Positions 1 through 64,000 of a DNA stretch of 64,000 nt are shown piece after piece; positions within the stretch are counted from its first letter, which is position 1; the number at the start of each line of letters is the position of its first letter. Position numbers and translations under genes: made by a program. The notes beneath the pieces were generated by a model that worked only from the letters and a program-made list of their open reading frames with translations, was not told where the DNA came from and did no database searches. Origin of the DNA: Thermoplasmata archaeon (GTDB lineage Archaea; Thermoplasmatota; Thermoplasmata; Lutacidiplasmatales; UBA184); NCBI GenBank assembly GCA_030038095.1, contig JASHPK010000060.1, positions 1 through 64,000 of the forward strand, given 5' to 3'.

Positions 1-17
1 CGTGAGGAGGTAGGGCG

Positions 18-1376
18 GTGGGGTTCGAGCGCTGGTTCAACCGCACCCTGAACCGCCTCTGGGGATTCGTCGAGGACCGGACCGGGATGCCCAAGTGGGC
101 GCTCCGCCCGCAACCGGCCTTCACGTTCAAGCCCTCGTACTGGACCGGCGCCTTCGTCGTCAACGCGTTCCTCTACCAGGTCGTCTCCGGGCTCCTCCTC
201 CTCCTCTACTACCAGCCGAGCACGAACCCGACGCTGACGCCGTGCGGCCAGCCCGTCGGCCAGATGAGCTCGGCCCCGGCGGCCTGGTGCTCGACGTACT
301 ACATCGTGCACTCGGTGCCGATGGGATCGCTCCTCCTCTCGACGCACCTCTACGGCGCCTACGCGATGATCTTCCTCGCCATCCTGCACTTCTACCGAGG
401 CTACTACCTCGGCGTCTACAAGGCGCCCCGCGAGTTCTCCTGGATGGTCGGCACCCTCCTGCTCGCGGTGACGCTGGGCATGGGCTTCACCGGCTACCTC
501 CTCCCGTACACCCAGCTCTCCTACAACGCGACGAACGTCGGGATTGTGCTCGCGCTCCGGCTCCCGACCCTGGGACCGCTCCTCGGCCCGTTCATTCTGG
601 CCGACGGAACCTCCCAGGGTCTCCTCTCCCGGATGTTCGACGCCCACGTGCTCTTACTTCCCCTCGCGCTCGCGGCGCTCCTCTACGCCCACATCGCCCT
701 GTTCGAGTCGCACGGCATCGCGCCCCCGGCGACCTCCGACCCGCTCCAGCGGCGGCGCTACACGGAGCAGGATGACAAGAAGCACGTTCCGTTCGTGCCG
801 CACATCCTGTTCTACACGCTCAAGTGGGGGCTCCTGTACGTCGGAGTGCTCCTCGGGATCGCCGCGCTTTGGCCGTGGAACCTTCCCACGTACGTCGGGA
901 ACCTCACCGCGGTCGGGGTCGTGACCGAGCCCGACTGGTACTTCCTCTGGGTGTTCAAGCTCGTCGACTTCGAGGGCGTGACGCCCGTGATCGCGGTCGG
1001 TGCGACGACCGTCCTCCTCCTCTACGTCCTGTTCCTGCCATTCCTCGACCGCTCGAAGCGCACCCACCCGCGCGATCGGCCGTTCTTCATCTGGCTCGCG
1101 ACGTCCCTGGTCGGCTTCTTCATCCTCATGACGGTCTGGGGCGGCGAGACCCCCGGGGTCCAGATCACCCCGCCCGACGTGGCGCTCACGTTAGGGCCGG
1201 TGTTCGCGGTCAACGCGGTCGTGGTCGCGATCTTCCACCTGCGCTACCGCCGGAGTTACCTGCGCCGGCTGGCCGCCCGGGGCATGGATTACGCCGGCGT
1301 CTACGGGGCGGGGTCCGCCCGATCCCCTCCATCGACCGCTCCGGCTCCCGCAGCGGAGGCGAAGCCCCTTGACTAG
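18..1376 (+). CDS. Cytochrome b (bc/b6f-type quinol oxidase subunit)
   Basis: Polytopic 452 aa; paired His in two TM helices (STHLYGAYAMIFLAILH and DAHVLLLPLALAALLYAH); Qo-type EPDWYFLW motif; GTG start after GGAGGT. Confidence 0.9.
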   Translation: MGFERWFNRTLNRLWGFVEDRTGMPKWALRPQPAFTFKPSYWTGAFVVNAFLYQVVSGLLLLLYYQPSTNPTLTPCGQPVGQMSSAPAAWCSTYYIVHSVPMGSLLLSTHLYGAYAMIFLAILHFYRGYYLGVYKAPREFSWMVGTLLLAVTLGMGFTGYLLPYTQLSYNATNVGIVLALRLPTLGPLLGPFILADGTSQGLLSRMFDAHVLLLPLALAALLYAHIALFESHGIAPPATSDPLQRRRYTEQDDKKHVPFVPHILFYTLKWGLLYVGVLLGIAALWPWNLPTYVGNLTAVGVVTEPDWYFLWVFKLVDFEGVTPVIAVGATTVLLLYVLFLPFLDRSKRTHPRDRPFFIWLATSLVGFFILMTVWGGETPGVQITPPDVALTLGPVFAVNAVVVAIFHLRYRRSYLRRLAARGMDYAGVYGAGSARSPPSTAPAPAAEAKPLD

Positions 1377-1635
1377 CGACGGGGCGACCCTTCCCCGATG
1401 GAAGACGGGAACCCTCTGGGGGATCCTCGCGGTCTTCCTCGTCCTCGGCACCGTCGGAGCGGCGGGCGTCGTCTACGGTCTCTTCGGCCTCGTCTCGGGC
1501 CACGTCGTGGACCTCGCGGCCGTCGGGATCGGCGCGGTCGTGGCAGTCCTCTCGTTCCTCTTCATGGCCGGTATCCTCTACCGGGTCGACCGATACCGCG
1601 GAACCGCCGAGCGGAGGATCGAGCTCTTTGAGTAG
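1369..1635 (+). CDS. Small membrane protein (88 aa) in respiratory operon
   Basis: ORF with hydrophobic helices; TTG start overlaps cytochrome b stop by 8 nt (TTGACTAG). Confidence 0.65.
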   Translation: MTSDGATLPRWKTGTLWGILAVFLVLGTVGAAGVVYGLFGLVSGHVVDLAAVGIGAVVAVLSFLFMAGILYRVDRYRGTAERRIELFE

Positions 1636-1999
1636 CCCGCCTCCGGCCCCGGACCTGCGCCGCCTGCGGGCGCGCGTGCTCGCGATCTACGACACGGTCA
1701 CGGTCCTGATGCTCCTCGGGATCGCGGTCCTCATCGTCTATTCGATAGAGCTCGGGCCGCTGACGAGCCCGGGGGCCGAGCAGTCGTTCGGGATCGCCGT
1801 GTCGCTCATGTTCCTCATGGCGGCGCTCATCTTCCACCTCGTCGACCGGACCTACCGGGCGTGGCCGCTCGGCCGGCGGATCCACCCGACCCCGCCGGGC
1901 CCCGTGACGCTCGCCGCCCAGACGCGGTTCCTCAAGATCCTCGTCGTCGCGATCGCGGCGGCCGCGATCGCGTACATACTAGGGGGACTTATCGCGTGA
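1628..1999 (+). CDS. Small membrane protein (123 aa) in respiratory operon
   Basis: Several hydrophobic segments; TTG start overlaps preceding stop by 8 nt (TTGAGTAG). Confidence 0.65.
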
Positions 2000-2018
2000 G
2001 GACAGGCGAGGGAGTAGC

Positions 2019-3710
2019 ATGATCGACCTGACCCTGCCGCTCGTCCTCGTCGGCCTCATCGCCGCGCTGGCGGGGTTCCTCCTCTGGGTCCTCACCTACC
2101 ACGGGACGTGGCTCGTCGCGACGATCAAGAAGTGGCTGTTCACGACCGACCACAAGCGGATCGGCCTGATGTACATCGTCACGGGGTTCCTCTTCTTCCT
2201 GATCGGCGGGATCTATGCGACCCTGATCCGCACCGACCTCGGCCTCGTCCAGGGCCTCGGGATGGACCCGCAGACGACGCTCGGGATCACCCCGGACGTC
2301 TACTCGACCCTCTTCACCGAGCACGGGGTCCTGATGGTGTTCATGTTCGTCATCCCCGTCCTCGCCGGCTTCGGCAACTACCTCGTCCCGTCGATGATCG
2401 GCGCACGGGAGATGGCGCTCCCGCGCATCAACGCGATCGCGTTCTGGCTGATCCCGCCGGCGGGCGTGATCCTGATCCTGTCGAACGCGTACGCGGGCTG
2501 GACCGGCTACGTGCCGCTGACGCTCGAGGCGTTCGGACCGAACCCGTACGGCGTGGACCTCTGGATCCTCGGCCTCCACATCCTCACGATCTCCTCCATG
2601 CTCGGGGCGATCAACTTCCTCGTCACGATCCTGAAGCACCGGGCGCCGGGCGTGCACTACTGGAACATGCCGCTGTTCGTCTGGTCGATCCTGATCAACT
2701 CCGTGCTGCTCATCTTCGCCCTCCCGGCGCTGTCGATCGGCTTCACGATGATCCTCTCGGACCGGAACTTCGGCACGCACATCCTCGCGTCGGTGAACGG
2801 CACCCCGCTCGGCGGGGCGCTCCTCTACCAGAACATCTTCTGGTTCTTCGCGCATCCCGAGGTCTACATCATGGTGCTGCCCGCGTTCGGGCTCGTCTCC
2901 ACGATCCTGCCGAAGCTCGCCCGCAAGGACATCTTCGGCTACGGGGCGATGGCGGTCGCGCTCGGGGCGTTCGCCGTGCTCTCCTTCGCGGTCTGGGAGC
3001 ACCACATGTTCGTCACCGGGATCTCGACGAACGTGCGCTTCGTCTTCATGCTCGCCACGATGGCGATCGCCGTCCCGTCCGCGGTGAAGACCTTCAACTG
3101 GGTCGCCACCCTCTGGGGCGGGCGGATCTGGATGGCGCTCCCCATGTGGTTCTGCGTCGCCTTCATCACCGGCTTCGTGATCGGCGGCCTCTCGGGCCTC
3201 TTCCTCGCCTCGATCCCGATCGACTACCTGTACCACGCCACGTACTTCGTCGTGGCCCACTTCCACTACGTCATCCTCGGCGGGACGCTGATGGCGGTCT
3301 TCGCGGCGATCTACTTCTACTTCCCGATCTGGACCGGCCGCTGGTACAGCCAGCGGCTCGGCCACGTCCACTTCGTGCTCACGTACTGCGGGATCAACCT
3401 CCTCCTGTTCCCGATGTTCATCCTCGGGGCCGAGGGGATGCCCCGCCGCGTCTACACGTACGTCTGGAGCGGGAACTTCCAGTTCCTCAACTTCCTCTCG
3501 ACCCTCGGGGCCTACATGATCGGCATCGCGACGCTCGTGTTCATCTACAACATGGTCTACAGCTACTTCGCGGGCGACCCGGTCACGGTCACGGACCCGT
3601 GGGGCGAGGAGCTCGCGGTCCGCATGACGGGTCCGGTCGCGAGGCCCGCTCCCCTCCCGTCCCGCGCGCCGACCCCGGTCCCGACCGCCGCAGTGCCGGA
3701 GGGCCCCTAA
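2019..3710 (+). CDS. Heme-copper (cytochrome c/quinol) oxidase subunit I
   Basis: [27 protein letters not shown] and VAHFHYV heme/CuB ligand motifs; 563 aa. Confidence 0.95.
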
Positions 3711-3723
3711 GGAGGGTTCGACG

Positions 3724-4296
3724 ATGCGGGGCCACGACCTCTTCCGGTGCGCCGCGATCTTCGCCGCGGTCCTCTGCTACTCGACGATCCTCCTCGGCGG
3801 GAACGTGATGGCGAGCGGGGACGGGCTCGCCTGCCCCCACTGGCCGACCTGCTACGCGAACGGCAGCCTCCTCCCCGCCTACGTCGGGGGCGCGGCGGTC
3901 GAGTGGAGCCACCGGGTCTCGGCGTTCTTCCTGAGCGTCTGCGTCCTCGTGCTCGCGCTCCTCGGGATCGCCTACGAGCGCTCGCGCCAGGTGCTGCTCC
4001 GGATGAGCCTCCTCGCGCTCGGGCTGGTCGTGACCGAGGCGCTCCTCGGCGGGCTCGTGGTGGAGAGCTCGCTCTTTCCCGAGTTCGTCCTGATCCACCT
4101 CGGGATCGCCACCGCGCTCTTCGGGCTCCTGCTCGTGCTGACCCTCCTGTCGAACCTGAGGGAGCTGCCGCGCCGCTGGATCGCGTGGGCTCGCCGGGCG
4201 GTGGATGAGGTCCCGTCCGCGCCGAAAGGCGCGCCGACCGCGCGCGGCGCGACGGGTGACGCCCCGGGCCCCCTCGGCCAGCCCCGGGAAGGCTAA
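3724..4296 (+). CDS. ctaA: Compact (half-size) heme A synthase, CtaA/COX15 family
   Basis: 190 aa with GDGLACPHWPTCY, WSHR and LIHLG motifs; located between oxidase subunit I and CtaB. Confidence 0.82.
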   Translation: MRGHDLFRCAAIFAAVLCYSTILLGGNVMASGDGLACPHWPTCYANGSLLPAYVGGAAVEWSHRVSAFFLSVCVLVLALLGIAYERSRQVLLRMSLLALGLVVTEALLGGLVVESSLFPEFVLIHLGIATALFGLLLVLTLLSNLRELPRRWIAWARRAVDEVPSAPKGAPTARGATGDAPGPLGQPREG

Positions 4297-4328
4297 GCCC
4301 TCCCGCGGGTCGCTTGCCCCGAGGACCG

Positions 4329-5270
4329 ATGGCCGCGACCGAGGCGAACGCCGAGCCGATCGCGCCGACGTCCCCGGGAGGTACCTCCCGGCCCGGCGAT
4401 TTCGTCTCCCTCGCGAAGCCCGGGATCACCGCCCTCATCTGCCTCGTCGCGGTCGCGGGGTTCCTCCTCGCCTCCCCCCGCTCGGTCGACTACGTCCGGC
4501 TCGCGATCCTGGTCGCGACGGGAGCCGCCGGTTCCGCCGGGGCGGCGATGCTCAACCACTACCTCGACCGGGACCTCGACCGCCGGATGCGGCGGACCCG
4601 CCACCGCCCCCTCGCGGAGGAGCGGATCGCTCCGAGCTCGACCGCCGCGGTCCTCGGTCTCGTCCTCCTCGGGGCCGGGATCGGAGGGGCGGCCGCGTTC
4701 CTGAACCCGCTCACGGGCTTCTCCATCTTCCTCGGCGGGCTCACCTACGTGGTCGTCTACACGCTGTGGCTCAAGCGCCGGTCGACCTGGAACATCGTCA
4801 TCGGGGGCTTCGCCGGGAGCGCGCCGGCCCTCGCGGGGAGCGCCGCCGCGGTCGGGGCGTGGACGCCCGGGGTGCTCGCCTTCGCCCTCCTCGTCTTTTT
4901 GTGGACCCCGCCGCACTTCTGGAGCCTGGCGCTCCTGCTCCGGGAGGACTACGCGCGCGCCGGCCTCCCGATGCTCCCGCGGATGGACGACCCGGTCTAC
5001 TCCGGCCGCGTCGTCGTCGTCTCCGCGGCGCTCCTCATCCCGGCCGCCCTCGCGATCGGCGTCACCGGGGCGATCGCCTGGCCGGTGCTGCTCGCCCTCG
5101 TCACCCTCGGGGTGGTCTTCGTCCTCGTCACCGCCCCGCTCTGGCGGGAGGTCACCCCGCGTCTCGCCCGACGGGGGTTCATCTTCTCGGGGCCGTACCT
5201 GCTCGGCGCCGTCCTCGCGATCGTGGCCAATGCGCCGCTCGTGCGTGCCGGGCTCCCGGCGGGTTTCTAG
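4329..5270 (+). CDS. ctaB: Protoheme IX farnesyltransferase (heme O synthase)
   Basis: UbiA-type motifs NHYLDRDLDRRMRRTRHRPL and LKRRSTWNIVIGGFAGSAP; likely ATG at 4329. Confidence 0.92.
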   Translation: MAATEANAEPIAPTSPGGTSRPGDFVSLAKPGITALICLVAVAGFLLASPRSVDYVRLAILVATGAAGSAGAAMLNHYLDRDLDRRMRRTRHRPLAEERIAPSSTAAVLGLVLLGAGIGGAAAFLNPLTGFSIFLGGLTYVVVYTLWLKRRSTWNIVIGGFAGSAPALAGSAAAVGAWTPGVLAFALLVFLWTPPHFWSLALLLREDYARAGLPMLPRMDDPVYSGRVVVVSAALLIPAALAIGVTGAIAWPVLLALVTLGVVFVLVTAPLWREVTPRLARRGFIFSGPYLLGAVLAIVANAPLVRAGLPAGF

Positions 5271-5332
5271 CGCGTAACCTGGCGGCCGGAGCGCGCGCTG
5301 AGCTTATCTCACCGACCCTCCTCTCTTTCGTG

Positions 5333-6046
5333 ATGCCGAGCTCCGACCGGGTCCGGGACGTCCCGGACCGTTCCCGTGACGCCGAAGTGGTCCTGAAGAA
5401 GTTCGGATTCTCCCGCGTGGCCGCCGCGCGGCGCGATCCCGTGACCGAGCCGTCGTTCTGGGTCCAGGAGGCCGGCGTTCCGCGTCGCACGTTCCCGGTC
5501 TACGTGCCCGCCGAGGGGGTCGACCCGCTCGAAGAGCGGATCGACCGCTGGGTCGCCAGCGCCCGGGGCGACCGCTCCCGGGCCCACCGGGCGATCTTCG
5601 TCGTTCCGAACGACGACGAGGCCGACCACGCCTGGGCCCGGCTCGGCCCCGCGACCGAGACGGCGATCGAGCACGAGATCTCGATCCTGGTCGTCCCGCG
5701 GACCTCGCGATCGGACGAGGCTCCGCACTTCCACCTGCGCATCGCCGAGCCGAAGGAGGTCCTTCGGATCGCGACCGGGATCGTGGTGGGGCTGTTCCGC
5801 CGGTCGTCGTCCGAGGAGGGGATGAACCAGATCGACTTCGAAGAGCTGCTCATCCTGTTGCGGCAGCGCTTCGGACTCGACGTCCACCGCTCCCTCGGGG
5901 TGCGGAGCGACGAGGACGCGCTCTTCGTCCTGTACCAGCTCGCGGCGCGGGACTCGTACGCGCCGGGCGACGCCGGGGCGAACCTGCACCTGCTCGTGCT
6001 GAAGCCGACGGGCCCGGCGGCCCGGCTGCCGTGGTTCGCGGCCTAG
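5333..6046 (+). CDS. Hypothetical protein (237 aa)
   Basis: Good coding character (MPSSDRVRDVPDRSRDAEVVLKKFGFSRV...); internal ATG of the longer 4205..6046 ORF; no family recognised. Confidence 0.6.
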   Translation: MPSSDRVRDVPDRSRDAEVVLKKFGFSRVAAARRDPVTEPSFWVQEAGVPRRTFPVYVPAEGVDPLEERIDRWVASARGDRSRAHRAIFVVPNDDEADHAWARLGPATETAIEHEISILVVPRTSRSDEAPHFHLRIAEPKEVLRIATGIVVGLFRRSSSEEGMNQIDFEELLILLRQRFGLDVHRSLGVRSDEDALFVLYQLAARDSYAPGDAGANLHLLVLKPTGPAARLPWFAA

Positions 6047-6100
6047 CCCCGGCGCGGCACGAACCGAGCCTTAAAGAACCCCGGCCCCGTCGAACCCGAG

Positions 6101-6283
6101 ATGCCCGAGTCGGCCGAGTCGTACCGTACGCCCTACACCCCCTACCCCGGCGGAGGAATGCCCCCGGCGGCGACGACCCCCGAAGAAGGAAAGGCCGACC
6201 TCTGGGCGTTCTTCTGGCTGACCCTCATCAACACCGCGATCATCTCGGCCGCGGGGATCGCCGCGTGGTGGTTCGTCCACTAG
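6101..6283 (+). CDS. Small single-TM protein (60 aa)
   Basis: MPESAES...DLWAFFWLTLINTAIISAAGIAAWWFVH; one C-terminal TM helix. Confidence 0.5.
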   Translation: MPESAESYRTPYTPYPGGGMPPAATTPEEGKADLWAFFWLTLINTAIISAAGIAAWWFVH

Positions 6284-6348
6284 GCCCGCGCCACCCCGAA
6301 GAAACCATTATCTAACTCGCCAGGGTCCGCGCGCCGCCGACGCGGCGT

Positions 6349-6423
6349 GGGGCCGTGGGGTAGCTTGGACCATCCTTCTTGCTTGGGGTGCAAGAGACTC
6401 CGATTCAAATTCGGACGGCCCCA
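6349..6423 (+). tRNA. tRNA-Pro(GGG)
   Basis: Acceptor GGGGCCG/CGGCCCC, anticodon arm CTTGC-TTGGGGT-GCAAG (GGG anticodon), T arm CTCCGATTCAAATTCGGA; no encoded CCA. Confidence 0.93.
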
Positions 6424-6487
6424 TCCGCCACGCGGCCCGGATCCGGGCGCGCGTCGTCCTATGTAGGTCCGTTCGCTCCCGCCGCCC

Positions 6488-7141
6488 GTGCCGCGGAGGT
6501 TCGTGGAGGAGCGCCGGCACGACCCGTACTACCGGGCCGCGCAGCGGGAGGGCCTGCGCTCCCGGGCGGCGTTCAAGCTCGCGTACCTGGACGACCGGTT
6601 CCACTTCCTGCACCCGGGCGGCCGGGTCCTCGATCTCGGAGCGGCGCCGGGCGGCTGGTCGCTCGTGGCCCGCGACCGGGTGGGCGAGCGGGGTCGGGTC
6701 GTCGCGGTCGACCCGCGGCCGATCGAGCGGCTCCCGGGGGTCGAGATCGTGCGGGGCCGGGTCGGGGATGCCGCGCTCTTGGGCCGGCTCGGCCGAGACC
6801 AGTTCGACGTCGTGCTCTCCGACATGTCCCCGCGCATCAGCGGCGCCTACGCGACCGACCACGCCCGCAGCGTCGGCCTCGTACGCGACGCCTATGCCCT
6901 CGCCCGCGAGGTGCTGCGACCGGGCGGAGCGTTCGTCGCGAAGGTGTTCGACGGGGACCTGGTGCCGGGCCTGGTCGCAACGCTCGGGCGCTCCTTCGCG
7001 TCCGTGCGGCGGACCAAGCCCCCGGCGTCCCGAGAACCCTCTTCGGAACTGTACCTCGTCGCACTGGGTCTCCGACCGGCCCCGAGCGTTCCGGTCGGCG
7101 ACGATGGGGGGTCCGCGTCGGCGGCGGGCCCCGATATATAG
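6488..7141 (+). CDS. rlmE: RrmJ/FtsJ-family 2'-O-ribose methyltransferase
   Basis: SRAAFKL, VLDLGAAPGGWS, VVLSDMSPRISG, FVAKVF motifs. Confidence 0.92.
   Translation: MPRRFVEERRHDPYYRAAQREGLRSRAAFKLAYLDDRFHFLHPGGRVLDLGAAPGGWSLVARDRVGERGRVVAVDPRPIERLPGVEIVRGRVGDAALLGRLGRDQFDVVLSDMSPRISGAYATDHARSVGLVRDAYALAREVLRPGGAFVAKVFDGDLVPGLVATLGRSFASVRRTKPPASREPSSELYLVALGLRPAPSVPVGDDGGSASAAGPDI
7133..7141 (+). promoter_or_regulatory. TATA box-like element upstream of 7188 CDS
   Basis: gatatatag about 50 nt before the GTG start in otherwise GC-rich DNA. Confidence 0.45.
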
Positions 7142-7187
7142 GTTCAGATATTAGCGCGAGTCCGCCGTTTTTGAGGCCTGGTTAGTC

Positions 7188-8354
7188 GTGATCCGGTTCG
7201 GGCCTGCGGGGATCCCTCTTTCCTGCAAAGGGCGCACGCTCCGCGACGGGATCGCGGACGTGCATCACCTCGGGCTCACCGCGATGGAGGTCCAGTTCAT
7301 CAAAGTCAATCCGCTCACGCGCGTCGTCCTCGACGAGGAGGTGGGGAAGCTGCCGCGCGAGCTCGTGCAGCAGCTCGTCGTCAGCGCCGGACCCTCGGAG
7401 ACCGCGACGCCGCCGAACCTCGCCGCGTTCCTCGCCCCGCTGCGACGCCGGGACTCGATCACGACCCTCACCTGGAGCCTCGCGAAGGACCACGCCGACC
7501 TCGACCAGACGAAGGCGCTCGCACGCGCGCTCGACACCGATCTCACCCTGCACGCGCCCTACTACGTGGACTTCTTCGGCTCCTCCGACGCCCGCGAACA
7601 GTCGACGCGGCAGATCCAGTGGGCGGGGGTGCTCGCCCACGGGCTCGGCGCGCGCCTCGCGGTGACCCATCTCGGGTTCTACGGCGCCGGCAACCGCAGC
7701 GACTCGGTCCAGCAGCTCACCGAGATCGTGATCGATCTCTCCGACTGGCTGTCCAAATTCTCGAAGGGGGCCGTGCGGCTCGCTGTCGAACCGAGCGGCC
7801 ACCCGGACGTCTTCGGCTCGCGGGAGGAGGTCCTCGAGCTCGCGCGTCGGGTGAAGGGGATCGTGCCCGTGCTCAACCTGCCGCACCTCGCCGCGCGCGA
7901 GCGTCGGGCGTTCGCCACCCCCGAGGAGCTCGAGCCCGTGGTGAAGGAGTTCGTCGCCGCGACGACCGGCCCGCTCTACCTCAACTTCTCGGGCGTCGAG
8001 TTCTACGGGCCGGGCGAGTTCCGCCTCACACCGATCAAGCGGGGCCAGGTCCGATTCGACCCGCTCGCCGAGATCCTCTCCGAACGGGACTACGACGTGA
8101 CGGTGATCTCGAGCTCCCCGCTCCTCGAGCACGACGCGATGTACATGAAGCTCCTCTACGAGCGCGCGCTGACCCGCCGGTGGACGCGCCTGCACGCCCC
8201 GGCGCCGGCGGTGAAGCCGGCGCCCAAGGCGGGGATCCCACCGAAGCCCAAGGCGAAGCCGGCCGCGCGGCCGCCGGCCCCGCCCGCCCGACGCCCGAAC
8301 AAGCCGTCGCGCCCGAAGGAGGTGCGTCGCCATGCCGCCCGGCGGAGGAAGTGA
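7188..8354 (+). CDS. TIM-barrel AP endonuclease (endonuclease IV-like) protein with basic C-terminal tail
   Basis: Similarity to xylose isomerase-like TIM barrel proteins (MEVQFIKV, LHAPYYVDF, VEPSG); C-terminal ~53 aa P/A/K/R-rich. Confidence 0.7.
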   Translation: MIRFGPAGIPLSCKGRTLRDGIADVHHLGLTAMEVQFIKVNPLTRVVLDEEVGKLPRELVQQLVVSAGPSETATPPNLAAFLAPLRRRDSITTLTWSLAKDHADLDQTKALARALDTDLTLHAPYYVDFFGSSDAREQSTRQIQWAGVLAHGLGARLAVTHLGFYGAGNRSDSVQQLTEIVIDLSDWLSKFSKGAVRLAVEPSGHPDVFGSREEVLELARRVKGIVPVLNLPHLAARERRAFATPEELEPVVKEFVAATTGPLYLNFSGVEFYGPGEFRLTPIKRGQVRFDPLAEILSERDYDVTVISSSPLLEHDAMYMKLLYERALTRRWTRLHAPAPAVKPAPKAGIPPKPKAKPAARPPAPPARRPNKPSRPKEVRRHAARRRK

Positions 8355-8904
8355 GACGCCGAACTTCTCGCGCGCGCAGCATTACATCGCCGACCGCGTA
8401 ACGGCGGCGCTCGATCGAATCGAGCCGACGGCGATCGCTCGCGTGGTCGGCCTGCTCCAGCGCTCGCCCCAGACGTTCGTCTACGGGGCGGGACGCAGCG
8501 GCATCGTCGCACGAGCGTTCGCCATGCGCCTCGTGCAGACGGGCCTGCGGGCCTACGTCATCGGGGAGAGCGTCACCCCGCTCGTGCGCCGGGGGGACCT
8601 CGGGTTCATCCTCTCCGCCCAAGGCGAGAGCTCGTCGAGCAACCAGACCGGGAACATCGTCCGTCGCGAGGGCGCCGATCTGATCGTCGTCACGGCCCGA
8701 GGCACCTCGAAGCTCGCGCACACCGCGACCGAGCTCCTGGTGCTCGACTTCCCCGAGGACTCCGAGCGGCCTCGGCTCGCCCCGCTCGGCACACTGTTCG
8801 AGGCGGCCAGCCTCCGCCTGACCGACGCGCTCATCGTCGAGGTGATGCAAGCGCGAGGCGAGTCCGAGGACTCGATGCGCCGGCGTCACGCGATCATGGT
8901 CTAG
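8332..8904 (+). CDS. hxlB: SIS-domain protein, probable 6-phospho-3-hexuloisomerase
   Basis: FVYGAGRSGIVARAFAMRLVQTGL and GESVTPLVRRGDLGFILSAQGES. Confidence 0.82.
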   Translation: MPPGGGSETPNFSRAQHYIADRVTAALDRIEPTAIARVVGLLQRSPQTFVYGAGRSGIVARAFAMRLVQTGLRAYVIGESVTPLVRRGDLGFILSAQGESSSSNQTGNIVRREGADLIVVTARGTSKLAHTATELLVLDFPEDSERPRLAPLGTLFEAASLRLTDALIVEVMQARGESEDSMRRRHAIMV

Positions 8905-8955
8905 CGAGCGCGCGACGGCCGAAACCTTAAGCGATATCGGGCCTCACGCCGACTC

Positions 8956-9456
8956 GTGCCGAGCCCCGCCGGTCCGCTCGCGGCGACCCTCGTGCCGATC
9001 CCGACCCGGTTCTTCGTCTCGAGCGGCAAAGGGATCAACAAGACGAGCGAGCTCAACGCCTTCGACCTCGCCCTCCTGCAGGCGGGGATCGGCGAGCAGA
9101 ATCTCGTCAGCGTCTCCTCGGTGCTGCCGGTCGGGGTCCGTCAGGTCGACCGGACCCGCATCGCCCGGGGGGCGATCACGCACTGCGTGCTCGCGCGCCA
9201 CGCGGGCGGCGAAGGCGAGGTGATCAGCGCGGGCATCGCCTACGGATTCCGGACGGACGGCCAGGGCGGCTACGTCGCCGAGGGCCACCTGCACGGCACC
9301 CAGAAGTCGCTCAAGGAGTTCCTCAAGTGGCGCATGCAGGAGATCGCCCACTTCCGCGGGGTGGAGCTGCGACGCATCAACTACCGCACCGAGGAGCTCT
9401 CGATCCCGATGGACCATTACGGCGTCTGCATCGCGGCGTGCGTGTTCCTGCCCTGA
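8956..9456 (+). CDS. pdaD: Pyruvoyl-dependent arginine decarboxylase
   Basis: FVSSGKGINKTSELNAFDLALLQAGIGEQNLVSVSSVLP; Ser-Ser self-cleavage site. Confidence 0.92.
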   Translation: MPSPAGPLAATLVPIPTRFFVSSGKGINKTSELNAFDLALLQAGIGEQNLVSVSSVLPVGVRQVDRTRIARGAITHCVLARHAGGEGEVISAGIAYGFRTDGQGGYVAEGHLHGTQKSLKEFLKWRMQEIAHFRGVELRRINYRTEELSIPMDHYGVCIAACVFLP

Positions 9457-9473
9457 GGTCCCGCGTCCGGGTC

Positions 9474-9809
9474 CTACAGGAGCTTACGGAACCTGAGCTT
9501 GTCCTCGAGGCTGCCGTCGATCTGGAGCTTTCGGGTCACGAGGGCCTTCATCGGGCCGATCTCCTTCCGGACGAGGCCGTCGAACGTGGCGGTGTCCGTG
9601 GTGATCCTCACGTCGGCCTTCCCGTTCGGGCTGGTGCGCAGGTGCTGGAGCCGTCCTTCCGCGAGATCGACGGCGTAGGTGGCGCCGTCGGTCAGGCGGA
9701 TCTGGATCGTGCGATTCACCCCATCCAGCTCCTCCGCGAGCGCGGGGTTCTGCGCCGCCTTCCGGTTGAACCGGTCGACGAGCGAAGCGAGCGTCTCCTC
9801 GACGGTCAT
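9474..9809 (-). CDS. SCP2-like sterol-binding domain protein
   Basis: 111 aa; DGATYAVDLAEGRLQHLRTSPNGKADVRITTDTATFDGLV; start inside longer ORF. Confidence 0.72.
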   Translation of the reverse strand: MTVEETLASLVDRFNRKAAQNPALAEELDGVNRTIQIRLTDGATYAVDLAEGRLQHLRTSPNGKADVRITTDTATFDGLVRKEIGPMKALVTRKLQIDGSLEDKLRFRKLL

Positions 9810-10537
9810 GGCGTGAACTCGTCGAGGGTGTGAGCCGGGCGGGCCCGCATAACCCTTTGCACGGGAGCCCAGGAAAGCCTCAGCCACTCCGGGCGCGGAT
9901 CGCCTCCCCGCACCGCGGCCGCCACGAACGCTTGGGTTCGCGGGTCCGACGGGTATCCGCTGCCGAGGTCGTCCCCGAGGCGCGCGCGGAGGGAGGCGAG
10001 CGCGCGGTCGCGCCGGACCTTCGCGACGATCGACGCAGCGCCGACGACCGGGAACTCCGCGTCGGCGCGGTGGCGGGCGAGGATGGTGGTCCCCGGTCCG
10101 GCGAGGGCCGAGAGCCGGCGACCGAACCGGTCGGCATTCGGGTCGCACGCGTCGACGATCGCGAGATCCGGATTCAGCGCCCGGATGAGGCGGGCGAACG
10201 CGGCGAGCTCGAGCTCGTTCAGCCCTCCGTGCGCCACGTACCGGTCGATCGTGCGGGGCGCGAGGGCGAGCGATCGACAGCCCCCGAGGGCCGGGAGCGC
10301 GGCACGGATCTCCGAACGTCGCCGTGGGGAGAGCCGCTTCGAATCCCGCACGCCGAGCCGTGGGAGCTCGGCGAGCGCGCCCTCGTCGATCGCGAAGGCG
10401 CCCACCACGAGCGGTCCGACCGTACTGCCGCGGCCCGCCTCGTCGAGCCCCACGATCCTGCGCTCGGGCGTGGTCCGGCCCCGGTCGGTGGCATTCGCGC
10501 GAAGGCCATAAGGCGGCCCGTCTCCTCCCTCGCGCAT
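9806..10537 (-). CDS. rnhB: Ribonuclease HII
   Basis: IVGLDEAGRGSTVGPLVVGA, DSKRLSPRRR, VDACDPN, VVGAASIVAKVRRD; exact start uncertain. Confidence 0.92.
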   Translation of the reverse strand: MREGGDGPPYGLRANATDRGRTTPERRIVGLDEAGRGSTVGPLVVGAFAIDEGALAELPRLGVRDSKRLSPRRRSEIRAALPALGGCRSLALAPRTIDRYVAHGGLNELELAAFARLIRALNPDLAIVDACDPNADRFGRRLSALAGPGTTILARHRADAEFPVVGAASIVAKVRRDRALASLRARLGDDLGSGYPSDPRTQAFVAAAVRGGDPRPEWLRLSWAPVQRVMRARPAHTLDEFTP

Positions 10538-11435
10538 GGCGCTCGGGGGGCTCTCGGTCCCGCTGCCGACGCTCTTCGGGCCCGACGGCGCCCTTGACCT
10601 CAGCCGCAACACCCGGTTCGCGCGCACGATCTCGGAGGCCGGGGCGGACCACCTGTTCGTCCTCGGATCGCTGGGCGAGTTCCCGTCGGTCACCGACGCG
10701 GAACGCCCGCGGCTGGTCGACGTCGTGGTCGAGAGCACGATCGGATCGACCGATGTTTGGGTCGGCTGCGGGGCCCCGTCGACCCGGCAGGCCGTGGCGT
10801 ACGCCGAGGCCGCCGAGCTCGCCGGCGCCGCCGCGATTGTCGCCGTGCCCCCGTACTACCTGCGTCCGACCCCCGAAGCGATCGAGCGGTACTATCGGGC
10901 GATCCACGACGCGATCCGGATTCCGCTCTGCGCCTACAACATCCCCTCGCTCGTCGGATATCCTCTCGACCCCGGGCTCGTGCACCGGCTCGCTCGCGAG
11001 GGGGTGCTCGCCGGCGCGAAGGACACCGCGGGCAGCTTGACGAGCGTCGCGGCGATGATCGCCGGCGCGCCCGAAGGGTTCTCGGTCCTCCCCGGGGACG
11101 ACGCGCTGGCCGCTTCGGCCATCGAGAGCGGAGCGAAGGGCGCCGTGATGGGGACCGCGAACGTCGTCCCCCGCCTGTGCGTCGAGCTCGTCGCCGCGGC
11201 GCTCGGCGGGAACCGAGCGCGGGCGGCCGAGCTGCAGTCGCTGGTCGACGCGCTCGTCGAGGCGATCCACGCGGGACCATTCCCGTCCGTCGACAAGTTC
11301 CTCGCGAACCGGCTCCGCGGGGCGGAGGTCGGGTACCGATCCCCGTACGACCCGCTCACGGCGGAGGAGGAGGCGCGCGTCCTGGCCCGGCTCACGCCGA
11401 TCGAAGACCGGCTTCGGCCGTTCCTGAAGAGGTGA
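10536..11435 (+). CDS. DapA-family aldolase, probable 2-keto-3-deoxygluconate aldolase
   Basis: LGSLGEFPSVT, PPYYLRPT, CAYNIPS, AGAKDTAGS Schiff-base Lys; adjacent to glucose dehydrogenase. Confidence 0.82.
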   Translation: MALGGLSVPLPTLFGPDGALDLSRNTRFARTISEAGADHLFVLGSLGEFPSVTDAERPRLVDVVVESTIGSTDVWVGCGAPSTRQAVAYAEAAELAGAAAIVAVPPYYLRPTPEAIERYYRAIHDAIRIPLCAYNIPSLVGYPLDPGLVHRLAREGVLAGAKDTAGSLTSVAAMIAGAPEGFSVLPGDDALAASAIESGAKGAVMGTANVVPRLCVELVAAALGGNRARAAELQSLVDALVEAIHAGPFPSVDKFLANRLRGAEVGYRSPYDPLTAEEEARVLARLTPIEDRLRPFLKR

Positions 11436-11437
11436 CG

Positions 11438-12556
11438 ATGCGGGCCGTGGTCGTGCGCCCCCCGGTGCCGGGGGTCGCGGTGGAGGAGGTCCCGGCCCCC
11501 GTTCTCGGCCCGGGGGCGATCCGCGTGGCGGTCCGGGAATGTGGCGTGTGCGGCACCGACCACGACGTCGCGGACGGCAAGTACGGACGCGCACCGGAGG
11601 GCGATGCGTATCTCATCCTGGGGCACGAGAACTTGGGAGAGGTGATCGAAGTCGCCCCCGAGGCGTCGGGCTTCCGGGCCGGCGACCTCGTGGTCGCGAC
11701 GGTCCGGCGAGGGTGCGGGATCTGCCGGTTCTGCCTCAGCGGCCGGTCGGACTTCTGCGAGACGGGCCGGTTCACCGAACGCGGAATCAGCGGGGCCCAC
11801 GGATACATGGCCGACGAATACGTCGAAATCCCCCCGTACCTCGTCCGCGTCGATTCCGCGCTCACCCCGGTCGCGGTCCTGCTCGAGCCGCTGAGCGTCG
11901 TCGAGAAGGCGATCGCGCAGGGTCAGGCGGTCCTCGACCGAAAGGAGCCGACCCCGGGTCATTCCCGCTCCGCGGCTCCCCGGGCCCTCGTCGCCGGCAC
12001 GGGAGCGATCGGGATGCTCGCGGCCTTCGCCCTGCGGGCCCGCGGCTACGACGTCGTGGCGGTCGACCGCCACGGAGAGGATACTCCGGCGGCGGTCCTC
12101 CTGCGACGGATCGGAGCCCAACACACGAACGTCTCCGAAGGGCTCGGAGCGGTTAGGGACTCCGCCTTCGACCTCGTCATCGAGGCGACCGGCTCGGTCG
12201 CCCTCGATCTCCACCTCGCCGAGATGCTGGGCCCGAACGGGGTGCTCGTCCTCACCGGGATCCCCGACCCGGCGGCGACCCCGATCAGCGTCGCGGCCGG
12301 CCCCCTCTTCCGGGAGGTCGTCCTCGGCAACCGCGCGATCGTCGGTTCGGTCAACGCGAACCGCGCCGACTTCGAGTCCGGGCTCGAGGACCTCGCCCGC
12401 TTCGAGTCCCGGTGGCCCGGCGCCTGCGCGTCGATCATCTCCGCCCGACGACCCCTCGAAGAGGTCGCGAGCGTGCTCGCGGAACACGTCGGCGGCGCGA
12501 TGAAGACCGTGCTCACCGTGCGCCGCGGCTCGACGCAAGGCCGCTCAGGACGCTAA
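11438..12556 (+). CDS. Zn-dependent glucose 1-dehydrogenase (MDR family)
   Basis: ECGVCGTDHDV, LGHENLGEV, RRGCGICRFCLSGRSDFC, LLEPLSVVEKA; internal ATG of the 10757..12556 ORF. Confidence 0.85.
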   Translation: MRAVVVRPPVPGVAVEEVPAPVLGPGAIRVAVRECGVCGTDHDVADGKYGRAPEGDAYLILGHENLGEVIEVAPEASGFRAGDLVVATVRRGCGICRFCLSGRSDFCETGRFTERGISGAHGYMADEYVEIPPYLVRVDSALTPVAVLLEPLSVVEKAIAQGQAVLDRKEPTPGHSRSAAPRALVAGTGAIGMLAAFALRARGYDVVAVDRHGEDTPAAVLLRRIGAQHTNVSEGLGAVRDSAFDLVIEATGSVALDLHLAEMLGPNGVLVLTGIPDPAATPISVAAGPLFREVVLGNRAIVGSVNANRADFESGLEDLARFESRWPGACASIISARRPLEEVASVLAEHVGGAMKTVLTVRRGSTQGRSGR

Positions 12557-12633
12557 CCCTCCGGTGCGCTGAGACTCCCCCGCTTCCCCTCCGAGCTCCA
12601 GGCGCATGGGCCGCCCTGCGAGTCGCGCGCCGT

Positions 12634-12654
12634 CGGGCGGGGCCCTCCCGCCCG
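12634..12654 (+). terminator. Strong hairpin downstream of glucose dehydrogenase
   Basis: CGGGCGGG-GCCCT-CCCGCCCG, 8 bp perfect stem with 5 nt loop in a convergent spacer; no U tract. Confidence 0.4.
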
Positions 12655-12882
12655 TCCGGGACCGCCGACCGGCCCCGGGGCCAGGCACGGACGCCGGAGC
12701 AGCGGGAGGAGCCCCCGGACGCCCCGTCGGACGCGCCGGAAGATCCCCGGATCGCGCCGAAGCCCGGGAGTTCGGACCTCTCAGACGATATTCCGAGCTG
12801 GCGCTCGTCCGCGAAGGACCGGGGTCGGAGATCTCCGGACCCGAGGTCGCGAGGCGAGGAACCGAGGGAGGTTCGGCGTCGC

Positions 12883-13590
12883 CTATCCGATCATCAACCC
12901 TTCGATGCGGACCTGGAATCCTCGGGAAGTCCGGGTGAGGAAGTTGATGAGCCCGCTGTGGCGCCACTGCAGCATACACCGGCGAGGCAGGAACCAATAG
13001 CGGGCTCCGATGCGCAGGTCGGACCTCGCCTCGGTGACCAGCCCTTCATACGCCTGGGCCGAGTAGTAGCCCATGTCCTTGAACCCGTCCGTCCGGGCCC
13101 GGAGCGGGCCGGTGACGCACCAGACGATGACCCCGGTCCGGGGGTCGACCGACATGACCACGCCGCAGTGCGTGATCGGACAGCCGCAGGACATGCCGAG
13201 CGGTCGGCCAATGAGCACATCCCCCTTCTGGATGCCCAGCTCCCGCGTGAGCAACGGGTTGTGCGGAAGGATCGTCTCCCGAGGGCCCGGCTCTTCGGGG
13301 AACGTCTGCAGGACAAAGTCGTAGTCTCGGCCGAGGTGATCCTTCCAGCCTCGGGGCTCGACCGCGATCGCGAACGCACAGCTGTCGCACGGTCCCGTGC
13401 CGGTCGACGACGGAGCGGTCGCAGGAGTCACCGGTGTCGCCGGACCCCTCTGGATGCACCGGTCCAGCAGCTTCGGCTCGGCCACGGCGGCCTCGGCGAG
13501 TTCGTCGCAGGTCCGGAACCCGCACAGTCCGCAGTCCAGTCCCGGCAGTTCGGCTCGGAGGCGTTGCGCCTCCGCTCCGGGGGCCGCCAT
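12883..13590 (-). CDS. Cys-rich Fe-S-domain protein of unknown function
   Basis: N-terminal LDCGLCGFRTCDELAEAAVAEPKLLDRC (4Fe-4S-like) plus CDSCAFA and GMSCGCPITHCGVV; last gene of four-gene operon. Confidence 0.75.
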   Translation of the reverse strand: MAAPGAEAQRLRAELPGLDCGLCGFRTCDELAEAAVAEPKLLDRCIQRGPATPVTPATAPSSTGTGPCDSCAFAIAVEPRGWKDHLGRDYDFVLQTFPEEPGPRETILPHNPLLTRELGIQKGDVLIGRPLGMSCGCPITHCGVVMSVDPRTGVIVWCVTGPLRARTDGFKDMGYYSAQAYEGLVTEARSDLRIGARYWFLPRRCMLQWRHSGLINFLTRTSRGFQVRIEGLMIG

Positions 13591-13591
13591 C

Positions 13592-14782
13592 TCAAGCGCC
13601 CCCCGCCGCCATCGGCTCGAGTTTGACGGAAGAGATGGACCGCAGAGAACCGACGGCCGACCGGAGCTCCTCGAGGAAGTAATCGATCTCCGCCTCGGTG
13701 TTGAACCGTCCGAGGGTGACCCGGAGGGCCCCTCGGGCTTGGACCGGGTCCCGTCCGATGGCCAACAGCACGTGGGACGGCTGATCGCCCTGGTGGGACG
13801 AACACGCCGAACCGGTGGCGACCGCAATTCCTCGTTCGTCGAGACGGAGCAGCAACGTGATCGCTTCTCCCTCGAGTCCGAAGAACCCGACGTTCGCGTT
13901 CGTAGGAAGACGCTGGCGCCGGTGGCCGTTCAGATAGGCTCCCCAGGACGAGCTGAGGACCGTATCGAGGATCCTGTCGCGGAGCCGAGTGAGTCGGGGA
14001 ATCTCCCGGGACCGCTCGGCCTCGCACAGTTCGGCCGCCTCGGCGAACCCCACGATCCCCGGCACGTTCTCGGTGGACGAACGGAGACCGAACTCGTGGC
14101 CTCCTCCGTGCTGCCAAGGGTCGATGCGAACGGAACTGCGGACGTACAGCGCCCCGACGCCCTTCGGTCCGTAGATCTTGTGGGAGTTGAGGGTCACGAG
14201 GCCGAACCCATCCTTCTGCACGTCGATCGGAAGCTTGCCGAACGTCTGGCACGCATCGGTGTGGAACGGTACATTGCGTTCCGCGCAGATCCTCGCCAGC
14301 TCGCGTACGGGCTCGACCGTGCCGATCTCGTGGTTGGCGTGCATGACCGAGACCAGGATCGTGTCGTCCCGAAGGGCGGCGGCCAGGTCGGCGGGCCGCA
14401 CGAGGCCCTCCGAGTCCACGTTGAGGTACGTCACCGAGAACCCTTGCCCCTCGAGCCAGGCCGCGGAGTTGAGGATGCAGTCGTGCTCGATCCGCGTCGT
14501 GATGATGTGGCGGCCCTGACGGCGGTTGGCGAACGCGACCCCCTTCAGGGCCAGATTGTTGGACTCCGTTCCCCCAGAGGTGAAGATGACCTCCTCGGGG
14601 CGGCGCGCTCCGATCAGCGAAGCGATCTTCGCCCGCGCGCTCTCGATCGCCTCGCGCGCTTTTCGACCGGGGGAGTGCAGACTCGAGGCGTTCGCGAACG
14701 TTTCGTGGTAGTACGGCTGTATCGCCTCGAGAACGCGAGGGTCGACCGGGGTGGAAGCGGCGTTGTCGAGATAGACGTTCAT
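13592..14782 (-). CDS. Cysteine desulfurase (NifS/IscS family)
   Basis: YLDNAASTPVDP, FTSGGTESNNLALKG, TLNSHKIYGPKG, ATGSACSSHQ. Confidence 0.93.
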   Translation of the reverse strand: MNVYLDNAASTPVDPRVLEAIQPYYHETFANASSLHSPGRKAREAIESARAKIASLIGARRPEEVIFTSGGTESNNLALKGVAFANRRQGRHIITTRIEHDCILNSAAWLEGQGFSVTYLNVDSEGLVRPADLAAALRDDTILVSVMHANHEIGTVEPVRELARICAERNVPFHTDACQTFGKLPIDVQKDGFGLVTLNSHKIYGPKGVGALYVRSSVRIDPWQHGGGHEFGLRSSTENVPGIVGFAEAAELCEAERSREIPRLTRLRDRILDTVLSSSWGAYLNGHRRQRLPTNANVGFFGLEGEAITLLLRLDERGIAVATGSACSSHQGDQPSHVLLAIGRDPVQARGALRVTLGRFNTEAEIDYFLEELRSAVGSLRSISSVKLEPMAAGGA

Positions 14783-14785
14783 CGT

Positions 14786-15484
14786 TCACTCCCCCCGGTA
14801 GAACAGTTCTCCGTCGAGCTGCCGGACGACCCCGAAGTGCTGCTGCCAGCCGATCTCCTTCTTCCCCACGCAGATCGTGCATACCCCGACCGGAGGATTC
14901 CCTCGGAGCAAGAGCCGGGCCGAAAGGTCCGGCCCCTGCTCCATCCGCCGCACGAGCCGGTCGATGTTGATGCCGTGAAGAGCGTCGGTCTCGATCACCG
15001 ACGCCTTGGTCGCCGACATGACGTTCGCCCGGAACACCTCCCGCTCGGCCTGAGAGACGAGGTCGATCTTCGTCACGACCGCCACGTCAGCGAGGGAGAG
15101 GAGCGGTCCCATCTTCCTCGGGAGGTTCATCCCGCTCGTGGCCTCGATCACGGCGACTCCGAGCGAATCTTCGATGTACGGCGAGCAACGCAGGCAGAGA
15201 CCGGCGGTCTCGACCAGGAGCGTATCCGCCCGTTCCTGGGCCGCCCATCGCACGGCGTCGCCGAGCACCATGACGTTGCAGTGGTCCGGGCAGAGCTCCC
15301 CGGAGTAGACCTTTCGGGCGGGAATCTCGAACCGAGAACGGAACTCCTCTTCCTCGTTCGTGAACTGGACGTCCGTCTTGAGGTAGGCGAGCCGGTGGCC
15401 GCTCGCCATCAGGCGGCGGGCGACCTGCTTCAGCACCGTGGTCTTGCCGCTGGTCGGGGGACCCGCGCAGATGATGGCCTTCAT
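14786..15484 (-). CDS. G3E/HypB-CobW-like GTPase
   Basis: Walker A GPPTSGKTT, VVTKIDLV, CxxxC/CxxC motifs (LCPDHC, LCLRC, VCTIC). Confidence 0.85.
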   Translation of the reverse strand: MKAIICAGPPTSGKTTVLKQVARRLMASGHRLAYLKTDVQFTNEEEEFRSRFEIPARKVYSGELCPDHCNVMVLGDAVRWAAQERADTLLVETAGLCLRCSPYIEDSLGVAVIEATSGMNLPRKMGPLLSLADVAVVTKIDLVSQAEREVFRANVMSATKASVIETDALHGINIDRLVRRMEQGPDLSARLLLRGNPPVGVCTICVGKKEIGWQQHFGVVRQLDGELFYRGE

Positions 15485-16296
15485 CGGCCCCCTCCATCGG
15501 CCAGGAGGACGCTCGTGAGCCGCTCTCCCAGCACCGTGTCATCCAGCGGCTCACCGGCCCGGATCTTCGCGCGGTACTCGAGGATGATGTCGTCGAGCCG
15601 ACTCAGGGCGTCCGCGACCCTCCGCTCCCGCGCGTCCTTCGGGATCAGCTTCTGCATCGCGCCGTTGCGCATCACGACCCGAACGTCCGAGAGCAGCGCG
15701 ATTCGGGGATCGTGGGTGACGAACACGAAGATCTTCCGATGCCGTCGCAGCAGGTCGAGCGCCCGCGTGCGATGGATGCCCGCGTTCTCGATCTCGTCGA
15801 GGAGAATGATCGGGGAGTTCCCGATCACCACGGCGTCCGCGATCAGGAGCGCGCGCGTCTGGCCCCCCGAGAGCTCGGTCATCGCGCTCTCCATATCGAT
15901 GGCCTCCCCCGTGAGCTCGTTCGCGAACTCGACGGTCTGCCTCACGAGCGACGCCACGTCCGCCCCCCGGCGGATCTCGGAGTGGATACGCAGGAACTCG
16001 CGAACCGGCAGGTCCGAGAGGAAGTTCGTGTGCTGGGTGATGAGCGCCACCGGGTTGCGGCTCGGGTCCCCGATGGACTCCTCGGGGACCGGGGAGCCGT
16101 TCACCAGCACCCGCCGACCGGAGGGGGTGTTCGAGTTCGCGAATCGCTCGATATCGTTGATGAATTCGGTCTTCCCCGAACCCGTGGGACCCACGATGCT
16201 CGCGACCTCGCCCATCCGGAGGTCGACCCGCGCCACGGGTTCGTCCTGTCCCTGTCGGCCCCGCCCTCCAAGAATCGACAGCGTTTCGATTTCCAT
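15481..16296 (-). CDS. Soluble ABC-type ATPase
   Basis: Walker A GPTGSGKTE, signature LSGGQTRALLIAD, Walker B IILLDEIENAG; no TM partner in operon; likely ATG at 16296. Confidence 0.88.
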   Translation of the reverse strand: MEIETLSILGGRGRQGQDEPVARVDLRMGEVASIVGPTGSGKTEFINDIERFANSNTPSGRRVLVNGSPVPEESIGDPSRNPVALITQHTNFLSDLPVREFLRIHSEIRRGADVASLVRQTVEFANELTGEAIDMESAMTELSGGQTRALLIADAVVIGNSPIILLDEIENAGIHRTRALDLLRRHRKIFVFVTHDPRIALLSDVRVVMRNGAMQKLIPKDARERRVADALSRLDDIILEYRAKIRAGEPLDDTVLGERLTSVLLADGGGR

Positions 16297-16330
16297 GGTC
16301 AACCCGAGGTGGGACGGCGCACGGCGCGGT

Positions 16331-16342
16331 CACTTATACGAC
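16331..16342 (-). promoter_or_regulatory. TATA box-like element for the four-gene operon
   Basis: cacttatacgac (minus: GTCGTATAAGTG) 35-46 nt upstream of the ABC ATPase ATG. Confidence 0.5.
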
Positions 16343-16686
16343 CAATTCTGTGAGCAGGATAGGACCATCGCCGCCAGTTCTGCCGGATTCTATCGGTGGT
16401 AGGCACATTTTGTCCCAGTTCCGTCCGCTTCCTGCGAGACCGCGGAGGCCCGGCGGTCGACCGAGCGAACGTCTCCCGGGAACGTCGCAACGACTCCGGT
16501 GGGTGGAGCGCGAGACGCCGCTCCGAACGCCGGGTCGCTCTTCCCGTTGAGCGCGTCGCTCACGACCTTCGGGAACTCCAATCGTCGCTGCCGATACCTT
16601 CGGTAGACGCTGACGAGAAGCGGGAGGGTCTTAGCGCCTAAACGTCATATAGAGTACCCCGCTCGCACGGACCCTCCGGCGAGCCC

Positions 16687-17085
16687 ATGGGAACCTGGCA
16701 AGGACGTTCACGACGCAAGCGCACCGGGGGCCGGCTGCGGCCCCTGCGCAAGAAACGCCGGTTCGAGATCGCGCGCGAGCTCCAGACCGCCACCCTGGGC
16801 GCGGGCACGGTGAAGACCTACCGGGTCCGGGGGGGGAACCGGAAGCTCCGCGTGCTGACGACCCAGACGATCAACGTCTTCGATCCGGCGACGAAGACGA
16901 TGCAGAAGGCGAAGATCGTCACCGTGCGGGAGAACCCGGCGAACCCGAACTACGTGCAACGGAACATCATCACGAAGGGTGCGATCCTCGAGACCGACCT
17001 CGGGCTCGTGAAGGTGCGCTCCCGCCCCGGTCAGGACGGGATCTTGAACGGGGTCCGAGTCGCCGCCCCGGCGCGCGCGGCGTGA
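16687..17085 (+). CDS. rps8e: 30S ribosomal protein S8e
   Basis: MGTWQGRSRRKRTGGRLRPLRKKRRFE and VRENPANPNYVQRNIITKGAI. Confidence 0.95.
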   Translation: MGTWQGRSRRKRTGGRLRPLRKKRRFEIARELQTATLGAGTVKTYRVRGGNRKLRVLTTQTINVFDPATKTMQKAKIVTVRENPANPNYVQRNIITKGAILETDLGLVKVRSRPGQDGILNGVRVAAPARAA

Positions 17086-17104
17086 GGCGGGGCCCTCGCG
17101 GCCG

Positions 17105-17404
17105 ATGCCGGACCACTTCTTCGTCTATCCCGCGTATCTCGGCCGGGGGTTGAGCCGGCGCGACGGTCGGCGCCTCCCCGCGAACCTCGCGATCGTGGAC
17201 GTGACCAGCGAGGAGATCGTGCAGGCCGCGAAGCGTCTCGGCTACCGGGCGGAGGTCGAGGAGGCGAAGCAGTACCCCCGCCAGTTCTTCACGTATGCTG
17301 GACGCGTGAAGGTCACGAAGAAGGCGGGCGTCACGAAGGCGCGATTCCTCAAGGCCGTCGCGACCGAGCTTGCCCGCCAGCGGACCGCCGCCGGGAAGAA
17401 GTAG
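17105..17404 (+). CDS. srp19: Signal recognition particle 19 kDa protein
   Basis: VYPAYLGRGLSRRDGRRLP and YPRQFFTYAGRVKV. Confidence 0.9.
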   Translation: MPDHFFVYPAYLGRGLSRRDGRRLPANLAIVDVTSEEIVQAAKRLGYRAEVEEAKQYPRQFFTYAGRVKVTKKAGVTKARFLKAVATELARQRTAAGKK

Positions 17405-18196
17405 ATGGAGGAGCCGGGGACCGTCTACTTCACCGGCACCGCGGGCGCCGGCAAGACCACGTACGTCCGGGCGTTCGCCCAGTGGATGCAGTCCGCCGGC
17501 TACGACGCCGTGGTCGTGAACCTCGATCCAGGCAACGAGGGCTCCGAGTTCGAGCCCGACGTCGACATCCGCGAGTGGGTGCGGCTCACCGACCTCCAGG
17601 ACGAGTACGGGCTCGGCCCGAACGGCGCCCAGGTCGCGGCGGCCGACATGATCGCCCTCAAGATCTTCGAGGTGAAGCAGGCGGTCCAGGAGCTGAAGAC
17701 CGACTACGTGCTGGTCGACACACCGGGCCAGATCGAGCTCTTCGCCTTCCGCGAGGCCTCGAAGGCGATCGTCGATGCGCTGAGTGGGGACCGGTCGGTC
17801 ATCGCCTTCCTCTTCGACCCCGCGCTCGCGCGGAACCCGGCGGGGTTCGTCTCCCTGCTCATGCTGAGCGCGACCGTCGAGTTTCGCTTCCGTCTCCCGA
17901 TGGTCAACCTGCTCTCGAAGGCGGACGTGCTCACCCCGGACCAGCTCGCGGAGATCGCCGGCTGGTCGGACGACCCCAGCCAGCTCTACGAGGCGGTCTC
18001 GCGCGACACGCCCACCCCCGACGTGCAGCTGTCGACCGAGCTGTTCCGGGCGATCGAGACGATGGGCCCGTTGGTCGGGCTCGTCCCGACCTCCGCGAAG
18101 GAGGGGACGGGCCTTGACGCGTTCTACGAGTCGTGCCAGCGGGTCTTCGGGGGCGGTGAGGACCTGGAGCCGTCGCACGCCCCGACGAGCGAGTGA
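17405..18196 (+). CDS. GPN-loop GTPase
   Basis: GTAGAGKTTYVRAF, NLDPGNE, GLGPNGAQ, DTPGQIELF. Confidence 0.94.
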   Translation: MEEPGTVYFTGTAGAGKTTYVRAFAQWMQSAGYDAVVVNLDPGNEGSEFEPDVDIREWVRLTDLQDEYGLGPNGAQVAAADMIALKIFEVKQAVQELKTDYVLVDTPGQIELFAFREASKAIVDALSGDRSVIAFLFDPALARNPAGFVSLLMLSATVEFRFRLPMVNLLSKADVLTPDQLAEIAGWSDDPSQLYEAVSRDTPTPDVQLSTELFRAIETMGPLVGLVPTSAKEGTGLDAFYESCQRVFGGGEDLEPSHAPTSE

Positions 18197-18209
18197 GCCT
18201 TCGGTCCGC

Positions 18210-18512
18210 TCAGCCCTCGGTGAAGAAGAGCCCCATGCCGGCCGACGCGGCCTCCTCTTCCTCCTTGAACTTCGCGTAGAGCGGATCCGCTTCCGTGGGT
18301 GGCAGCTTCGGGCCGACCTTCCCGACCAGCTCCTCGGCGCGCCGGACCGCCTCCCCCGAACCCTCGATCAGGACGTAGATCCGGTCGGAAGGTCCCCCGA
18401 GGGCGCCGGCCTCCCGGAGCTTCTGGCTCTGGCGCGAGAGCACGTCGTCCTTGAGGGCGGCGTCGAGCTCACCGCGCTTCGCCGAAGGGACCGAGAACAG
18501 GATCCACGCCAT
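18210..18512 (-). CDS. Conserved-looking hypothetical protein (100 aa)
   Basis: MAWILFSVPSAKRGELDAALKDDVLSRQSQKLREAGAL...; internal start of 18210..18980 ORF. Confidence 0.55.
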   Translation of the reverse strand: MAWILFSVPSAKRGELDAALKDDVLSRQSQKLREAGALGGPSDRIYVLIEGSGEAVRRAEELVGKVGPKLPPTEADPLYAKFKEEEEAASAGMGLFFTEG

Positions 18513-18609
18513 CGGCAGCGCGGACCCCGCCCCGCTATAAGGGGGTTGTGCGGCCGGGCGAGCGCGCTGGGACCGACGCTCATTTAGGAGAGCGGTCGTC
18601 GAACTATCC

Positions 18610-19329
18610 GTGTACGCCCGGACGAACGAGGCGCCGGTGCTCCTCCTCGGAGCGGCCCACGTGGTCGATCTCGCGGGACCGCTGCGGGAGGTCCTCGAGG
18701 GCCGACCGCTCGATGGGGTCGCCGTGGAGCTCGACGCCGAGCGCGCCGCGGCCCTCTTCGCCCCCGACGGGGCCCGGCCCCGACCCGCGGGAGCTCCGCT
18801 GTTCGCCCGGCTCTGGGCGACGATCCAGCGTCGCCTGGGGGCCGAGATCGGAGGCGGGGTTCCCGGTGAGGAGATGAAGGTCGCCGCCGCGGTCGCGAGG
18901 GAGCGGGCGCTCCCGGTCTTCCTCATCGACGACCCGATCCGGACGACCCTCGTCCAGCTCGTCCGCACGCTGCCGTTCAAGGAGCGGGTCCTCCTCCTCG
19001 CGAGCGCGGTCGTCGGACTCTTCCTGCCCTCCCGAGTAGTGGCGAAGGAGATGGACCGCTACTCCGAGTCGCCCGAGGCGTACACGGAGGAGCTCCGGAC
19101 GGCGAGCCCGACCCTCGCGCGGGTGCTGCTGGACGACCGGAACGAGCACATGGCCGCCCGCCTCGCCGAGTTGCGGGGACGCGGGTACGGCCGGATCGCC
19201 GTGGTCGTGGGCGATGCCCACGTCCCGGGGCTCGCTTCCGCGTTGCGCCGCCGGGGCGTGCCGGTCGAATCGATCTCGTTCCGGGAGCTGCGGGCGGCGG
19301 CTACAGCACCGTCCCCTCGCCCTCCGTGA
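18610..19329 (+). CDS. TraB/PrgY-like family protein
   Basis: LLLGAAHVVD, VAVELDAERAAAL, LLDDRNEHMAARLAEL, VVVGDAHVPGL. Confidence 0.82.
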   Translation: MYARTNEAPVLLLGAAHVVDLAGPLREVLEGRPLDGVAVELDAERAAALFAPDGARPRPAGAPLFARLWATIQRRLGAEIGGGVPGEEMKVAAAVARERALPVFLIDDPIRTTLVQLVRTLPFKERVLLLASAVVGLFLPSRVVAKEMDRYSESPEAYTEELRTASPTLARVLLDDRNEHMAARLAELRGRGYGRIAVVVGDAHVPGLASALRRRGVPVESISFRELRAAATAPSPRPP

Positions 19330-20185
19330 TCTCACCGACCGCCCGAACGAACGCGTCGGTGAGGGCGGAGACCTCGGGGGACGTGAGCTCCTCGAGGCGT
19401 CCGGAGTCCGAGAGCTCGGAGACGTTCGACGCGGCGGCGAGGTGACCGAGGACCGGCAGACCGTACTGCGCGGCGACCCGATCCACGCGGCTCGGGCCGA
19501 AGAGCTCGATCCGCTCTCCGCAGTGCGGGCACCGGACGAAGGCCATGTTCTCCACCACCCCGAGCAGGGGCACGTGGAGGTCCCGGGCCATGTTCATCGC
19601 CTTCTTCACGATCAGCGCGGCCAGGTCCTGCGGCGTGAGCACGAAGACCATCCCGTCGATCGGGATCGTTTGGAAGACCGTGAGCGGCACGTCGCTCGTC
19701 CCGGGAGGCATGTCGATCAGGAGGTAGTCGAGCGAGCCCCAGTGGACGCTGCCGAAGAACTGGGTGATGAGCCGCGTCACGAGGGGTCCGCGCCAGATCA
19801 CGGGCGTCTGCTCGTCCTCGACCATGAACTGCGAGGAGACCACGGCGAGGCCCGTGCGGGAGGTGGCCGGCTCGATCCCTTCCCCGCGGTCGAGGAGGGG
19901 GCCGGTGAGCCCCAGCATCTTCGGGATGGACGGGCCGGTGATGTCGGCGTCCAGGATGCCGACCTTCGATCCCCGGCGCGCGAGCTCGGACGCCAAGAGG
20001 GCGGTCACCGACGACTTACCGACGCCGCCCTTGCCGCTCCCGACGGCGACGACCCGGCGGATCCCCCCCTTGTCCATCCGTTGGAGGACCCCGCGCGGTC
20101 CGGGGCGCGCCACGGGTGCCGACCCGCGCGCCGGTGGGGCCGGCGCGTTTTCGGTCGGGGCCTCCGCGGTCACACCGCGAACCAC
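19301..20185 (-). CDS. Mrp/NBP35-type P-loop ATPase (Fe-S carrier)
   Basis: VGSGKGGVGKSSVTALLA, DYLLIDMPPGTSDV, VENMAFVRCPHCGERI. Confidence 0.94.
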   Translation of the reverse strand: MVRGVTAEAPTENAPAPPARGSAPVARPGPRGVLQRMDKGGIRRVVAVGSGKGGVGKSSVTALLASELARRGSKVGILDADITGPSIPKMLGLTGPLLDRGEGIEPATSRTGLAVVSSQFMVEDEQTPVIWRGPLVTRLITQFFGSVHWGSLDYLLIDMPPGTSDVPLTVFQTIPIDGMVFVLTPQDLAALIVKKAMNMARDLHVPLLGVVENMAFVRCPHCGERIELFGPSRVDRVAAQYGLPVLGHLAAASNVSELSDSGRLEELTSPEVSALTDAFVRAVGEITEGEGTVL

Positions 20186-20194
20186 GGGGCGGCG

Positions 20195-20203
20195 CTATAT
20201 AAC
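20195..20203 (+). promoter_or_regulatory. TATA box-like element upstream of acyl-CoA synthetase
   Basis: ctatataac about 37 nt upstream of the ATG at 20240. Confidence 0.5.
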
Positions 20204-20239
20204 GGCCGACCGTGACACGACCGTGGTCCGAGGTCGGAA

Positions 20240-22459
20240 ATGACCGTCGGTCGTTCGGCCGAGCTCGAGGAGCTCTTCCAGCCATCGTCGATCGCCGTCA
20301 TCGGCGCGTCGAATCGGCCGAACCGGGTCGGCACGGCGTTGTTCCGGAACATCCTCGAGGCCGGCTACCGCGGCGTCGTCTATCCGGTCAACCCGTCCTG
20401 GAAGAGCGTCTCGGGGGTCCGGTGCTATCCGGACGTCGCCCACCTCCCCGAGGCCCCCGAGCTCGGGATCGTGATCGTCCCCGCGGCGGGGGTGGTCGAG
20501 GAGGTCGACCGCCTCGCCAAGATGGGCACCCGCGGGGTCGTGGTGATCTCTGCCGGGTTCCGGGAGGTGGGGGACGGGGGGGCCCAGCTCGAGGCGGAGG
20601 TGGTCCGCCACACCGAGAAGCACCGAATGAGCCTCGTCGGCCCGAACTGCTTTGGTCTCCTCAACACCGACCCCGAGGTGAGCCTGAACGCGACGTTCAG
20701 TGACACCCTCCCGCCCCGAGGCAACATCGCGTTCGTGTCGCAGAGCGGAGCTCTGTGCGCGGGCATCCTGAGCTACGCCACGGCCGAGCGGATCGGCTTC
20801 TCCCGGTTCGTCTCCGTCGGGAACCGCGCCGGCGTCGACGAGACCGATCTCCTCTTCTCGCTCGGGAAGGACCCGGCCACGAAAGTGATCCTGCTCTACA
20901 TGGAGAGCCTCGTGAGCGGTCGCAAGTTCCTCGAGGTCGCCCGCGAGGTCACGGAGACGAAGCCGGTCCTGATCATCAAGAGCGGCCGCACCCCCGCGGG
21001 GGAGCGGGCCGCGAAGAGCCACACCGGGTCGCTCGCGCTCTCCGGACGCGATCAGCTGTACGACTCGGTCTTCGAGCAGGCGGGGGTGCTCCGCGCGGAA
21101 ACGATCGGGGAGCTCTTCCGGATGGCGAAGTTCTTCTCCTCGGGCATGCGCCTCGACGGCCCGCGACTCGCGATCCTGACCAACTCGGGAGGACCGGGGA
21201 TCGTGGCGGCGGACGCGGCGGTGCGGAACGGCCTCGAGCTGCCGATCCCCTCGGCGATGATGCGGGAAACGCTGCGGGCCCGTCTCCCCTCGATCGCGAC
21301 GGTGCTGAACCCGGTCGACATGACCGCGGAGGTCGGACCCGCGCAGTATCGCGAGGCCCTGAAGACGCTGCTCGACTCGCCGGAGTACCATGGGGCCCTC
21401 GTGATCACGACCCCGGCGCGCCAGCTCACGGCCGAGGCGGTCGCCCAGGCGATCCTCGACGTGAAGATGACGACGAAGAAGCCGGTCGCGGCGTGCATCT
21501 TCGGCCTCTCGGACCTCTCGCGGGAGGTCACCTTCCTCGAGGAGCACGGAGTTCCCACCTACACGTTCCCGGAGGAGGCCGTGCAGGGGCTCGGCGCGCT
21601 CGTCCGCTACCACACCTGGTGGACCCGGCCCCGCACCGAGGTGCGCGCGTTCCCCGTGGACCGGGCCGCGGCGCGACGCGCCATCGCGCGCGCGCAGGCG
21701 AACAACACGCTGCTGCTCTCGCAGGGGAACGCCCGCGCCCTGCTCGAGCCCTACGGCATCTCGTTCCCCCGGGCCCGGTCGGTTCGGACGGCCACGGAGG
21801 CGGTCGCCGCCGCCGAGCAGATCGGCTACCCGGTCGTGCTGAAGGTCGTATCGTCCGAGATCCTGCACAAGACGGAGGCCGGCGGGGTCGCGCTCGGGAT
21901 CAACGACGCGGAAGAGCTCCGCGGGGCGTGGGACCGGATGCAGGAGTCGCTCAAGGAGCGAGCCCCGGGGGTCCGCATCGAGGGGTTCGATGTCGAATCC
22001 GAGATCTCGGGGGGCAAGGAGGTCCTCATCGGCATCCAGCGCGACCCGAGCTTCGGCCCGATCGTCGTCTTCGGGATGGGGGGGATCTACGTCGAGGTCC
22101 TGCGCGACATCACGTTCCGGCTCGCGCCGATCCGCGCGCTGTCGGCCGAGCACATGGTCGAGTCGGTCCGGGGGTTCCCGGTCTTGAAGGGCGTCCGCGG
22201 CGAAGGACCGAGCGACCTCGCGGCGCTCACGGAGGCGATCCAGCGGGTCTCCCAGCTCGCGGTCGATCTTCCCGAGGTTCTCGAGCTCGACCTCAACCCG
22301 ATCCTCGTGCGCGCTCCCGGGAAGGGGGTCGTCGCGGTCGACGCGCGGGTCGTCCTCGCTCCGCCTTCCAAATCGGCACCGTCGCCTTCAGCTCATCGAT
22401 CAGGAACCGCGCTGCCGCGAACGCCTCCGCACGGTGGGGGCACGCGGCGCCGACGATGA
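20240..22459 (+). CDS. Acetyl/acyl-CoA synthetase (ADP-forming), fused alpha-beta
   Basis: IAVIGASNRPNRVG, SAGFREVG, FVSQSGAL, SHTGSLALSG and C-terminal ATP-grasp domain (VVLKVVSSEILHKTEAGGV). Confidence 0.94.
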   Translation: MTVGRSAELEELFQPSSIAVIGASNRPNRVGTALFRNILEAGYRGVVYPVNPSWKSVSGVRCYPDVAHLPEAPELGIVIVPAAGVVEEVDRLAKMGTRGVVVISAGFREVGDGGAQLEAEVVRHTEKHRMSLVGPNCFGLLNTDPEVSLNATFSDTLPPRGNIAFVSQSGALCAGILSYATAERIGFSRFVSVGNRAGVDETDLLFSLGKDPATKVILLYMESLVSGRKFLEVAREVTETKPVLIIKSGRTPAGERAAKSHTGSLALSGRDQLYDSVFEQAGVLRAETIGELFRMAKFFSSGMRLDGPRLAILTNSGGPGIVAADAAVRNGLELPIPSAMMRETLRARLPSIATVLNPVDMTAEVGPAQYREALKTLLDSPEYHGALVITTPARQLTAEAVAQAILDVKMTTKKPVAACIFGLSDLSREVTFLEEHGVPTYTFPEEAVQGLGALVRYHTWWTRPRTEVRAFPVDRAAARRAIARAQANNTLLLSQGNARALLEPYGISFPRARSVRTATEAVAAAEQIGYPVVLKVVSSEILHKTEAGGVALGINDAEELRGAWDRMQESLKERAPGVRIEGFDVESEISGGKEVLIGIQRDPSFGPIVVFGMGGIYVEVLRDITFRLAPIRALSAEHMVESVRGFPVLKGVRGEGPSDLAALTEAIQRVSQLAVDLPEVLELDLNPILVRAPGKGVVAVDARVVLAPPSKSAPSPSAHRSGTALPRTPPHGGGTRRRR

Positions 22460-22739
22460 CGGAGATCTCGCCGGTCGTCACCCGACCGACGCGATGCCAC
22501 AGCACGATCCGGCGCGCGCCGTAACGGCGCTCGGCCAGCCGTGCGAGATCGCGCAGCGCACGGGCCGCCGGCGCGAGGTGCACGTCGTAGTCGAGCGCGG
22601 CGACCCGGCCGACCCGGCTCCGATCCGGGCGCACGCGACCGGCGAACACCACCATGCCTCCGAGGCCGGGTCCCTCGAGTTCGGCACAGGCCGCCGCGCA
22701 CGAGAGCCGCCGCGGGCTGAGTCGGATGGAGGCCATCAA
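22293..22739 (-). CDS. moaE: Molybdopterin synthase catalytic subunit
   Basis: VVFAGRVRPDR, LDYDVH, VLWHRVGRVTTGEISVIV, HRAEAFAAARFLIDELKATVPIWK. Confidence 0.9.
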   Translation of the reverse strand: MMASIRLSPRRLSCAAACAELEGPGLGGMVVFAGRVRPDRSRVGRVAALDYDVHLAPAARALRDLARLAERRYGARRIVLWHRVGRVTTGEISVIVGAACPHRAEAFAAARFLIDELKATVPIWKAERGRPARRPRRPPSRERARGSG

Positions 22740-22993
22740 CCCCCTCCGTAGGGCGGGTGGACGGCGAACTCATCGCCCGGGCGTACCCGTCGCGCGAGCC
22801 GGGTGAGAAGCTCGTCGTTCAGGAGGAATCGGCTCACGCGGAGGGTGGGGGCGAGTCGCGGATGGGCTCGCGCGAGCGCGTGGACGAGATCCCGGGCCGC
22901 GAGCCCTTCGGGGGGGACTGGCCAGCGGAGGGCGGCCGTGCCGGCGGCCTCACGCGCGGGCCCGAACAGCCGTACCGTCGCGTCCGGGGGCAT
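22736..22993 (-). CDS. moaD: MoaD/ThiS-family sulfur carrier protein
   Basis: VRLFGPAREAAGT ... GDEFAVHPPYGGG with C-terminal Gly-Gly; overlaps moaE by 4 nt. Confidence 0.88.
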   Translation of the reverse strand: MPPDATVRLFGPAREAAGTAALRWPVPPEGLAARDLVHALARAHPRLAPTLRVSRFLLNDELLTRLARRVRPGDEFAVHPPYGGG

Positions 22994-23085
22994 AGACGGG
23001 CCCACGGAGCGCGTGTCACGTCTAAGCATTGCGCCCGATGCCGCGCGCCCCTAACCGATTAATACGCTCGTCCCCTCGAAGAGCA

Positions 23086-24837
23086 ATGGCTGAGATCGTC
23101 GTGCGGCTGGGAGGTCAGGCCGGCGACGGTATCGCATCGATCGGCGAGTCGATCGCCCGCTCGTTCTCGCGGATGGGCCTGCACGTCTTCGGGGTCAACG
23201 CCTACCAGTCGGTGATCCGGGGTGGCCACGTTTGGTTCGGCGCCCGGGCGTCCGACGCACGGGTCTACTCCCAGGGAGACGGGACCGACGTCCTGGTCGC
23301 GCTCGATCGACAGACGTTCGACGTCCACAGCCCGGGGATCCGCCCGGGGGGCACCGTGGTGTACGACGCGGAGAAGTTCTCCATCGCCGACAACGAGGTG
23401 CCGGTCGGCGTCCAGGCCCTGAATGTTCCCGCGCTCAAGATCGCCCGGAAGTACACGAGCGCCTCGGTCCTGCAGAACGCGCCGGGCCTCGGGGCCGCCG
23501 CCTACCTCGCCGGGATCCCGCTCGAGGTCCTCCACAAGCAGCTCTCGGACTCGTTCGGCCGGAAGGCCGGGGACGTCGCGAACTGGAACCTCGGTGCGAG
23601 CCGGGACGGGTACGAGTTCGCCTCCCAGCACGCGAGCGTGAGCGAAGCTGCCCCGAAAGCGCGCGGTCCGGCGAAGCTGCTCATGACCGGCAACCAGGCG
23701 ATCGCGCTCGGAGCCGCGGCGGCCGGCTGCAAGTTCCTCGCCCAGTACCCCATGACCCCGGCCTCGAGCGTGATGCACTGGATGGCGGCCCACTCCCGGG
23801 ACGTCGGGGTCGTCGTGAAGCAGGCCGAGGACGAGCTCGCCGCGATCAACATGGCGATCGGGGCGTCGTTCGGAGGGGTGCGGTCCATGACGGCCACGAG
23901 CGGCGGCGGGTTCGCCCTCATGGTCGAGGCGCTCGGGATGGCCGGGATGACCGAGACCCCGGTCGTCGTGGTCGAGGCCCAGCGGTCCGGTCCATCGACC
24001 GGTTTGCCGACCAAGACGGAGCAGGGCGATCTGAACATGATGCTCGGGGCGGGCCAGGGCGAGTTCCCGCGCGCGATCCTCGCGCCGTCGAACCCCGCCG
24101 AGGCCTACCGGCTGACGATCCGCGCCTTCGAGCTCGCCGAGGCCTGGCAGGTGCCGGTCCTGGTCGCGAGCGACTTCCACCTCTCCGAGAGCCTGATGAC
24201 GGTCGACCGGGACGAGATCGACCTCAACGTGACGATTCCCTCGCTCGAGACCGTCCAGCCCGACGGCCACGACTACAAGCGCTACCAGCTCACGACGACC
24301 GGGGTCTCGCCCCGGGCCCTTCCGGGCCAGCCGGGCCTGCAGTTCGTCGCGGGGTCCGATGAGCACGACGAGAAGGGTCACCTCATCTCGGACATCCACT
24401 CAGGTCTGCCCGTGTTCATCACGATGCGACAGGAGATGATGGACAAGCGGATGCGCAAGCTCCACGGGCTTGTTTCGGCGGCGGATCCCCCGATCCTCGA
24501 GGGCCCCTCCGCCTCCGAGCTCACGTTCGTCGCCTGGGGGTCGACCGTCGGGGCGGTGCGAGACGCGATGCGCCTGCTCGCGGCCCAAGGGCGAGCCACG
24601 AACCTCCTGTGGTTCCCGACCGTGTACCCGCTCGATGGCGACCGGGTGCGGGCGATGATCGAGAAGGCGACGCGGACGCTCCTCGTGGAGGCGAACTACT
24701 CCGGCCAGTTCGGCCGCCTGTTGCGCGCGGAGGCGGGGGTGCACCTCTCCGAGCGCTTCCTCAAGTATGATGGCGAGCCTTTCAGCCCGCATGCGATCGT
24801 CGCGCGGGCGCTCGAGGTGATCCGACATGGCGGATAG
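23086..24837 (+). CDS. 2-oxoacid:ferredoxin oxidoreductase, fused gamma-alpha subunit
   Basis: VVRLGGQAGDGIASIGE (gamma), YPMTPASSVMHWMA (alpha); 583 aa from ATG at 23086. Confidence 0.92.
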   Translation: MAEIVVRLGGQAGDGIASIGESIARSFSRMGLHVFGVNAYQSVIRGGHVWFGARASDARVYSQGDGTDVLVALDRQTFDVHSPGIRPGGTVVYDAEKFSIADNEVPVGVQALNVPALKIARKYTSASVLQNAPGLGAAAYLAGIPLEVLHKQLSDSFGRKAGDVANWNLGASRDGYEFASQHASVSEAAPKARGPAKLLMTGNQAIALGAAAAGCKFLAQYPMTPASSVMHWMAAHSRDVGVVVKQAEDELAAINMAIGASFGGVRSMTATSGGGFALMVEALGMAGMTETPVVVVEAQRSGPSTGLPTKTEQGDLNMMLGAGQGEFPRAILAPSNPAEAYRLTIRAFELAEAWQVPVLVASDFHLSESLMTVDRDEIDLNVTIPSLETVQPDGHDYKRYQLTTTGVSPRALPGQPGLQFVAGSDEHDEKGHLISDIHSGLPVFITMRQEMMDKRMRKLHGLVSAADPPILEGPSASELTFVAWGSTVGAVRDAMRLLAAQGRATNLLWFPTVYPLDGDRVRAMIEKATRTLLVEANYSGQFGRLLRAEAGVHLSERFLKYDGEPFSPHAIVARALEVIRHGG

Positions 24838-25726
24838 CAGCGCGACGCGGCCCGGGGTCACGACCGGTCCCGCGCTCCCGGTCGTCGGGAAGACGGAGAT
24901 CCGACCGACCTGGTGCCCCGGGTGTGGGGACTTCGGGGTCGTGGCCGCGGTCGAGGGCGCCCTGAAGCGGCTCGGCATCCCGAGCCACAACGTCGTGATC
25001 ATCTCGGGCATCGGATGCTCGTCGAACCTCCCGCACTTCCTCTCGTCGTACGGGTTCCACGGGATCCACGGACGGGTCCTTCCGGTCGCGGAAGGGATCC
25101 GCTGGGCGAACCACGGGCTCACGGTGATCGGGACGGGCGGGGACGGCGACGGGTTCGGGATCGGCGCGGGGCACTTCGTCCACGCGATGCGGCGGAACGT
25201 CGACCTGACCTACGTCACCATGGACAACCAGATCTACGGCCTCACGACCGGCCAGGCGAGCCCGACGTCGGTGATGGGCCAGAAGACGAAGTCGACGCCC
25301 GACGGCGTCATCGAGAACCCGATCGACCCGATCGCCCTCGCCCTCGCGAGCGGCGCGACGTACGTCGCCCGCGGCTTCTCCGGGGACGTGAAGCAGCTCA
25401 CCGACCTCGTGGCCGGCGGGATCCAGCACCACGGGTTCAGCCTCGTCGACGTCTTCAGCCCGTGCGTCACGTACAACAAGCTCAACACGTTCGACTTCTT
25501 CCGCCAGCGCGTCTACAAGCTCGAGAGCGCCGGCCACGACCCCACGAACCTGCCCGCGGCCTTCCAGCGGGCGCTCGAGTGGGGCGACAAGATCCCCATC
25601 GGCCTGTTCTATCGCACGGAACGCCCGACGTACGAGGACCTCGAGGAGGTCCTGGCGCCCGGACCGCTCGTGCATCAGCCGACCGGCCTCGCCGGCAAGG
25701 ACAAGCTGCTCGACGAGTTCGTCTAG
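24827..25726 (+). CDS. 2-oxoacid:ferredoxin oxidoreductase, beta subunit
   Basis: TWCPGCGDFGVV, SGIGCSSNLPHFLSSYGFHGIHGR, TGGDGDGFGIG. Confidence 0.95.
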   Translation: MADSSATRPGVTTGPALPVVGKTEIRPTWCPGCGDFGVVAAVEGALKRLGIPSHNVVIISGIGCSSNLPHFLSSYGFHGIHGRVLPVAEGIRWANHGLTVIGTGGDGDGFGIGAGHFVHAMRRNVDLTYVTMDNQIYGLTTGQASPTSVMGQKTKSTPDGVIENPIDPIALALASGATYVARGFSGDVKQLTDLVAGGIQHHGFSLVDVFSPCVTYNKLNTFDFFRQRVYKLESAGHDPTNLPAAFQRALEWGDKIPIGLFYRTERPTYEDLEEVLAPGPLVHQPTGLAGKDKLLDEFV

Positions 25727-25730
25727 CCGC

Positions 25731-27797
25731 TCAGCCCCCGCGCCCCGCGAAACCGAACAGATAAGCGTCGCCGTCGTGGAAGAGCACCGGGAACTCCCCC
25801 GGGTCGGCGAGGAGCGGGACCGGCGAGAACGGGGGCCAGAGGATCGTGTTGGCGCCCGTCACCGCGACGTAGCCGACGTCGAGCGCGCCGAGCGCCGCGA
25901 GCCCCGAGGCATTGAGGGTCGCGTTGGTGAGCTCGCTCACGAGGAGCCGGTACGACGCGTTGATCCAGGGCCATCCGGGGACGAGGGGATAGAGGAGGAC
26001 GATGTCCGGGGCATATCCGGGGAGGAACTCCGCGGCGCTTCCCGGCGCGACGAGCACGCGGGCGCCCGGAGGGAGGTGCGCGCCCGCATACTGGAGGAGG
26101 GCGAAGTCGGCCGAACTCACGTTCCCGAAGTCGCCGTAGACCTCGGAGAGGACCGGCGGGAGCTCCGAGACCGTGAGGGCGACCGCGGGAACGATCACGA
26201 TCGCGGCGACCCCGAGCGCGATCACCGCCGGGCGAGATCGGGCCCGGCGCCGCCAGGAGCCGAGCCGTGAGCCCCGGCGAACGCTCGGGTCCGGAGCGCC
26301 GGACGACGGGCCGGTCGGTAACGGAGGCGCGGCCCACCGCTCGAGGAGCAGGGCCAGCGGGATCGCGGCTGCCACCGCGTAGGCGTTGAACAGCCACGTC
26401 GAGACCTCGTTCGCGTTCGACAGGGCGGCGAGATCGAGCAGCGGACGCGCTCCGGTCCGCGTGCCCCACAGGAGGAGGAGATAACCCACCGCCGACGCGA
26501 TCAGCGAGCCGAGGAGGACGCGACCGGTCTCGAGGTACCGTCCCAGCGGGCTCGTCCGGCTCGTGAAGAGGAGGAGAGCGATCCCGATTGTCAGCAGGAT
26601 CGCGAACTCGGCCGAAAGGAAGGGGATCGGGGCGATCGCCGTGTCGCCCGAGCGGAAGAGGTAGGGGTCGAGACGGCCGATGAGGTCCGCCGTGGAGAAT
26701 CCGACGGGCGTACCCGGGGGCGCCGCACCGGCCCCCGGGACGAACCCGGGACTCCCCCAGCCCTCGGCGAGGACGTAGATCGAGGGGAGAAGCGGCACCA
26801 GTGCGATCGCGATCGCTGCGCCCCACCGGCCGAACCACGCGAGGACCGCATGACCGAAGCGCGGCCGTGCCAGGAGTCCGGCGAGGGTGAGCGCCGGGAA
26901 GAGTAGTTCCGCGCCGATCGGGTTCAGCGCCGCCGAGTAGCCGAGCACGAGACCCCAGGCGAGGACGTCCTCCCATCGCGGCGGGTCCGATCGGACCCAC
27001 AGCACCGCCTCTCCCGCGAGGAGGAGGACGAGCGGGAACGCGAGGACGAAATCATTGCTCCCTCCGACGAGGGAGCGCGTGCCAGGGCCGATCCAGGCGA
27101 GGAGAAGGGCGACCGCGACGCCCGCCCGCTCGGTAGCAAACCAGCGTCGGCCGAGAACGTACCCTCCGAGGGGAGCGGCCGCGAGGAACAGCGGGGTCAC
27201 CAGCAATGCGGTCCGGGGGGGCGAGAGGCCGAAGAGGAGCTGGCCCCAGCCGAGCCACGCGGTCGTGCCCTGCGGATAGAGGATCCCGACGCTCGCGAAC
27301 GGCGCGAACGACAGCGGCAGGGTTCGTTGGTGGAGGAGAAGCGAGGTGTACAGGGTGAGGAGGCTCGAATCGTAGGTGTTGCCGGTGGCGACAGGGGTCG
27401 CGACGCCGAGCTCGAGGACGAAGAGGGTCAACGCCGACAGCAGCACGAGGAGGGGCCCGGGCGCGAGAAGGCCCGCGAGGTCCGACCGCGTTCGAGACGC
27501 CCCGAGGCGAGGGTCCGAAGTGGCGAGGAGCGCGAGGAGCACGATCCCAGCCGCCACGGGAAGGGCGACTACGACCACGGTCCCGAAGACTCCGAACGGC
27601 ACCGCCGCGACGAAGTAGACGACCGCGCCCCCCAGATACAGGTCGAGGAGACCCCGCTCGATCGGCTCGAGGTGCTGCCAGACACGGGCCGCCCGGCTCA
27701 CGACGAGGCGGACCAGTTCGCCGAGAAGGACCGCGGCGAACGTCCAAAGAAGCAGCTCGGCGCCCCACGCGAATCCGCTCGGGCCCGGGAAGCTCAC
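25731..27797 (-). CDS. Large polytopic membrane protein, possible glycosyltransferase-like
   Basis: 688 aa with many hydrophobic helices and an extracytoplasmic C-terminal region; no specific family assigned. Confidence 0.7.
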   Translation of the reverse strand: MSFPGPSGFAWGAELLLWTFAAVLLGELVRLVVSRAARVWQHLEPIERGLLDLYLGGAVVYFVAAVPFGVFGTVVVVALPVAAGIVLLALLATSDPRLGASRTRSDLAGLLAPGPLLVLLSALTLFVLELGVATPVATGNTYDSSLLTLYTSLLLHQRTLPLSFAPFASVGILYPQGTTAWLGWGQLLFGLSPPRTALLVTPLFLAAAPLGGYVLGRRWFATERAGVAVALLLAWIGPGTRSLVGGSNDFVLAFPLVLLLAGEAVLWVRSDPPRWEDVLAWGLVLGYSAALNPIGAELLFPALTLAGLLARPRFGHAVLAWFGRWGAAIAIALVPLLPSIYVLAEGWGSPGFVPGAGAAPPGTPVGFSTADLIGRLDPYLFRSGDTAIAPIPFLSAEFAILLTIGIALLLFTSRTSPLGRYLETGRVLLGSLIASAVGYLLLLWGTRTGARPLLDLAALSNANEVSTWLFNAYAVAAAIPLALLLERWAAPPLPTGPSSGAPDPSVRRGSRLGSWRRRARSRPAVIALGVAAIVIVPAVALTVSELPPVLSEVYGDFGNVSSADFALLQYAGAHLPPGARVLVAPGSAAEFLPGYAPDIVLLYPLVPGWPWINASYRLLVSELTNATLNASGLAALGALDVGYVAVTGANTILWPPFSPVPLLADPGEFPVLFHDGDAYLFGFAGRGG

Positions 27798-27888
27798 GGC
27801 CGGGCGAGCCCTGTCGGTGTACTAGTATCCTGCCGCCGATAGGGCAGGTATTTACCGTCCGGCGTCAGGGGCGGACCGGGCGGTCATC

Positions 27889-29454
27889 GTGGGAGAGGGG
27901 GCCCGTTCGGAGGTCCGGAACGGGTTCACGAGCGTCACCCGGGGAACGCTCATCCTCATCGTTTCGACATTGTGCTTGGTCGGCCTGAACTTCGTCTCGC
28001 GGGTCATCCTCGTCCGGACCATCTCGCTGAACGATTGGAGCGCGTTCTCGATCGGCCTCACCCTCACGGGGATCCTGATCGCGTTCGGCGTCCTGGGCCT
28101 ACCGAACGCGGTCGCCCGTACCCTCCCCTACGTCTCGACCGATGCGGAGCGGCGCTCGAACGTCCGCGGCGTCCTCATCGTCGGCAGCCTCGCGGGGGCC
28201 GTCTCGGGGACCGCCCTCTGGCTCGCGGCCCCCTACCTCGGCCCGCTCATCGGACCTCCGGGGACGGTCCTCGCGCTCGAGTTCTTCGCGGTAGGCCTCG
28301 CGACCTCGATCGTCGCGACGATCGTCGCGTCGATCTTCCAGGGATACGAGGACGTCACCCCGAATGCGCTCTTCCTCCAGATCGTCAATCCGGGCCTCCT
28401 CGTCGTCTTCCTCGCTGCGGTGCTGCTCCTGCCTCCGCACACGCTCACCTTCCTGGACGCGCTCGCGAGCTACGCGGCGAGCAGCGTCCTCACGCTCACG
28501 CTCTCGATCCTCTATCTCGTTCGGAGGCTCCCCCGGAAGCTCCCGAAGGGACCGAGGGCCCCGGGCGCCTTCGACCGGCTCCTGACCTTCGCGATGCCCT
28601 TGTTCGTCGTCGGCGTGATGAGCAGCATCACGGGCGGGGGGGACACCCTCGTCCTCGGGGCCTACCACCCGGCGGAGGTCGGGACGTACACCGCGACCCT
28701 CACCCTCGCCCGGCTCATCCAGATCGGGGTCTCGGCCGCCTCGTACATCTTCCTGCCGGTCGCGGCCCGGTTCCTGCGCAACGACGACCGCCCCTCGATC
28801 GCCCTCACGTACACGACCGTCACGAAGTGGATGATCCTGTTCTCCCTCCCGCTTTTCCTCCTGTTCTTCTTCCTCCCGTCCGAGTCGCTCGACTTCGTGT
28901 ACACCGCGAAGTACGACACGGTGATCGTTCCGCTTCAGATCACGGTGGTCGGGGCCTTCGCGACCACCCTCCTGGGCCCCGGCCCCACGACCCAAGTGGC
29001 CTACGGGGACACCCGGCTCCTGGCGTACAACGCGGTCGTCTCCGCCCTCGTCGACGTCGGACTCGCCTTCGCCTTGGTGCCCTCCGAAGGGTACGTCGGC
29101 GCCGCCACCGCTTGGGCGGTCGCGGGCACCCTCTACACCGCGCTTTCGGTCCTCGAGCTCGCCGTGCGCAAGGGCCTCCATCCGTTCCGCCACCACTTCG
29201 TGATCCCCCTCTTGGCGACCGCGGTCCCGGTCGCCGTCGTGTTCGCGACTCTGCGGCCCTCGGTGCAGCTCTGGCTGCTCCCGCCGATCGGGCTCGCCGT
29301 CGCGGGGCTGTTCATTGGCCTCGTCTTCCTCACCCGCAGTATCGATGCCGGTGACCGGCTGCTGCTCGAGACCGTGGAGGGGATCTTGGGTCGACCGCTC
29401 CCTCTCGTCCGTCGGCTCGGGCGGGTGGGCCGCCGCTCTAGGCCCCCAGGATGA
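27889..29454 (+). CDS. Polysaccharide/oligosaccharide flippase (Wzx/MATE-like)
   Basis: Multi-TM 521 aa; FVSRVILVRTISLNDWSAFSIGLTLTGILIAFGVLGLPNAVARTLPY; GTG start. Confidence 0.82.
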   Translation: MGEGARSEVRNGFTSVTRGTLILIVSTLCLVGLNFVSRVILVRTISLNDWSAFSIGLTLTGILIAFGVLGLPNAVARTLPYVSTDAERRSNVRGVLIVGSLAGAVSGTALWLAAPYLGPLIGPPGTVLALEFFAVGLATSIVATIVASIFQGYEDVTPNALFLQIVNPGLLVVFLAAVLLLPPHTLTFLDALASYAASSVLTLTLSILYLVRRLPRKLPKGPRAPGAFDRLLTFAMPLFVVGVMSSITGGGDTLVLGAYHPAEVGTYTATLTLARLIQIGVSAASYIFLPVAARFLRNDDRPSIALTYTTVTKWMILFSLPLFLLFFFLPSESLDFVYTAKYDTVIVPLQITVVGAFATTLLGPGPTTQVAYGDTRLLAYNAVVSALVDVGLAFALVPSEGYVGAATAWAVAGTLYTALSVLELAVRKGLHPFRHHFVIPLLATAVPVAVVFATLRPSVQLWLLPPIGLAVAGLFIGLVFLTRSIDAGDRLLLETVEGILGRPLPLVRRLGRVGRRSRPPG

Positions 29455-29580
29455 CGGGCGGACCCTGTGTCGTCCTTCGGCCCACCGGGCCGCGCTTCGG
29501 GCGCGGAAGTCGGTCCCCTCTCCGAGGAGGAGCGCGGGCGGCGGCCCTCCCGAGAGTCAGGTTTACATAGGGCGCCATTC

Positions 29581-30219
29581 ATGTTAAGCGACGGGCCTCC
29601 CGGCCCCGAGTCCATGATCGAGCGACGCAGAGGGTATTCCGTCGTCCCCGCCGTGGTCGGAGCGGGACTGCTCTCCCTCCTTCTCGCCGCAGCCCTTCTG
29701 CCCAACTCGGGCGTGGTCGCGGCCTCATCGAACTGCGGCCAGTACAACACCTGCCCGGCCTCGAGCCCGGCGTTCCCCTGGTGGATCGTCGCGGTGGTCG
29801 TCCTGATCGTGGCCGCTGCCCTGATCGCCGCGCTCCTGCTCATGCGTCGCCGGCGTCCCCCGGGCGGGGCCGGCCCGGTGCAGGCCTGGCAGGAGGCACC
29901 GCCCGTGCCTCCGCCCGGTGCCACCCCGCCCCCGGGAGCGACCGCCCCCGCCGGGGCAGGTCCGGCCGCGGCCTATATCGAGACCCCGGAGGACGTCGGT
30001 CATGCCCCGCCGGACGCAACGGCGGCCGCTGCGGGTGCGGCGGCGGCGGGCGCGGCCGGAGGCGCCGCGGGGGCCCCGGCGGCCGAGGGAGAACCGGACA
30101 TCGATTCGCTGATGGCCGAACTCGACAAGATCAGCGGCGAGATCCTGAAGCGGGCGCCGAAGAAGGGCCCGGACGAGGAAGCCACCGAGGGTTCCGGGGA
30201 ATCGGGCGGCTCTCAGTAG
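29581..30219 (+). CDS. Membrane-anchored protein with Pro/Ala/Gly-rich region
   Basis: Two hydrophobic segments (VVPAVVGAGLLSLLLAAALL; WWIVAVVVLIVAAALIAALLLMRRRR), long A/P/G low-complexity stretch, acidic C-terminus; start could be 29614. Confidence 0.6.
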   Translation: MLSDGPPGPESMIERRRGYSVVPAVVGAGLLSLLLAAALLPNSGVVAASSNCGQYNTCPASSPAFPWWIVAVVVLIVAAALIAALLLMRRRRPPGGAGPVQAWQEAPPVPPPGATPPPGATAPAGAGPAAAYIETPEDVGHAPPDATAAAAGAAAAGAAGGAAGAPAAEGEPDIDSLMAELDKISGEILKRAPKKGPDEEATEGSGESGGSQ

Positions 30220-30273
30220 CCGCTCGGTACGCCGGTCGCGCCGCTTAAGAAGGCTCGTCGAGCTTTCCGGTCG

Positions 30274-30531
30274 ATGAGCTCTCCGTCGACCCCGAACCCG
30301 CCTGACCCCCTCCTCGACGACCTCCGCCGGGCCGTCGAGCGGGCCCCCCGTCGCCCGCGGGAGATCGAGGTCGGCATCGCCCTCTCGATCGCGCTCGGCC
30401 GCGAGCGTCCGCAGGTCTCCTGCGGGGGGTGTCAGAACCCCCTCGAGTTCGACGGGATCCCCGCCCGGACCAACGCGAGCCTCCGCGAGCCGTTCCGCCT
30501 CGTCTTCGACGCACCTCCGGAAGGATCGTAG
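30274..30531 (+). CDS. Hypothetical small protein (85 aa) with CxxC
   Basis: Short ORF with VSCGGCQNPLEF motif. Confidence 0.5.
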   Translation: MSSPSTPNPPDPLLDDLRRAVERAPRRPREIEVGIALSIALGRERPQVSCGGCQNPLEFDGIPARTNASLREPFRLVFDAPPEGS

Positions 30532-30564
30532 GCCCCGCTAGGGGGCCCGGGGGGTTCGGAGGGC

Positions 30565-31263
30565 GTGTCGTTCTCGATCGTCGAGGCGATCGTCAACGCG
30601 ATCACCACGGTGCTCACGACGGTCGGCCTGCCCGGCCTGTTCGCCCTGATGGTGGTCGAGAGTTTCGGGTTCCCGTTCGTCCCGAGCGAGGTCGTTCTGC
30701 CGTTCTCCGGATTCCTGGTCGTCGAGGGGGTCTTCCCGTTCTGGGGGGCGCTCGGGGCGGCGCTCCTCGGCGATCTCTGCGGCGCCCTGCTCGGATACGC
30801 GATCGGGCGCGGGTGGCGCCACCGTCTCTCGGGCCTCGGCATCGGGCATTTCCGGATCGATGCCCAGCATCTCGATCGGATGGACCGCTTCTTCGCGCGA
30901 CGGGGGGAAGCCGCCGTGGTGGCGGCTCGAATGGTGCCGGTCCTCCGGGGATACATCAGCTACCCGGCGGGGACCGCGCGCATGCACCCGGCGCGGTTTG
31001 TGGCCTTCACCCTGGTCGGCTCGACCCCGTTCGCCCTCGGGTTCATCTACGCCGGCATGGTGCTGCGCTCGGACTGGAACGTGATCTCGCAGTGGTTCCA
31101 GGTCCTCGACATCGCGTTCATCGGGGTGGTCGTCGCGATCCTCCTGTACCTCGTGCTCTGCGCGATCGGCGTCCTCGAGACGTTCACGCTCCACCGGCCC
31201 CGGCCGAAGCCGGCATCCTCCGAAGGACCGGCGACGGAACCGCCCGGTCAAAGCCCCCCTTAA
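30565..31263 (+). CDS. DedA/VTT-family membrane protein
   Basis: ESFGFPFVPSEVVLPFSGFLV, GDLCGALLGYAIGR, RMVPVLRGYISYPAGTARM. Confidence 0.88.
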   Translation: MSFSIVEAIVNAITTVLTTVGLPGLFALMVVESFGFPFVPSEVVLPFSGFLVVEGVFPFWGALGAALLGDLCGALLGYAIGRGWRHRLSGLGIGHFRIDAQHLDRMDRFFARRGEAAVVAARMVPVLRGYISYPAGTARMHPARFVAFTLVGSTPFALGFIYAGMVLRSDWNVISQWFQVLDIAFIGVVVAILLYLVLCAIGVLETFTLHRPRPKPASSEGPATEPPGQSPP

Positions 31264-32621
31264 ATTCGGTCGGATCCGACTCGGCCCCGGTCGGCGAAGT
31301 CGGGCCGGACCGTCTCCCCGTCCCGTCCTCCGACGAACTCCCCCTCCCGCACGATCGGCCGGCCGTCCCGATAGTGCTCCCGCGGAAAGATCGCCTCCCA
31401 GCCCTCGAACGCGGTGTAGCCGCACGGAGCGTGGAGGCGGGAGGCCGAGACCGCGGTCCGGGCCCTGAAATCGACCACGATCAGGTTCGCCCGATGCCCC
31501 GGGGCGATCCGGCCGAGCGGCTGGCCGAACCAGCGAGCGGGACGATCGCAGGCCGCGGCGAGGAGAACCGGGAGCGCGAGCTCGCCCGTCCGGACCCGGG
31601 CGAGGAGCAGCGGCAGCATCGTCTCGACCCCCGGCATCCCGCTCGGCGCCCGGGCGAACTCGTCGGATTTCGACTCGAGCGAGTGCGGTGCGTGATCGCT
31701 GGCGAGGATCGGCACCTCTCCACGACGGAACGCCTCCCACAGGGCGGCCCGCTCGGACTCGGTCCGCAGCGGCGGGTTGACCTTGAACCGGGGGTCGGCG
31801 CCGGCGACTTCGTGGGAGAGCAGGAGGTGGTGCGGGGTCGCCTCGAACGAGAGCCCGGCCGCCCGGAGCCGTCGCGCCGTCTCGGCGACCGTCACGTGCG
31901 CGAGGTGGAGCCGGAGCCCGAGCGGGCCCGGCAGGAGGATCTCGAGGGCCCCCAGCTCGGCCCCGACGGGGCGCGCGGCGTCCCACTCTCGAGCGTCCGC
32001 GGCGGGGGGCCGGGTCGGGAACGCGCGCGGGTCCTCGGCGTGCACGGAGACGGGCAGCCCGAGCTTCGAGAGCGTCGCGAGGAGGGCGGGCAGCTCTTCG
32101 GGGGCGGGAGGCGTTTCGACCCCGGTCGTCGGGCTGAGGTAGATCTTGAAGGCCCCCGCCGATCGGGCGAGGCCCGGGAGCGCCCGCGGATCGGCCGGGC
32201 TGGCGTAGAGGAGGACGTCCACCGCGGCCTGGCCGCGGACCCGAGCCGCCTTCTCCTTCAGGCGATCGACGTCCGACACCGCCGGTCGAGTGTTCGGCAT
32301 CTCCCCGACGAGCGTCACGCCCCCGTACGCGGCCTCCACGGTGCCGCTCGCGAGGCTCTCGACCCGCGGGTCCCCGCCCGGCTCTCGGAAATGGACGTGC
32401 AGATCGGTCGCCGCCGGGAGAATCACGGCGTCCCCGACGTCGTGGCGCGGCGCGCCCGCTCGGGTACGACCGATCGACTGGATCCGTCCGTCCGGCCCGA
32501 TCGCGATTTCGACCGGCTGGAGCTGACCGCGAACGTAGGCACGGCCGGCCAGGATCCATTCCGGGGGCTCGCGCGCCGATGAGCCTGTCTCCCCGCTCTT
32601 CCGCCGACCGGGCGGGACCAT
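31260..32621 (-). CDS. pyrC: Dihydroorotase
   Basis: LPAATDLHVHFREPG, EMPNTRPAV, FKIYLSPTTG, HVTVAETARRL, ILASDHAPHS. Confidence 0.93.
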   Translation of the reverse strand: MVPPGRRKSGETGSSAREPPEWILAGRAYVRGQLQPVEIAIGPDGRIQSIGRTRAGAPRHDVGDAVILPAATDLHVHFREPGGDPRVESLASGTVEAAYGGVTLVGEMPNTRPAVSDVDRLKEKAARVRGQAAVDVLLYASPADPRALPGLARSAGAFKIYLSPTTGVETPPAPEELPALLATLSKLGLPVSVHAEDPRAFPTRPPAADAREWDAARPVGAELGALEILLPGPLGLRLHLAHVTVAETARRLRAAGLSFEATPHHLLLSHEVAGADPRFKVNPPLRTESERAALWEAFRRGEVPILASDHAPHSLESKSDEFARAPSGMPGVETMLPLLLARVRTGELALPVLLAAACDRPARWFGQPLGRIAPGHRANLIVVDFRARTAVSASRLHAPCGYTAFEGWEAIFPREHYRDGRPIVREGEFVGGRDGETVRPDFADRGRVGSDRI

Positions 32622-32700
32622 CGCCGCCCGAGGCGCTCGGGCTTGTAAAGGACGTCCCTAGGGGCGGAGCCTATCTCCCCGCGGAGCCTCGCCGGGCTCT

Positions 32701-33759
32701 GTGGAGGCGATAGCGGAGTCGAGCCACTGGACGTACGCCTCAAGCGGAGTCGACCGCTCGGCGGTCTCGAAGGCGCTGGCGGCGCTCTTGGAGTCGACCC
32801 GGTATCGCCCGCCGGCCTCGCACGGGCGGCCGGTCGAGGCCCCGGGTCACTACGCCGGGATGATCCGGGTCGGGCGCGAGACGCTCGCGATCACGACCGA
32901 CACCGTCGGCACGAAGGTCCTCCTCGCCGAGCAGATGGACCGGTGGGAGGAGGTCGGGGAGGACATTGTCGGCGTCAACGTGAACGATCTCGCCTCGGTC
33001 GGAGCTCGCCCGATCGGCGTCGTCGACACGATCCTGTGCTCGAAGCCAGATCCGAGTCGATTCGGCGCGATCGGGCGAGGGCTCGGGCGAGGGCTTCGGG
33101 AGGCCGAATGCGCGCTCTTGGGCGGAGAGACGGCGGTCGTCCCCGACATCGTCCACGGGGTCGACCTCGGCGGGACCGCGATCGGGTACTTCCCGCGGGG
33201 CCGCCGGCCCATCACCGGCTCGCGGATCCGCCCGGGCGACGTGCTCCTCGGCGTCCCCTCGACCGGGCTCCACGCCAACGGCTTCACCCTGGTCCGTCGT
33301 CTGCTGACGGAGAGCTCCATCGACCTGGGTCGTCCTCGTCCCGGGGCCCGGTCCTCTGCGGGAGAGGAGCTCCTCGCTCCCACCCGCATCTACTCTCGAC
33401 TCGCGGACCGGATCGCCGACCGGCCCGAGGTCCACGGGCTCGCCCATCTCTCCGGGGGCGGCGTGCGGAACCTCGTTCGGCTCCACCCGCGGGTCGCATT
33501 CGTGCTCGATCGCTGGCCGGACGTCCCGCCCCTCTTCCGCTGGCTCCAAACGATGGGCTCAATCCCGAATTCGGAGATGTTCCAGACGTTCAACATGGGG
33601 ATCGGTTTCGTGATCGTCGCCGCGTCGCAACACCTCGCGGAGACCCGTCGGCGCCTCGATCGCGCGGGCGCCCCCGACGCGGTACTGATCGGGCGGGTCG
33701 AGCGCGGCGCGGGGGTCCGGCTGCCGGCGTTGGGACTCGAGTACGAGGGGTACTCCTGA
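32701..33759 (+). CDS. purM: Phosphoribosylformylglycinamidine cyclo-ligase
   Basis: TTDTVGTKVLLAEQM, DIVGVNVNDLASVGARPI, LLGGETAVVPD, STGLHANGFTLVR. Confidence 0.94.
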   Translation: MEAIAESSHWTYASSGVDRSAVSKALAALLESTRYRPPASHGRPVEAPGHYAGMIRVGRETLAITTDTVGTKVLLAEQMDRWEEVGEDIVGVNVNDLASVGARPIGVVDTILCSKPDPSRFGAIGRGLGRGLREAECALLGGETAVVPDIVHGVDLGGTAIGYFPRGRRPITGSRIRPGDVLLGVPSTGLHANGFTLVRRLLTESSIDLGRPRPGARSSAGEELLAPTRIYSRLADRIADRPEVHGLAHLSGGGVRNLVRLHPRVAFVLDRWPDVPPLFRWLQTMGSIPNSEMFQTFNMGIGFVIVAASQHLAETRRRLDRAGAPDAVLIGRVERGAGVRLPALGLEYEGYS

Positions 33760-33826
33760 CCCGCCCGGGCGCAGACGGAGTCCGGCCCGGCCAAACGGTT
33801 ATGGCGCTCGCGCCGCTCGGGCGCCT

Positions 33827-34774
33827 GTGGCGGCGGCGCGCGGGGGAAGAGCCGTCGCGGTCGCGCTTTCGATCTTCGCGGCGTTCTTGTGGGCGACCTA
33901 CTACATCTTCGTCCTGCGGGTGACCCCTGCGGCCTCGCCGTCGGCGATCCTCGTCTACCCCTTCGTCTTCGGCGGGATCGGGTACGTGATCTGGGCGCTC
34001 TCTCGGGGCGAAGCCCGCGCGTTCGCCGGCCTGTGGCGCGACCCGGCGTCGTACGGGCGCCTCGGAGTGCTCGTCGGCTTCCAGGTCGGAGTGCTCGCGG
34101 CGACCTACCTCACGGGTCCGGTAGATGCCGCCCTCCTCTCCCTGATCGGCGACGTCGTCGTCACCCCGATCGTCGTCGCGACGGTGTTCGCCGCCCATCG
34201 GGAACATATCGGTACCCCGCTATTCGCGGCGGGGCTGATCCTGAGCCTTGCGGGAGGCTCGCTCGCGATCGCGGGCGGCCAGCGGCTCGAGTCGGTGCCG
34301 CCGATCGGATGGCTCGTGGTGCCGTGCGTGCCGATTTTCGCGGCGTTCTTCTTCCTGCTGACCGCGCGCGCGAACGAGAAGGCCCCGGCCTCCTCGGTGG
34401 TCGCTCAGTCGATGGTCGCCGCCGCGATCGCCCTCGCCCTCGCGGCGCCGCTGTTCCCCGGCGGATGGGACGGGCTGTTCCGGGTCCCGCCGGTCGCATT
34501 GCTCCTCCTCGTCGTCTGCGGCGTCACGAACTTCTTCCTCGCCGACGCGATCTATTTCGAGGCGATCGCGCAGGTCGGGCTCGTCATTCCTCCGATGTTG
34601 ATGACCGGGATTCCGGTGTTCACGCTCATCCTCTCCGCGACGCTCCTCGGCATCCACCTCCCCCTCCTCGGAGTGGTGGGCATCCCGATCGCGGTCGTGG
34701 GGGCTCTCCTCGCGCTGAGGGGCGGGGCGCGACCCGTCACTCCGGGCGACGGGGCGCAGGCGCCGGGCGTTTAG
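33827..34774 (+). CDS. EamA/DMT-family transporter
   Basis: Ten-TM-type hydrophobic pattern; N-terminal FAAFLWATYYIFV. Confidence 0.75.
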   Translation: MAAARGGRAVAVALSIFAAFLWATYYIFVLRVTPAASPSAILVYPFVFGGIGYVIWALSRGEARAFAGLWRDPASYGRLGVLVGFQVGVLAATYLTGPVDAALLSLIGDVVVTPIVVATVFAAHREHIGTPLFAAGLILSLAGGSLAIAGGQRLESVPPIGWLVVPCVPIFAAFFFLLTARANEKAPASSVVAQSMVAAAIALALAAPLFPGGWDGLFRVPPVALLLLVVCGVTNFFLADAIYFEAIAQVGLVIPPMLMTGIPVFTLILSATLLGIHLPLLGVVGIPIAVVGALLALRGGARPVTPGDGAQAPGV

Positions 34775-34789
34775 CCCACCCGCCCCAAC

Positions 34790-37258
34790 TCACTGGAAGT
34801 CGGCGAGCTTACGCGTCGTGGTCCGCCGCTTCGCCGGCTTCGAGAGCTCGGCGACCGGCGTGTCCAGCGTCGCGGGCGGTCCGGCGTCCGGAGCCGGTCC
34901 CGGAGTCTCTTCGCCTCCGAGGCGCTGTTGGTGGCTGCCCCGGAGCAGCGCGGCCGCGTCCCAGTCGAACACCTCAGTCACCCGGGCCAGGGTCTGGGCG
35001 ACCCGGTCCGCATAGTACTCCCAGTCCGGCTCGCCCGTGAAGGGTCGGCCCTCGACCCACGGCTCGATCTCCTGGGGGGACTTGCGCGAGTTCGTGACGA
35101 TCCAGGCGACCTTCATGCCGGGGATCACGTCGTAGCCCTCCTCGCGCAGGCGCTTGTACACCCGGAGGAACGGGAGGCCATCGCGCGTGGACTCGTTGTA
35201 CTCGCTCTCCGCGCGGACCGTGCGCGCGATCACCAGCCGTTCCGGGGGAACCGCGTGCGAGCGCACGGCCTGCACGAGCTCCCGCGAGCGCCGGACGGCG
35301 CCGTCGGTGTCCCCCTTCAGGACGAGGTCGAACACCTCGAGCAAGCTGTCCGACTGGTAGTCGAACGCGTCCGTCCGGCGGGTCTCGTAGCCGCGGACGA
35401 TCACCTCCTCTCGGGGCCAGATCGTCCGGCCGACGTAGCGTTTCTTGGCCCCGTGGGAGAAGAACGACTCGTACACGGACTGGAACTCGAACGTGACGCC
35501 CTCGTGGGTGAACCGCTTCGCGATCGCTTCGCCGAACTCCCGGGAGCCGTCGAGGGTCGGCGTGGGGGACCGGACGAACACCGAGTCCGTGTCGGAGTAA
35601 ACGACCTCGTGCCCGTCCTCCTCGAGGTCGCGGATGATCGACGTGATCGCCTCGCGGGCGAAGGCGGTGATCGCCGCCCCGATCTCCTTGTTCGTGAACC
35701 GGTAGAAGCTCGAGGCCAGCACCCCGTAGAACGAGTTCATCAGCACCTTCACCGCGTTCTGGAGGCCGTCGTAGTACTCGCGCAGCTCGGGGGACGTGGC
35801 CGCGCGCTGCTCCGCCCGGAACCGGTCCCGGTCGGCGAGCAGCTGCTGGAGGATACCGGGGATGAGCCCCTTGCGCACGTTCGGGGCGAGGAATCTCGCG
35901 CCCGACGGCGCCACCGTCGTCCCCTCGGGACTCAGGGTCGTGAAGCAGAGGTTGCGTGAGATGATGATCGAGGGATACATCGACTTGAAGTCGAGGACCA
36001 CCACCCATCGGTAGATCCCCGGACGGATCGTGTGGACGTACCCGCCTTCGATCGGGTTCTCCCGACCGCCGAAATGGCTCGTCGGGACACCGACCTTCTC
36101 CTCGTCCGCGCGCGGGATGAGCAGGGCGTCGACGAACAGCGAGGTCCGGCCGTTCAGGCCCTCCTCGAGGGGGAGGTGCGCGACGGTCGCGAGGTCGGCC
36201 GCCTTCTCCAACGTGCGCAGCCGCTGGACGATGCGCAGCGCGAGCTCCGCGTCGTGCTCGCAGTACTCCATCACGCGCTCCCGGTCGCGGGCCCACTCTT
36301 GGTCGATGTTCCTTCGATCGACATCGAGCTTCGAGTCCCCGAGAAGCGTGCGGGCGACGAACTGCAGCGTCTCCTGCTTCGGGCGAAGCTCGCGTCGCGC
36401 GGACCACCAGGCGTCCGCGACGACCCGTCCCGAGATCTTCCAGAGCCGATCGCCCATCATCCGCGGGAAGGAGCGCTCGCGGCCGAGGGCGAGCCCCGCG
36501 AGGCCGAGCGCCTTCGCCCGTTCCTCGAGGAGGGGAAGGTCGTAGCCGCCGATGTTGTACCCCGTGATGACGTCGGGGTCGTCCTCGCTGACGACCCGGA
36601 CGAACTCCTCGACGATCTCCCGCTCGGTCGAGCGACTGATGCGGAAGGAGCGCCGGTCCTGGCCCCCTCCCTCGGCGACCCCGCAGATCGTGAAGATCGT
36701 CCGCTCGCGGATCGCGTTCTCGATGTCGAACGAGAGGACCCGCAGCGAGGGTCGGAACGCCGGAGCGGACCGGATGTCCCGGCCCTCGTCCCGGACGACG
36801 CGGACGACGTTCGGGATCGTGTAGCGCGTCCGCACGTCGTCCGGCTCGTCCTCGGCCTCGAAGGCGAGGTAGAGCCCCAGGTGCTTGTCGTACAGGAAGC
36901 GGTGCACGAACGGGATGTCGCACGCGAGGACGCTTCCCTCATCGCCCCGGCGACGGTACCGGTCCCGGTACTCCGGAACGAGGAATGGCCGGTGGAGGGT
37001 CACCCGGATCGCTTTGCGATCGGCCCCGGCGACCCACGTGGTGATGTCGTCGAAGGAGATGATCTCGGGGTCCGCTTTCAGCTGGGCTCGGACCTCGGGC
37101 GTGGGATCCGTCACCACAAAGTAGGGTCGGAAGCCGTAGTACCGGGCGACCATCGGGTCGCCGCCGCGCGTACGGCCGAAGAGCTCGAGCACGACCTCGT
37201 CGCCGACGGTCTCGTACGAGCCCTCGAGCAAAAACAGCTCGACCGTGCGCACGCTCAA
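34790..37258 (-). CDS. polB: Family B DNA polymerase
   Basis: FDIENAI exonuclease motif, DFKSMYPSIIISRNLC, LMNSFYGVLAS, VVYSDTDSVFVR. Confidence 0.96.
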   Translation of the reverse strand: MSVRTVELFLLEGSYETVGDEVVLELFGRTRGGDPMVARYYGFRPYFVVTDPTPEVRAQLKADPEIISFDDITTWVAGADRKAIRVTLHRPFLVPEYRDRYRRRGDEGSVLACDIPFVHRFLYDKHLGLYLAFEAEDEPDDVRTRYTIPNVVRVVRDEGRDIRSAPAFRPSLRVLSFDIENAIRERTIFTICGVAEGGGQDRRSFRISRSTEREIVEEFVRVVSEDDPDVITGYNIGGYDLPLLEERAKALGLAGLALGRERSFPRMMGDRLWKISGRVVADAWWSARRELRPKQETLQFVARTLLGDSKLDVDRRNIDQEWARDRERVMEYCEHDAELALRIVQRLRTLEKAADLATVAHLPLEEGLNGRTSLFVDALLIPRADEEKVGVPTSHFGGRENPIEGGYVHTIRPGIYRWVVVLDFKSMYPSIIISRNLCFTTLSPEGTTVAPSGARFLAPNVRKGLIPGILQQLLADRDRFRAEQRAATSPELREYYDGLQNAVKVLMNSFYGVLASSFYRFTNKEIGAAITAFAREAITSIIRDLEEDGHEVVYSDTDSVFVRSPTPTLDGSREFGEAIAKRFTHEGVTFEFQSVYESFFSHGAKKRYVGRTIWPREEVIVRGYETRRTDAFDYQSDSLLEVFDLVLKGDTDGAVRRSRELVQAVRSHAVPPERLVIARTVRAESEYNESTRDGLPFLRVYKRLREEGYDVIPGMKVAWIVTNSRKSPQEIEPWVEGRPFTGEPDWEYYADRVAQTLARVTEVFDWDAAALLRGSHQQRLGGEETPGPAPDAGPPATLDTPVAELSKPAKRRTTTRKLADFQ

Positions 37259-37284
37259 GCGAGCCCGACCCCCGTTATAGGGGT

Positions 37285-37899
37285 TTATCCCGCGATGAGC
37301 CAGCGCCCGAGGGCATCGACGTCATGCTCCCACCGTTCGGTGAGCCGGCGCGAACGGAGGGCCGCGGCGGGATGGATGAGCGGGAAGAGCCACCGGGGCC
37401 CGACGGTCCTCGGCACACCAGCGGCCTCGAGGACCGGTGGCGCGCGCGGATCAAGGGCCCGGAGCGCGGAGGCTCCGAGGGTCACGAGGCCGTTTGGTCG
37501 GAGGAGGGCGAGCTGCCGGTCGAGGAACGGCCGGCACGTGTGCGCGGCCGCTCGATCGAACCGGTTCGAAGGCGGCCGGCACTTGAGCAGGTTCAGCACT
37601 CCCCAATCCGACGGGGCGAGCCCGATTCGGGCGATCGCGGCGTCGAGTCGGCGTCCCGATCGGCCGACGAACGGGATCCCGGCCCGGTCCTCGGCGGCCC
37701 CCGGCGCCTCGCCGACGAACACGACCCGGGGCGAAAGCGTACCTCGGTAGACGACGGCGTGGGTCCGCCTCGAACCGAGGGGACAGCGACGGCAGGCGTG
37801 GATCTCCCGGGCGAGTCGATCCCACGCCGCGCGACGGCCGGATTCGGCCGAAGGAACGGGGTCCGTGGCCTCTCGGCGGATGCGGGGTACCTCGCGCAT
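37285..37899 (-). CDS. Family 4/5 Fe-S uracil-DNA glycosylase
   Basis: CRRCPLG, FVGEAPGAAEDRAGIPFVGRSG, LLKCRPPSNR, IHPAA; start approximate. Confidence 0.88.
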   Translation of the reverse strand: MREVPRIRREATDPVPSAESGRRAAWDRLAREIHACRRCPLGSRRTHAVVYRGTLSPRVVFVGEAPGAAEDRAGIPFVGRSGRRLDAAIARIGLAPSDWGVLNLLKCRPPSNRFDRAAAHTCRPFLDRQLALLRPNGLVTLGASALRALDPRAPPVLEAAGVPRTVGPRWLFPLIHPAAALRSRRLTERWEHDVDALGRWLIAG

Positions 37900-37966
37900 T
37901 CCACTCGTTCCCGGACCGCCCATTCTCCCGAGAAACCGCCCCCTCGAGGCGGACGCGGCACGGACC

Positions 37967-37974
37967 TTAAATAG
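37967..37974 (+). promoter_or_regulatory. TATA box-like element for the rps12-rps7-fusA operon
   Basis: ttaaatag about 30 nt upstream of the S12 ATG. Confidence 0.55.
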
Positions 37975-38003
37975 GGCCACCCTTCTGCTCGGCCCCTCCG
38001 CCG

Positions 38004-38438
38004 ATGTCACCCCCTTCCGGACTCCATACCGCCGGTCGGCTCGCCACGCTCCGCCAGCGGCGACGCTGGTCGGATCGCTACTACAAGCGACGGACCCTCC
38101 ATCTCAAGGAGCGTTCCGACCCGCTCGAAGGGGCCCCGCAGGCCCGAGGGATCGTGATCGAGAAGGTCGGCGTCGAAGCCAAGCAGCCGAACTCCGCGAT
38201 CCGCAAGTGCATCAAGGTCCAGCTCATCAAGAACGGCCGGCAGGTGACCGCGTTCGCCGTGGGCGACGGCGCCATCAACTTCATCGATGAGCACGACGAG
38301 GTGCTCGTCGAGGGGATCGGGGGCCGGATGGGCCGGTCGTACGGGGACATCCCCGGCGTCCGCTACAAGGTGATCCAGGTGAACGGTGTCTCGCTCGACG
38401 AGCTCGTGCGCGGGCGCAAGGAGAAGCCGGCCCGATGA
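38004..38438 (+). CDS. rps12: 30S ribosomal protein S12
   Basis: [36 protein letters not shown]. Confidence 0.97.
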
Positions 38439-39097
38439 GCTCGAACCCCGAGTCGCTGCGCCCGCCCGAGCCCTCCACCGAGGAGACCGGGCCGGTCGTC
38501 CAGCGCCCCCAGCCGCCTCCTCCGCCCCCGTTCCCGGTGCCGCCCCTGTTCGGGAAGTACCCATTCGAAGGCGTCACGGTCCACGACCCGGGGCTGCTGC
38601 CCTACCTCTACCTGCATCCGGTCTATGCCCCGCACAGCGAGGGCCGGCTCGCGGGGAAGCCGTTCCTCAAGACTCGGATGCATCTCGTCGAGCGGCTCGC
38701 GAACCACCTGATGAAGGGCGGGAATTTCACCGGGAAGAAGTCGAAGGCTCTCGCGACCGTCCGAAAGGCCTTCGCCGAGCTGGCGGAGAAGGAAGGCAAG
38801 AACCCGCTCCAGCTCCTCGTCGACGCCGTGGAGAACGCGGCGCCGCGCGAGGAGGTGACCCGGCTCCAGTTCGGCGGGATCTCGGTCCCGCGGGCCGTGG
38901 ACGCATCCCCGGCACGCCGCCTCAACGTGGCGATCCGCAATCTTGCGCTCGGCGCGATCCAGGCGTCCCACAAGTCGACCAAGCCGATCCACTCCTGTCT
39001 CGCGGACGAGATCCGTCTCGCGGCCAAGGGCGACCTGACCTCCTTCGCCGTCGGCCGGAAGGAAGAGGTCGAGCGGGTCGCGCAGTCCGCCCGCTAG
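38435..39097 (+). CDS. rps7: 30S ribosomal protein S7
   Basis: [38 protein letters not shown]; between S12 and EF-2. Confidence 0.96.
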
Positions 39098-39118
39098 GGG
39101 CGGAGGAAGAGCGAGAGC

Positions 39119-41320
39119 ATGACCCACATCCGAGCCGAGCTGGCGAAGGCCATCCCCGAGATGATGCGGAACGTCGACCGCATCCGCAACATCGGGATCG
39201 TGGCCCACATCCACCACGGGAAGACGACCCTGTCGGACAACCTGCTCGCGGCCGCCGGCATGATCTCGAACGAGCTCGCGGGCAAGCAGCTCCTGCTGAA
39301 CTTCGATGAGCAGGAGCAGGCGCGCCTCCTCACGATCAACAACGCGGACGTCACGATCGTCCACGAGTTCGAGGGCGAGCAGCATCTCATCAACCTCATC
39401 GACACCCCGGGCCACGTCGACTTCGGCGGGGACGTCACGCGGGCGATGCGGGCGGTCGACGGCGCGATCGTCGTCGTCTGCGCGGTCGAGGGGGTGATGG
39501 CGCAGACCGAGACCGTGCTCCGGCAAGCGCTCCGCGAGAAGGTGAAGCCGGTCCTGTTCATCAACAAGGTCGACCGCGCGATCAAGGAGCTCCAGCTCGG
39601 CTCCGACGCGCTCCAGAAGCGGTTCACGACGATCATCACCGAGGTCAACGAGCTCATCCGTCGGATGGCTCCCGAGGAGTTCGTCGACGAGTGGAGCGTC
39701 GATCCGCGGGACGGGTCGGTCGCCTTCGGCTCCGGCTACGACAACTGGGCGATCAGCGTGCCGTACATGCAGAGGACCGGCGTCAAGTTCCCCGACATCA
39801 TCAACTACGTCTCGACCGGCCGGACGAAGGAGATCGCCCAGCGCGCCCGCATCAACGACGTCGTCTTCGACATGGTCGTGCGCCACCTTCCGAGCCCCAA
39901 GGTCGCGCAGAAGTACCGGATCCCGAACATCTGGAAGGGGGACATCGGCTCCTCAGTCGGCCAGGCGATGGTCTCGACCGATACCGAGGGCCCGACCGCG
40001 TTCATGGTCACCGACATCACGATGGACCCGAACGCGGGGGAGATCGCGACCGGGCGCGTCTTCTCCGGCAAGCTGCAGAAAGGGATGGAGCTCAACATCG
40101 TCGGGACCAAGATCAAAAACCGGATCCAGCACGTCTCGCTCTTCATGGGTCCCGAGCGGCTGATGGTCGACGAGGTCACCGCCGGGAACATCGGGGCGGT
40201 CATCGGCCTCACGGACGCCTTTGCCGGGACGACGACCTCCACCGATCCCGCGATGGTCCCCTTCGAGGAGATCCGTCACGTTTCCGAGCCCGTCGTCACC
40301 GTGGCGATCGAGCCGAAGCGCATGGCGGACCTACCGAAGCTGATCGAGACGATGCGCAAGGTCGCGAAGGAGGACGCGAGCTTGCGCGTCGAGATCAACC
40401 AGGAGACGGGGGAGCACCTCCTCTCGGGGATGGGCGAGCTCCACCTCGAGATCACCCAGTACCGGATCATCAACGACTACAAGGTCGAGATCGAGGCGTC
40501 GAAGCCGATCGTGGTCTACCGGGAGGTCGTGAAGCATCCGGGCGGGCCCTTCGAGGGAAAGTCCCCCAACAAGCACAACCGTTTCTACTTCGAGGTCGAG
40601 CCGCTCCCGGAGGCGGTCGTCCAGGCGATCGGCGAAGGGGAGATCCCGCAGGGCAAGTCGTTCAAGGACACGAAGACGCTCGTGACGAAGCTCGAGGCGC
40701 TCGGGATCCCGCGCGACGAGGGTCGGGGGCTCATCGCCGTCGAGGGCCGGAACATCCTCTTCGACGTCACGAAGGGGATCCAGTACCTCAACGAGACGAT
40801 GGACCTCATCATCGACGCGTTCAAAGAGGCGATGAACCGCGGGCCGCTCGCGAACGAGAAGGTCTACGGGCTCAAGGTCCGGCTCGTCGACGCGAAGCTG
40901 CACGAGGACTCGATCCACCGCGGGCCTGCCCAGACGATCCCGGCCGCGCGGTCGGGAATCTACGGCGCGATGGTCCTCGGGGACCGGCTCCTCCTCGAGC
41001 CGTTCCAGAAGGTCACCGTGAACGTCCCCCAGGAGGTCCTCGCGGGCGCGACCCGCGAGCTCCAGCGGCGACGCGGGGAGATCCTCGACATGACGAGCGT
41101 CGGCGACCTTCAGACCGTCGTCGCGAAGAGCCCGGTCGCCGAGATGTTCGGGTTCGCCTCCGATATCCGCAGTGCGACGGCGGGTAAAGTGCTCTGGGCC
41201 ACCGAGTCGATGGGCTTCGAACCGGTGCCGCCCGACCTCCAGCCGAAGGTCGTCGCCGAGGTGCGGCAGCGTCGGGGGCTCAAACCCGAGCCGTACGACG
41301 CGAGCTACTACGCCGGCTAG
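39119..41320 (+). CDS. fusA: Translation elongation factor EF-2
   Basis: IVAHIHHGKTTLSDNLL, DTPGHVDFGGDVTRAMRAVDG, NKVDRAIKEL. Confidence 0.97.
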   Translation: MTHIRAELAKAIPEMMRNVDRIRNIGIVAHIHHGKTTLSDNLLAAAGMISNELAGKQLLLNFDEQEQARLLTINNADVTIVHEFEGEQHLINLIDTPGHVDFGGDVTRAMRAVDGAIVVVCAVEGVMAQTETVLRQALREKVKPVLFINKVDRAIKELQLGSDALQKRFTTIITEVNELIRRMAPEEFVDEWSVDPRDGSVAFGSGYDNWAISVPYMQRTGVKFPDIINYVSTGRTKEIAQRARINDVVFDMVVRHLPSPKVAQKYRIPNIWKGDIGSSVGQAMVSTDTEGPTAFMVTDITMDPNAGEIATGRVFSGKLQKGMELNIVGTKIKNRIQHVSLFMGPERLMVDEVTAGNIGAVIGLTDAFAGTTTSTDPAMVPFEEIRHVSEPVVTVAIEPKRMADLPKLIETMRKVAKEDASLRVEINQETGEHLLSGMGELHLEITQYRIINDYKVEIEASKPIVVYREVVKHPGGPFEGKSPNKHNRFYFEVEPLPEAVVQAIGEGEIPQGKSFKDTKTLVTKLEALGIPRDEGRGLIAVEGRNILFDVTKGIQYLNETMDLIIDAFKEAMNRGPLANEKVYGLKVRLVDAKLHEDSIHRGPAQTIPAARSGIYGAMVLGDRLLLEPFQKVTVNVPQEVLAGATRELQRRRGEILDMTSVGDLQTVVAKSPVAEMFGFASDIRSATAGKVLWATESMGFEPVPPDLQPKVVAEVRQRRGLKPEPYDASYYAG

Positions 41321-41338
41321 CGGCGGTCCGCACCGAGT

Positions 41339-41357
41339 CTACTACGGCGTGTAGTAG
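41339..41357 (+). repeat. Hairpin copy 1, CTACTAC-GGCGT-GTAGTAG
   Basis: 7 bp perfect inverted repeat (8 bp with a G-U closing pair). Confidence 0.85.
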
Positions 41358-41430
41358 CTCTGAGGGGGGCTCAAACCCCCAGGCGTCCGACGCGGGCTAC
41401 TATGCCGGCTAGCGGCCGTGCGCACCGAAC

Positions 41431-41449
41431 CTACTACGGCACGTAGTAG
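41431..41449 (+). repeat. Hairpin copy 2, CTACTAC-GGCAC-GTAGTAG
   Basis: Same stem as copy 1; 8 bp with G-C closing pair. Confidence 0.85.
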
Positions 41450-41538
41450 CTCCGGGGGAGGCTCGGCCCCTCAGCCCCGTTCGACGCCTGCCCCGCGAAC
41501 GTATAGGGCCGTGGGTCCATGGGCGAGCGCCTGGGTCC

Positions 41539-42009
41539 ATGGAGGTCCACCGGAACGACCGGGCGCAGTTCGACCTCGAGGAATTCTTGGGCCGGCCGCT
41601 CCTCGCTCACGTCGCGTCGTTTTCCGACGCCGGCCCCCGAAGCTCCCTCTTCTGGTATCTCTGGGAGGACGCCGCGCTCTGGATGATTCTCGAGGAGGGC
41701 TTCAACACCCTCCAGGAGCGGATCCGGGCCGATCCGCGCGTCGCCGTCGGGTTCGCGGACTTCGACCCGGCGACGGGGTTCCTGCAGCACGTGAGCGTGC
41801 GGGGGACCGCCTCGCTCGAGCCGTGGGACGACGAGCGCGCGGGACGCCTCCTTCGCCGCTACTACTGCCAGCTTCAGGACTACCGGGAGGCGGCCCCCCA
41901 CCTGGGAGAGGAGGTGCGAGGAGCTCACCCGATGCTCTTCCTGCGGATTCATCCGGAGTCCGTGTTCCTGAGGGAACAGAGCTACCGGGATCAAGTGCTT
42001 CGAGGGTGA
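41539..42009 (+). CDS. Pyridoxamine 5'-phosphate oxidase-like (split-barrel) protein
   Basis: FLGRPLLAHVASFSDAGPRSSLFWYLWEDAALWMI, DPRVAVGFADFD pattern. Confidence 0.72.
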   Translation: MEVHRNDRAQFDLEEFLGRPLLAHVASFSDAGPRSSLFWYLWEDAALWMILEEGFNTLQERIRADPRVAVGFADFDPATGFLQHVSVRGTASLEPWDDERAGRLLRRYYCQLQDYREAAPHLGEEVRGAHPMLFLRIHPESVFLREQSYRDQVLRG

Positions 42010-42083
42010 TGCGCGACCCCGCCGGCGGCACGCTAGGCTCCGGTGCTCCCCGAAGGGAGGCTTCGTCCGAGCGTCGCTAGGAC

Positions 42084-42102
42084 CTACTACGATCTGTAGT
42101 AG
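42084..42102 (+). repeat. Hairpin copy 3, CTACTAC-GATCT-GTAGTAG
   Basis: Same 7-nt arms as copies 1 and 2, different loop; between convergent genes. Confidence 0.85.
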
Positions 42103-42121
42103 CTTACCGGCGCCGAACGCG

Positions 42122-42751
42122 CTATTTCCCCGGCGCCGGCGCGGCGGCCCGCCTCGCCGAGGCCGGTCGCTTCGCGCTTCGAGCCGGCTCGTCCAGCTCA
42201 TCGAGGGTGCGCTGCCCCCGTCCCTTCGGTCCGTCGGCGGTCCGCGAACGGATCGGCCAGGCTCCCTCGTGGTCGAGCAGCCAGCGCTTCCGCCAGAGAC
42301 CGAGACCGAAGCCGGTGATCGATCCCCCCACGCCGATCACCCGATGGCACGGGATGACGATCGGGATCGGGTTCCGGTGCATCGCTCCGCCGACCGCACG
42401 GGCGGCCCCCGGGAACCCGGCGCGCCGGGCCAGCTCCCCGTACGTCACGGTCCGGCCCCCCGGCACCTCCCGAAGGGCCCTCCAGACCGCCCGGTCGAAC
42501 GTGCTCACGGTGTCGGGATCGACCTCGACGTCGAAGTCCTTCCGATCGCCCCGAAAGTACTCCTGGAGCTGCCGCGGCGGACTGCCGGCGGGGTAGGGGG
42601 CCTTGCGACGCACCGCCCCCGCGGGGACCCCGGTCTGGTCGACCCCGTGTTCGAGGAGGTCGACGACGCGCACCGTGGAGCCCTGGTAGGCGATGCGGAA
42701 CAACCCGATGGGGGTCGCCACGTCCGTCACTTCGATGGACGCTTCGGGCAT
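42122..42751 (-). CDS. ogt: O6-methylguanine-DNA methyltransferase
   Basis: TYGELARRAGFPGAARAVGGAMHRNPIPIVIPCHRVIG; C-terminal basic extension; internal start. Confidence 0.92.
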   Translation of the reverse strand: MPEASIEVTDVATPIGLFRIAYQGSTVRVVDLLEHGVDQTGVPAGAVRRKAPYPAGSPPRQLQEYFRGDRKDFDVEVDPDTVSTFDRAVWRALREVPGGRTVTYGELARRAGFPGAARAVGGAMHRNPIPIVIPCHRVIGVGGSITGFGLGLWRKRWLLDHEGAWPIRSRTADGPKGRGQRTLDELDEPARSAKRPASARRAAAPAPGK

Positions 42752-42798
42752 CGTCCGGGGACCGGCGAGCGCCCTTATCTCGGTTTCAACCGGGGCCC

Positions 42799-43476
42799 TC
42801 ATCCCTCGAGGCCGGAGTCCGTGATGCGGAACTCGGCCGTCCCTTCGGGAAGCGAACGGTGCTTGACGAGCGTGACCCGGCGCCGGGCGCCGGGAAGTCG
42901 GTCGAACCGCAGGATCGTCTTCGCAACGTGGTTCACGAACGATCCGCCGAGCGGCTCGAGGGTCCCATCGCGGAGGTTGCGCCAGACTTGGTTCGTGACG
43001 AGGACCGGGACGTGCGCCGCGAGCGCCGTGGCGACCAGCTCCGCGAGTTCGAGGCTGAGCGCGGTCCGGGCGTCGTCCTCGTCCGCCCCCGAAAGGGACA
43101 GCCGGTAATAGAACGTCGCGGAGTCGACCACGATGAGCCCGACCGGCCGCTTGCCCTCGCGCGCGAGGGCGCACGCGGTCGCGACCGCCCGGCCCTCCTC
43201 CTCGAGGTTCTTCGGGGTCGATAGGAGGAACCGCTTGAGGATCCGTTCGAGGGAGTCGCCGGCGATCGAACGAAGGCGGTCGACGCTCACCCCCTCCGTG
43301 TCCACGTAGAGGACCCAGCGACCCTCCCGCGCGACGCGGTGGGCCACCTCGAGGCAGAGGAGGGTCTTGCCGCTCCCGCCCTCGCCATAGAGCTCGGTGA
43401 TCGAGTCGGTCTCGAGCCCCCCACCCAGCAATCGATCGATCGATCCGACCCCGGTCGCGAGTCGGTCGGGCGGCAT
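42799..43476 (-). CDS. radB: RadB-like RecA-family ATPase
   Basis: TGVGSIDRLLGGGLETDSITELYGEGGSGKTLLCLEVA; LIVVDSATFYYR; short form lacking the RadA N-terminal domain. Confidence 0.9.
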   Translation of the reverse strand: MPPDRLATGVGSIDRLLGGGLETDSITELYGEGGSGKTLLCLEVAHRVAREGRWVLYVDTEGVSVDRLRSIAGDSLERILKRFLLSTPKNLEEEGRAVATACALAREGKRPVGLIVVDSATFYYRLSLSGADEDDARTALSLELAELVATALAAHVPVLVTNQVWRNLRDGTLEPLGGSFVNHVAKTILRFDRLPGARRRVTLVKHRSLPEGTAEFRITDSGLEG

Positions 43477-43526
43477 GGCGCGACCGAGAGTGACCGGGGG
43501 CTTAATCCCTCGGCCGCCGGGCGGCG

Positions 43527-44873
43527 CTAGGGCGCGACCGGGTACGGGGTGCCGAGCTCCGGGAGCCGCACCCGCGGACCCGCCGCACGGAACGCCTCAG
43601 GATGCTCGGTGTGGATCGGGTAGACGGTGGACGGATCGACCGAACGGACGAGCTCGAGCAGCTCCGGACCGGACGCGTGTCCGCTCGCGTGCATCTGGTG
43701 GAACTCGAGCCCGAAGTGGTCGATCCAGTTGTGGAGGACCCGATCGTCGACATCGTCCTCGCTGAACGGCTCGCTCATCGAGTGGACAAACGGGCTCCCT
43801 TTCGGCGGGCGAAGGTCGATGAGCTCGGGGAAGTGCATGAGGTCGATCGCGAGCAGGTAGTGGGCCCCCCGCTTCCGGACCTCCTCGGCCGGGATCGCGT
43901 CGTCGAGGAAAGGGGCCTCCCACTTGAAGAACCGCTTCTTCTTCCGGGCGTAGACGACCACCCCGTCCGTTCCCCCCGCGACCGGGAGCGGACCGCCGGG
44001 GAAGACGGGAGCGACCTCTTGGAGGAGGTGCGCGGTGCGCGTCGAGACGAGGAGTTCGCGGCCGGAGGCGACGGCGGCGTCCCGCAGCGTACGCAGGCGG
44101 TCGAGGTCCCGGGGGTAGGTGCACGCGAGCGCGAGGTTCGTGCTGCGTTCGAGCACCGCGTCGACGCCCCGCCGGACGCCGAGCTCGCTCAGGTTCCGTC
44201 GGGGGTCTGGGCCGGCCCGGGTTCCCTCGATAAGGAGGGCAGCCGGCCGCTCCTCGGCCGCGGCCTCGAAGAACGCCTGGGTGTCGGCCGCCCGGGGGCC
44301 GTGGTGGCGGAAGTCGCCGGTGTAGACGACCGTTCCCTCGGACGTGCGGACGAGGAAGCCGTACGCGAACGGAATGGAGTGGTCGACCGGGAACGGGACG
44401 ACCTCGAGGTTGCCGACGCGGACGGGCCGGCGGTCCTCGAAGAGGTGCCAGGCGTGCTCGCCGTACTTCATGACGGTCCCCGACCCCTCGATCGCCGCGA
44501 GGAGCCGCCGGGTGCCCCGCCCGACGTGCACCGGGATTTCGGGATCGAGAAGGCGCAGGTAGCCCGCGTGGTCCGCGTGGGCGTGGCTGACGAACACGGC
44601 GTGGATCTCGGGCGGGCGGTATCGGAGGTCCGCGTCGGCGAGCGCCTCGGCCGAGTAGAGCCCCTCGACCCGGGGCAACAGGTCGAACTCGAGGAGATCC
44701 TTGACCGGGCTCGTCGAGCGGGGCTGGAGGAAGTCGACGTAGAACTCCTCGAACCGGGGCGAGAAGGACGGGCCGAAGTCGAAGAGGATCTGGTCCGGCC
44801 CGTCGCGCAGGAGGATCTTGTTCCCTCCGATCTCGCGCACCCCGCCGAGGAAGGTGAGGGTCGGTCCGGACAC
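43527..44873 (-). CDS. Metallo-beta-lactamase-fold RNase J-like nuclease
   Basis: FLGGVREIGGNKILL, VFVSHAHADHAGYLRLL, YTGDFRHHG; likely GTG start at 44873 within the longer ORF. Confidence 0.8.
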   Translation of the reverse strand: MSGPTLTFLGGVREIGGNKILLRDGPDQILFDFGPSFSPRFEEFYVDFLQPRSTSPVKDLLEFDLLPRVEGLYSAEALADADLRYRPPEIHAVFVSHAHADHAGYLRLLDPEIPVHVGRGTRRLLAAIEGSGTVMKYGEHAWHLFEDRRPVRVGNLEVVPFPVDHSIPFAYGFLVRTSEGTVVYTGDFRHHGPRAADTQAFFEAAAEERPAALLIEGTRAGPDPRRNLSELGVRRGVDAVLERSTNLALACTYPRDLDRLRTLRDAAVASGRELLVSTRTAHLLQEVAPVFPGGPLPVAGGTDGVVVYARKKKRFFKWEAPFLDDAIPAEEVRKRGAHYLLAIDLMHFPELIDLRPPKGSPFVHSMSEPFSEDDVDDRVLHNWIDHFGLEFHQMHASGHASGPELLELVRSVDPSTVYPIHTEHPEAFRAAGPRVRLPELGTPYPVAP

Positions 44874-45130
44874 GAACGGCCGGACGCGCCCGAAGCGTAT
44901 CTGCGTTCGGTCCGGAGGGTCCCGGGGGGAGACGACGTTCCTCCCCGGGTACGGCGGGGAAGGGGTCGAAGCGGGCGCCACCCCCGCGAGTTTCTCCCGA
45001 ACCTGCCCCGGAGTGAGACACCCGTTCCGGCGGGGAATTCCTCGCCGGTGGCAGGGACCTCCGGCCGCGTCCGAGTCGGCCTCGGGGTCAACCAAAGCTT
45101 CAAATCCGCCACCCCGCGTTTATTTCATCG

Positions 45131-46033
45131 ATGCGTCCTTCTCGCAGACGCTGGCGTCACGCCCGACGGGGGGTCGCCACGATCATCGGGACGATCCTGT
45201 TGCTCGCGCTCACCATGGTGGCCGGCGCGCTGCTCTGGTCGTTCCGGATCTATACGCCCCCCGCGCCGCCCTCGATCTCGGTCGCGGTCCGCACGGGGAG
45301 CAGCCAGCCCGCCTGGGGAGACCCGACCGACTGCCAGCCGTGGGGCACCTGGACCTACCCGCTCACGGACTCGGAGAAGACTCCGTGGGAGAACGACTGG
45401 TACGACGAGTGCTATCTGACGCCGACCGGGAACTTCTCGGCGATCAACGTGACCCAGATCATCATCTCGGGGGTGTCGCCGAACAACATCCCGCTCACTG
45501 AGATCCAGTTCCAGTTCATCTGCAACAACGCGAGCAGCACGGGCGGCACGACCATCCTGGTCCAGGGTTCCCTCGATTCGATGGTCTGGTTCCCGGGCGT
45601 CTCGACCGAGCCGGCGCCGAATGCCCCGAGCCTCGGATACTGTGGGAACTTCGACGCGGGAGGGTACTCGGGCGTCGCGGGGCTCACGCCCGCGAACGGA
45701 ACGCTCTACAACCGCCTCGGGATGTTCTTCCCCCTGATCGGCAGCTCCTCCGTGCTCACGGTCGGGGATACCCTGATCCTGTACATCCACAACGGCGGCT
45801 GGCCGATCACGTTCCTCTGCGTCGCCGCCTCGGTCGGGCTGTACGCTGCGAGCGACTGTCCCCACGGGGACTCGGCGACGCCCCAGCTCGACTACGACGA
45901 CTACCACGGGGCGCCCCCGTGGTGCTTCACCTCGTACAACGCGTGCGACATCATGCTGACCTACACCGGCAATCCCGCGACCCGCCTCGCGCTGATCCCG
46001 GTGAGCACGCTCGCGCCCCCGACCAACCCCTAA
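45131..46033 (+). CDS. Type IV pilin-like secreted protein
   Basis: Class III signal-like RRGVATIIGTILLLALTMVAGALLW, long extracellular domain with eight Cys. Confidence 0.78.
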   Translation: MRPSRRRWRHARRGVATIIGTILLLALTMVAGALLWSFRIYTPPAPPSISVAVRTGSSQPAWGDPTDCQPWGTWTYPLTDSEKTPWENDWYDECYLTPTGNFSAINVTQIIISGVSPNNIPLTEIQFQFICNNASSTGGTTILVQGSLDSMVWFPGVSTEPAPNAPSLGYCGNFDAGGYSGVAGLTPANGTLYNRLGMFFPLIGSSSVLTVGDTLILYIHNGGWPITFLCVAASVGLYAASDCPHGDSATPQLDYDDYHGAPPWCFTSYNACDIMLTYTGNPATRLALIPVSTLAPPTNP

Positions 46034-46093
46034 GGTCGACGGGACCACCGGGGGGGACCGAGCGATGGATGCGGTCGGGAGCGCCGGACGGCC

Positions 46094-46600
46094 GTGCGTT
46101 CGCCGCGGCGGATGGTCGTGATGCGGAAGCTGGGACGACGCCGCCTGCTCGCCCTGATGATCGCAATCGCGGCGAGCGTCGTCGTGGTCCTCCTCGTGCT
46201 GATCGGGATCGGGATCCTCCGGCTCCCCACGCCGTCCCCCCCGAGCGTCACGGTCGACACCGCGGTCTGGCACATCCTTCAGGGCAACACGTCGTTCGGG
46301 TTCGGCTGGTTCGGGCCGTCGGTCCGGTACGTGAACAACACCGGGGGGCTGCCCCTCACGGTCTCCTCGGGGTCGACGTTCACGATGGAGATCACGCTCT
46401 CCAATCTGGACAACAAGAACCACACGATCTACAATGTCTCCGTCGCTCCTCCGTTCCTCCATGCGACCCCGGTGCGCGGGATCGGCGTCGCCGTGGTCCC
46501 GGGCAGCGACGAGTGGTATGTGGTGGTGAGCGTCGAGGCCCCGACCGTCTCGTCGGATTCGACCTACGAGCTCGCCCTCACGCTGAACGCCCTCGCCTAG
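46094..46600 (+). CDS. N-terminally membrane-anchored extracytoplasmic protein
   Basis: Basic N-terminus, one TM, then Ser/Thr/Asn-rich beta-type domain; follows pilin-like gene. Confidence 0.65.
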   Translation: MRSPRRMVVMRKLGRRRLLALMIAIAASVVVVLLVLIGIGILRLPTPSPPSVTVDTAVWHILQGNTSFGFGWFGPSVRYVNNTGGLPLTVSSGSTFTMEITLSNLDNKNHTIYNVSVAPPFLHATPVRGIGVAVVPGSDEWYVVVSVEAPTVSSDSTYELALTLNALA

Positions 46601-46651
46601 CCGTGAACCGGCGGTCCCGGTCGGCCGGCAGACGTTTGGGCCCCGATCGGA

Positions 46652-46786
46652 TCAGCGGGCCTTCAGGACCTTCTTCACGTTGGGATGTTCCTTCGTGAAG
46701 ATCTTGCCCCCGCAGTTGTCGCAGCGGACCCCGAAGAGGTTCGCGTCCGACGGGAGCGCCTCCCCACAGCGGATGCAGCGGAACAT
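46652..46786 (-). CDS. rpoP: DNA-directed RNA polymerase subunit P (Rpb12-like)
   Basis: My translation gives MFRCIRCGEALPSDANLFGVRCDNCGGKIFTKEHPNVKKVLKAR (44 aa); too short for the ORF track. Confidence 0.88.
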   Translation of the reverse strand: MFRCIRCGEALPSDANLFGVRCDNCGGKIFTKEHPNVKKVLKAR

Positions 46787-46813
46787 CGATGCGAAACGAC
46801 GGGTTCGGGGCGC

Positions 46814-47083
46814 TTAAGCGTTGCCCGGGGCCGTCTCCTTCTCGGTCCGCGTGATCGGCGGCGGCGCCTGGAACACGTATGCGTTCGAGGCGTAGCGGGT
46901 GTGACAGCGCGAGCACTCGAAGACGCCGCTCGCGACCCGGCGCAGGGTCACGGTCGAGCACCGCGGGCAGGCCGACCTCCGCTCCCGGGCACGGTCAATG
47001 TCGATGACCCGCCGGCGGATCCGTAGGCCGTAGCGTGCGCCCATCCAGCCGGCCGGGCCCACCTTCTTCGTCCGCTTGCTCAT
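46814..47083 (-). CDS. rpl37ae: 50S ribosomal protein L37Ae
   Basis: MSKRTKKVGPAGWMGARYGLRIRRRV ... CPRCSTVTLRRVASGVFECSRC. Confidence 0.92.
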   Translation of the reverse strand: MSKRTKKVGPAGWMGARYGLRIRRRVIDIDRARERRSACPRCSTVTLRRVASGVFECSRCHTRYASNAYVFQAPPPITRTEKETAPGNA

Positions 47084-47871
47084 GCGGAACCCCCCCCGCG
47101 GGCGAGCCCCCGGAGCCGGTCGCCGTGGACGAACGCCCGACGCGCGACGTCCTTGACGTCGTCCGGGCTGAACGCTCCGACGAGCCCCTTCTGCATCGCG
47201 ACGATCTGACCGGTCTCGTCCGTGGCCACGGTCAGGCGGCCCTGGGCGGCCCGCTCCTCGTCGAAGGTCGGGTCCACGGCGATGGTGTCCCCGAGCCGCA
47301 CGAACGTGCACTCGATCGGGAAGTGGCGGACCTCGAGCGGATAGTCGGCCTCGGCGACCTCGAACCGCTTCGCGGGCACGGTGGCGTGGGCGAGGGCGCT
47401 CACCGCGCTCAGGAGGGCCGTGTCGATGAGGTTGCCCGCGTGGCCGAGCGCGTGCATGTCGACGTAGCACACCCAGCTCTTCTCGCTCGGGGTCACGCAC
47501 AGTCGCGTGAGGTCGATCGTCTCGGCCGCCCGGATGGCCCGGTCGACGACCCGGGAGACCTCGATCGCCCCGGGCTGGGGCGGGCCGGGCTCGAAGACGG
47601 GGCTCGAGAGGGGAACGAGCTCGGCGTTGGTCGTGAGGACCCCCGCGTTCGGCGTGTCGGGGAACGGCTTGCCCGGCTCGAGCTTGATCCCGCAGAGGAC
47701 CGCGGTATCCCCGATGCGCGCGAGGGCGGAGCCGTCCGCGGTCGCGACGAACCCGGGCTCGATCGAGACCGACCGGTACTCATCGGGACCCCGTCCGTCG
47801 AGCCGCTTGCCCTCGGCCGCGAGGTCGAGGATGTGGGTCGTGAGGATCTCGGCGCTGACCTCTTCGCTCAT
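47080..47871 (-). CDS. rrp42: Exosome complex protein Rrp42
   Basis: GKRLDGRGPDEYR, LCVTPSEKSWVCYVDMHALGHAGNLIDTALL; internal ATG of long ORF. Confidence 0.94.
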   Translation of the reverse strand: MSEEVSAEILTTHILDLAAEGKRLDGRGPDEYRSVSIEPGFVATADGSALARIGDTAVLCGIKLEPGKPFPDTPNAGVLTTNAELVPLSSPVFEPGPPQPGAIEVSRVVDRAIRAAETIDLTRLCVTPSEKSWVCYVDMHALGHAGNLIDTALLSAVSALAHATVPAKRFEVAEADYPLEVRHFPIECTFVRLGDTIAVDPTFDEERAAQGRLTVATDETGQIVAMQKGLVGAFSPDDVKDVARRAFVHGDRLRGLARGGGSA

Positions 47872-48620
47872 GCAGCCCCTCCGGCGGCGGGCGTGAGCGC
47901 GTAGCGCTCCCGGAGCGCCTGCTTCATCTTCTCGTAGATCTCGCGGCAGCCCCGCACGCCGAGGTCGAGGCTCTGCGCGAGTTCCTCGGGGCTCATGTGG
48001 CCCTCCATCTGCAGCAGGACGAGCCGCCCCGATTGAGGCACGAGGGCCATCGGGAGGTCGGCCTCGCCGAAGTTGTCCTCCTCCTTCTTGAGGTCGAGCG
48101 CGATCGCGCCGCCGACCTTCCCGACCGCGACCGCGGGGAGGAGGTCGACCATCGGGATCCCGGCGTCCGCGAGCGCGACCGACGCCGCGACGAGCCCGGC
48201 GCATCGGGTTCCGGCGTTCGCCTGGAGGACCTCGATATAGACATCGATGCTCGTCCGCGGAAACTCCTCGGCGAAGACGACCGACTCGAACGCCTCCGCG
48301 ATCACCTTGGAGATCTCCTGCGAGCGGCGGTCGAGCCCCGGCCGCTTGCGCTCGTCGACCGAGAACGCCGCCATGTTGTAGCGGCACTGGATCACGGCCT
48401 TGTTGTTCTGTTGCAGGTGACGCGGATGGACCTCTCGGGGCCCGTAGACCGCGGCCATCACCTTGTTCGCGCCCCACTCGACGAACGCCGACCCATCGGC
48501 CTGGCGCAGCGCGCCCGCCTGGATCCGGATCGGTCTCAGCTCGTCGAGGCGACGCCCGTCGATCCGGAGCCCCTCGGGGCTCAATAGGACCGGCACCTCC
48601 TTCGCTCCCACGCTTCCCAT
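47868..48620 (-). CDS. rrp41: Exosome complex exonuclease Rrp41
   Basis: GLRIDGRRLDELRPI, YGPREVHPRHLQ, RYNMAAFSVDERKRPG, VLQANAGTRCAGLVAAS. Confidence 0.95.
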   Translation of the reverse strand: MGSVGAKEVPVLLSPEGLRIDGRRLDELRPIRIQAGALRQADGSAFVEWGANKVMAAVYGPREVHPRHLQQNNKAVIQCRYNMAAFSVDERKRPGLDRRSQEISKVIAEAFESVVFAEEFPRTSIDVYIEVLQANAGTRCAGLVAASVALADAGIPMVDLLPAVAVGKVGGAIALDLKKEEDNFGEADLPMALVPQSGRLVLLQMEGHMSPEELAQSLDLGVRGCREIYEKMKQALRERYALTPAAGGAA

Positions 48621-48640
48621 GTTTGACTCCTGTGGAACTT

Positions 48641-49522
48641 CTAGAACGGACCTTCCCCCGAGCCTTCCCCGTCCGACGCATCGCCTTCGTCGGGCTCTTC
48701 CTCCCCGTCCTCGTGGACGGGATGGTGGGGCGTCGGCGGCACCGCCGCATCGCGGTACTCCGACTCCCGCTGGGGCGACACGGGGCCCGACCGGTCGGTC
48801 GGGGCGGTCGACACGAGCAGGCTCTCGACCCGATCCGTGAGGCCGGGGCGCTGGCCCTCGGCGTCGATGATGCGTAGCGCCTCCGTCACCCGTCGGATGG
48901 CCTCGGGCGTCCCGTCGACCCAGACGCGGCCGTTCTGGCCCACGGCGATGTGCGCCCCGGTGTGGCGGGTGATCGTCTGGATCATCGAGCCACCCCGACC
49001 GACGACGCGGGGCACTCGCGCCGGCGAGATGCTGACGATGGTGCCGCCCTCGAGCTTCCCGAGCCCCTCGCCGTTCATCGTGACCCCGATGCGGCCGGTC
49101 GGGTCGAGGTTTTCGACCTGGACGATCACGGCGTCTCGGACCCTCAAGTATCGGTCGGTCTCGCCGACCTCGACGTCCCACGGCGTGCCGGTCATGTGGA
49201 GCGGCGCCCACCGCGGGGCGCCGATGTCGAGGAGCCAGAACGTCCCTTGGACGTCGGTCACGGTGCCGATCACGGTGTCCCCGGGCTTCGGGATGTACCG
49301 GCCCGACAGCGGGACCACCTGCACGAACGGCGGTCGGCGGGAGAGCAGTCCGAGCACGCTCGCGTAGACCTTGCCCCCGGTCCGATACGTGCCGGGCCCG
49401 GGCTTGAGCCCTGGGCCGGGGATCTCTTCACCGGGAAGAACTAGTACCCGGTCCCCGGAGGGAGGCGAGGAGGATTCCTCGCGGCCACGCCGACGGTGGC
49501 CCGGACGATGACCTCTAGACAT
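48641..49522 (-). CDS. rrp4: Exosome complex RNA-binding protein Rrp4
   Basis: S1 (GDTVIGTVTDVQGTFWLLDIGAPRWAPLH) and KH (VPRVVGRGGSMIQTI) domains; acidic tail. Confidence 0.93.
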   Translation of the reverse strand: MSRGHRPGHRRRGREESSSPPSGDRVLVLPGEEIPGPGLKPGPGTYRTGGKVYASVLGLLSRRPPFVQVVPLSGRYIPKPGDTVIGTVTDVQGTFWLLDIGAPRWAPLHMTGTPWDVEVGETDRYLRVRDAVIVQVENLDPTGRIGVTMNGEGLGKLEGGTIVSISPARVPRVVGRGGSMIQTITRHTGAHIAVGQNGRVWVDGTPEAIRRVTEALRIIDAEGQRPGLTDRVESLLVSTAPTDRSGPVSPQRESEYRDAAVPPTPHHPVHEDGEEEPDEGDASDGEGSGEGPF

Positions 49523-49558
49523 TCTCTGTGCTGCACCGGGCCGCGCGACGGGAGTGTC

Positions 49559-50254
49559 CTATTTAACCAAAGCGGTCTCGGCGGCGCCCTTCGTGCGCGC
49601 GTTGAGCTTCTCGTAGAGCTCGGTCTGCACCCCTGCCGGTATCTCGACGATCCCGCTCCACGAGCCGTCCCCCATCCACTGCTCCTCGAGGACCCGGCCG
49701 ATCCCCTTGAGTTCCCCGATGACCCGGGGGTAGTGCTGCGCCGGCAAACGGACCCGGACCTTCACCACGTCGAGTCGGATCGGGATCAGCGGTCGCAGCT
49801 TCGCGAGGACCTCCTGCACCTGGACGTCGACCGGACGGAACGGGTCGATGTGCACCTTCGCCTCGGCCATCGCGGCCTCGATCCGGGCGGGAGGATGCGG
49901 CGCCCCCGTCTGCGGGTTCATCGCGTTCCGGGCGATCGTCGCGACGATCTGCTTGTGCTTCGCCGCCTGGAGGGTGTGGCGCTGCTCCGTCGTGACCTGG
50001 ACCTCGCCCTTCAGCACGATCTGCTTCGCGATCGCGGCGAGGTCCCGGGTGTGGAACGTGCGCTCGAGGTGCTCTTCGCTGATCTTGTCGCCCTTCTTCG
50101 CGTCCTTGAAGACCTGGTCGAGGGCCAGCTTGTCCGAGAGGTCGACGTCCTTCCCGTCCTTCAGGTCCTGAACGGCCTTCGGATCGACGAGCACCTCGAA
50201 GCGCGATCCCTGGGTCTCCCAGCGGGCGATGACGGCCTCCTCGACGGTCACCAT
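49559..50254 (-). CDS. sdo1: SBDS-family ribosome maturation protein
   Basis: SRFEVLVDPKAVQDLKDGKDVDLSDKLALDQVFKDAKKGDKISEEHL. Confidence 0.94.
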   Translation of the reverse strand: MVTVEEAVIARWETQGSRFEVLVDPKAVQDLKDGKDVDLSDKLALDQVFKDAKKGDKISEEHLERTFHTRDLAAIAKQIVLKGEVQVTTEQRHTLQAAKHKQIVATIARNAMNPQTGAPHPPARIEAAMAEAKVHIDPFRPVDVQVQEVLAKLRPLIPIRLDVVKVRVRLPAQHYPRVIGELKGIGRVLEEQWMGDGSWSGIVEIPAGVQTELYEKLNARTKGAAETALVK

Positions 50255-50281
50255 GGAGGAGCCTCGCGCCCCACGCCCCCG

Positions 50282-51037
50282 CTAACTGCGACCCGAGCGG
50301 CTCGATGGCCCGGCCGCGGGAAGGCGCGCGACGAACTTCTGGATCTCGTCCCCCGACAGGCGGGTCATCCCGCCCTCCGTCTGGACGGTGCACACCTCGA
50401 CTTGGGCGAGGCTTCCCCCTTCGTCGAGGCCGGCGCGAAGGCCTTCGAGGGCGAGCAAGATCGCGCTGTCCCGGTCCATCCCGGGGCGGTACTTCTGCTC
50501 GAAGAGCTCCATCACCGGCCCCTTGTTCCCCCCGGTGCTCGCGGCCTTGAAGCTCGTGAGCGATCCCGACGGCTCCGTCTCGAACAGGTGGACCCCGCTG
50601 TCGTCGTAGCCCCCGACCAGGAGGGCAGTGCCGAACGGGCGCACCCCGCCGAACTGCGTGTACTGCTGCTTGTAGTCGCAGATCCTCCGGACGAGGAGGT
50701 CCACCGACATCGGCTCGGCATACGTCACCCGGTTGATCTGGGCGGCGAGCCGGGCGTAGTCGACGAGGACGCGCGCGTCGGCGACGAGACCGGCGGTCGC
50801 GCAGGCGATATTCTCATCGATCTGATGGATTTTCTCGAGGCTTGACGGCTCGGCGAGCTTGGGGTTCGGGATCCGGCGGTCGGCGATCAGCACGACGCCG
50901 GTGTCGTACACCACGCCCGCGGTCGTCGCTCCCCGACGGACCGCCTCGCGCGCGTACTCGACCTGGAACAGCCGGCCGTCCGGCGAGAAGACCGTGATCG
51001 CCCGGTCGTAGGCCATCTGGCCGGGTTGCATCTCCAT
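50282..51037 (-). CDS. psmA: Proteasome subunit alpha
   Basis: MAYDRAITVFSPDGRLFQVEYAREAVRRG. Confidence 0.97.
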   Translation of the reverse strand: MEMQPGQMAYDRAITVFSPDGRLFQVEYAREAVRRGATTAGVVYDTGVVLIADRRIPNPKLAEPSSLEKIHQIDENIACATAGLVADARVLVDYARLAAQINRVTYAEPMSVDLLVRRICDYKQQYTQFGGVRPFGTALLVGGYDDSGVHLFETEPSGSLTSFKAASTGGNKGPVMELFEQKYRPGMDRDSAILLALEGLRAGLDEGGSLAQVEVCTVQTEGGMTRLSGDEIQKFVARLPAAGPSSRSGRS

Positions 51038-51069
51038 CGCGCTCGCCCCGTCCCGGCACCGAGGCCCCC

Positions 51070-51077
51070 TTTATAAC
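51070..51077 (-). promoter_or_regulatory. TATA box-like element for the psmA-exosome operon
   Basis: tttataac about 33-40 nt upstream of the psmA start on the minus strand. Confidence 0.5.
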
Positions 51078-51190
51078 AGGCACCGGGGCGATTACACCGT
51101 CGTCAGCGGATTACGGACCGACGTGCGGCGCCTCGGCCTCCCGGTCCCGCGGCCGACAAGCGTAAGAGCCGGCCCGGGCCCACGAGGTCG

Positions 51191-53305
51191 ATGGCCGCGG
51201 AGGAGAGCGCCGGTCGGCGCCCGGGCGGCTGGCGCCTCGCGGACTCGACGTCCGCCTATCTCCGCAGCGCCGCCGGCCAGACGATCGACTGGCATCCCTG
51301 GGGCCCCGAGCCGTTCGAGATCGCGAAGCGGACCCGGCGTCCGATCCTGCTCGACATCGGCGCGTCCTGGTGCCACTGGTGCCACGTGATGGATGAAGGC
51401 ACCTACTCCGACCCCGAGGTCGCCCGTCTCCTGACCCAGAATTTCGTGGCTGTGAAGGTCGATCGCGACGAGCGTCCCGAGGTCGACCGACGGTATCAGC
51501 GCCAGGTCGGCGCGCTCACCGGGGAGGGCGGGTGGCCCCTCACCGGATTCCTGACCGCCGACGGCGCCGTGTTCCTCGGGGGGACGTACTTCCCCCCGAC
51601 CGACGGCCACGGGCGGCCCGGCTTCCGTCGCGTGCTCGAGGAGGTCGCCCGTCTCTGGCGGGAAGAACCCGAGCGGATCCAGCAGAACGCCCGGGCGATC
51701 CAGGAGGCGCTCGGCCGCCTGCGCTCCGCTCGGGAACGGGCACCGGCGGGTCTCGAAGGGTTCGTGGGCCAGGTCCGCTCCGCGCTCCTCGCGAGCTACG
51801 ATCCGGTCCATGGGGGCTTCGGCCTCGCCCCGAAGTTCCCGCACCCGACGGTCGTGTCGCTGCTTCTGTGGGACGGGTACGCGAATCGTTCTCCCGAGAG
51901 CGAGGCCCGGGCCCGCGAAACCCTGGAGCGGATGGCGGATGGGGGACTGTACGATCAGATCGGGGGCGGATTCCATCGCTACTCGGTCGACGAAGGCTGG
52001 CATGTCCCTCACTTCGAGAAGATGGGCGTCGACAACGCGGCGCTGCTCGGGGCGTACCTCGAGGGAATGCAGCGCTTCGCGAGCGACCGGTTCGAGGAGG
52101 TCGTTCGGGGAACGATTGGCTGGGTGCGCGAGAGCCTGGCCGACCCGGCGGGGGGGTTCGGGGCGAGCCAGGACGCCGACAACGCCCCGGGGGACGACGG
52201 GAACTACTTCACCTGGTCCCGCGCCGAACTCAAGTCGGTCCTCGAACCCGAGGAGCTCCGGCTCGTCAGCCGGTACTTCGGCCTAGGCACCGAGGGCCGG
52301 ATGCCGCACGACCCGGATCGGAACGTCCTCTACCGGCTGTTGCCGCTCGGGGAGGCCGCGGCGGGTCTCTCCCTGCCGGCCGGACCCCCGGCGGCGCTCG
52401 CGGGCGCGGTCGAGAAGATGCGAGCCGCGAGGGCGCTCCGCCGAGCTCCCGCGGTAGACCGCGCCCTCTACGCGGACATCAACGGACGGTTCATCGGCGC
52501 TTTCGCGAGGGCGGGGGCGGCCCTCGGAGACCCGACCGTCATCGCGGACGCGCGCCGGGCGGCCGACCGCTTCCTTCAGGGGGCCTACCGCCCCGGCCAC
52601 GGTGTCGCCCACCACCTCGAGCCGTCCGGCCCGACCGGCTTCGGTCTCCTCGAGGACCAGGTCGCCTTCGCCGGCGGTCTCCTCGAGCTCGCGGCCGTTC
52701 TCGCCGATCCGAAGTACCTCACGCCGGCGATCGACCTCCTCGAGGCGGTCGACCGGGAGTTCCGCGGGGAGGACGGGCTTCTGCGCGACCTGTGCCCGCG
52801 CCTCTACGACGGTCCCGCCCTGCCGGCGCTGTCGGAGCCTTCGTATCCGCTCGAGGACAGTCCGCACCTCTCGGCCAACGCCGGAGCGATGCTCGCCTTC
52901 CTGCGGTTGTCGGCCCTCGTCCACGACGAGAAGTGGCGGGAGAAGACGCTCGCGCTCCTCCCGCCGATCGTGGCCCGGATCGGCGGCGCGGGGGTGTTCG
53001 CCGCCGGGTCCGCGCTCGCCGCCGGGCTGACCTACACGGACCCGGTCTCCGTGGTCGTCGAAGGGAGCGGTCCGGGAGCGGCGGAGCTCGTCCGCGCCGC
53101 TCGTCGCTGCTGGCATCCGAGTCTCCTCGTGTTCGACGGACGTCCTCCCGCCCCATTCTCTCTGCCGGAGGAGATACCGGCCTCGACCTCCGGGCCCGAG
53201 GCCCGTGCCCTCGTCTGCTTCGCCCGCTCGTGCGCCCCGCCCGTGACGAAGGCGTCCGAGCTCGCGGCGGTGATCAGCTCGGCGGGACGGGACCGTCCCA
53301 ACTAG
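51191..53305 (+). CDS. DUF255/YyaL-type thioredoxin-domain protein
   Basis: DIGASWCHWCHVMDEGTYSDPEVARLLTQNFVAVKVDRDERPEVD, HVPHFEKM. Confidence 0.93.
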   Translation: MAAEESAGRRPGGWRLADSTSAYLRSAAGQTIDWHPWGPEPFEIAKRTRRPILLDIGASWCHWCHVMDEGTYSDPEVARLLTQNFVAVKVDRDERPEVDRRYQRQVGALTGEGGWPLTGFLTADGAVFLGGTYFPPTDGHGRPGFRRVLEEVARLWREEPERIQQNARAIQEALGRLRSARERAPAGLEGFVGQVRSALLASYDPVHGGFGLAPKFPHPTVVSLLLWDGYANRSPESEARARETLERMADGGLYDQIGGGFHRYSVDEGWHVPHFEKMGVDNAALLGAYLEGMQRFASDRFEEVVRGTIGWVRESLADPAGGFGASQDADNAPGDDGNYFTWSRAELKSVLEPEELRLVSRYFGLGTEGRMPHDPDRNVLYRLLPLGEAAAGLSLPAGPPAALAGAVEKMRAARALRRAPAVDRALYADINGRFIGAFARAGAALGDPTVIADARRAADRFLQGAYRPGHGVAHHLEPSGPTGFGLLEDQVAFAGGLLELAAVLADPKYLTPAIDLLEAVDREFRGEDGLLRDLCPRLYDGPALPALSEPSYPLEDSPHLSANAGAMLAFLRLSALVHDEKWREKTLALLPPIVARIGGAGVFAAGSALAAGLTYTDPVSVVVEGSGPGAAELVRAARRCWHPSLLVFDGRPPAPFSLPEEIPASTSGPEARALVCFARSCAPPVTKASELAAVISSAGRDRPN

Positions 53306-54077
53306 GCAGGGCTCCGAGATCCGTTCCGTCGAGCAGGTACGCTCGGGGAACCCCGCCGGACAGGAACCGTCGGTACAGGAACGAACGGCTCCGCGCCGGG
53401 CGCGAGCGGTTCAAGGCCTCGGTGCCGGCGAGGGGATTGAACGCCGGCAGGATGACGATCTCCCGGGCCCGGAGCGCCGAGTGCTTACGTCGGCGTCGGG
53501 GGCCCGGGACCGGCGGCGGCAGCTCAAGGCGCACCCAGCACCGCCGCTTTCCGGACGGGTCGTCCCGCGTGGGCGCGAGTCGGAACCCCGGGTGCAGATG
53601 GCCCGCGACGAGGTGGGGCCGGCCCAGCACGGCGTTCGACGGCCAGCGGTGCCCGTGGAAGATCCCGACCCGGCCCCGCACGAGCCCGGACGGCGGGTGG
53701 ACCACGACCTCGCGCGGCAGGAAGCGGACCAGCCCCACGTCGTGGTTCCCGAGGACGACCTCGACCCGGAGGCCGGAGGAGAGAAGGTCGGAGAAGAACC
53801 GGAACACCACCGGGCGGAGCGCGGGGGGCGTCCCGACGATCGGATGCTTCACGTCCCCGGCAACGATCACGTCCCCCGCCGCGACCGAGCGCGCGGCCTC
53901 GATCACATCGGACGCGAGGCGTTCGGGAGCGCCCTCGGGAGGTCCGGCCGGCCGGTCGTGGGTCCCTCCAAGCCCGAGATGAAGGTCCGCGAGCACGATC
54001 GCCTTGGCCCGTTCGGCCCCCGACTCGTCCACGAGCAGGAGGGGGACGTCGGGGAGAGGGCGCAGGGGGCTCTCCAC
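53274..54077 (-). CDS. Metallophosphoesterase
   Basis: VLADLHLGLGG, VIVAGDVKHP, VVLGNHDVGLV, IFHGHRWP. Confidence 0.85.
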   Translation of the reverse strand: MESPLRPLPDVPLLLVDESGAERAKAIVLADLHLGLGGTHDRPAGPPEGAPERLASDVIEAARSVAAGDVIVAGDVKHPIVGTPPALRPVVFRFFSDLLSSGLRVEVVLGNHDVGLVRFLPREVVVHPPSGLVRGRVGIFHGHRWPSNAVLGRPHLVAGHLHPGFRLAPTRDDPSGKRRCWVRLELPPPVPGPRRRRKHSALRAREIVILPAFNPLAGTEALNRSRPARSRSFLYRRFLSGGVPRAYLLDGTDLGALPSWDGPVPPS

Positions 54078-54163
54078 GGCCCCCGAGAGGGGCGGGTGGG
54101 GTTAGCGATTGCGCGGGACTGGGGCGGGGAACATCGACGCCCCTCCGAGGAAGCGAACCGTTC

Positions 54164-54174
54164 CTATTTATATA
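54164..54174 (+). promoter_or_regulatory. TATA box-like element for HTH regulator
   Basis: ctatttatata about 33 nt upstream of the ATG at 54207; clear AT-rich patch. Confidence 0.6.
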
Positions 54175-54206
54175 CGAGCGATAACTCAAATCCGGCGGGG
54201 GCGTCG

Positions 54207-55208
54207 ATGCCGCGATCTCGGGAGGGCTGGATCGACCAGATCCGGCAGATGCTCGAGCGGTCGGGGTTCTACGTCGCGGACACGCGCGGGGTCCGGCCGT
54301 CGAGCTTCGACCTCGCCGCGCGCCGGGACGCGACCCTCCTCCTCGTGAAGGTGCTCAAGAACATCGACGCGCTCGACGCCGAGGAGGCGCGCCGCCTCCT
54401 CGAGCTCGGGGACCTTTTCCCCGCGATCGTCCTTGTGATCGGGCAGACCTCGGGGGCCTCCGAGCTCGAGGCCGGGGTCGTCTACACGCGCTACGGCGTG
54501 CCGATCATCACCGACGAGACGTTCCAGGAGTACCTGGAGAAGGCGCTCCCCCCGTTCCTCTACGCGAGCCCCGGGGGTACCTTCGCCCGGATCGACGGCG
54601 CCCGGCTCCATCTCCTCCGCCTCGAGCGGCAGCTCTCCCTCGGGACCCTGGCGGCGATCGCGGGCGTGTCCCGCCGGGCGATCCAGCTGTACGAGGACGG
54701 GGCCGGCGCCGAGGCGAGCGTGATCGACCGGATCGAAGAGTACCTGGGCGAACCGATCGTGCGGCCGATCGACCTGTTCGAGCTCCCGGACCGGGCGACT
54801 CCCGCGAACGAGGGCGAGGAGGCTCCGAGCGGCGAGGAGACCGGTGCCCCGCGCCGGGGACGCTCGGCCCCGCGGCCCACGGGCGACTCCCTCCGGGACG
54901 GGGTCCTCGAGCAGCTCGACGGGATGGGCCTCGAGGTGGTCGTAACGGTACGGGCCCCGTTCGACGCGTTCACGCGGACGCCCGAGATCCTGCTCACGGC
55001 CATGGGGAGCCTGCGGAGCGCGCTCCACCGGGCGCAGGTCCTTCACGGGCTCGCCCGCGTCTCGGAGGGCCACGCCATGTTCGTGGTGCGGGAGCCGTTC
55101 CATCGTCCCTCGATCGCCGGACTCCCCATCCTCAACGTCACCGAGCTGCGCCGCCACCGGGATCGGGACGACCTCCTCACCGAGATCTCGGAGCGGGAAG
55201 GCCCGTGA
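54207..55208 (+). CDS. HTH (XRE-like) archaeal transcriptional regulator
   Basis: LERQLSLGTLAAIAGVSRRAIQLYEDGAGAEASVIDRIEEYLG; nuclease-like N-terminal domain; internal ATG of long ORF. Confidence 0.82.
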   Translation: MPRSREGWIDQIRQMLERSGFYVADTRGVRPSSFDLAARRDATLLLVKVLKNIDALDAEEARRLLELGDLFPAIVLVIGQTSGASELEAGVVYTRYGVPIITDETFQEYLEKALPPFLYASPGGTFARIDGARLHLLRLERQLSLGTLAAIAGVSRRAIQLYEDGAGAEASVIDRIEEYLGEPIVRPIDLFELPDRATPANEGEEAPSGEETGAPRRGRSAPRPTGDSLRDGVLEQLDGMGLEVVVTVRAPFDAFTRTPEILLTAMGSLRSALHRAQVLHGLARVSEGHAMFVVREPFHRPSIAGLPILNVTELRRHRDRDDLLTEISEREGP

Positions 55209-55858
55209 TCTCCGCCCGGATCGCGCACGACGGCGACCTCCTCCTGATTGCCCCGGTGCGGGGGCTCGCGAGCGAGGCGGATCGGCTCCTCGCCGAGCTC
55301 GAGGCGTACGGCCCGACGGTCGTCGGATTCGGTCTGTCTCCCGAGGAGCTCCGGGGGCTCACCGAGTACTTCGTCCGGGCCGACGCCGAGCCGGTCGTGC
55401 CGCTCACCGGCAACGAAACGGCGGAGGTCCGGGGGCTCGTGCGGTTCGGCGAGGCGCGGGTGCCGAACCCGGCGACGGTGGAGGGCCTGCGCTGGGCCGC
55501 GGCCCGGTCGCTCCCGGCCGAACCGCTCGACCCGAGCGACGACCGGGCCGCGAGCCTTTTTGCCGAGCACATCGGCTACGTCGAGCTGGTGCGCCGGACG
55601 GTGCGCGAGCGCCGCGTCGCGCGGAACCCCCCGACCCCGTCCACGCCCGACGAGTTCGCCCTCGCCTGGGACCGGGAGATCGCCCGCGGCGCCGGCTCGA
55701 GGGCGCTCGCCACCGCGCGGAACCGACACCTCGTCCGTCAGGCCCGGGCGCTCGTCGAGCGCGGGGGCCGCGTCGCGGTGGTGGTCGACCGAGAGCGGTT
55801 CGACGGGGTGCGCGGGCTCTTTGAGGGCCCCCTGCCGCCCGAGATGGGCGACGCCTGA
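55205..55858 (+). CDS. Hypothetical protein, possibly divergent TraB-like
   Basis: 217 aa; 4-nt overlap with upstream regulator; ARNRHLVRQARALVERGGRVAVVVDRERFDGV resembles the TraB C-terminal block. Confidence 0.55.
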   Translation: MISARIAHDGDLLLIAPVRGLASEADRLLAELEAYGPTVVGFGLSPEELRGLTEYFVRADAEPVVPLTGNETAEVRGLVRFGEARVPNPATVEGLRWAAARSLPAEPLDPSDDRAASLFAEHIGYVELVRRTVRERRVARNPPTPSTPDEFALAWDREIARGAGSRALATARNRHLVRQARALVERGGRVAVVVDRERFDGVRGLFEGPLPPEMGDA

Positions 55859-55888
55859 GCTCGGAAACGGCGCGGACCCTTCGCGCGT

Positions 55889-56431
55889 CTAGTCCTCGCG
55901 GGCGAGGATCCGCTCGAGCATCGCGCGCGCGTTCCGGCGGAACTCCTCGAGGCTCCCCTCGTTGACCAGCATCCCGTCCGTCAGCGCGAAGGCGTTCCCG
56001 ATCCCCCACTTGAGCTCGCGGCGGTCCCGATCGTAGAAGTCCTGGAGCGCCGCCCCGTCATCGTTCCGCCCGCGCGCGGTCATCCGGGCGTGCCGCGTCT
56101 CGGGGGAAGCGAAGATGCCGAGCACGAAGAGGTCGCCGAAGTGGTGGCGAAAGACCGTCACCTCGCTGTCGGAGCGGCAGCCGTCGACGAGCATTCGGGT
56201 CTCGGTCAGCTTCGGGAGGGCCCGCTGCGCCCAGATCGCCGGGCCGTGCCGATCGCGTTCCTCCGAAGCGACGCGGCCGACGTTCGCCGCGGTGAGCGGC
56301 AGGCCCCGCCGTCGGGTCTCGTCGCGGACGAGGTCGCCCATCTTGAGGGTCGCGAGGCCCATCGAGCGCGCGACGGTCACGAGCTCGTCCTTGCCCGAAC
56401 CGGGCATGCCGACTGTGACGATGAGTTTCAT
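55889..56431 (-). CDS. UPF0200-like P-loop nucleotide kinase family protein
   Basis: VTVGMPGSGKDELVTVARSMGLATLKMGDLVRDE; adenylate kinase-like fold. Confidence 0.82.
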   Translation of the reverse strand: MKLIVTVGMPGSGKDELVTVARSMGLATLKMGDLVRDETRRRGLPLTAANVGRVASEERDRHGPAIWAQRALPKLTETRMLVDGCRSDSEVTVFRHHFGDLFVLGIFASPETRHARMTARGRNDDGAALQDFYDRDRRELKWGIGNAFALTDGMLVNEGSLEEFRRNARAMLERILARED

Positions 56432-57051
56432 GGGGAGCGTTGGGGCGAGTCGGACGTCCCCGCCGACGCCGCCGCCCCGGATTTCAAGTGGGCCGCGACG
56501 TCCGTCTCGGTGACGAGCTGGAGCCGGTCCGCCCGCTGGCGATAGGCGGCCGCCTCCTGCTCGGCGAGCCGTGCGACTTCGTGGTATCGATCGACCTTTA
56601 CCTTGAGCTCCGCGGTCTTCTGGGTCTTGGTCGCTGCGCGCAGCTCGAGGGCCCGCGCCTTCTGCTGGCGGTCGACGACCTTCTGTTGCATCTTGCGCAC
56701 GCGATAATGCAGGTTCGTCACGTCCGAACCGATCGCCGTGCCCCCGGGACGGTTGGTCGCGGCTTCGATGTCGCGCTCGTGCTGCTTGATCTCCTGCTCG
56801 ATCTCGGGGATCTCGGCGAGCACCCGCTGGCTCTTCTCCCGCAGGAGCGTCGCCTGATGCCGCAGCTTCTCGATCCGGGTGTTGAGACGCGCGACCCGCT
56901 GCTGCGCCCGCGCGGCCGCCCGGTCGTGCCGGGCCGCCAATTCCCGGAGCTTCGTGATGTCCGCGTACTGCTGCCCGATCCAGCGGGATTGGCGGGCCGC
57001 GAGCGGAGTGGCGGGGGCCGAGGGAGGGAGGTTGCCGCCGCCGGTCGCCAT
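56428..57051 (-). CDS. Coiled-coil protein of unknown function
   Basis: Two long heptad-rich segments separated by NRPGGTAIGSD; overlaps kinase start by 4 nt; internal ATG. Confidence 0.68.
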   Translation of the reverse strand: MATGGGNLPPSAPATPLAARQSRWIGQQYADITKLRELAARHDRAAARAQQRVARLNTRIEKLRHQATLLREKSQRVLAEIPEIEQEIKQHERDIEAATNRPGGTAIGSDVTNLHYRVRKMQQKVVDRQQKARALELRAATKTQKTAELKVKVDRYHEVARLAEQEAAAYRQRADRLQLVTETDVAAHLKSGAAASAGTSDSPQRSP

Positions 57052-57119
57052 TGGAGAGATGTTACCGGTCCGCGAGATATATGAGTTCCTTCCGGCCGGC
57101 GGAGGGGGTCGACCGAGCG

Positions 57120-58625
57120 CTAGGCCCGGGCCGGCCACGGTAGGAGGAGCGCCGGCGCGATTCGGCCGGCGAGCTCGCCGACGGGCCACCGGCTCTGGGT
57201 CCGCCCGTCGCGTTCGCGCAGGGTGACCGTGCCGTGCTCCGGGCCGGTCCCCACCGTACCCCCGTCGACGGTGACGCAGAACGGCGTCCCCGCCTCGTCC
57301 ATCCGCGCGTAGCGCTTGCCGATCGTCCCGGTGTCGTCGTACCCGACCGGGATCCCGTGCGCCGCGAGGTCGTTCGCGATCCGTACGGCCTCGCTCCCGT
57401 GCTCCTTCGGGATGAGGGGGAATACGCCGACCGCGACCGGCGCGAGGTACGGCGGGAGCCGCCAGACCGTCCGCTCCCCGTCCTTCGCGATCAGCAGATC
57501 GGCCGTCGCCCAGACGTTCCGGTCGACGCCGAACGTCAGTTCGAGGACGTGGGGCAGGACCCGGGTCCCGCCGGTGAGCGTGACCGTGAAGTCCTTGCCC
57601 GCTCCCTGCCCGTGGCGGGTCAGGTCGTAGTCGCCCCGGTAGTGCACCGCCCCGAGTTCCTTGTAGCCGGCAAGGCTCTCCACGTGGACCTCGATGTCGA
57701 ACTGGATCCGGTTGTAGAAGGCGCGCTCCGTGTCCGATTTCTCGAAGAAGCGGATCCGGTCCCCCGGATACCGCAGCACATCGCGGAAGAACCGGAACGT
57801 GTGGACCATGTGGTAGACGTAGAACTCCGGGAGGTTCCCCTTCCCCACGAGCTCCGCGGCCGTCACCCACTCGGGGCTCTCCTCCCCGGCCTCGCGTCGC
57901 GGCACCCGGAGGACCGGGAGCCGCTCCTCGCGCACGGCGTCGAACGGCACGGGAAGTCCCCGGGGATCGAAGAAGATCTGCAGTTCCGCCTGCGTGAAGG
58001 CACGCAGGCGGAACAGGACCTGGCGGGGCGCGATCTCGTTCCGGTACGCCTTCCCGACCACCGCGATCCCGAGGGGGAGCGCGTGGCGGCCGACGTCCCA
58101 CATGCGGGCGAAGGCGAGGTAGCTCGATTGGGCGGTCTCGGGCCGCAGGTACGCGCGCTCGTGGCCGGTGACGCCGTAGTCGAGGCCGAACATCAGATTG
58201 AACGGCGGCGGGACGGACAGTTCGCTCGAGCCGCAGTGGGGGCAGTGGACCCGGTTCGCGTGCACGATCGCGGCGATCTCCGCGGCGGTGAGCCCGTCAA
58301 CTCCGTCGGGACGGATCTTCTCGAGGACCGTGTCGGCCCGGAACGCAGAATGGCAGGCGTCGCACACGACCTCGGGGTCGGTGAAATTCTCAAGGTGCCC
58401 CGAGGCCCGGACGACCGCTTCGGGCAGGATCTCCGCCGGGTCGATGAGGTAGTAGTCGTTCGACAGGCCGAGGAACCAGGTCGTCCACGCCTCCTCGATT
58501 CGGCGCTTCAGGCGCGCCCCGAGGGGGCCGTAGTCGTAGAGGCCCTGCGCCCCCCCGTAGATCTCCGCGGTCGGCCACAATACGCCGCGGCGGCGCAACA
58601 GCGCGAACAGCTCGTCGCTCTTCAT
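57120..58625 (-). CDS. glyS: Glycyl-tRNA synthetase
   Basis: RRRGVLWPTAEIYGGAQGLYDYGPLGARLKRRIEEAW, LRPETAQSSYLAF, VAVGVFPLI; internal ATG. Confidence 0.95.
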   Translation of the reverse strand: MKSDELFALLRRRGVLWPTAEIYGGAQGLYDYGPLGARLKRRIEEAWTTWFLGLSNDYYLIDPAEILPEAVVRASGHLENFTDPEVVCDACHSAFRADTVLEKIRPDGVDGLTAAEIAAIVHANRVHCPHCGSSELSVPPPFNLMFGLDYGVTGHERAYLRPETAQSSYLAFARMWDVGRHALPLGIAVVGKAYRNEIAPRQVLFRLRAFTQAELQIFFDPRGLPVPFDAVREERLPVLRVPRREAGEESPEWVTAAELVGKGNLPEFYVYHMVHTFRFFRDVLRYPGDRIRFFEKSDTERAFYNRIQFDIEVHVESLAGYKELGAVHYRGDYDLTRHGQGAGKDFTVTLTGGTRVLPHVLELTFGVDRNVWATADLLIAKDGERTVWRLPPYLAPVAVGVFPLIPKEHGSEAVRIANDLAAHGIPVGYDDTGTIGKRYARMDEAGTPFCVTVDGGTVGTGPEHGTVTLRERDGRTQSRWPVGELAGRIAPALLLPWPARA

Positions 58626-59716
58626 GCTCCGCCCTGGGGTGGCGCGCGGCGGGTCCCGAACCGGAGGATAAGGTGTTCGGTGGTTCGGGTTACCACCTGG
58701 TAGGCCGGATCGTCCGAGGGGAGCCGGAGAACGAGCGGGCGCACCTCGGTCCCGGGAGCGACGCGGGCCGCCCCGGGCACGCCGAGCCATTTCCACGGCT
58801 CGACGAGCGCCGCGCCGGCGAGATAGAGTGCCGATACCGGTCGGTGGCGCAGGCGGCTCCCCACGTAGGCGAACTCGAGCTCCCGCCAGATGGACGGCGA
58901 GTGGAACATCGCGTTGTCCGTCCCGAGGAAGAGCGTGACCCCGAGCCGCTCCATCGCTCGGAGGTCGGGCTGTCGGCCGAACAGGGCGTTCGATCGGGGG
59001 CACACCGCGACGGGGACGCCGGCCCGCTCTACGGCAGCGAGGTCGTCCCGGGTGGCCTCGGTCAGGTGGACCAGGAGGTCGGGCCGGGGCTCGAGGTAGG
59101 CGGTCGGGTCCTCCCGCGCCGCCTCGCTCGCGTGGAGCGCGAACGGCTTGCGTCGGGTCCGGCAGGCACGCGCGACGGCCCGGCGCGTCTCTACGGTCTC
59201 ATCGCGAGCGCTCGAGAGCCCGATCCCGTCCGCGACCCGCAGGACCTCCGCGAGCTCGTCTCGGTCGATCGGACGAGCCAGAGGGCGGCCGAGGATCACC
59301 GTCCGGACCCCCGAGGCGCGGGCCGCCGACCTCAGCAGTCGCACGCCGTCGCGGCCTTCCTCCCGGAAGTCGATCGTGACCGCGACCCCGGCGCGCTGCA
59401 TCCGAGCGAGCGCAGCCCGCATCGCGCGGATCTTTTCCGATGGCGGCGTCGTGGCGAGCAGCCGGAACTTGTATCCGTGCGGGGGCTGGACGAGCCGCGC
59501 GAGGGGACCGGGCGGGGGTTCGCGCGTCGACATCGCGTCCCCGAGATGGGTGTGACCGTTGACGGGGGACGGGATGACGATCCCCGAGATTCGGCGCTCC
59601 CGTCCGTGCGAGGAGTCGGTGCCCCGCGCTCCGGTCTCGACCACGCGGCCCTCGCGGAGGCGGACATACGCGGCCCGGGGCCCGTCGGCGTCCAGGATCG
59701 CCCCCTCGACCAGCAT
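58622..59716 (-). CDS. Amidohydrolase-family protein
   Basis: IPSPVNGHTHLGDAM, FALHASEA, LVHLTEA, LFLGTDNAMF; internal ATG. Confidence 0.82.
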   Translation of the reverse strand: MLVEGAILDADGPRAAYVRLREGRVVETGARGTDSSHGRERRISGIVIPSPVNGHTHLGDAMSTREPPPGPLARLVQPPHGYKFRLLATTPPSEKIRAMRAALARMQRAGVAVTIDFREEGRDGVRLLRSAARASGVRTVILGRPLARPIDRDELAEVLRVADGIGLSSARDETVETRRAVARACRTRRKPFALHASEAAREDPTAYLEPRPDLLVHLTEATRDDLAAVERAGVPVAVCPRSNALFGRQPDLRAMERLGVTLFLGTDNAMFHSPSIWRELEFAYVGSRLRHRPVSALYLAGAALVEPWKWLGVPGAARVAPGTEVRPLVLRLPSDDPAYQVVTRTTEHLILRFGTRRAPPQGGA

Positions 59717-59800
59717 GGGCGCCGAAGCAGGGCGCTCGGCCCTTAAGGGGGAGGGGCGCCCCTCCCGAAGGGCTATCCGACCCGACGGCTCGGGGCGAGG

Positions 59801-60691
59801 GTGGCCCCGACCTCGGTCCCCCACGAGCGGCCCCGTGACCTCCTCGTCGCCGGTCACGTGAACGTCGACCGGTTCCTCGATCTCCGCGAGTTCCCGGCGC
59901 CGGACCGAACCGTGCCGATCCGATCGATCCGCGAGAAGCTCGGCGGAACCGCGACGAATCTCGCGCTCGTCGCCTCCAGCTACGGAGTCGCCTCGGGCCT
60001 CGTGGCCCGGATCGGCGACGGGTTCCCGGCGTCGTTCCGGGCCGAGCTCACCGCGTCGGGGATCGATCTGCGGGGCCTCGAGGTGGTTCGGGGGGTCTCC
60101 ACCCCCACCTGCTTCATCCTCGAGGACGAGGCCCGGCACCAGCGCACCCTCATCGACCAGGGACCGATGCAGGACGCCCGTGACGCTCGGCTGCCCGGCG
60201 CCTGGCTCCGCGAGTACGCCTGGCTGCACCTGACGACCGGCGACCCCGAGTTCCAGCTGCGCCTGCTCGATCGCGCCCACCGGGCCGGGCTCCGGGTCTC
60301 CGCCGATCCCGCCCAGGAGATCCACTACCGGTGGGACCGGCGACGGTTCCGCGAGCTTCTCGCCGGCTCGGAGATCCTCTTTGGGAACCGTTCCGAGATC
60401 GACCACGCGGTCGCGCTCGTCGAGGGAGTGGATCCGCGAGCGCTCCTCGAGCGGGTACCGATGGTGATCCGCACCGAGGGCGACCGGGGCGCCACCGCCT
60501 TCACCCGCGTCGGTACGACGCACGTGCCCGCGGTCCGGGTGCGAACGAAGGCCTCTGCGGTGGGGGCCGGCGAGGCGTTCCGGGGTGGGTTCTTCGCCGG
60601 TTGGTTCGAGGGGGAGCCGTTGCGGGCGTCCCTCGTGGGTGGAACGAGAGCCGCGGCGCGTTGGATCCGGCGCGCGGGCACCGGGAAGTGA
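59801..60691 (+). CDS. PfkB-family carbohydrate/nucleoside kinase-like protein
   Basis: LVAGHVNVDRFL, EKLGGTATNLALVASSYG, VGAGEAFRGGFFAGW (Asp to Glu in GAGDAF). Confidence 0.85.
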   Translation: MAPTSVPHERPRDLLVAGHVNVDRFLDLREFPAPDRTVPIRSIREKLGGTATNLALVASSYGVASGLVARIGDGFPASFRAELTASGIDLRGLEVVRGVSTPTCFILEDEARHQRTLIDQGPMQDARDARLPGAWLREYAWLHLTTGDPEFQLRLLDRAHRAGLRVSADPAQEIHYRWDRRRFRELLAGSEILFGNRSEIDHAVALVEGVDPRALLERVPMVIRTEGDRGATAFTRVGTTHVPAVRVRTKASAVGAGEAFRGGFFAGWFEGEPLRASLVGGTRAAARWIRRAGTGK

Positions 60692-60698
60692 AGATCCG

Positions 60699-61964
60699 AT
60701 GGAAATGCATGCCTTCGGGGCCCTCACCCCGGTCGAGGTGGCGCGCGGGCGACTGCTCCGGGCCGTCCGTCCGATCGACCGAGTCGAGCGGATCCCGGTC
60801 GAGGCCGCCTTCGGCCGGGTCGCGGCTCGCACCATCCGGGCCCCGATCCCGATTCCGACGTTCGCCCGCACGACCTGGGACGGCTACGCGCTCCGATCTG
60901 AGGATACCCACGGAGCCACGACCCGTGCGCCGGTCGACCTTCGCGTGGTCGGAGAGGTGTTCGCGGAGCAGTCGTTCCCCCGGGCGCTCCGCCGGGGAGA
61001 AGCGGTCGCGATCGCGACCGGGGGGGCGATCCCGCGGGGGGCCGATGCGGTCGTGATCTTCGAGGAGGTCGAGCGCGAGGGCTCGAAGGTCCTCGTGCCT
61101 CGCCCGATCCCGCGCGGCGACCGGGTCAGCCCCCCCGGCCACGACTTCGCTCGGGGGACCGTCCTCGCCCGTCGCGGTGAAGAGCTCAGCGCGGTCGCGC
61201 TCGGCGCGATCGCCGCGTGCGGCGTGCCGACGGTCCCGGTCTACGCCCGGCCGATCGTCGCCATCGTTCCCAACGGGAACGAGCTCCTGTCGCCGGGGGA
61301 CCGACCCCGGAAGGGACGGATCTACGAGAGCAACAACGCGACGCTCGCCGCGATCGTGAGCGCCGCCGGGGCTACGGCCCGTACCGAGGCGCCCGTCCCG
61401 GATCAGCCGGAGCGGATCGAGCGGTCGCTCCGCGCGGCCCTTGCCTCGGCCGACCTCGTGCTCGCGACCGGAGGGAGCTCGGTCGGGGAACGGGACCACC
61501 TGCCGCGCATCCTGCCGAAGTTCGGTCCGCTCCTGTTCCACGGCATCGCCGTGCGGGCCGGCAAGCCCACCCTCGCCGTCCGCGTCGGCCCGAAGCTCGT
61601 GATTGGGATGCCGGGTCATCCGACGTCGTGCCTCGTGAACATGTACTGGCTCGTGCTCCCCGTGCTCCGCAAGCTCGGACGGCGCTCGGGCCCCGGATGG
61701 ACCGAGGGGTGGGCGGTGCTCGGCAGCGACGCCGTCGCCGCGACGCCCGGTCTCGCCACGGTCGTCCCGCTCGAGTTCCGCGGTGACCGCGCGTACTCGA
61801 CCTACCGGGGATCTTCGGTGATCACGAGCCTGCGCGGCGCGAGCGCGTACGCGATGCTACGACCCGGACAGCGGATCGTCCGGGCCGGCGCCCGGATCCG
61901 GGTCTACCACCTCGACCCACCGCTCGGTCCCGGCCGCATCGAGGCGGCGCGAAGGAACCGTTAA
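60699..61964 (+). CDS. moeA: Molybdopterin molybdotransferase
   Basis: TTWDGYALRSED, ATGGAIPRGADAVV, PNGNEL, IGMPGHPTSCLVN; ATG at 60699. Confidence 0.92.
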   Translation: MEMHAFGALTPVEVARGRLLRAVRPIDRVERIPVEAAFGRVAARTIRAPIPIPTFARTTWDGYALRSEDTHGATTRAPVDLRVVGEVFAEQSFPRALRRGEAVAIATGGAIPRGADAVVIFEEVEREGSKVLVPRPIPRGDRVSPPGHDFARGTVLARRGEELSAVALGAIAACGVPTVPVYARPIVAIVPNGNELLSPGDRPRKGRIYESNNATLAAIVSAAGATARTEAPVPDQPERIERSLRAALASADLVLATGGSSVGERDHLPRILPKFGPLLFHGIAVRAGKPTLAVRVGPKLVIGMPGHPTSCLVNMYWLVLPVLRKLGRRSGPGWTEGWAVLGSDAVAATPGLATVVPLEFRGDRAYSTYRGSSVITSLRGASAYAMLRPGQRIVRAGARIRVYHLDPPLGPGRIEAARRNR

Positions 61965-61987
61965 GCGCGCCCTGCCCATCGACGCCC

Positions 61988-62812
61988 GTGGGCCGGCAGG
62001 AGCTCCGGGTCGCGATCCTCGCCATCGAGGGCACGAACTGCGACGAGGAGCTCCGGACGGCGATCGCCGACCTGGGGGCCCGGCCCGAGATCGTCTATCT
62101 CAAGCAGTTCGAGCAGCGCGACGTCGAACCAGGGGAGCGCCGCCGGCTCGCCGACTACCAGATGCTGCTCGTCCCCGGGGGCTTCTCGGCGGGGGACTAC
62201 GTCCGGGCCGGGGCGATCCTCGGCGCCCGCACGCGAGCTTCGCTCGGCCCGGACCTCGAGGAGTTCGTTCGGAGCGGCAAGATCGTGGGAGGGATCTGCA
62301 ACGGCTTCCAGGTGCTGGTGGAGCTCGGCCTGCTGCCGGGGCGCCCGGGCGGCCGGCTCGGCCCGCCCGGGGCCGTGCTGATGGCGAACGACTCCGGCCA
62401 CTTCGAGTGCCGACCCACGTTCGTCGCGTGGAACGGCGGGAACTTCCCCGCCCTCCGCGACGCGCCGCTCGGGACCCGCTTTCTGTTCCCCTCGGCGCAC
62501 GCCGAGGGGAAGCTCGTCCTCGGCGGGGGGAACGACCTTCGGGCGCTCGAGTCGAACGGCCAGATCCTCTTCCGCTGGGTGGCCCCGGACGGGTCTCCCG
62601 CGACCTATCCGTGGAACCCGAACGGCTCGCCGGGGGATCTCGCCGGCATCACGAACCCCGGGGGGAACGTCTTCGGGCTCATGCCGCACCCGGAGCGCTC
62701 GTTCTTCCATGCGCAGGCTCCGGATTGGACCCGGTCGGACGGGCCCTCGGGATACGGTGACGGGCACCGGTTCCTCGAGGCGGTGCTCTCCTACGCGGAG
62801 CGGAAGCTCTAG
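61988..62812 (+). CDS. purQ: Phosphoribosylformylglycinamidine synthase subunit PurQ
   Basis: LVPGGFSAGDYVRAGAI, GGICNGFQVLVELGLLPG, GLMPHPERSF; GTG start. Confidence 0.94.
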   Translation: MGRQELRVAILAIEGTNCDEELRTAIADLGARPEIVYLKQFEQRDVEPGERRRLADYQMLLVPGGFSAGDYVRAGAILGARTRASLGPDLEEFVRSGKIVGGICNGFQVLVELGLLPGRPGGRLGPPGAVLMANDSGHFECRPTFVAWNGGNFPALRDAPLGTRFLFPSAHAEGKLVLGGGNDLRALESNGQILFRWVAPDGSPATYPWNPNGSPGDLAGITNPGGNVFGLMPHPERSFFHAQAPDWTRSDGPSGYGDGHRFLEAVLSYAERKL

Positions 62813-63414
62813 TCGACGTCGGGCCGAGTCCGGTCGATCGCGAGCCTCCAGGCGTCGAGTCGCTCCCCCTCGAGCGACCGCGACGCGACGACCTCGATCG
62901 AGCCGCCGCGTTCGGACCACGCCCGCCGGATCTCCTCGAGGCCGGTCGGGGCCTGTCGGCTCGAGAAGACGACGTACGCGCTCGCCCCTGGGGCGAGGTG
63001 GGCCGGGAGTTGGGCGACGAGACGGCGGGCCACCGTGCAACCGTCCGGCCCTCCGTCGAGCGCGAGGTGGTGCCACGGGTCCGGGTCCTCGGTTCCCGGC
63101 GGGGTGGGCAGGTAGGGCGGGTTCGCAAGCACCCGGTCGAACCTTCCGAGGCCCGCGGCGAGATCCGTGCGCACGACCGAAACGGGAAGGCCCTCGGCCC
63201 GCGCGCGAGCCCTCAGGTGGCGCAGGGCCCAGGGGTTGAGGTCGGTGGCGACGACCCGCGCGCCGGCGCGACTCGCCTCGAGGGCGAGGAGCCCCGCCCC
63301 GGTCCCGATCTCGAGGAGCGACGAGCCAGCCGGAACGCGGGCGAAGGGGACCAGGAGGAACGTGTCCTCCCGAGGGGGATAGAACGATCCCGGAGCGGCG
63401 GAGGCCGGCGCCAT
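62809..63414 (-). CDS. HemK/Mtq2-like N5-glutamine methyltransferase
   Basis: FYPPREDTFLL, LLEIGTGAGLLAL, VLANPPYLP; internal ATG. Confidence 0.88.
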   Translation of the reverse strand: MAPASAAPGSFYPPREDTFLLVPFARVPAGSSLLEIGTGAGLLALEASRAGARVVATDLNPWALRHLRARARAEGLPVSVVRTDLAAGLGRFDRVLANPPYLPTPPGTEDPDPWHHLALDGGPDGCTVARRLVAQLPAHLAPGASAYVVFSSRQAPTGLEEIRRAWSERGGSIEVVASRSLEGERLDAWRLAIDRTRPDVD

Positions 63415-63483
63415 CTCCGAGGCGGAGGGATGGTCTCTTATTCTTGCCACGCCTAGAACGGACGCTTCCTGGTGCTTTTCGTT

Positions 63484-64000
63484 ATGCCCCACCGGCTTTC
63501 CCCACCCGTGAAGATCGGGATCACGGGGCTCCCCGGGTCCGGCAAGACCCAGACGCTCCTGCGCATCATCGAGCTGCTCGAGGAGGAGGGCGTCGTCGTC
63601 GGAGGGATGGTGACCGAGCCGATCGTCGAGAAGCAGCGACGGACCGGCTTCCAGATCACCGACTGGCTCACGAAGGAGCACGAGGTGTTCGCGCACGAGG
63701 GCCTGAAATCGCGCATCCGCTCCGGCCGCTTCGGAGTGAACCTGGGCGCGCTCGAGGGCCTCGGCACGCGCGCGCTCACCGAGGCCCGCGAGTCGGCGGA
63801 CGTGATCGTGATCGACGAGGTCGGCAAGATGGAGGTCGAGAGCGAGCCGTTCACGCAGAGCGTGCTCGAGACGCTCGACGCGAAGAAGTCGATCATCATG
63901 ACCCTCCACAAGAAATCCCGGAACCCCCTCCTGCAGGACATCCGACGGAGGGACGAGTTACGCCTGCTCGAGGTGACGCCGGTCAACAAGAACCTGCTCG
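63484..64000 (+). CDS. THEP1-type NTPase, truncated by window end
   Basis: My translation: MPHRLSPPVKIGITGLPGSGKTQTLLRIIELLEEEGVVVGGMVTEPIVEKQRRTGFQI...VIVIDEVGKMEVES; no stop before 64000. Confidence 0.88.
   Translation, partial: MPHRLSPPVKIGITGLPGSGKTQTLLRIIELLEEEGVVVGGMVTEPIVEKQRRTGFQITDWLTKEHEVFAHEGLKSRIRSGRFGVNLGALEGLGTRALTEARESADVIVIDEVGKMEVESEPFTQSVLETLDAKKSIIMTLHKKSRNPLLQDIRRRDELRLLEVTPVNKNLL

Follow-up and report, generated by a model that had tools for sequence, protein, structure and literature searches.

What does an archaeal operon do that brings together a stand-alone ABC ATPase, a HypB/UreG-like GTPase, a cysteine desulfurase and an Fe-S protein? The operon lies in a 64,000 nt stretch of DNA (hereafter the window; assembly GCA_030038095.1, contig JASHPK010000060.1, positions 1 to 64,000) from a Thermoplasmata archaeon (Table 1). 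Its gene order is conserved across many bacterial phyla, and its neighbours are frequently genes for cysteine, methionine or, in methanogens, coenzyme M (CoM). This makes the four-gene unit probably an overlooked machine that handles sulfur or builds a metal-sulfur centre.

Table 1 Features of the operon in the window
Feature	Coordinates	Strand	Matches, motifs and position
TATA-like promoter element, TATAA	16334..16338	-	about 40 nt ahead of the ABC ATG
ABC ATPase, stand-alone	15481..16296	-	ABC_tran 5.6e-14 (Pfam); Walker A GPTGSGKT, LSGGQ, Walker B with DEIENAG, H-loop VTHD
HypB/UreG-like G3E GTPase	14786..15484	-	cobW 1.6e-13 (Pfam); G4 motif TKxD; invariant C65, C97, C100, C202, C205 and H68
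NifS-type cysteine desulfurase, accessory gene	13592..14782	-	Aminotran_5 1.8e-80 (Pfam); SACSS active-site loop, NSHK PLP lysine
COG2000-type Fe-S protein	12883..13590	-	FeS PF04060 8.1e-10 (Pfam); N-terminal [4Fe-4S] domain and C-terminal beta domain

A compact operon with a three-gene core

A preliminary description had reported four consecutive, tightly spaced minus-strand genes behind a single TATA-like element, with neither a permease nor a SufB/SufD scaffold among them. All of this was borne out when the open reading frames were re-read. The ABC and GTPase genes overlap by 4 nt (ATGA), 3 nt separate the GTPase and NifS genes and 1 nt the NifS and Fe-S genes; one TATAA precedes the unit; and open reading frames and Pfam matches reveal no permease, SufB/D or IscU within the window's four-gene unit. 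An in-frame TTG at 16302 could also serve as the start of the ABC gene; homologues begin at ATG. The TATA stretch is kept in one genus mate (L035, CGTATATG) and is not evident in another (L036). The G+C content of the operon is 66.7% against 70.4% for the window overall, and its third-position G+C is 0.84-0.88 against 0.90-0.96 in four nearby genes. On the same strand, 3 kb from the operon, positions 19301-20185 encode what by eye is an Mrp/NBP35-like P-loop ATPase, a putative Fe-S carrier.

An alignment of the GTPase scanned against GTDB contigs gave at least 575 genomic relatives, and the best 80 of these loci were analysed. They come from about 18 phyla, including Pseudomonadota, Omnitrophota, Bacteroidota, Acidobacteriota, Chloroflexota and Planctomycetota, and 79 are bacterial. 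The order ABC-GTPase-(NifS)-FeS is preserved across these 80: ABC adjoins the GTPase in every one, the Fe-S gene is visible in 74 (the remainder mostly lie near a contig edge), and no membrane gene separates the core genes. Two genus mates of the window genome have their genes arranged likewise and, together with the many bacterial examples, this argues that the arrangement is not due to chance. Rare co-occurrence, which would have spoken against the preliminary description, is clearly not what the survey found. NifS lies between the GTPase and Fe-S genes in 36 of the 79 bacterial loci; thus the core is three genes, ABC-GTPase-FeS, and NifS is an accessory. Cultured carriers include Rhodoblastus sphagnicola and Thioalkalivibrio denitrificans, the latter with the form of three genes. 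The four genes are conserved as one unit, as had been supposed, but the desulfurase is not an obligatory member of it.

Within the window's genus, for which 37 genomes were available, several of them incomplete, 3 have the Fe-S protein; in the phylum it is found in few of 390 genomes. A tree of the three core proteins, built by a quick method without bootstrap, places the window and the two genus mates inside a mainly bacterial group that holds NifS-bearing operons, apart from the methanogen versions. This position and the patchy presence within the genus suggest that the window copy is of bacterial type and was acquired horizontally from bacteria. A search of plasmid and phage collections returned one distant Fusobacterium record and no phage. 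One incomplete genome has two Fe-S gene copies, 83% and 79% identical to that of the window (G015:C246 and G015:C122; L003, L008). An open reading frame in another locus (L033:9485-9931) fuses a CysK-like N-terminus to the end of an ABC ATPase and is possibly an assembly chimera.

Conserved residues and known relatives

In an alignment of 83 Fe-S proteins, C20, C23, C28 and C45 are invariant, as are R129, C137, H141, C205 and H211. The N-terminal domain matches the structures of the CFeSP large subunit and RnfB, with which it has PF04060 in common, and these structures lead us to expect the first four cysteines to be the [4Fe-4S] ligands. C137, H141, C205 and H211 would form a putative second metal site (Cys2His2). 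The C-terminal domain is unrelated to CFeSP or RnfB by sequence or fold search. Pfam gave no significant match to any of the 83 C-terminal domains, nor to the C-terminal two thirds of the window protein. The domain is confidently predicted to be a beta-rich fold (pLDDT 94), for which a fold search of the PDB found no real match (best E 0.026 for the whole protein, 0.059 for the C-terminal domain). We call the protein COG2000-type by correspondence with the methanogen protein of PMC12068725 rather than by a COG search.

The GTPase is closest to the nickel GTPases HypB and UreG, likewise G3E proteins with metal-binding Cys and His residues. It differs from HypB in falling far under the cut-off of the HypB model TIGR00073 (46 bits against 121.2), in its Cys motifs and in belonging to a unit without a hydrogenase or urease gene. 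The motifs CPDH, CLRC and CTxC occur in all homologues and their five cysteines are invariant throughout; HypB and UreG form a single metal site with fewer. NifS scores 464.6 bits against TIGR03402, below the cut-off of 530.75, and possesses the active-site motifs of cysteine desulfurases. Most ABC proteins have SALD after the catalytic Glu; the ATPase encoded at 15481-16296 has ENAG, which is 99% conserved among its homologues.

Coenzyme M and sulfur assimilation neighbourhoods

An ATPase / Ni2+-binding GTPase / COG2000 Fe-S trio of unknown role was reported in 2025 next to the CoM genes of methanogens (PMC12068725, Fig. 2B legend), an association seen in six methanogen orders; in the literature searched, no other relevant paper mentions COG2000. 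The preliminary description took the operon as a candidate for an undescribed system. It has indeed no assigned name or role, but the trio had been noted in that study. We confirm the association in related archaea. Within one family of the class (f8), three genomes have MMP16, cysteate synthase, ComDE and a UPF0280-like protein after the trio. Curated models for the archaeal CoM genes, applied to L031 only, gave 490 bits for MMP16 (cut-off 364) and 570 for cysteate synthase (cut-off 325). G229 (L032) has the same CoM-locus genes rearranged, and a ComE-like gene was recognised by eye in G347 (L033). Methanogen-type loci have MMP16/ComF, cysteate synthase and ComDE within the cluster of the trio.

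The window unit shares the three core families, adjacent and homologous, with the methanogen trio. It and many bacterial versions differ in having NifS, in lacking CoM genes and, often, in lying amid genes of sulfur assimilation. The flanks of the window unit show no recognisable CoM biosynthesis gene. COG1900, the coenzyme M synthase family, is absent from G122, G185, the window genome and those genus mates that were searched; of the 58 bacterial operon genomes examined for it, only 4 have it. A role in CoM synthesis in the window organism was discarded on the absence of COG1900 there and in those genus mates.

Among the best 80 of at least 575 loci, 18 bacterial loci from about nine phyla have a sulfur assimilation gene within 9 kb and 21 have an Rrf2 regulator within that distance. 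The 9-kb count leaves out two further loci with CysK (L091, L102), whose GTPase escaped the simple gene caller. Curated models name O-acetylhomoserine sulfhydrylase, a sulfate-binding protein with CysT (L085), CysD, APS kinase, MetX, MetW and Xsc among the flanking proteins. Arrangements include (i) ABC-GTPase-FeS-cysC-cysD-cysN (L094); (ii) sulfate-binding protein-ABC-GTPase-FeS-cysT-...-cysA (L085); (iii) metY-cysK-metX-metW-(other genes)-rrf2-operon (L088, L099); (iv) operon-cysK (L120, L121); and (v) operon-...-aminotransferase-...-metY-cysK (L049). Nine loci have cysK and ten metY, against about one each expected among 715 flanking genes, the expectation being inferred from typical copy numbers. 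Sulfur genes are lacking from the vicinity of most loci, in particular those of the three-gene form in proteobacteria. The gene for a HydE-type radical SAM maturase sits between the NifS and Fe-S genes in L108 and L115, and beside the operon on the other strand in L125.

A motif search of 31 upstream stretches found the palindrome ACTAATCCnATnGGATTAGT ahead of rrf2 and of the ABC gene (log-likelihood 149, about 35 in shuffles). At 14 bits or more, 28 intergenic sites were found where 0.25 would be expected, although the majority belong to the training set; the held-out loci L091 and L096 also carry the palindrome. Extra sites precede metX-metW in L051 and a cysDN-containing cluster in L059. 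Operator-like sites ahead of cysK (L125) and a transporter gene (L120) proved to be artefacts of AT composition after background correction. What is new here is that the bacterial form stands beside genes for sulfate uptake and activation and for cysteine and methionine synthesis, and beside an Rrf2 regulator with a clear palindromic putative operator. We regard it as likely that the operon is associated with sulfur metabolism.

Candidate functions

We tentatively propose, at close to an even chance, that the unit encodes a machine dedicated to maturing a metal-sulfur (or Fe/Ni) centre on the COG2000-type protein, serving the supply of reduced sulfur for thiols. From the observed gene order, families, conserved residues, neighbourhoods and operator we infer its biochemical steps as follows. 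Nucleotide hydrolysis by the ABC ATPase and the HypB-like GTPase would allow the Fe-S protein to have the centre built or loaded on it, with C137/H141/C205/H211 next to the [4Fe-4S] domain as the most likely site. NifS, if present, would deliver sulfur from cysteine; operons without NifS would draw on sulfide or on a different desulfurase. The completed Fe-S protein would help to supply or reduce the sulfur from which bacteria make cysteine and methionine and methanogens make coenzyme M. The order in the best 80 loci, the sulfur flanks, the palindrome, the CoM clusters, the invariant Cys and His residues and the CFeSP/RnfB match support this model; it is weakened because most loci have no nearby sulfur gene and because the ABC and GTPase pair of Fusobacterium adjoins metal-uptake-like genes. 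The operon is a real, widespread system that may be placed with nucleotide-driven metallocentre maturation, its trio already noticed in methanogens. A metal-sulfur or metal insertion machine, rather than a transporter, had been suggested from the gene combination and the lack of permease and scaffold; that is consistent with our data, but the neighbourhood points to sulfur assimilation. Bacteria and archaea both conserve this gene set, which sits within core sulfur pathways and CoM synthesis and includes a domain that has no structural relatives; it exposes a clear gap in our picture of sulfur metabolism. Two questions are touched by it: how methanogens get sulfite and sulfur for coenzyme M, and how some anaerobes in which no sulfite reductase is recognised produce the sulfide that goes into cysteine.

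The Fe-S protein might itself be a siroheme-independent sulfite-sulfide oxidoreductase whose metal-sulfur site is new and whose maturation depends on the other genes, ATP and GTP. Diverse bacteria would use it to make the sulfide that goes into cysteine and methionine, and methanogens to convert sulfite and sulfide into each other for CoM. Its conserved Arg residues, the sulfate uptake and activation genes beside the operon and the still open source of sulfite for coenzyme M (PMC6286981) would all suit such an enzyme. A NIR_SIR domain of any kind occurs in 32 of 75 bacterial operon genomes (in some solely dsrAB-like or nirB-like) and is absent in 43. APS reductase exceeds 100 bits in 36, of which 15 lack NIR_SIR, including all 12 operon-bearing Bacteroidota with APS reductase. 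At class level this looked promising, since 18 of 26 other Bacteroidia with strong APS reductase have NIR_SIR against 0 of the 12 (Fisher test, about 5e-5, by hand). The contrast lost its meaning in an order-level control: among 217 genomes from the Bacteroidota order to which G448 belongs, 138 have APS reductase and only 15 NIR_SIR, although the operon is rare in Bacteroidia (1 of 276). Absence of NIR_SIR is thus a clade trait that does not single out the operon, and the missing sulfite reductase was dropped as proof of function. In addition, 21 of the 36 bacteria have both APS reductase and NIR_SIR, and a search of the window genome turned up no APS reductase and no sulfite reductase. With its statistical support gone, the idea is unlikely.

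That the unit is an ordinary Fe-S assembly operon is very unlikely. It shares a soluble ABC ATPase (SufC in SUF) and a cysteine desulfurase (SufS) with SUF, and joins them to an Fe-S protein. However, it holds no SufB/D or SufU, nor the IscU scaffold that stands beside the desulfurase in ISC; NifS is dispensable and of NifS/IscS rather than SufS type; and the SufC model is absent from the best NCBIfam matches of the ABC ATPase. The GTPase and COG2000-type protein are additions to the SUF set, and a HypB-like GTPase is not known as a component of SUF or ISC. An ABC transporter with its permease encoded elsewhere, as the ABC_tran domain might imply, is hardly credible, given constant soluble partners and no membrane gene inside the unit in the loci read.

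Maturation of the Fe-S protein for sulfur supply must also be weighed against a general nickel, iron or zinc metallochaperone for some other enzyme, with a secondary link to sulfur genes. The kinship of the GTPase to HypB and UreG and the HydE-type maturase at the operon in L108, L115 and L125 fit such a chaperone, but the sulfur-gene link recurs across phyla, methanogens show a CoM link, and no metalloenzyme is constant among the neighbours; we consider it rather unlikely. Its further support comes from Fusobacterium vincentii (L180:6823-9807), where the partner of the GTPase (37% identical) and ABC ATPase (43%) is an SBP_bac_6-DUF1858 protein instead of the Fe-S protein, adjoining ZnuA and NikL-like genes for what resembles Zn and Ni/Co uptake. 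This variant suggests that ABC and GTPase form a metal-handling core with exchangeable third partners, a pair that may serve metals generally.
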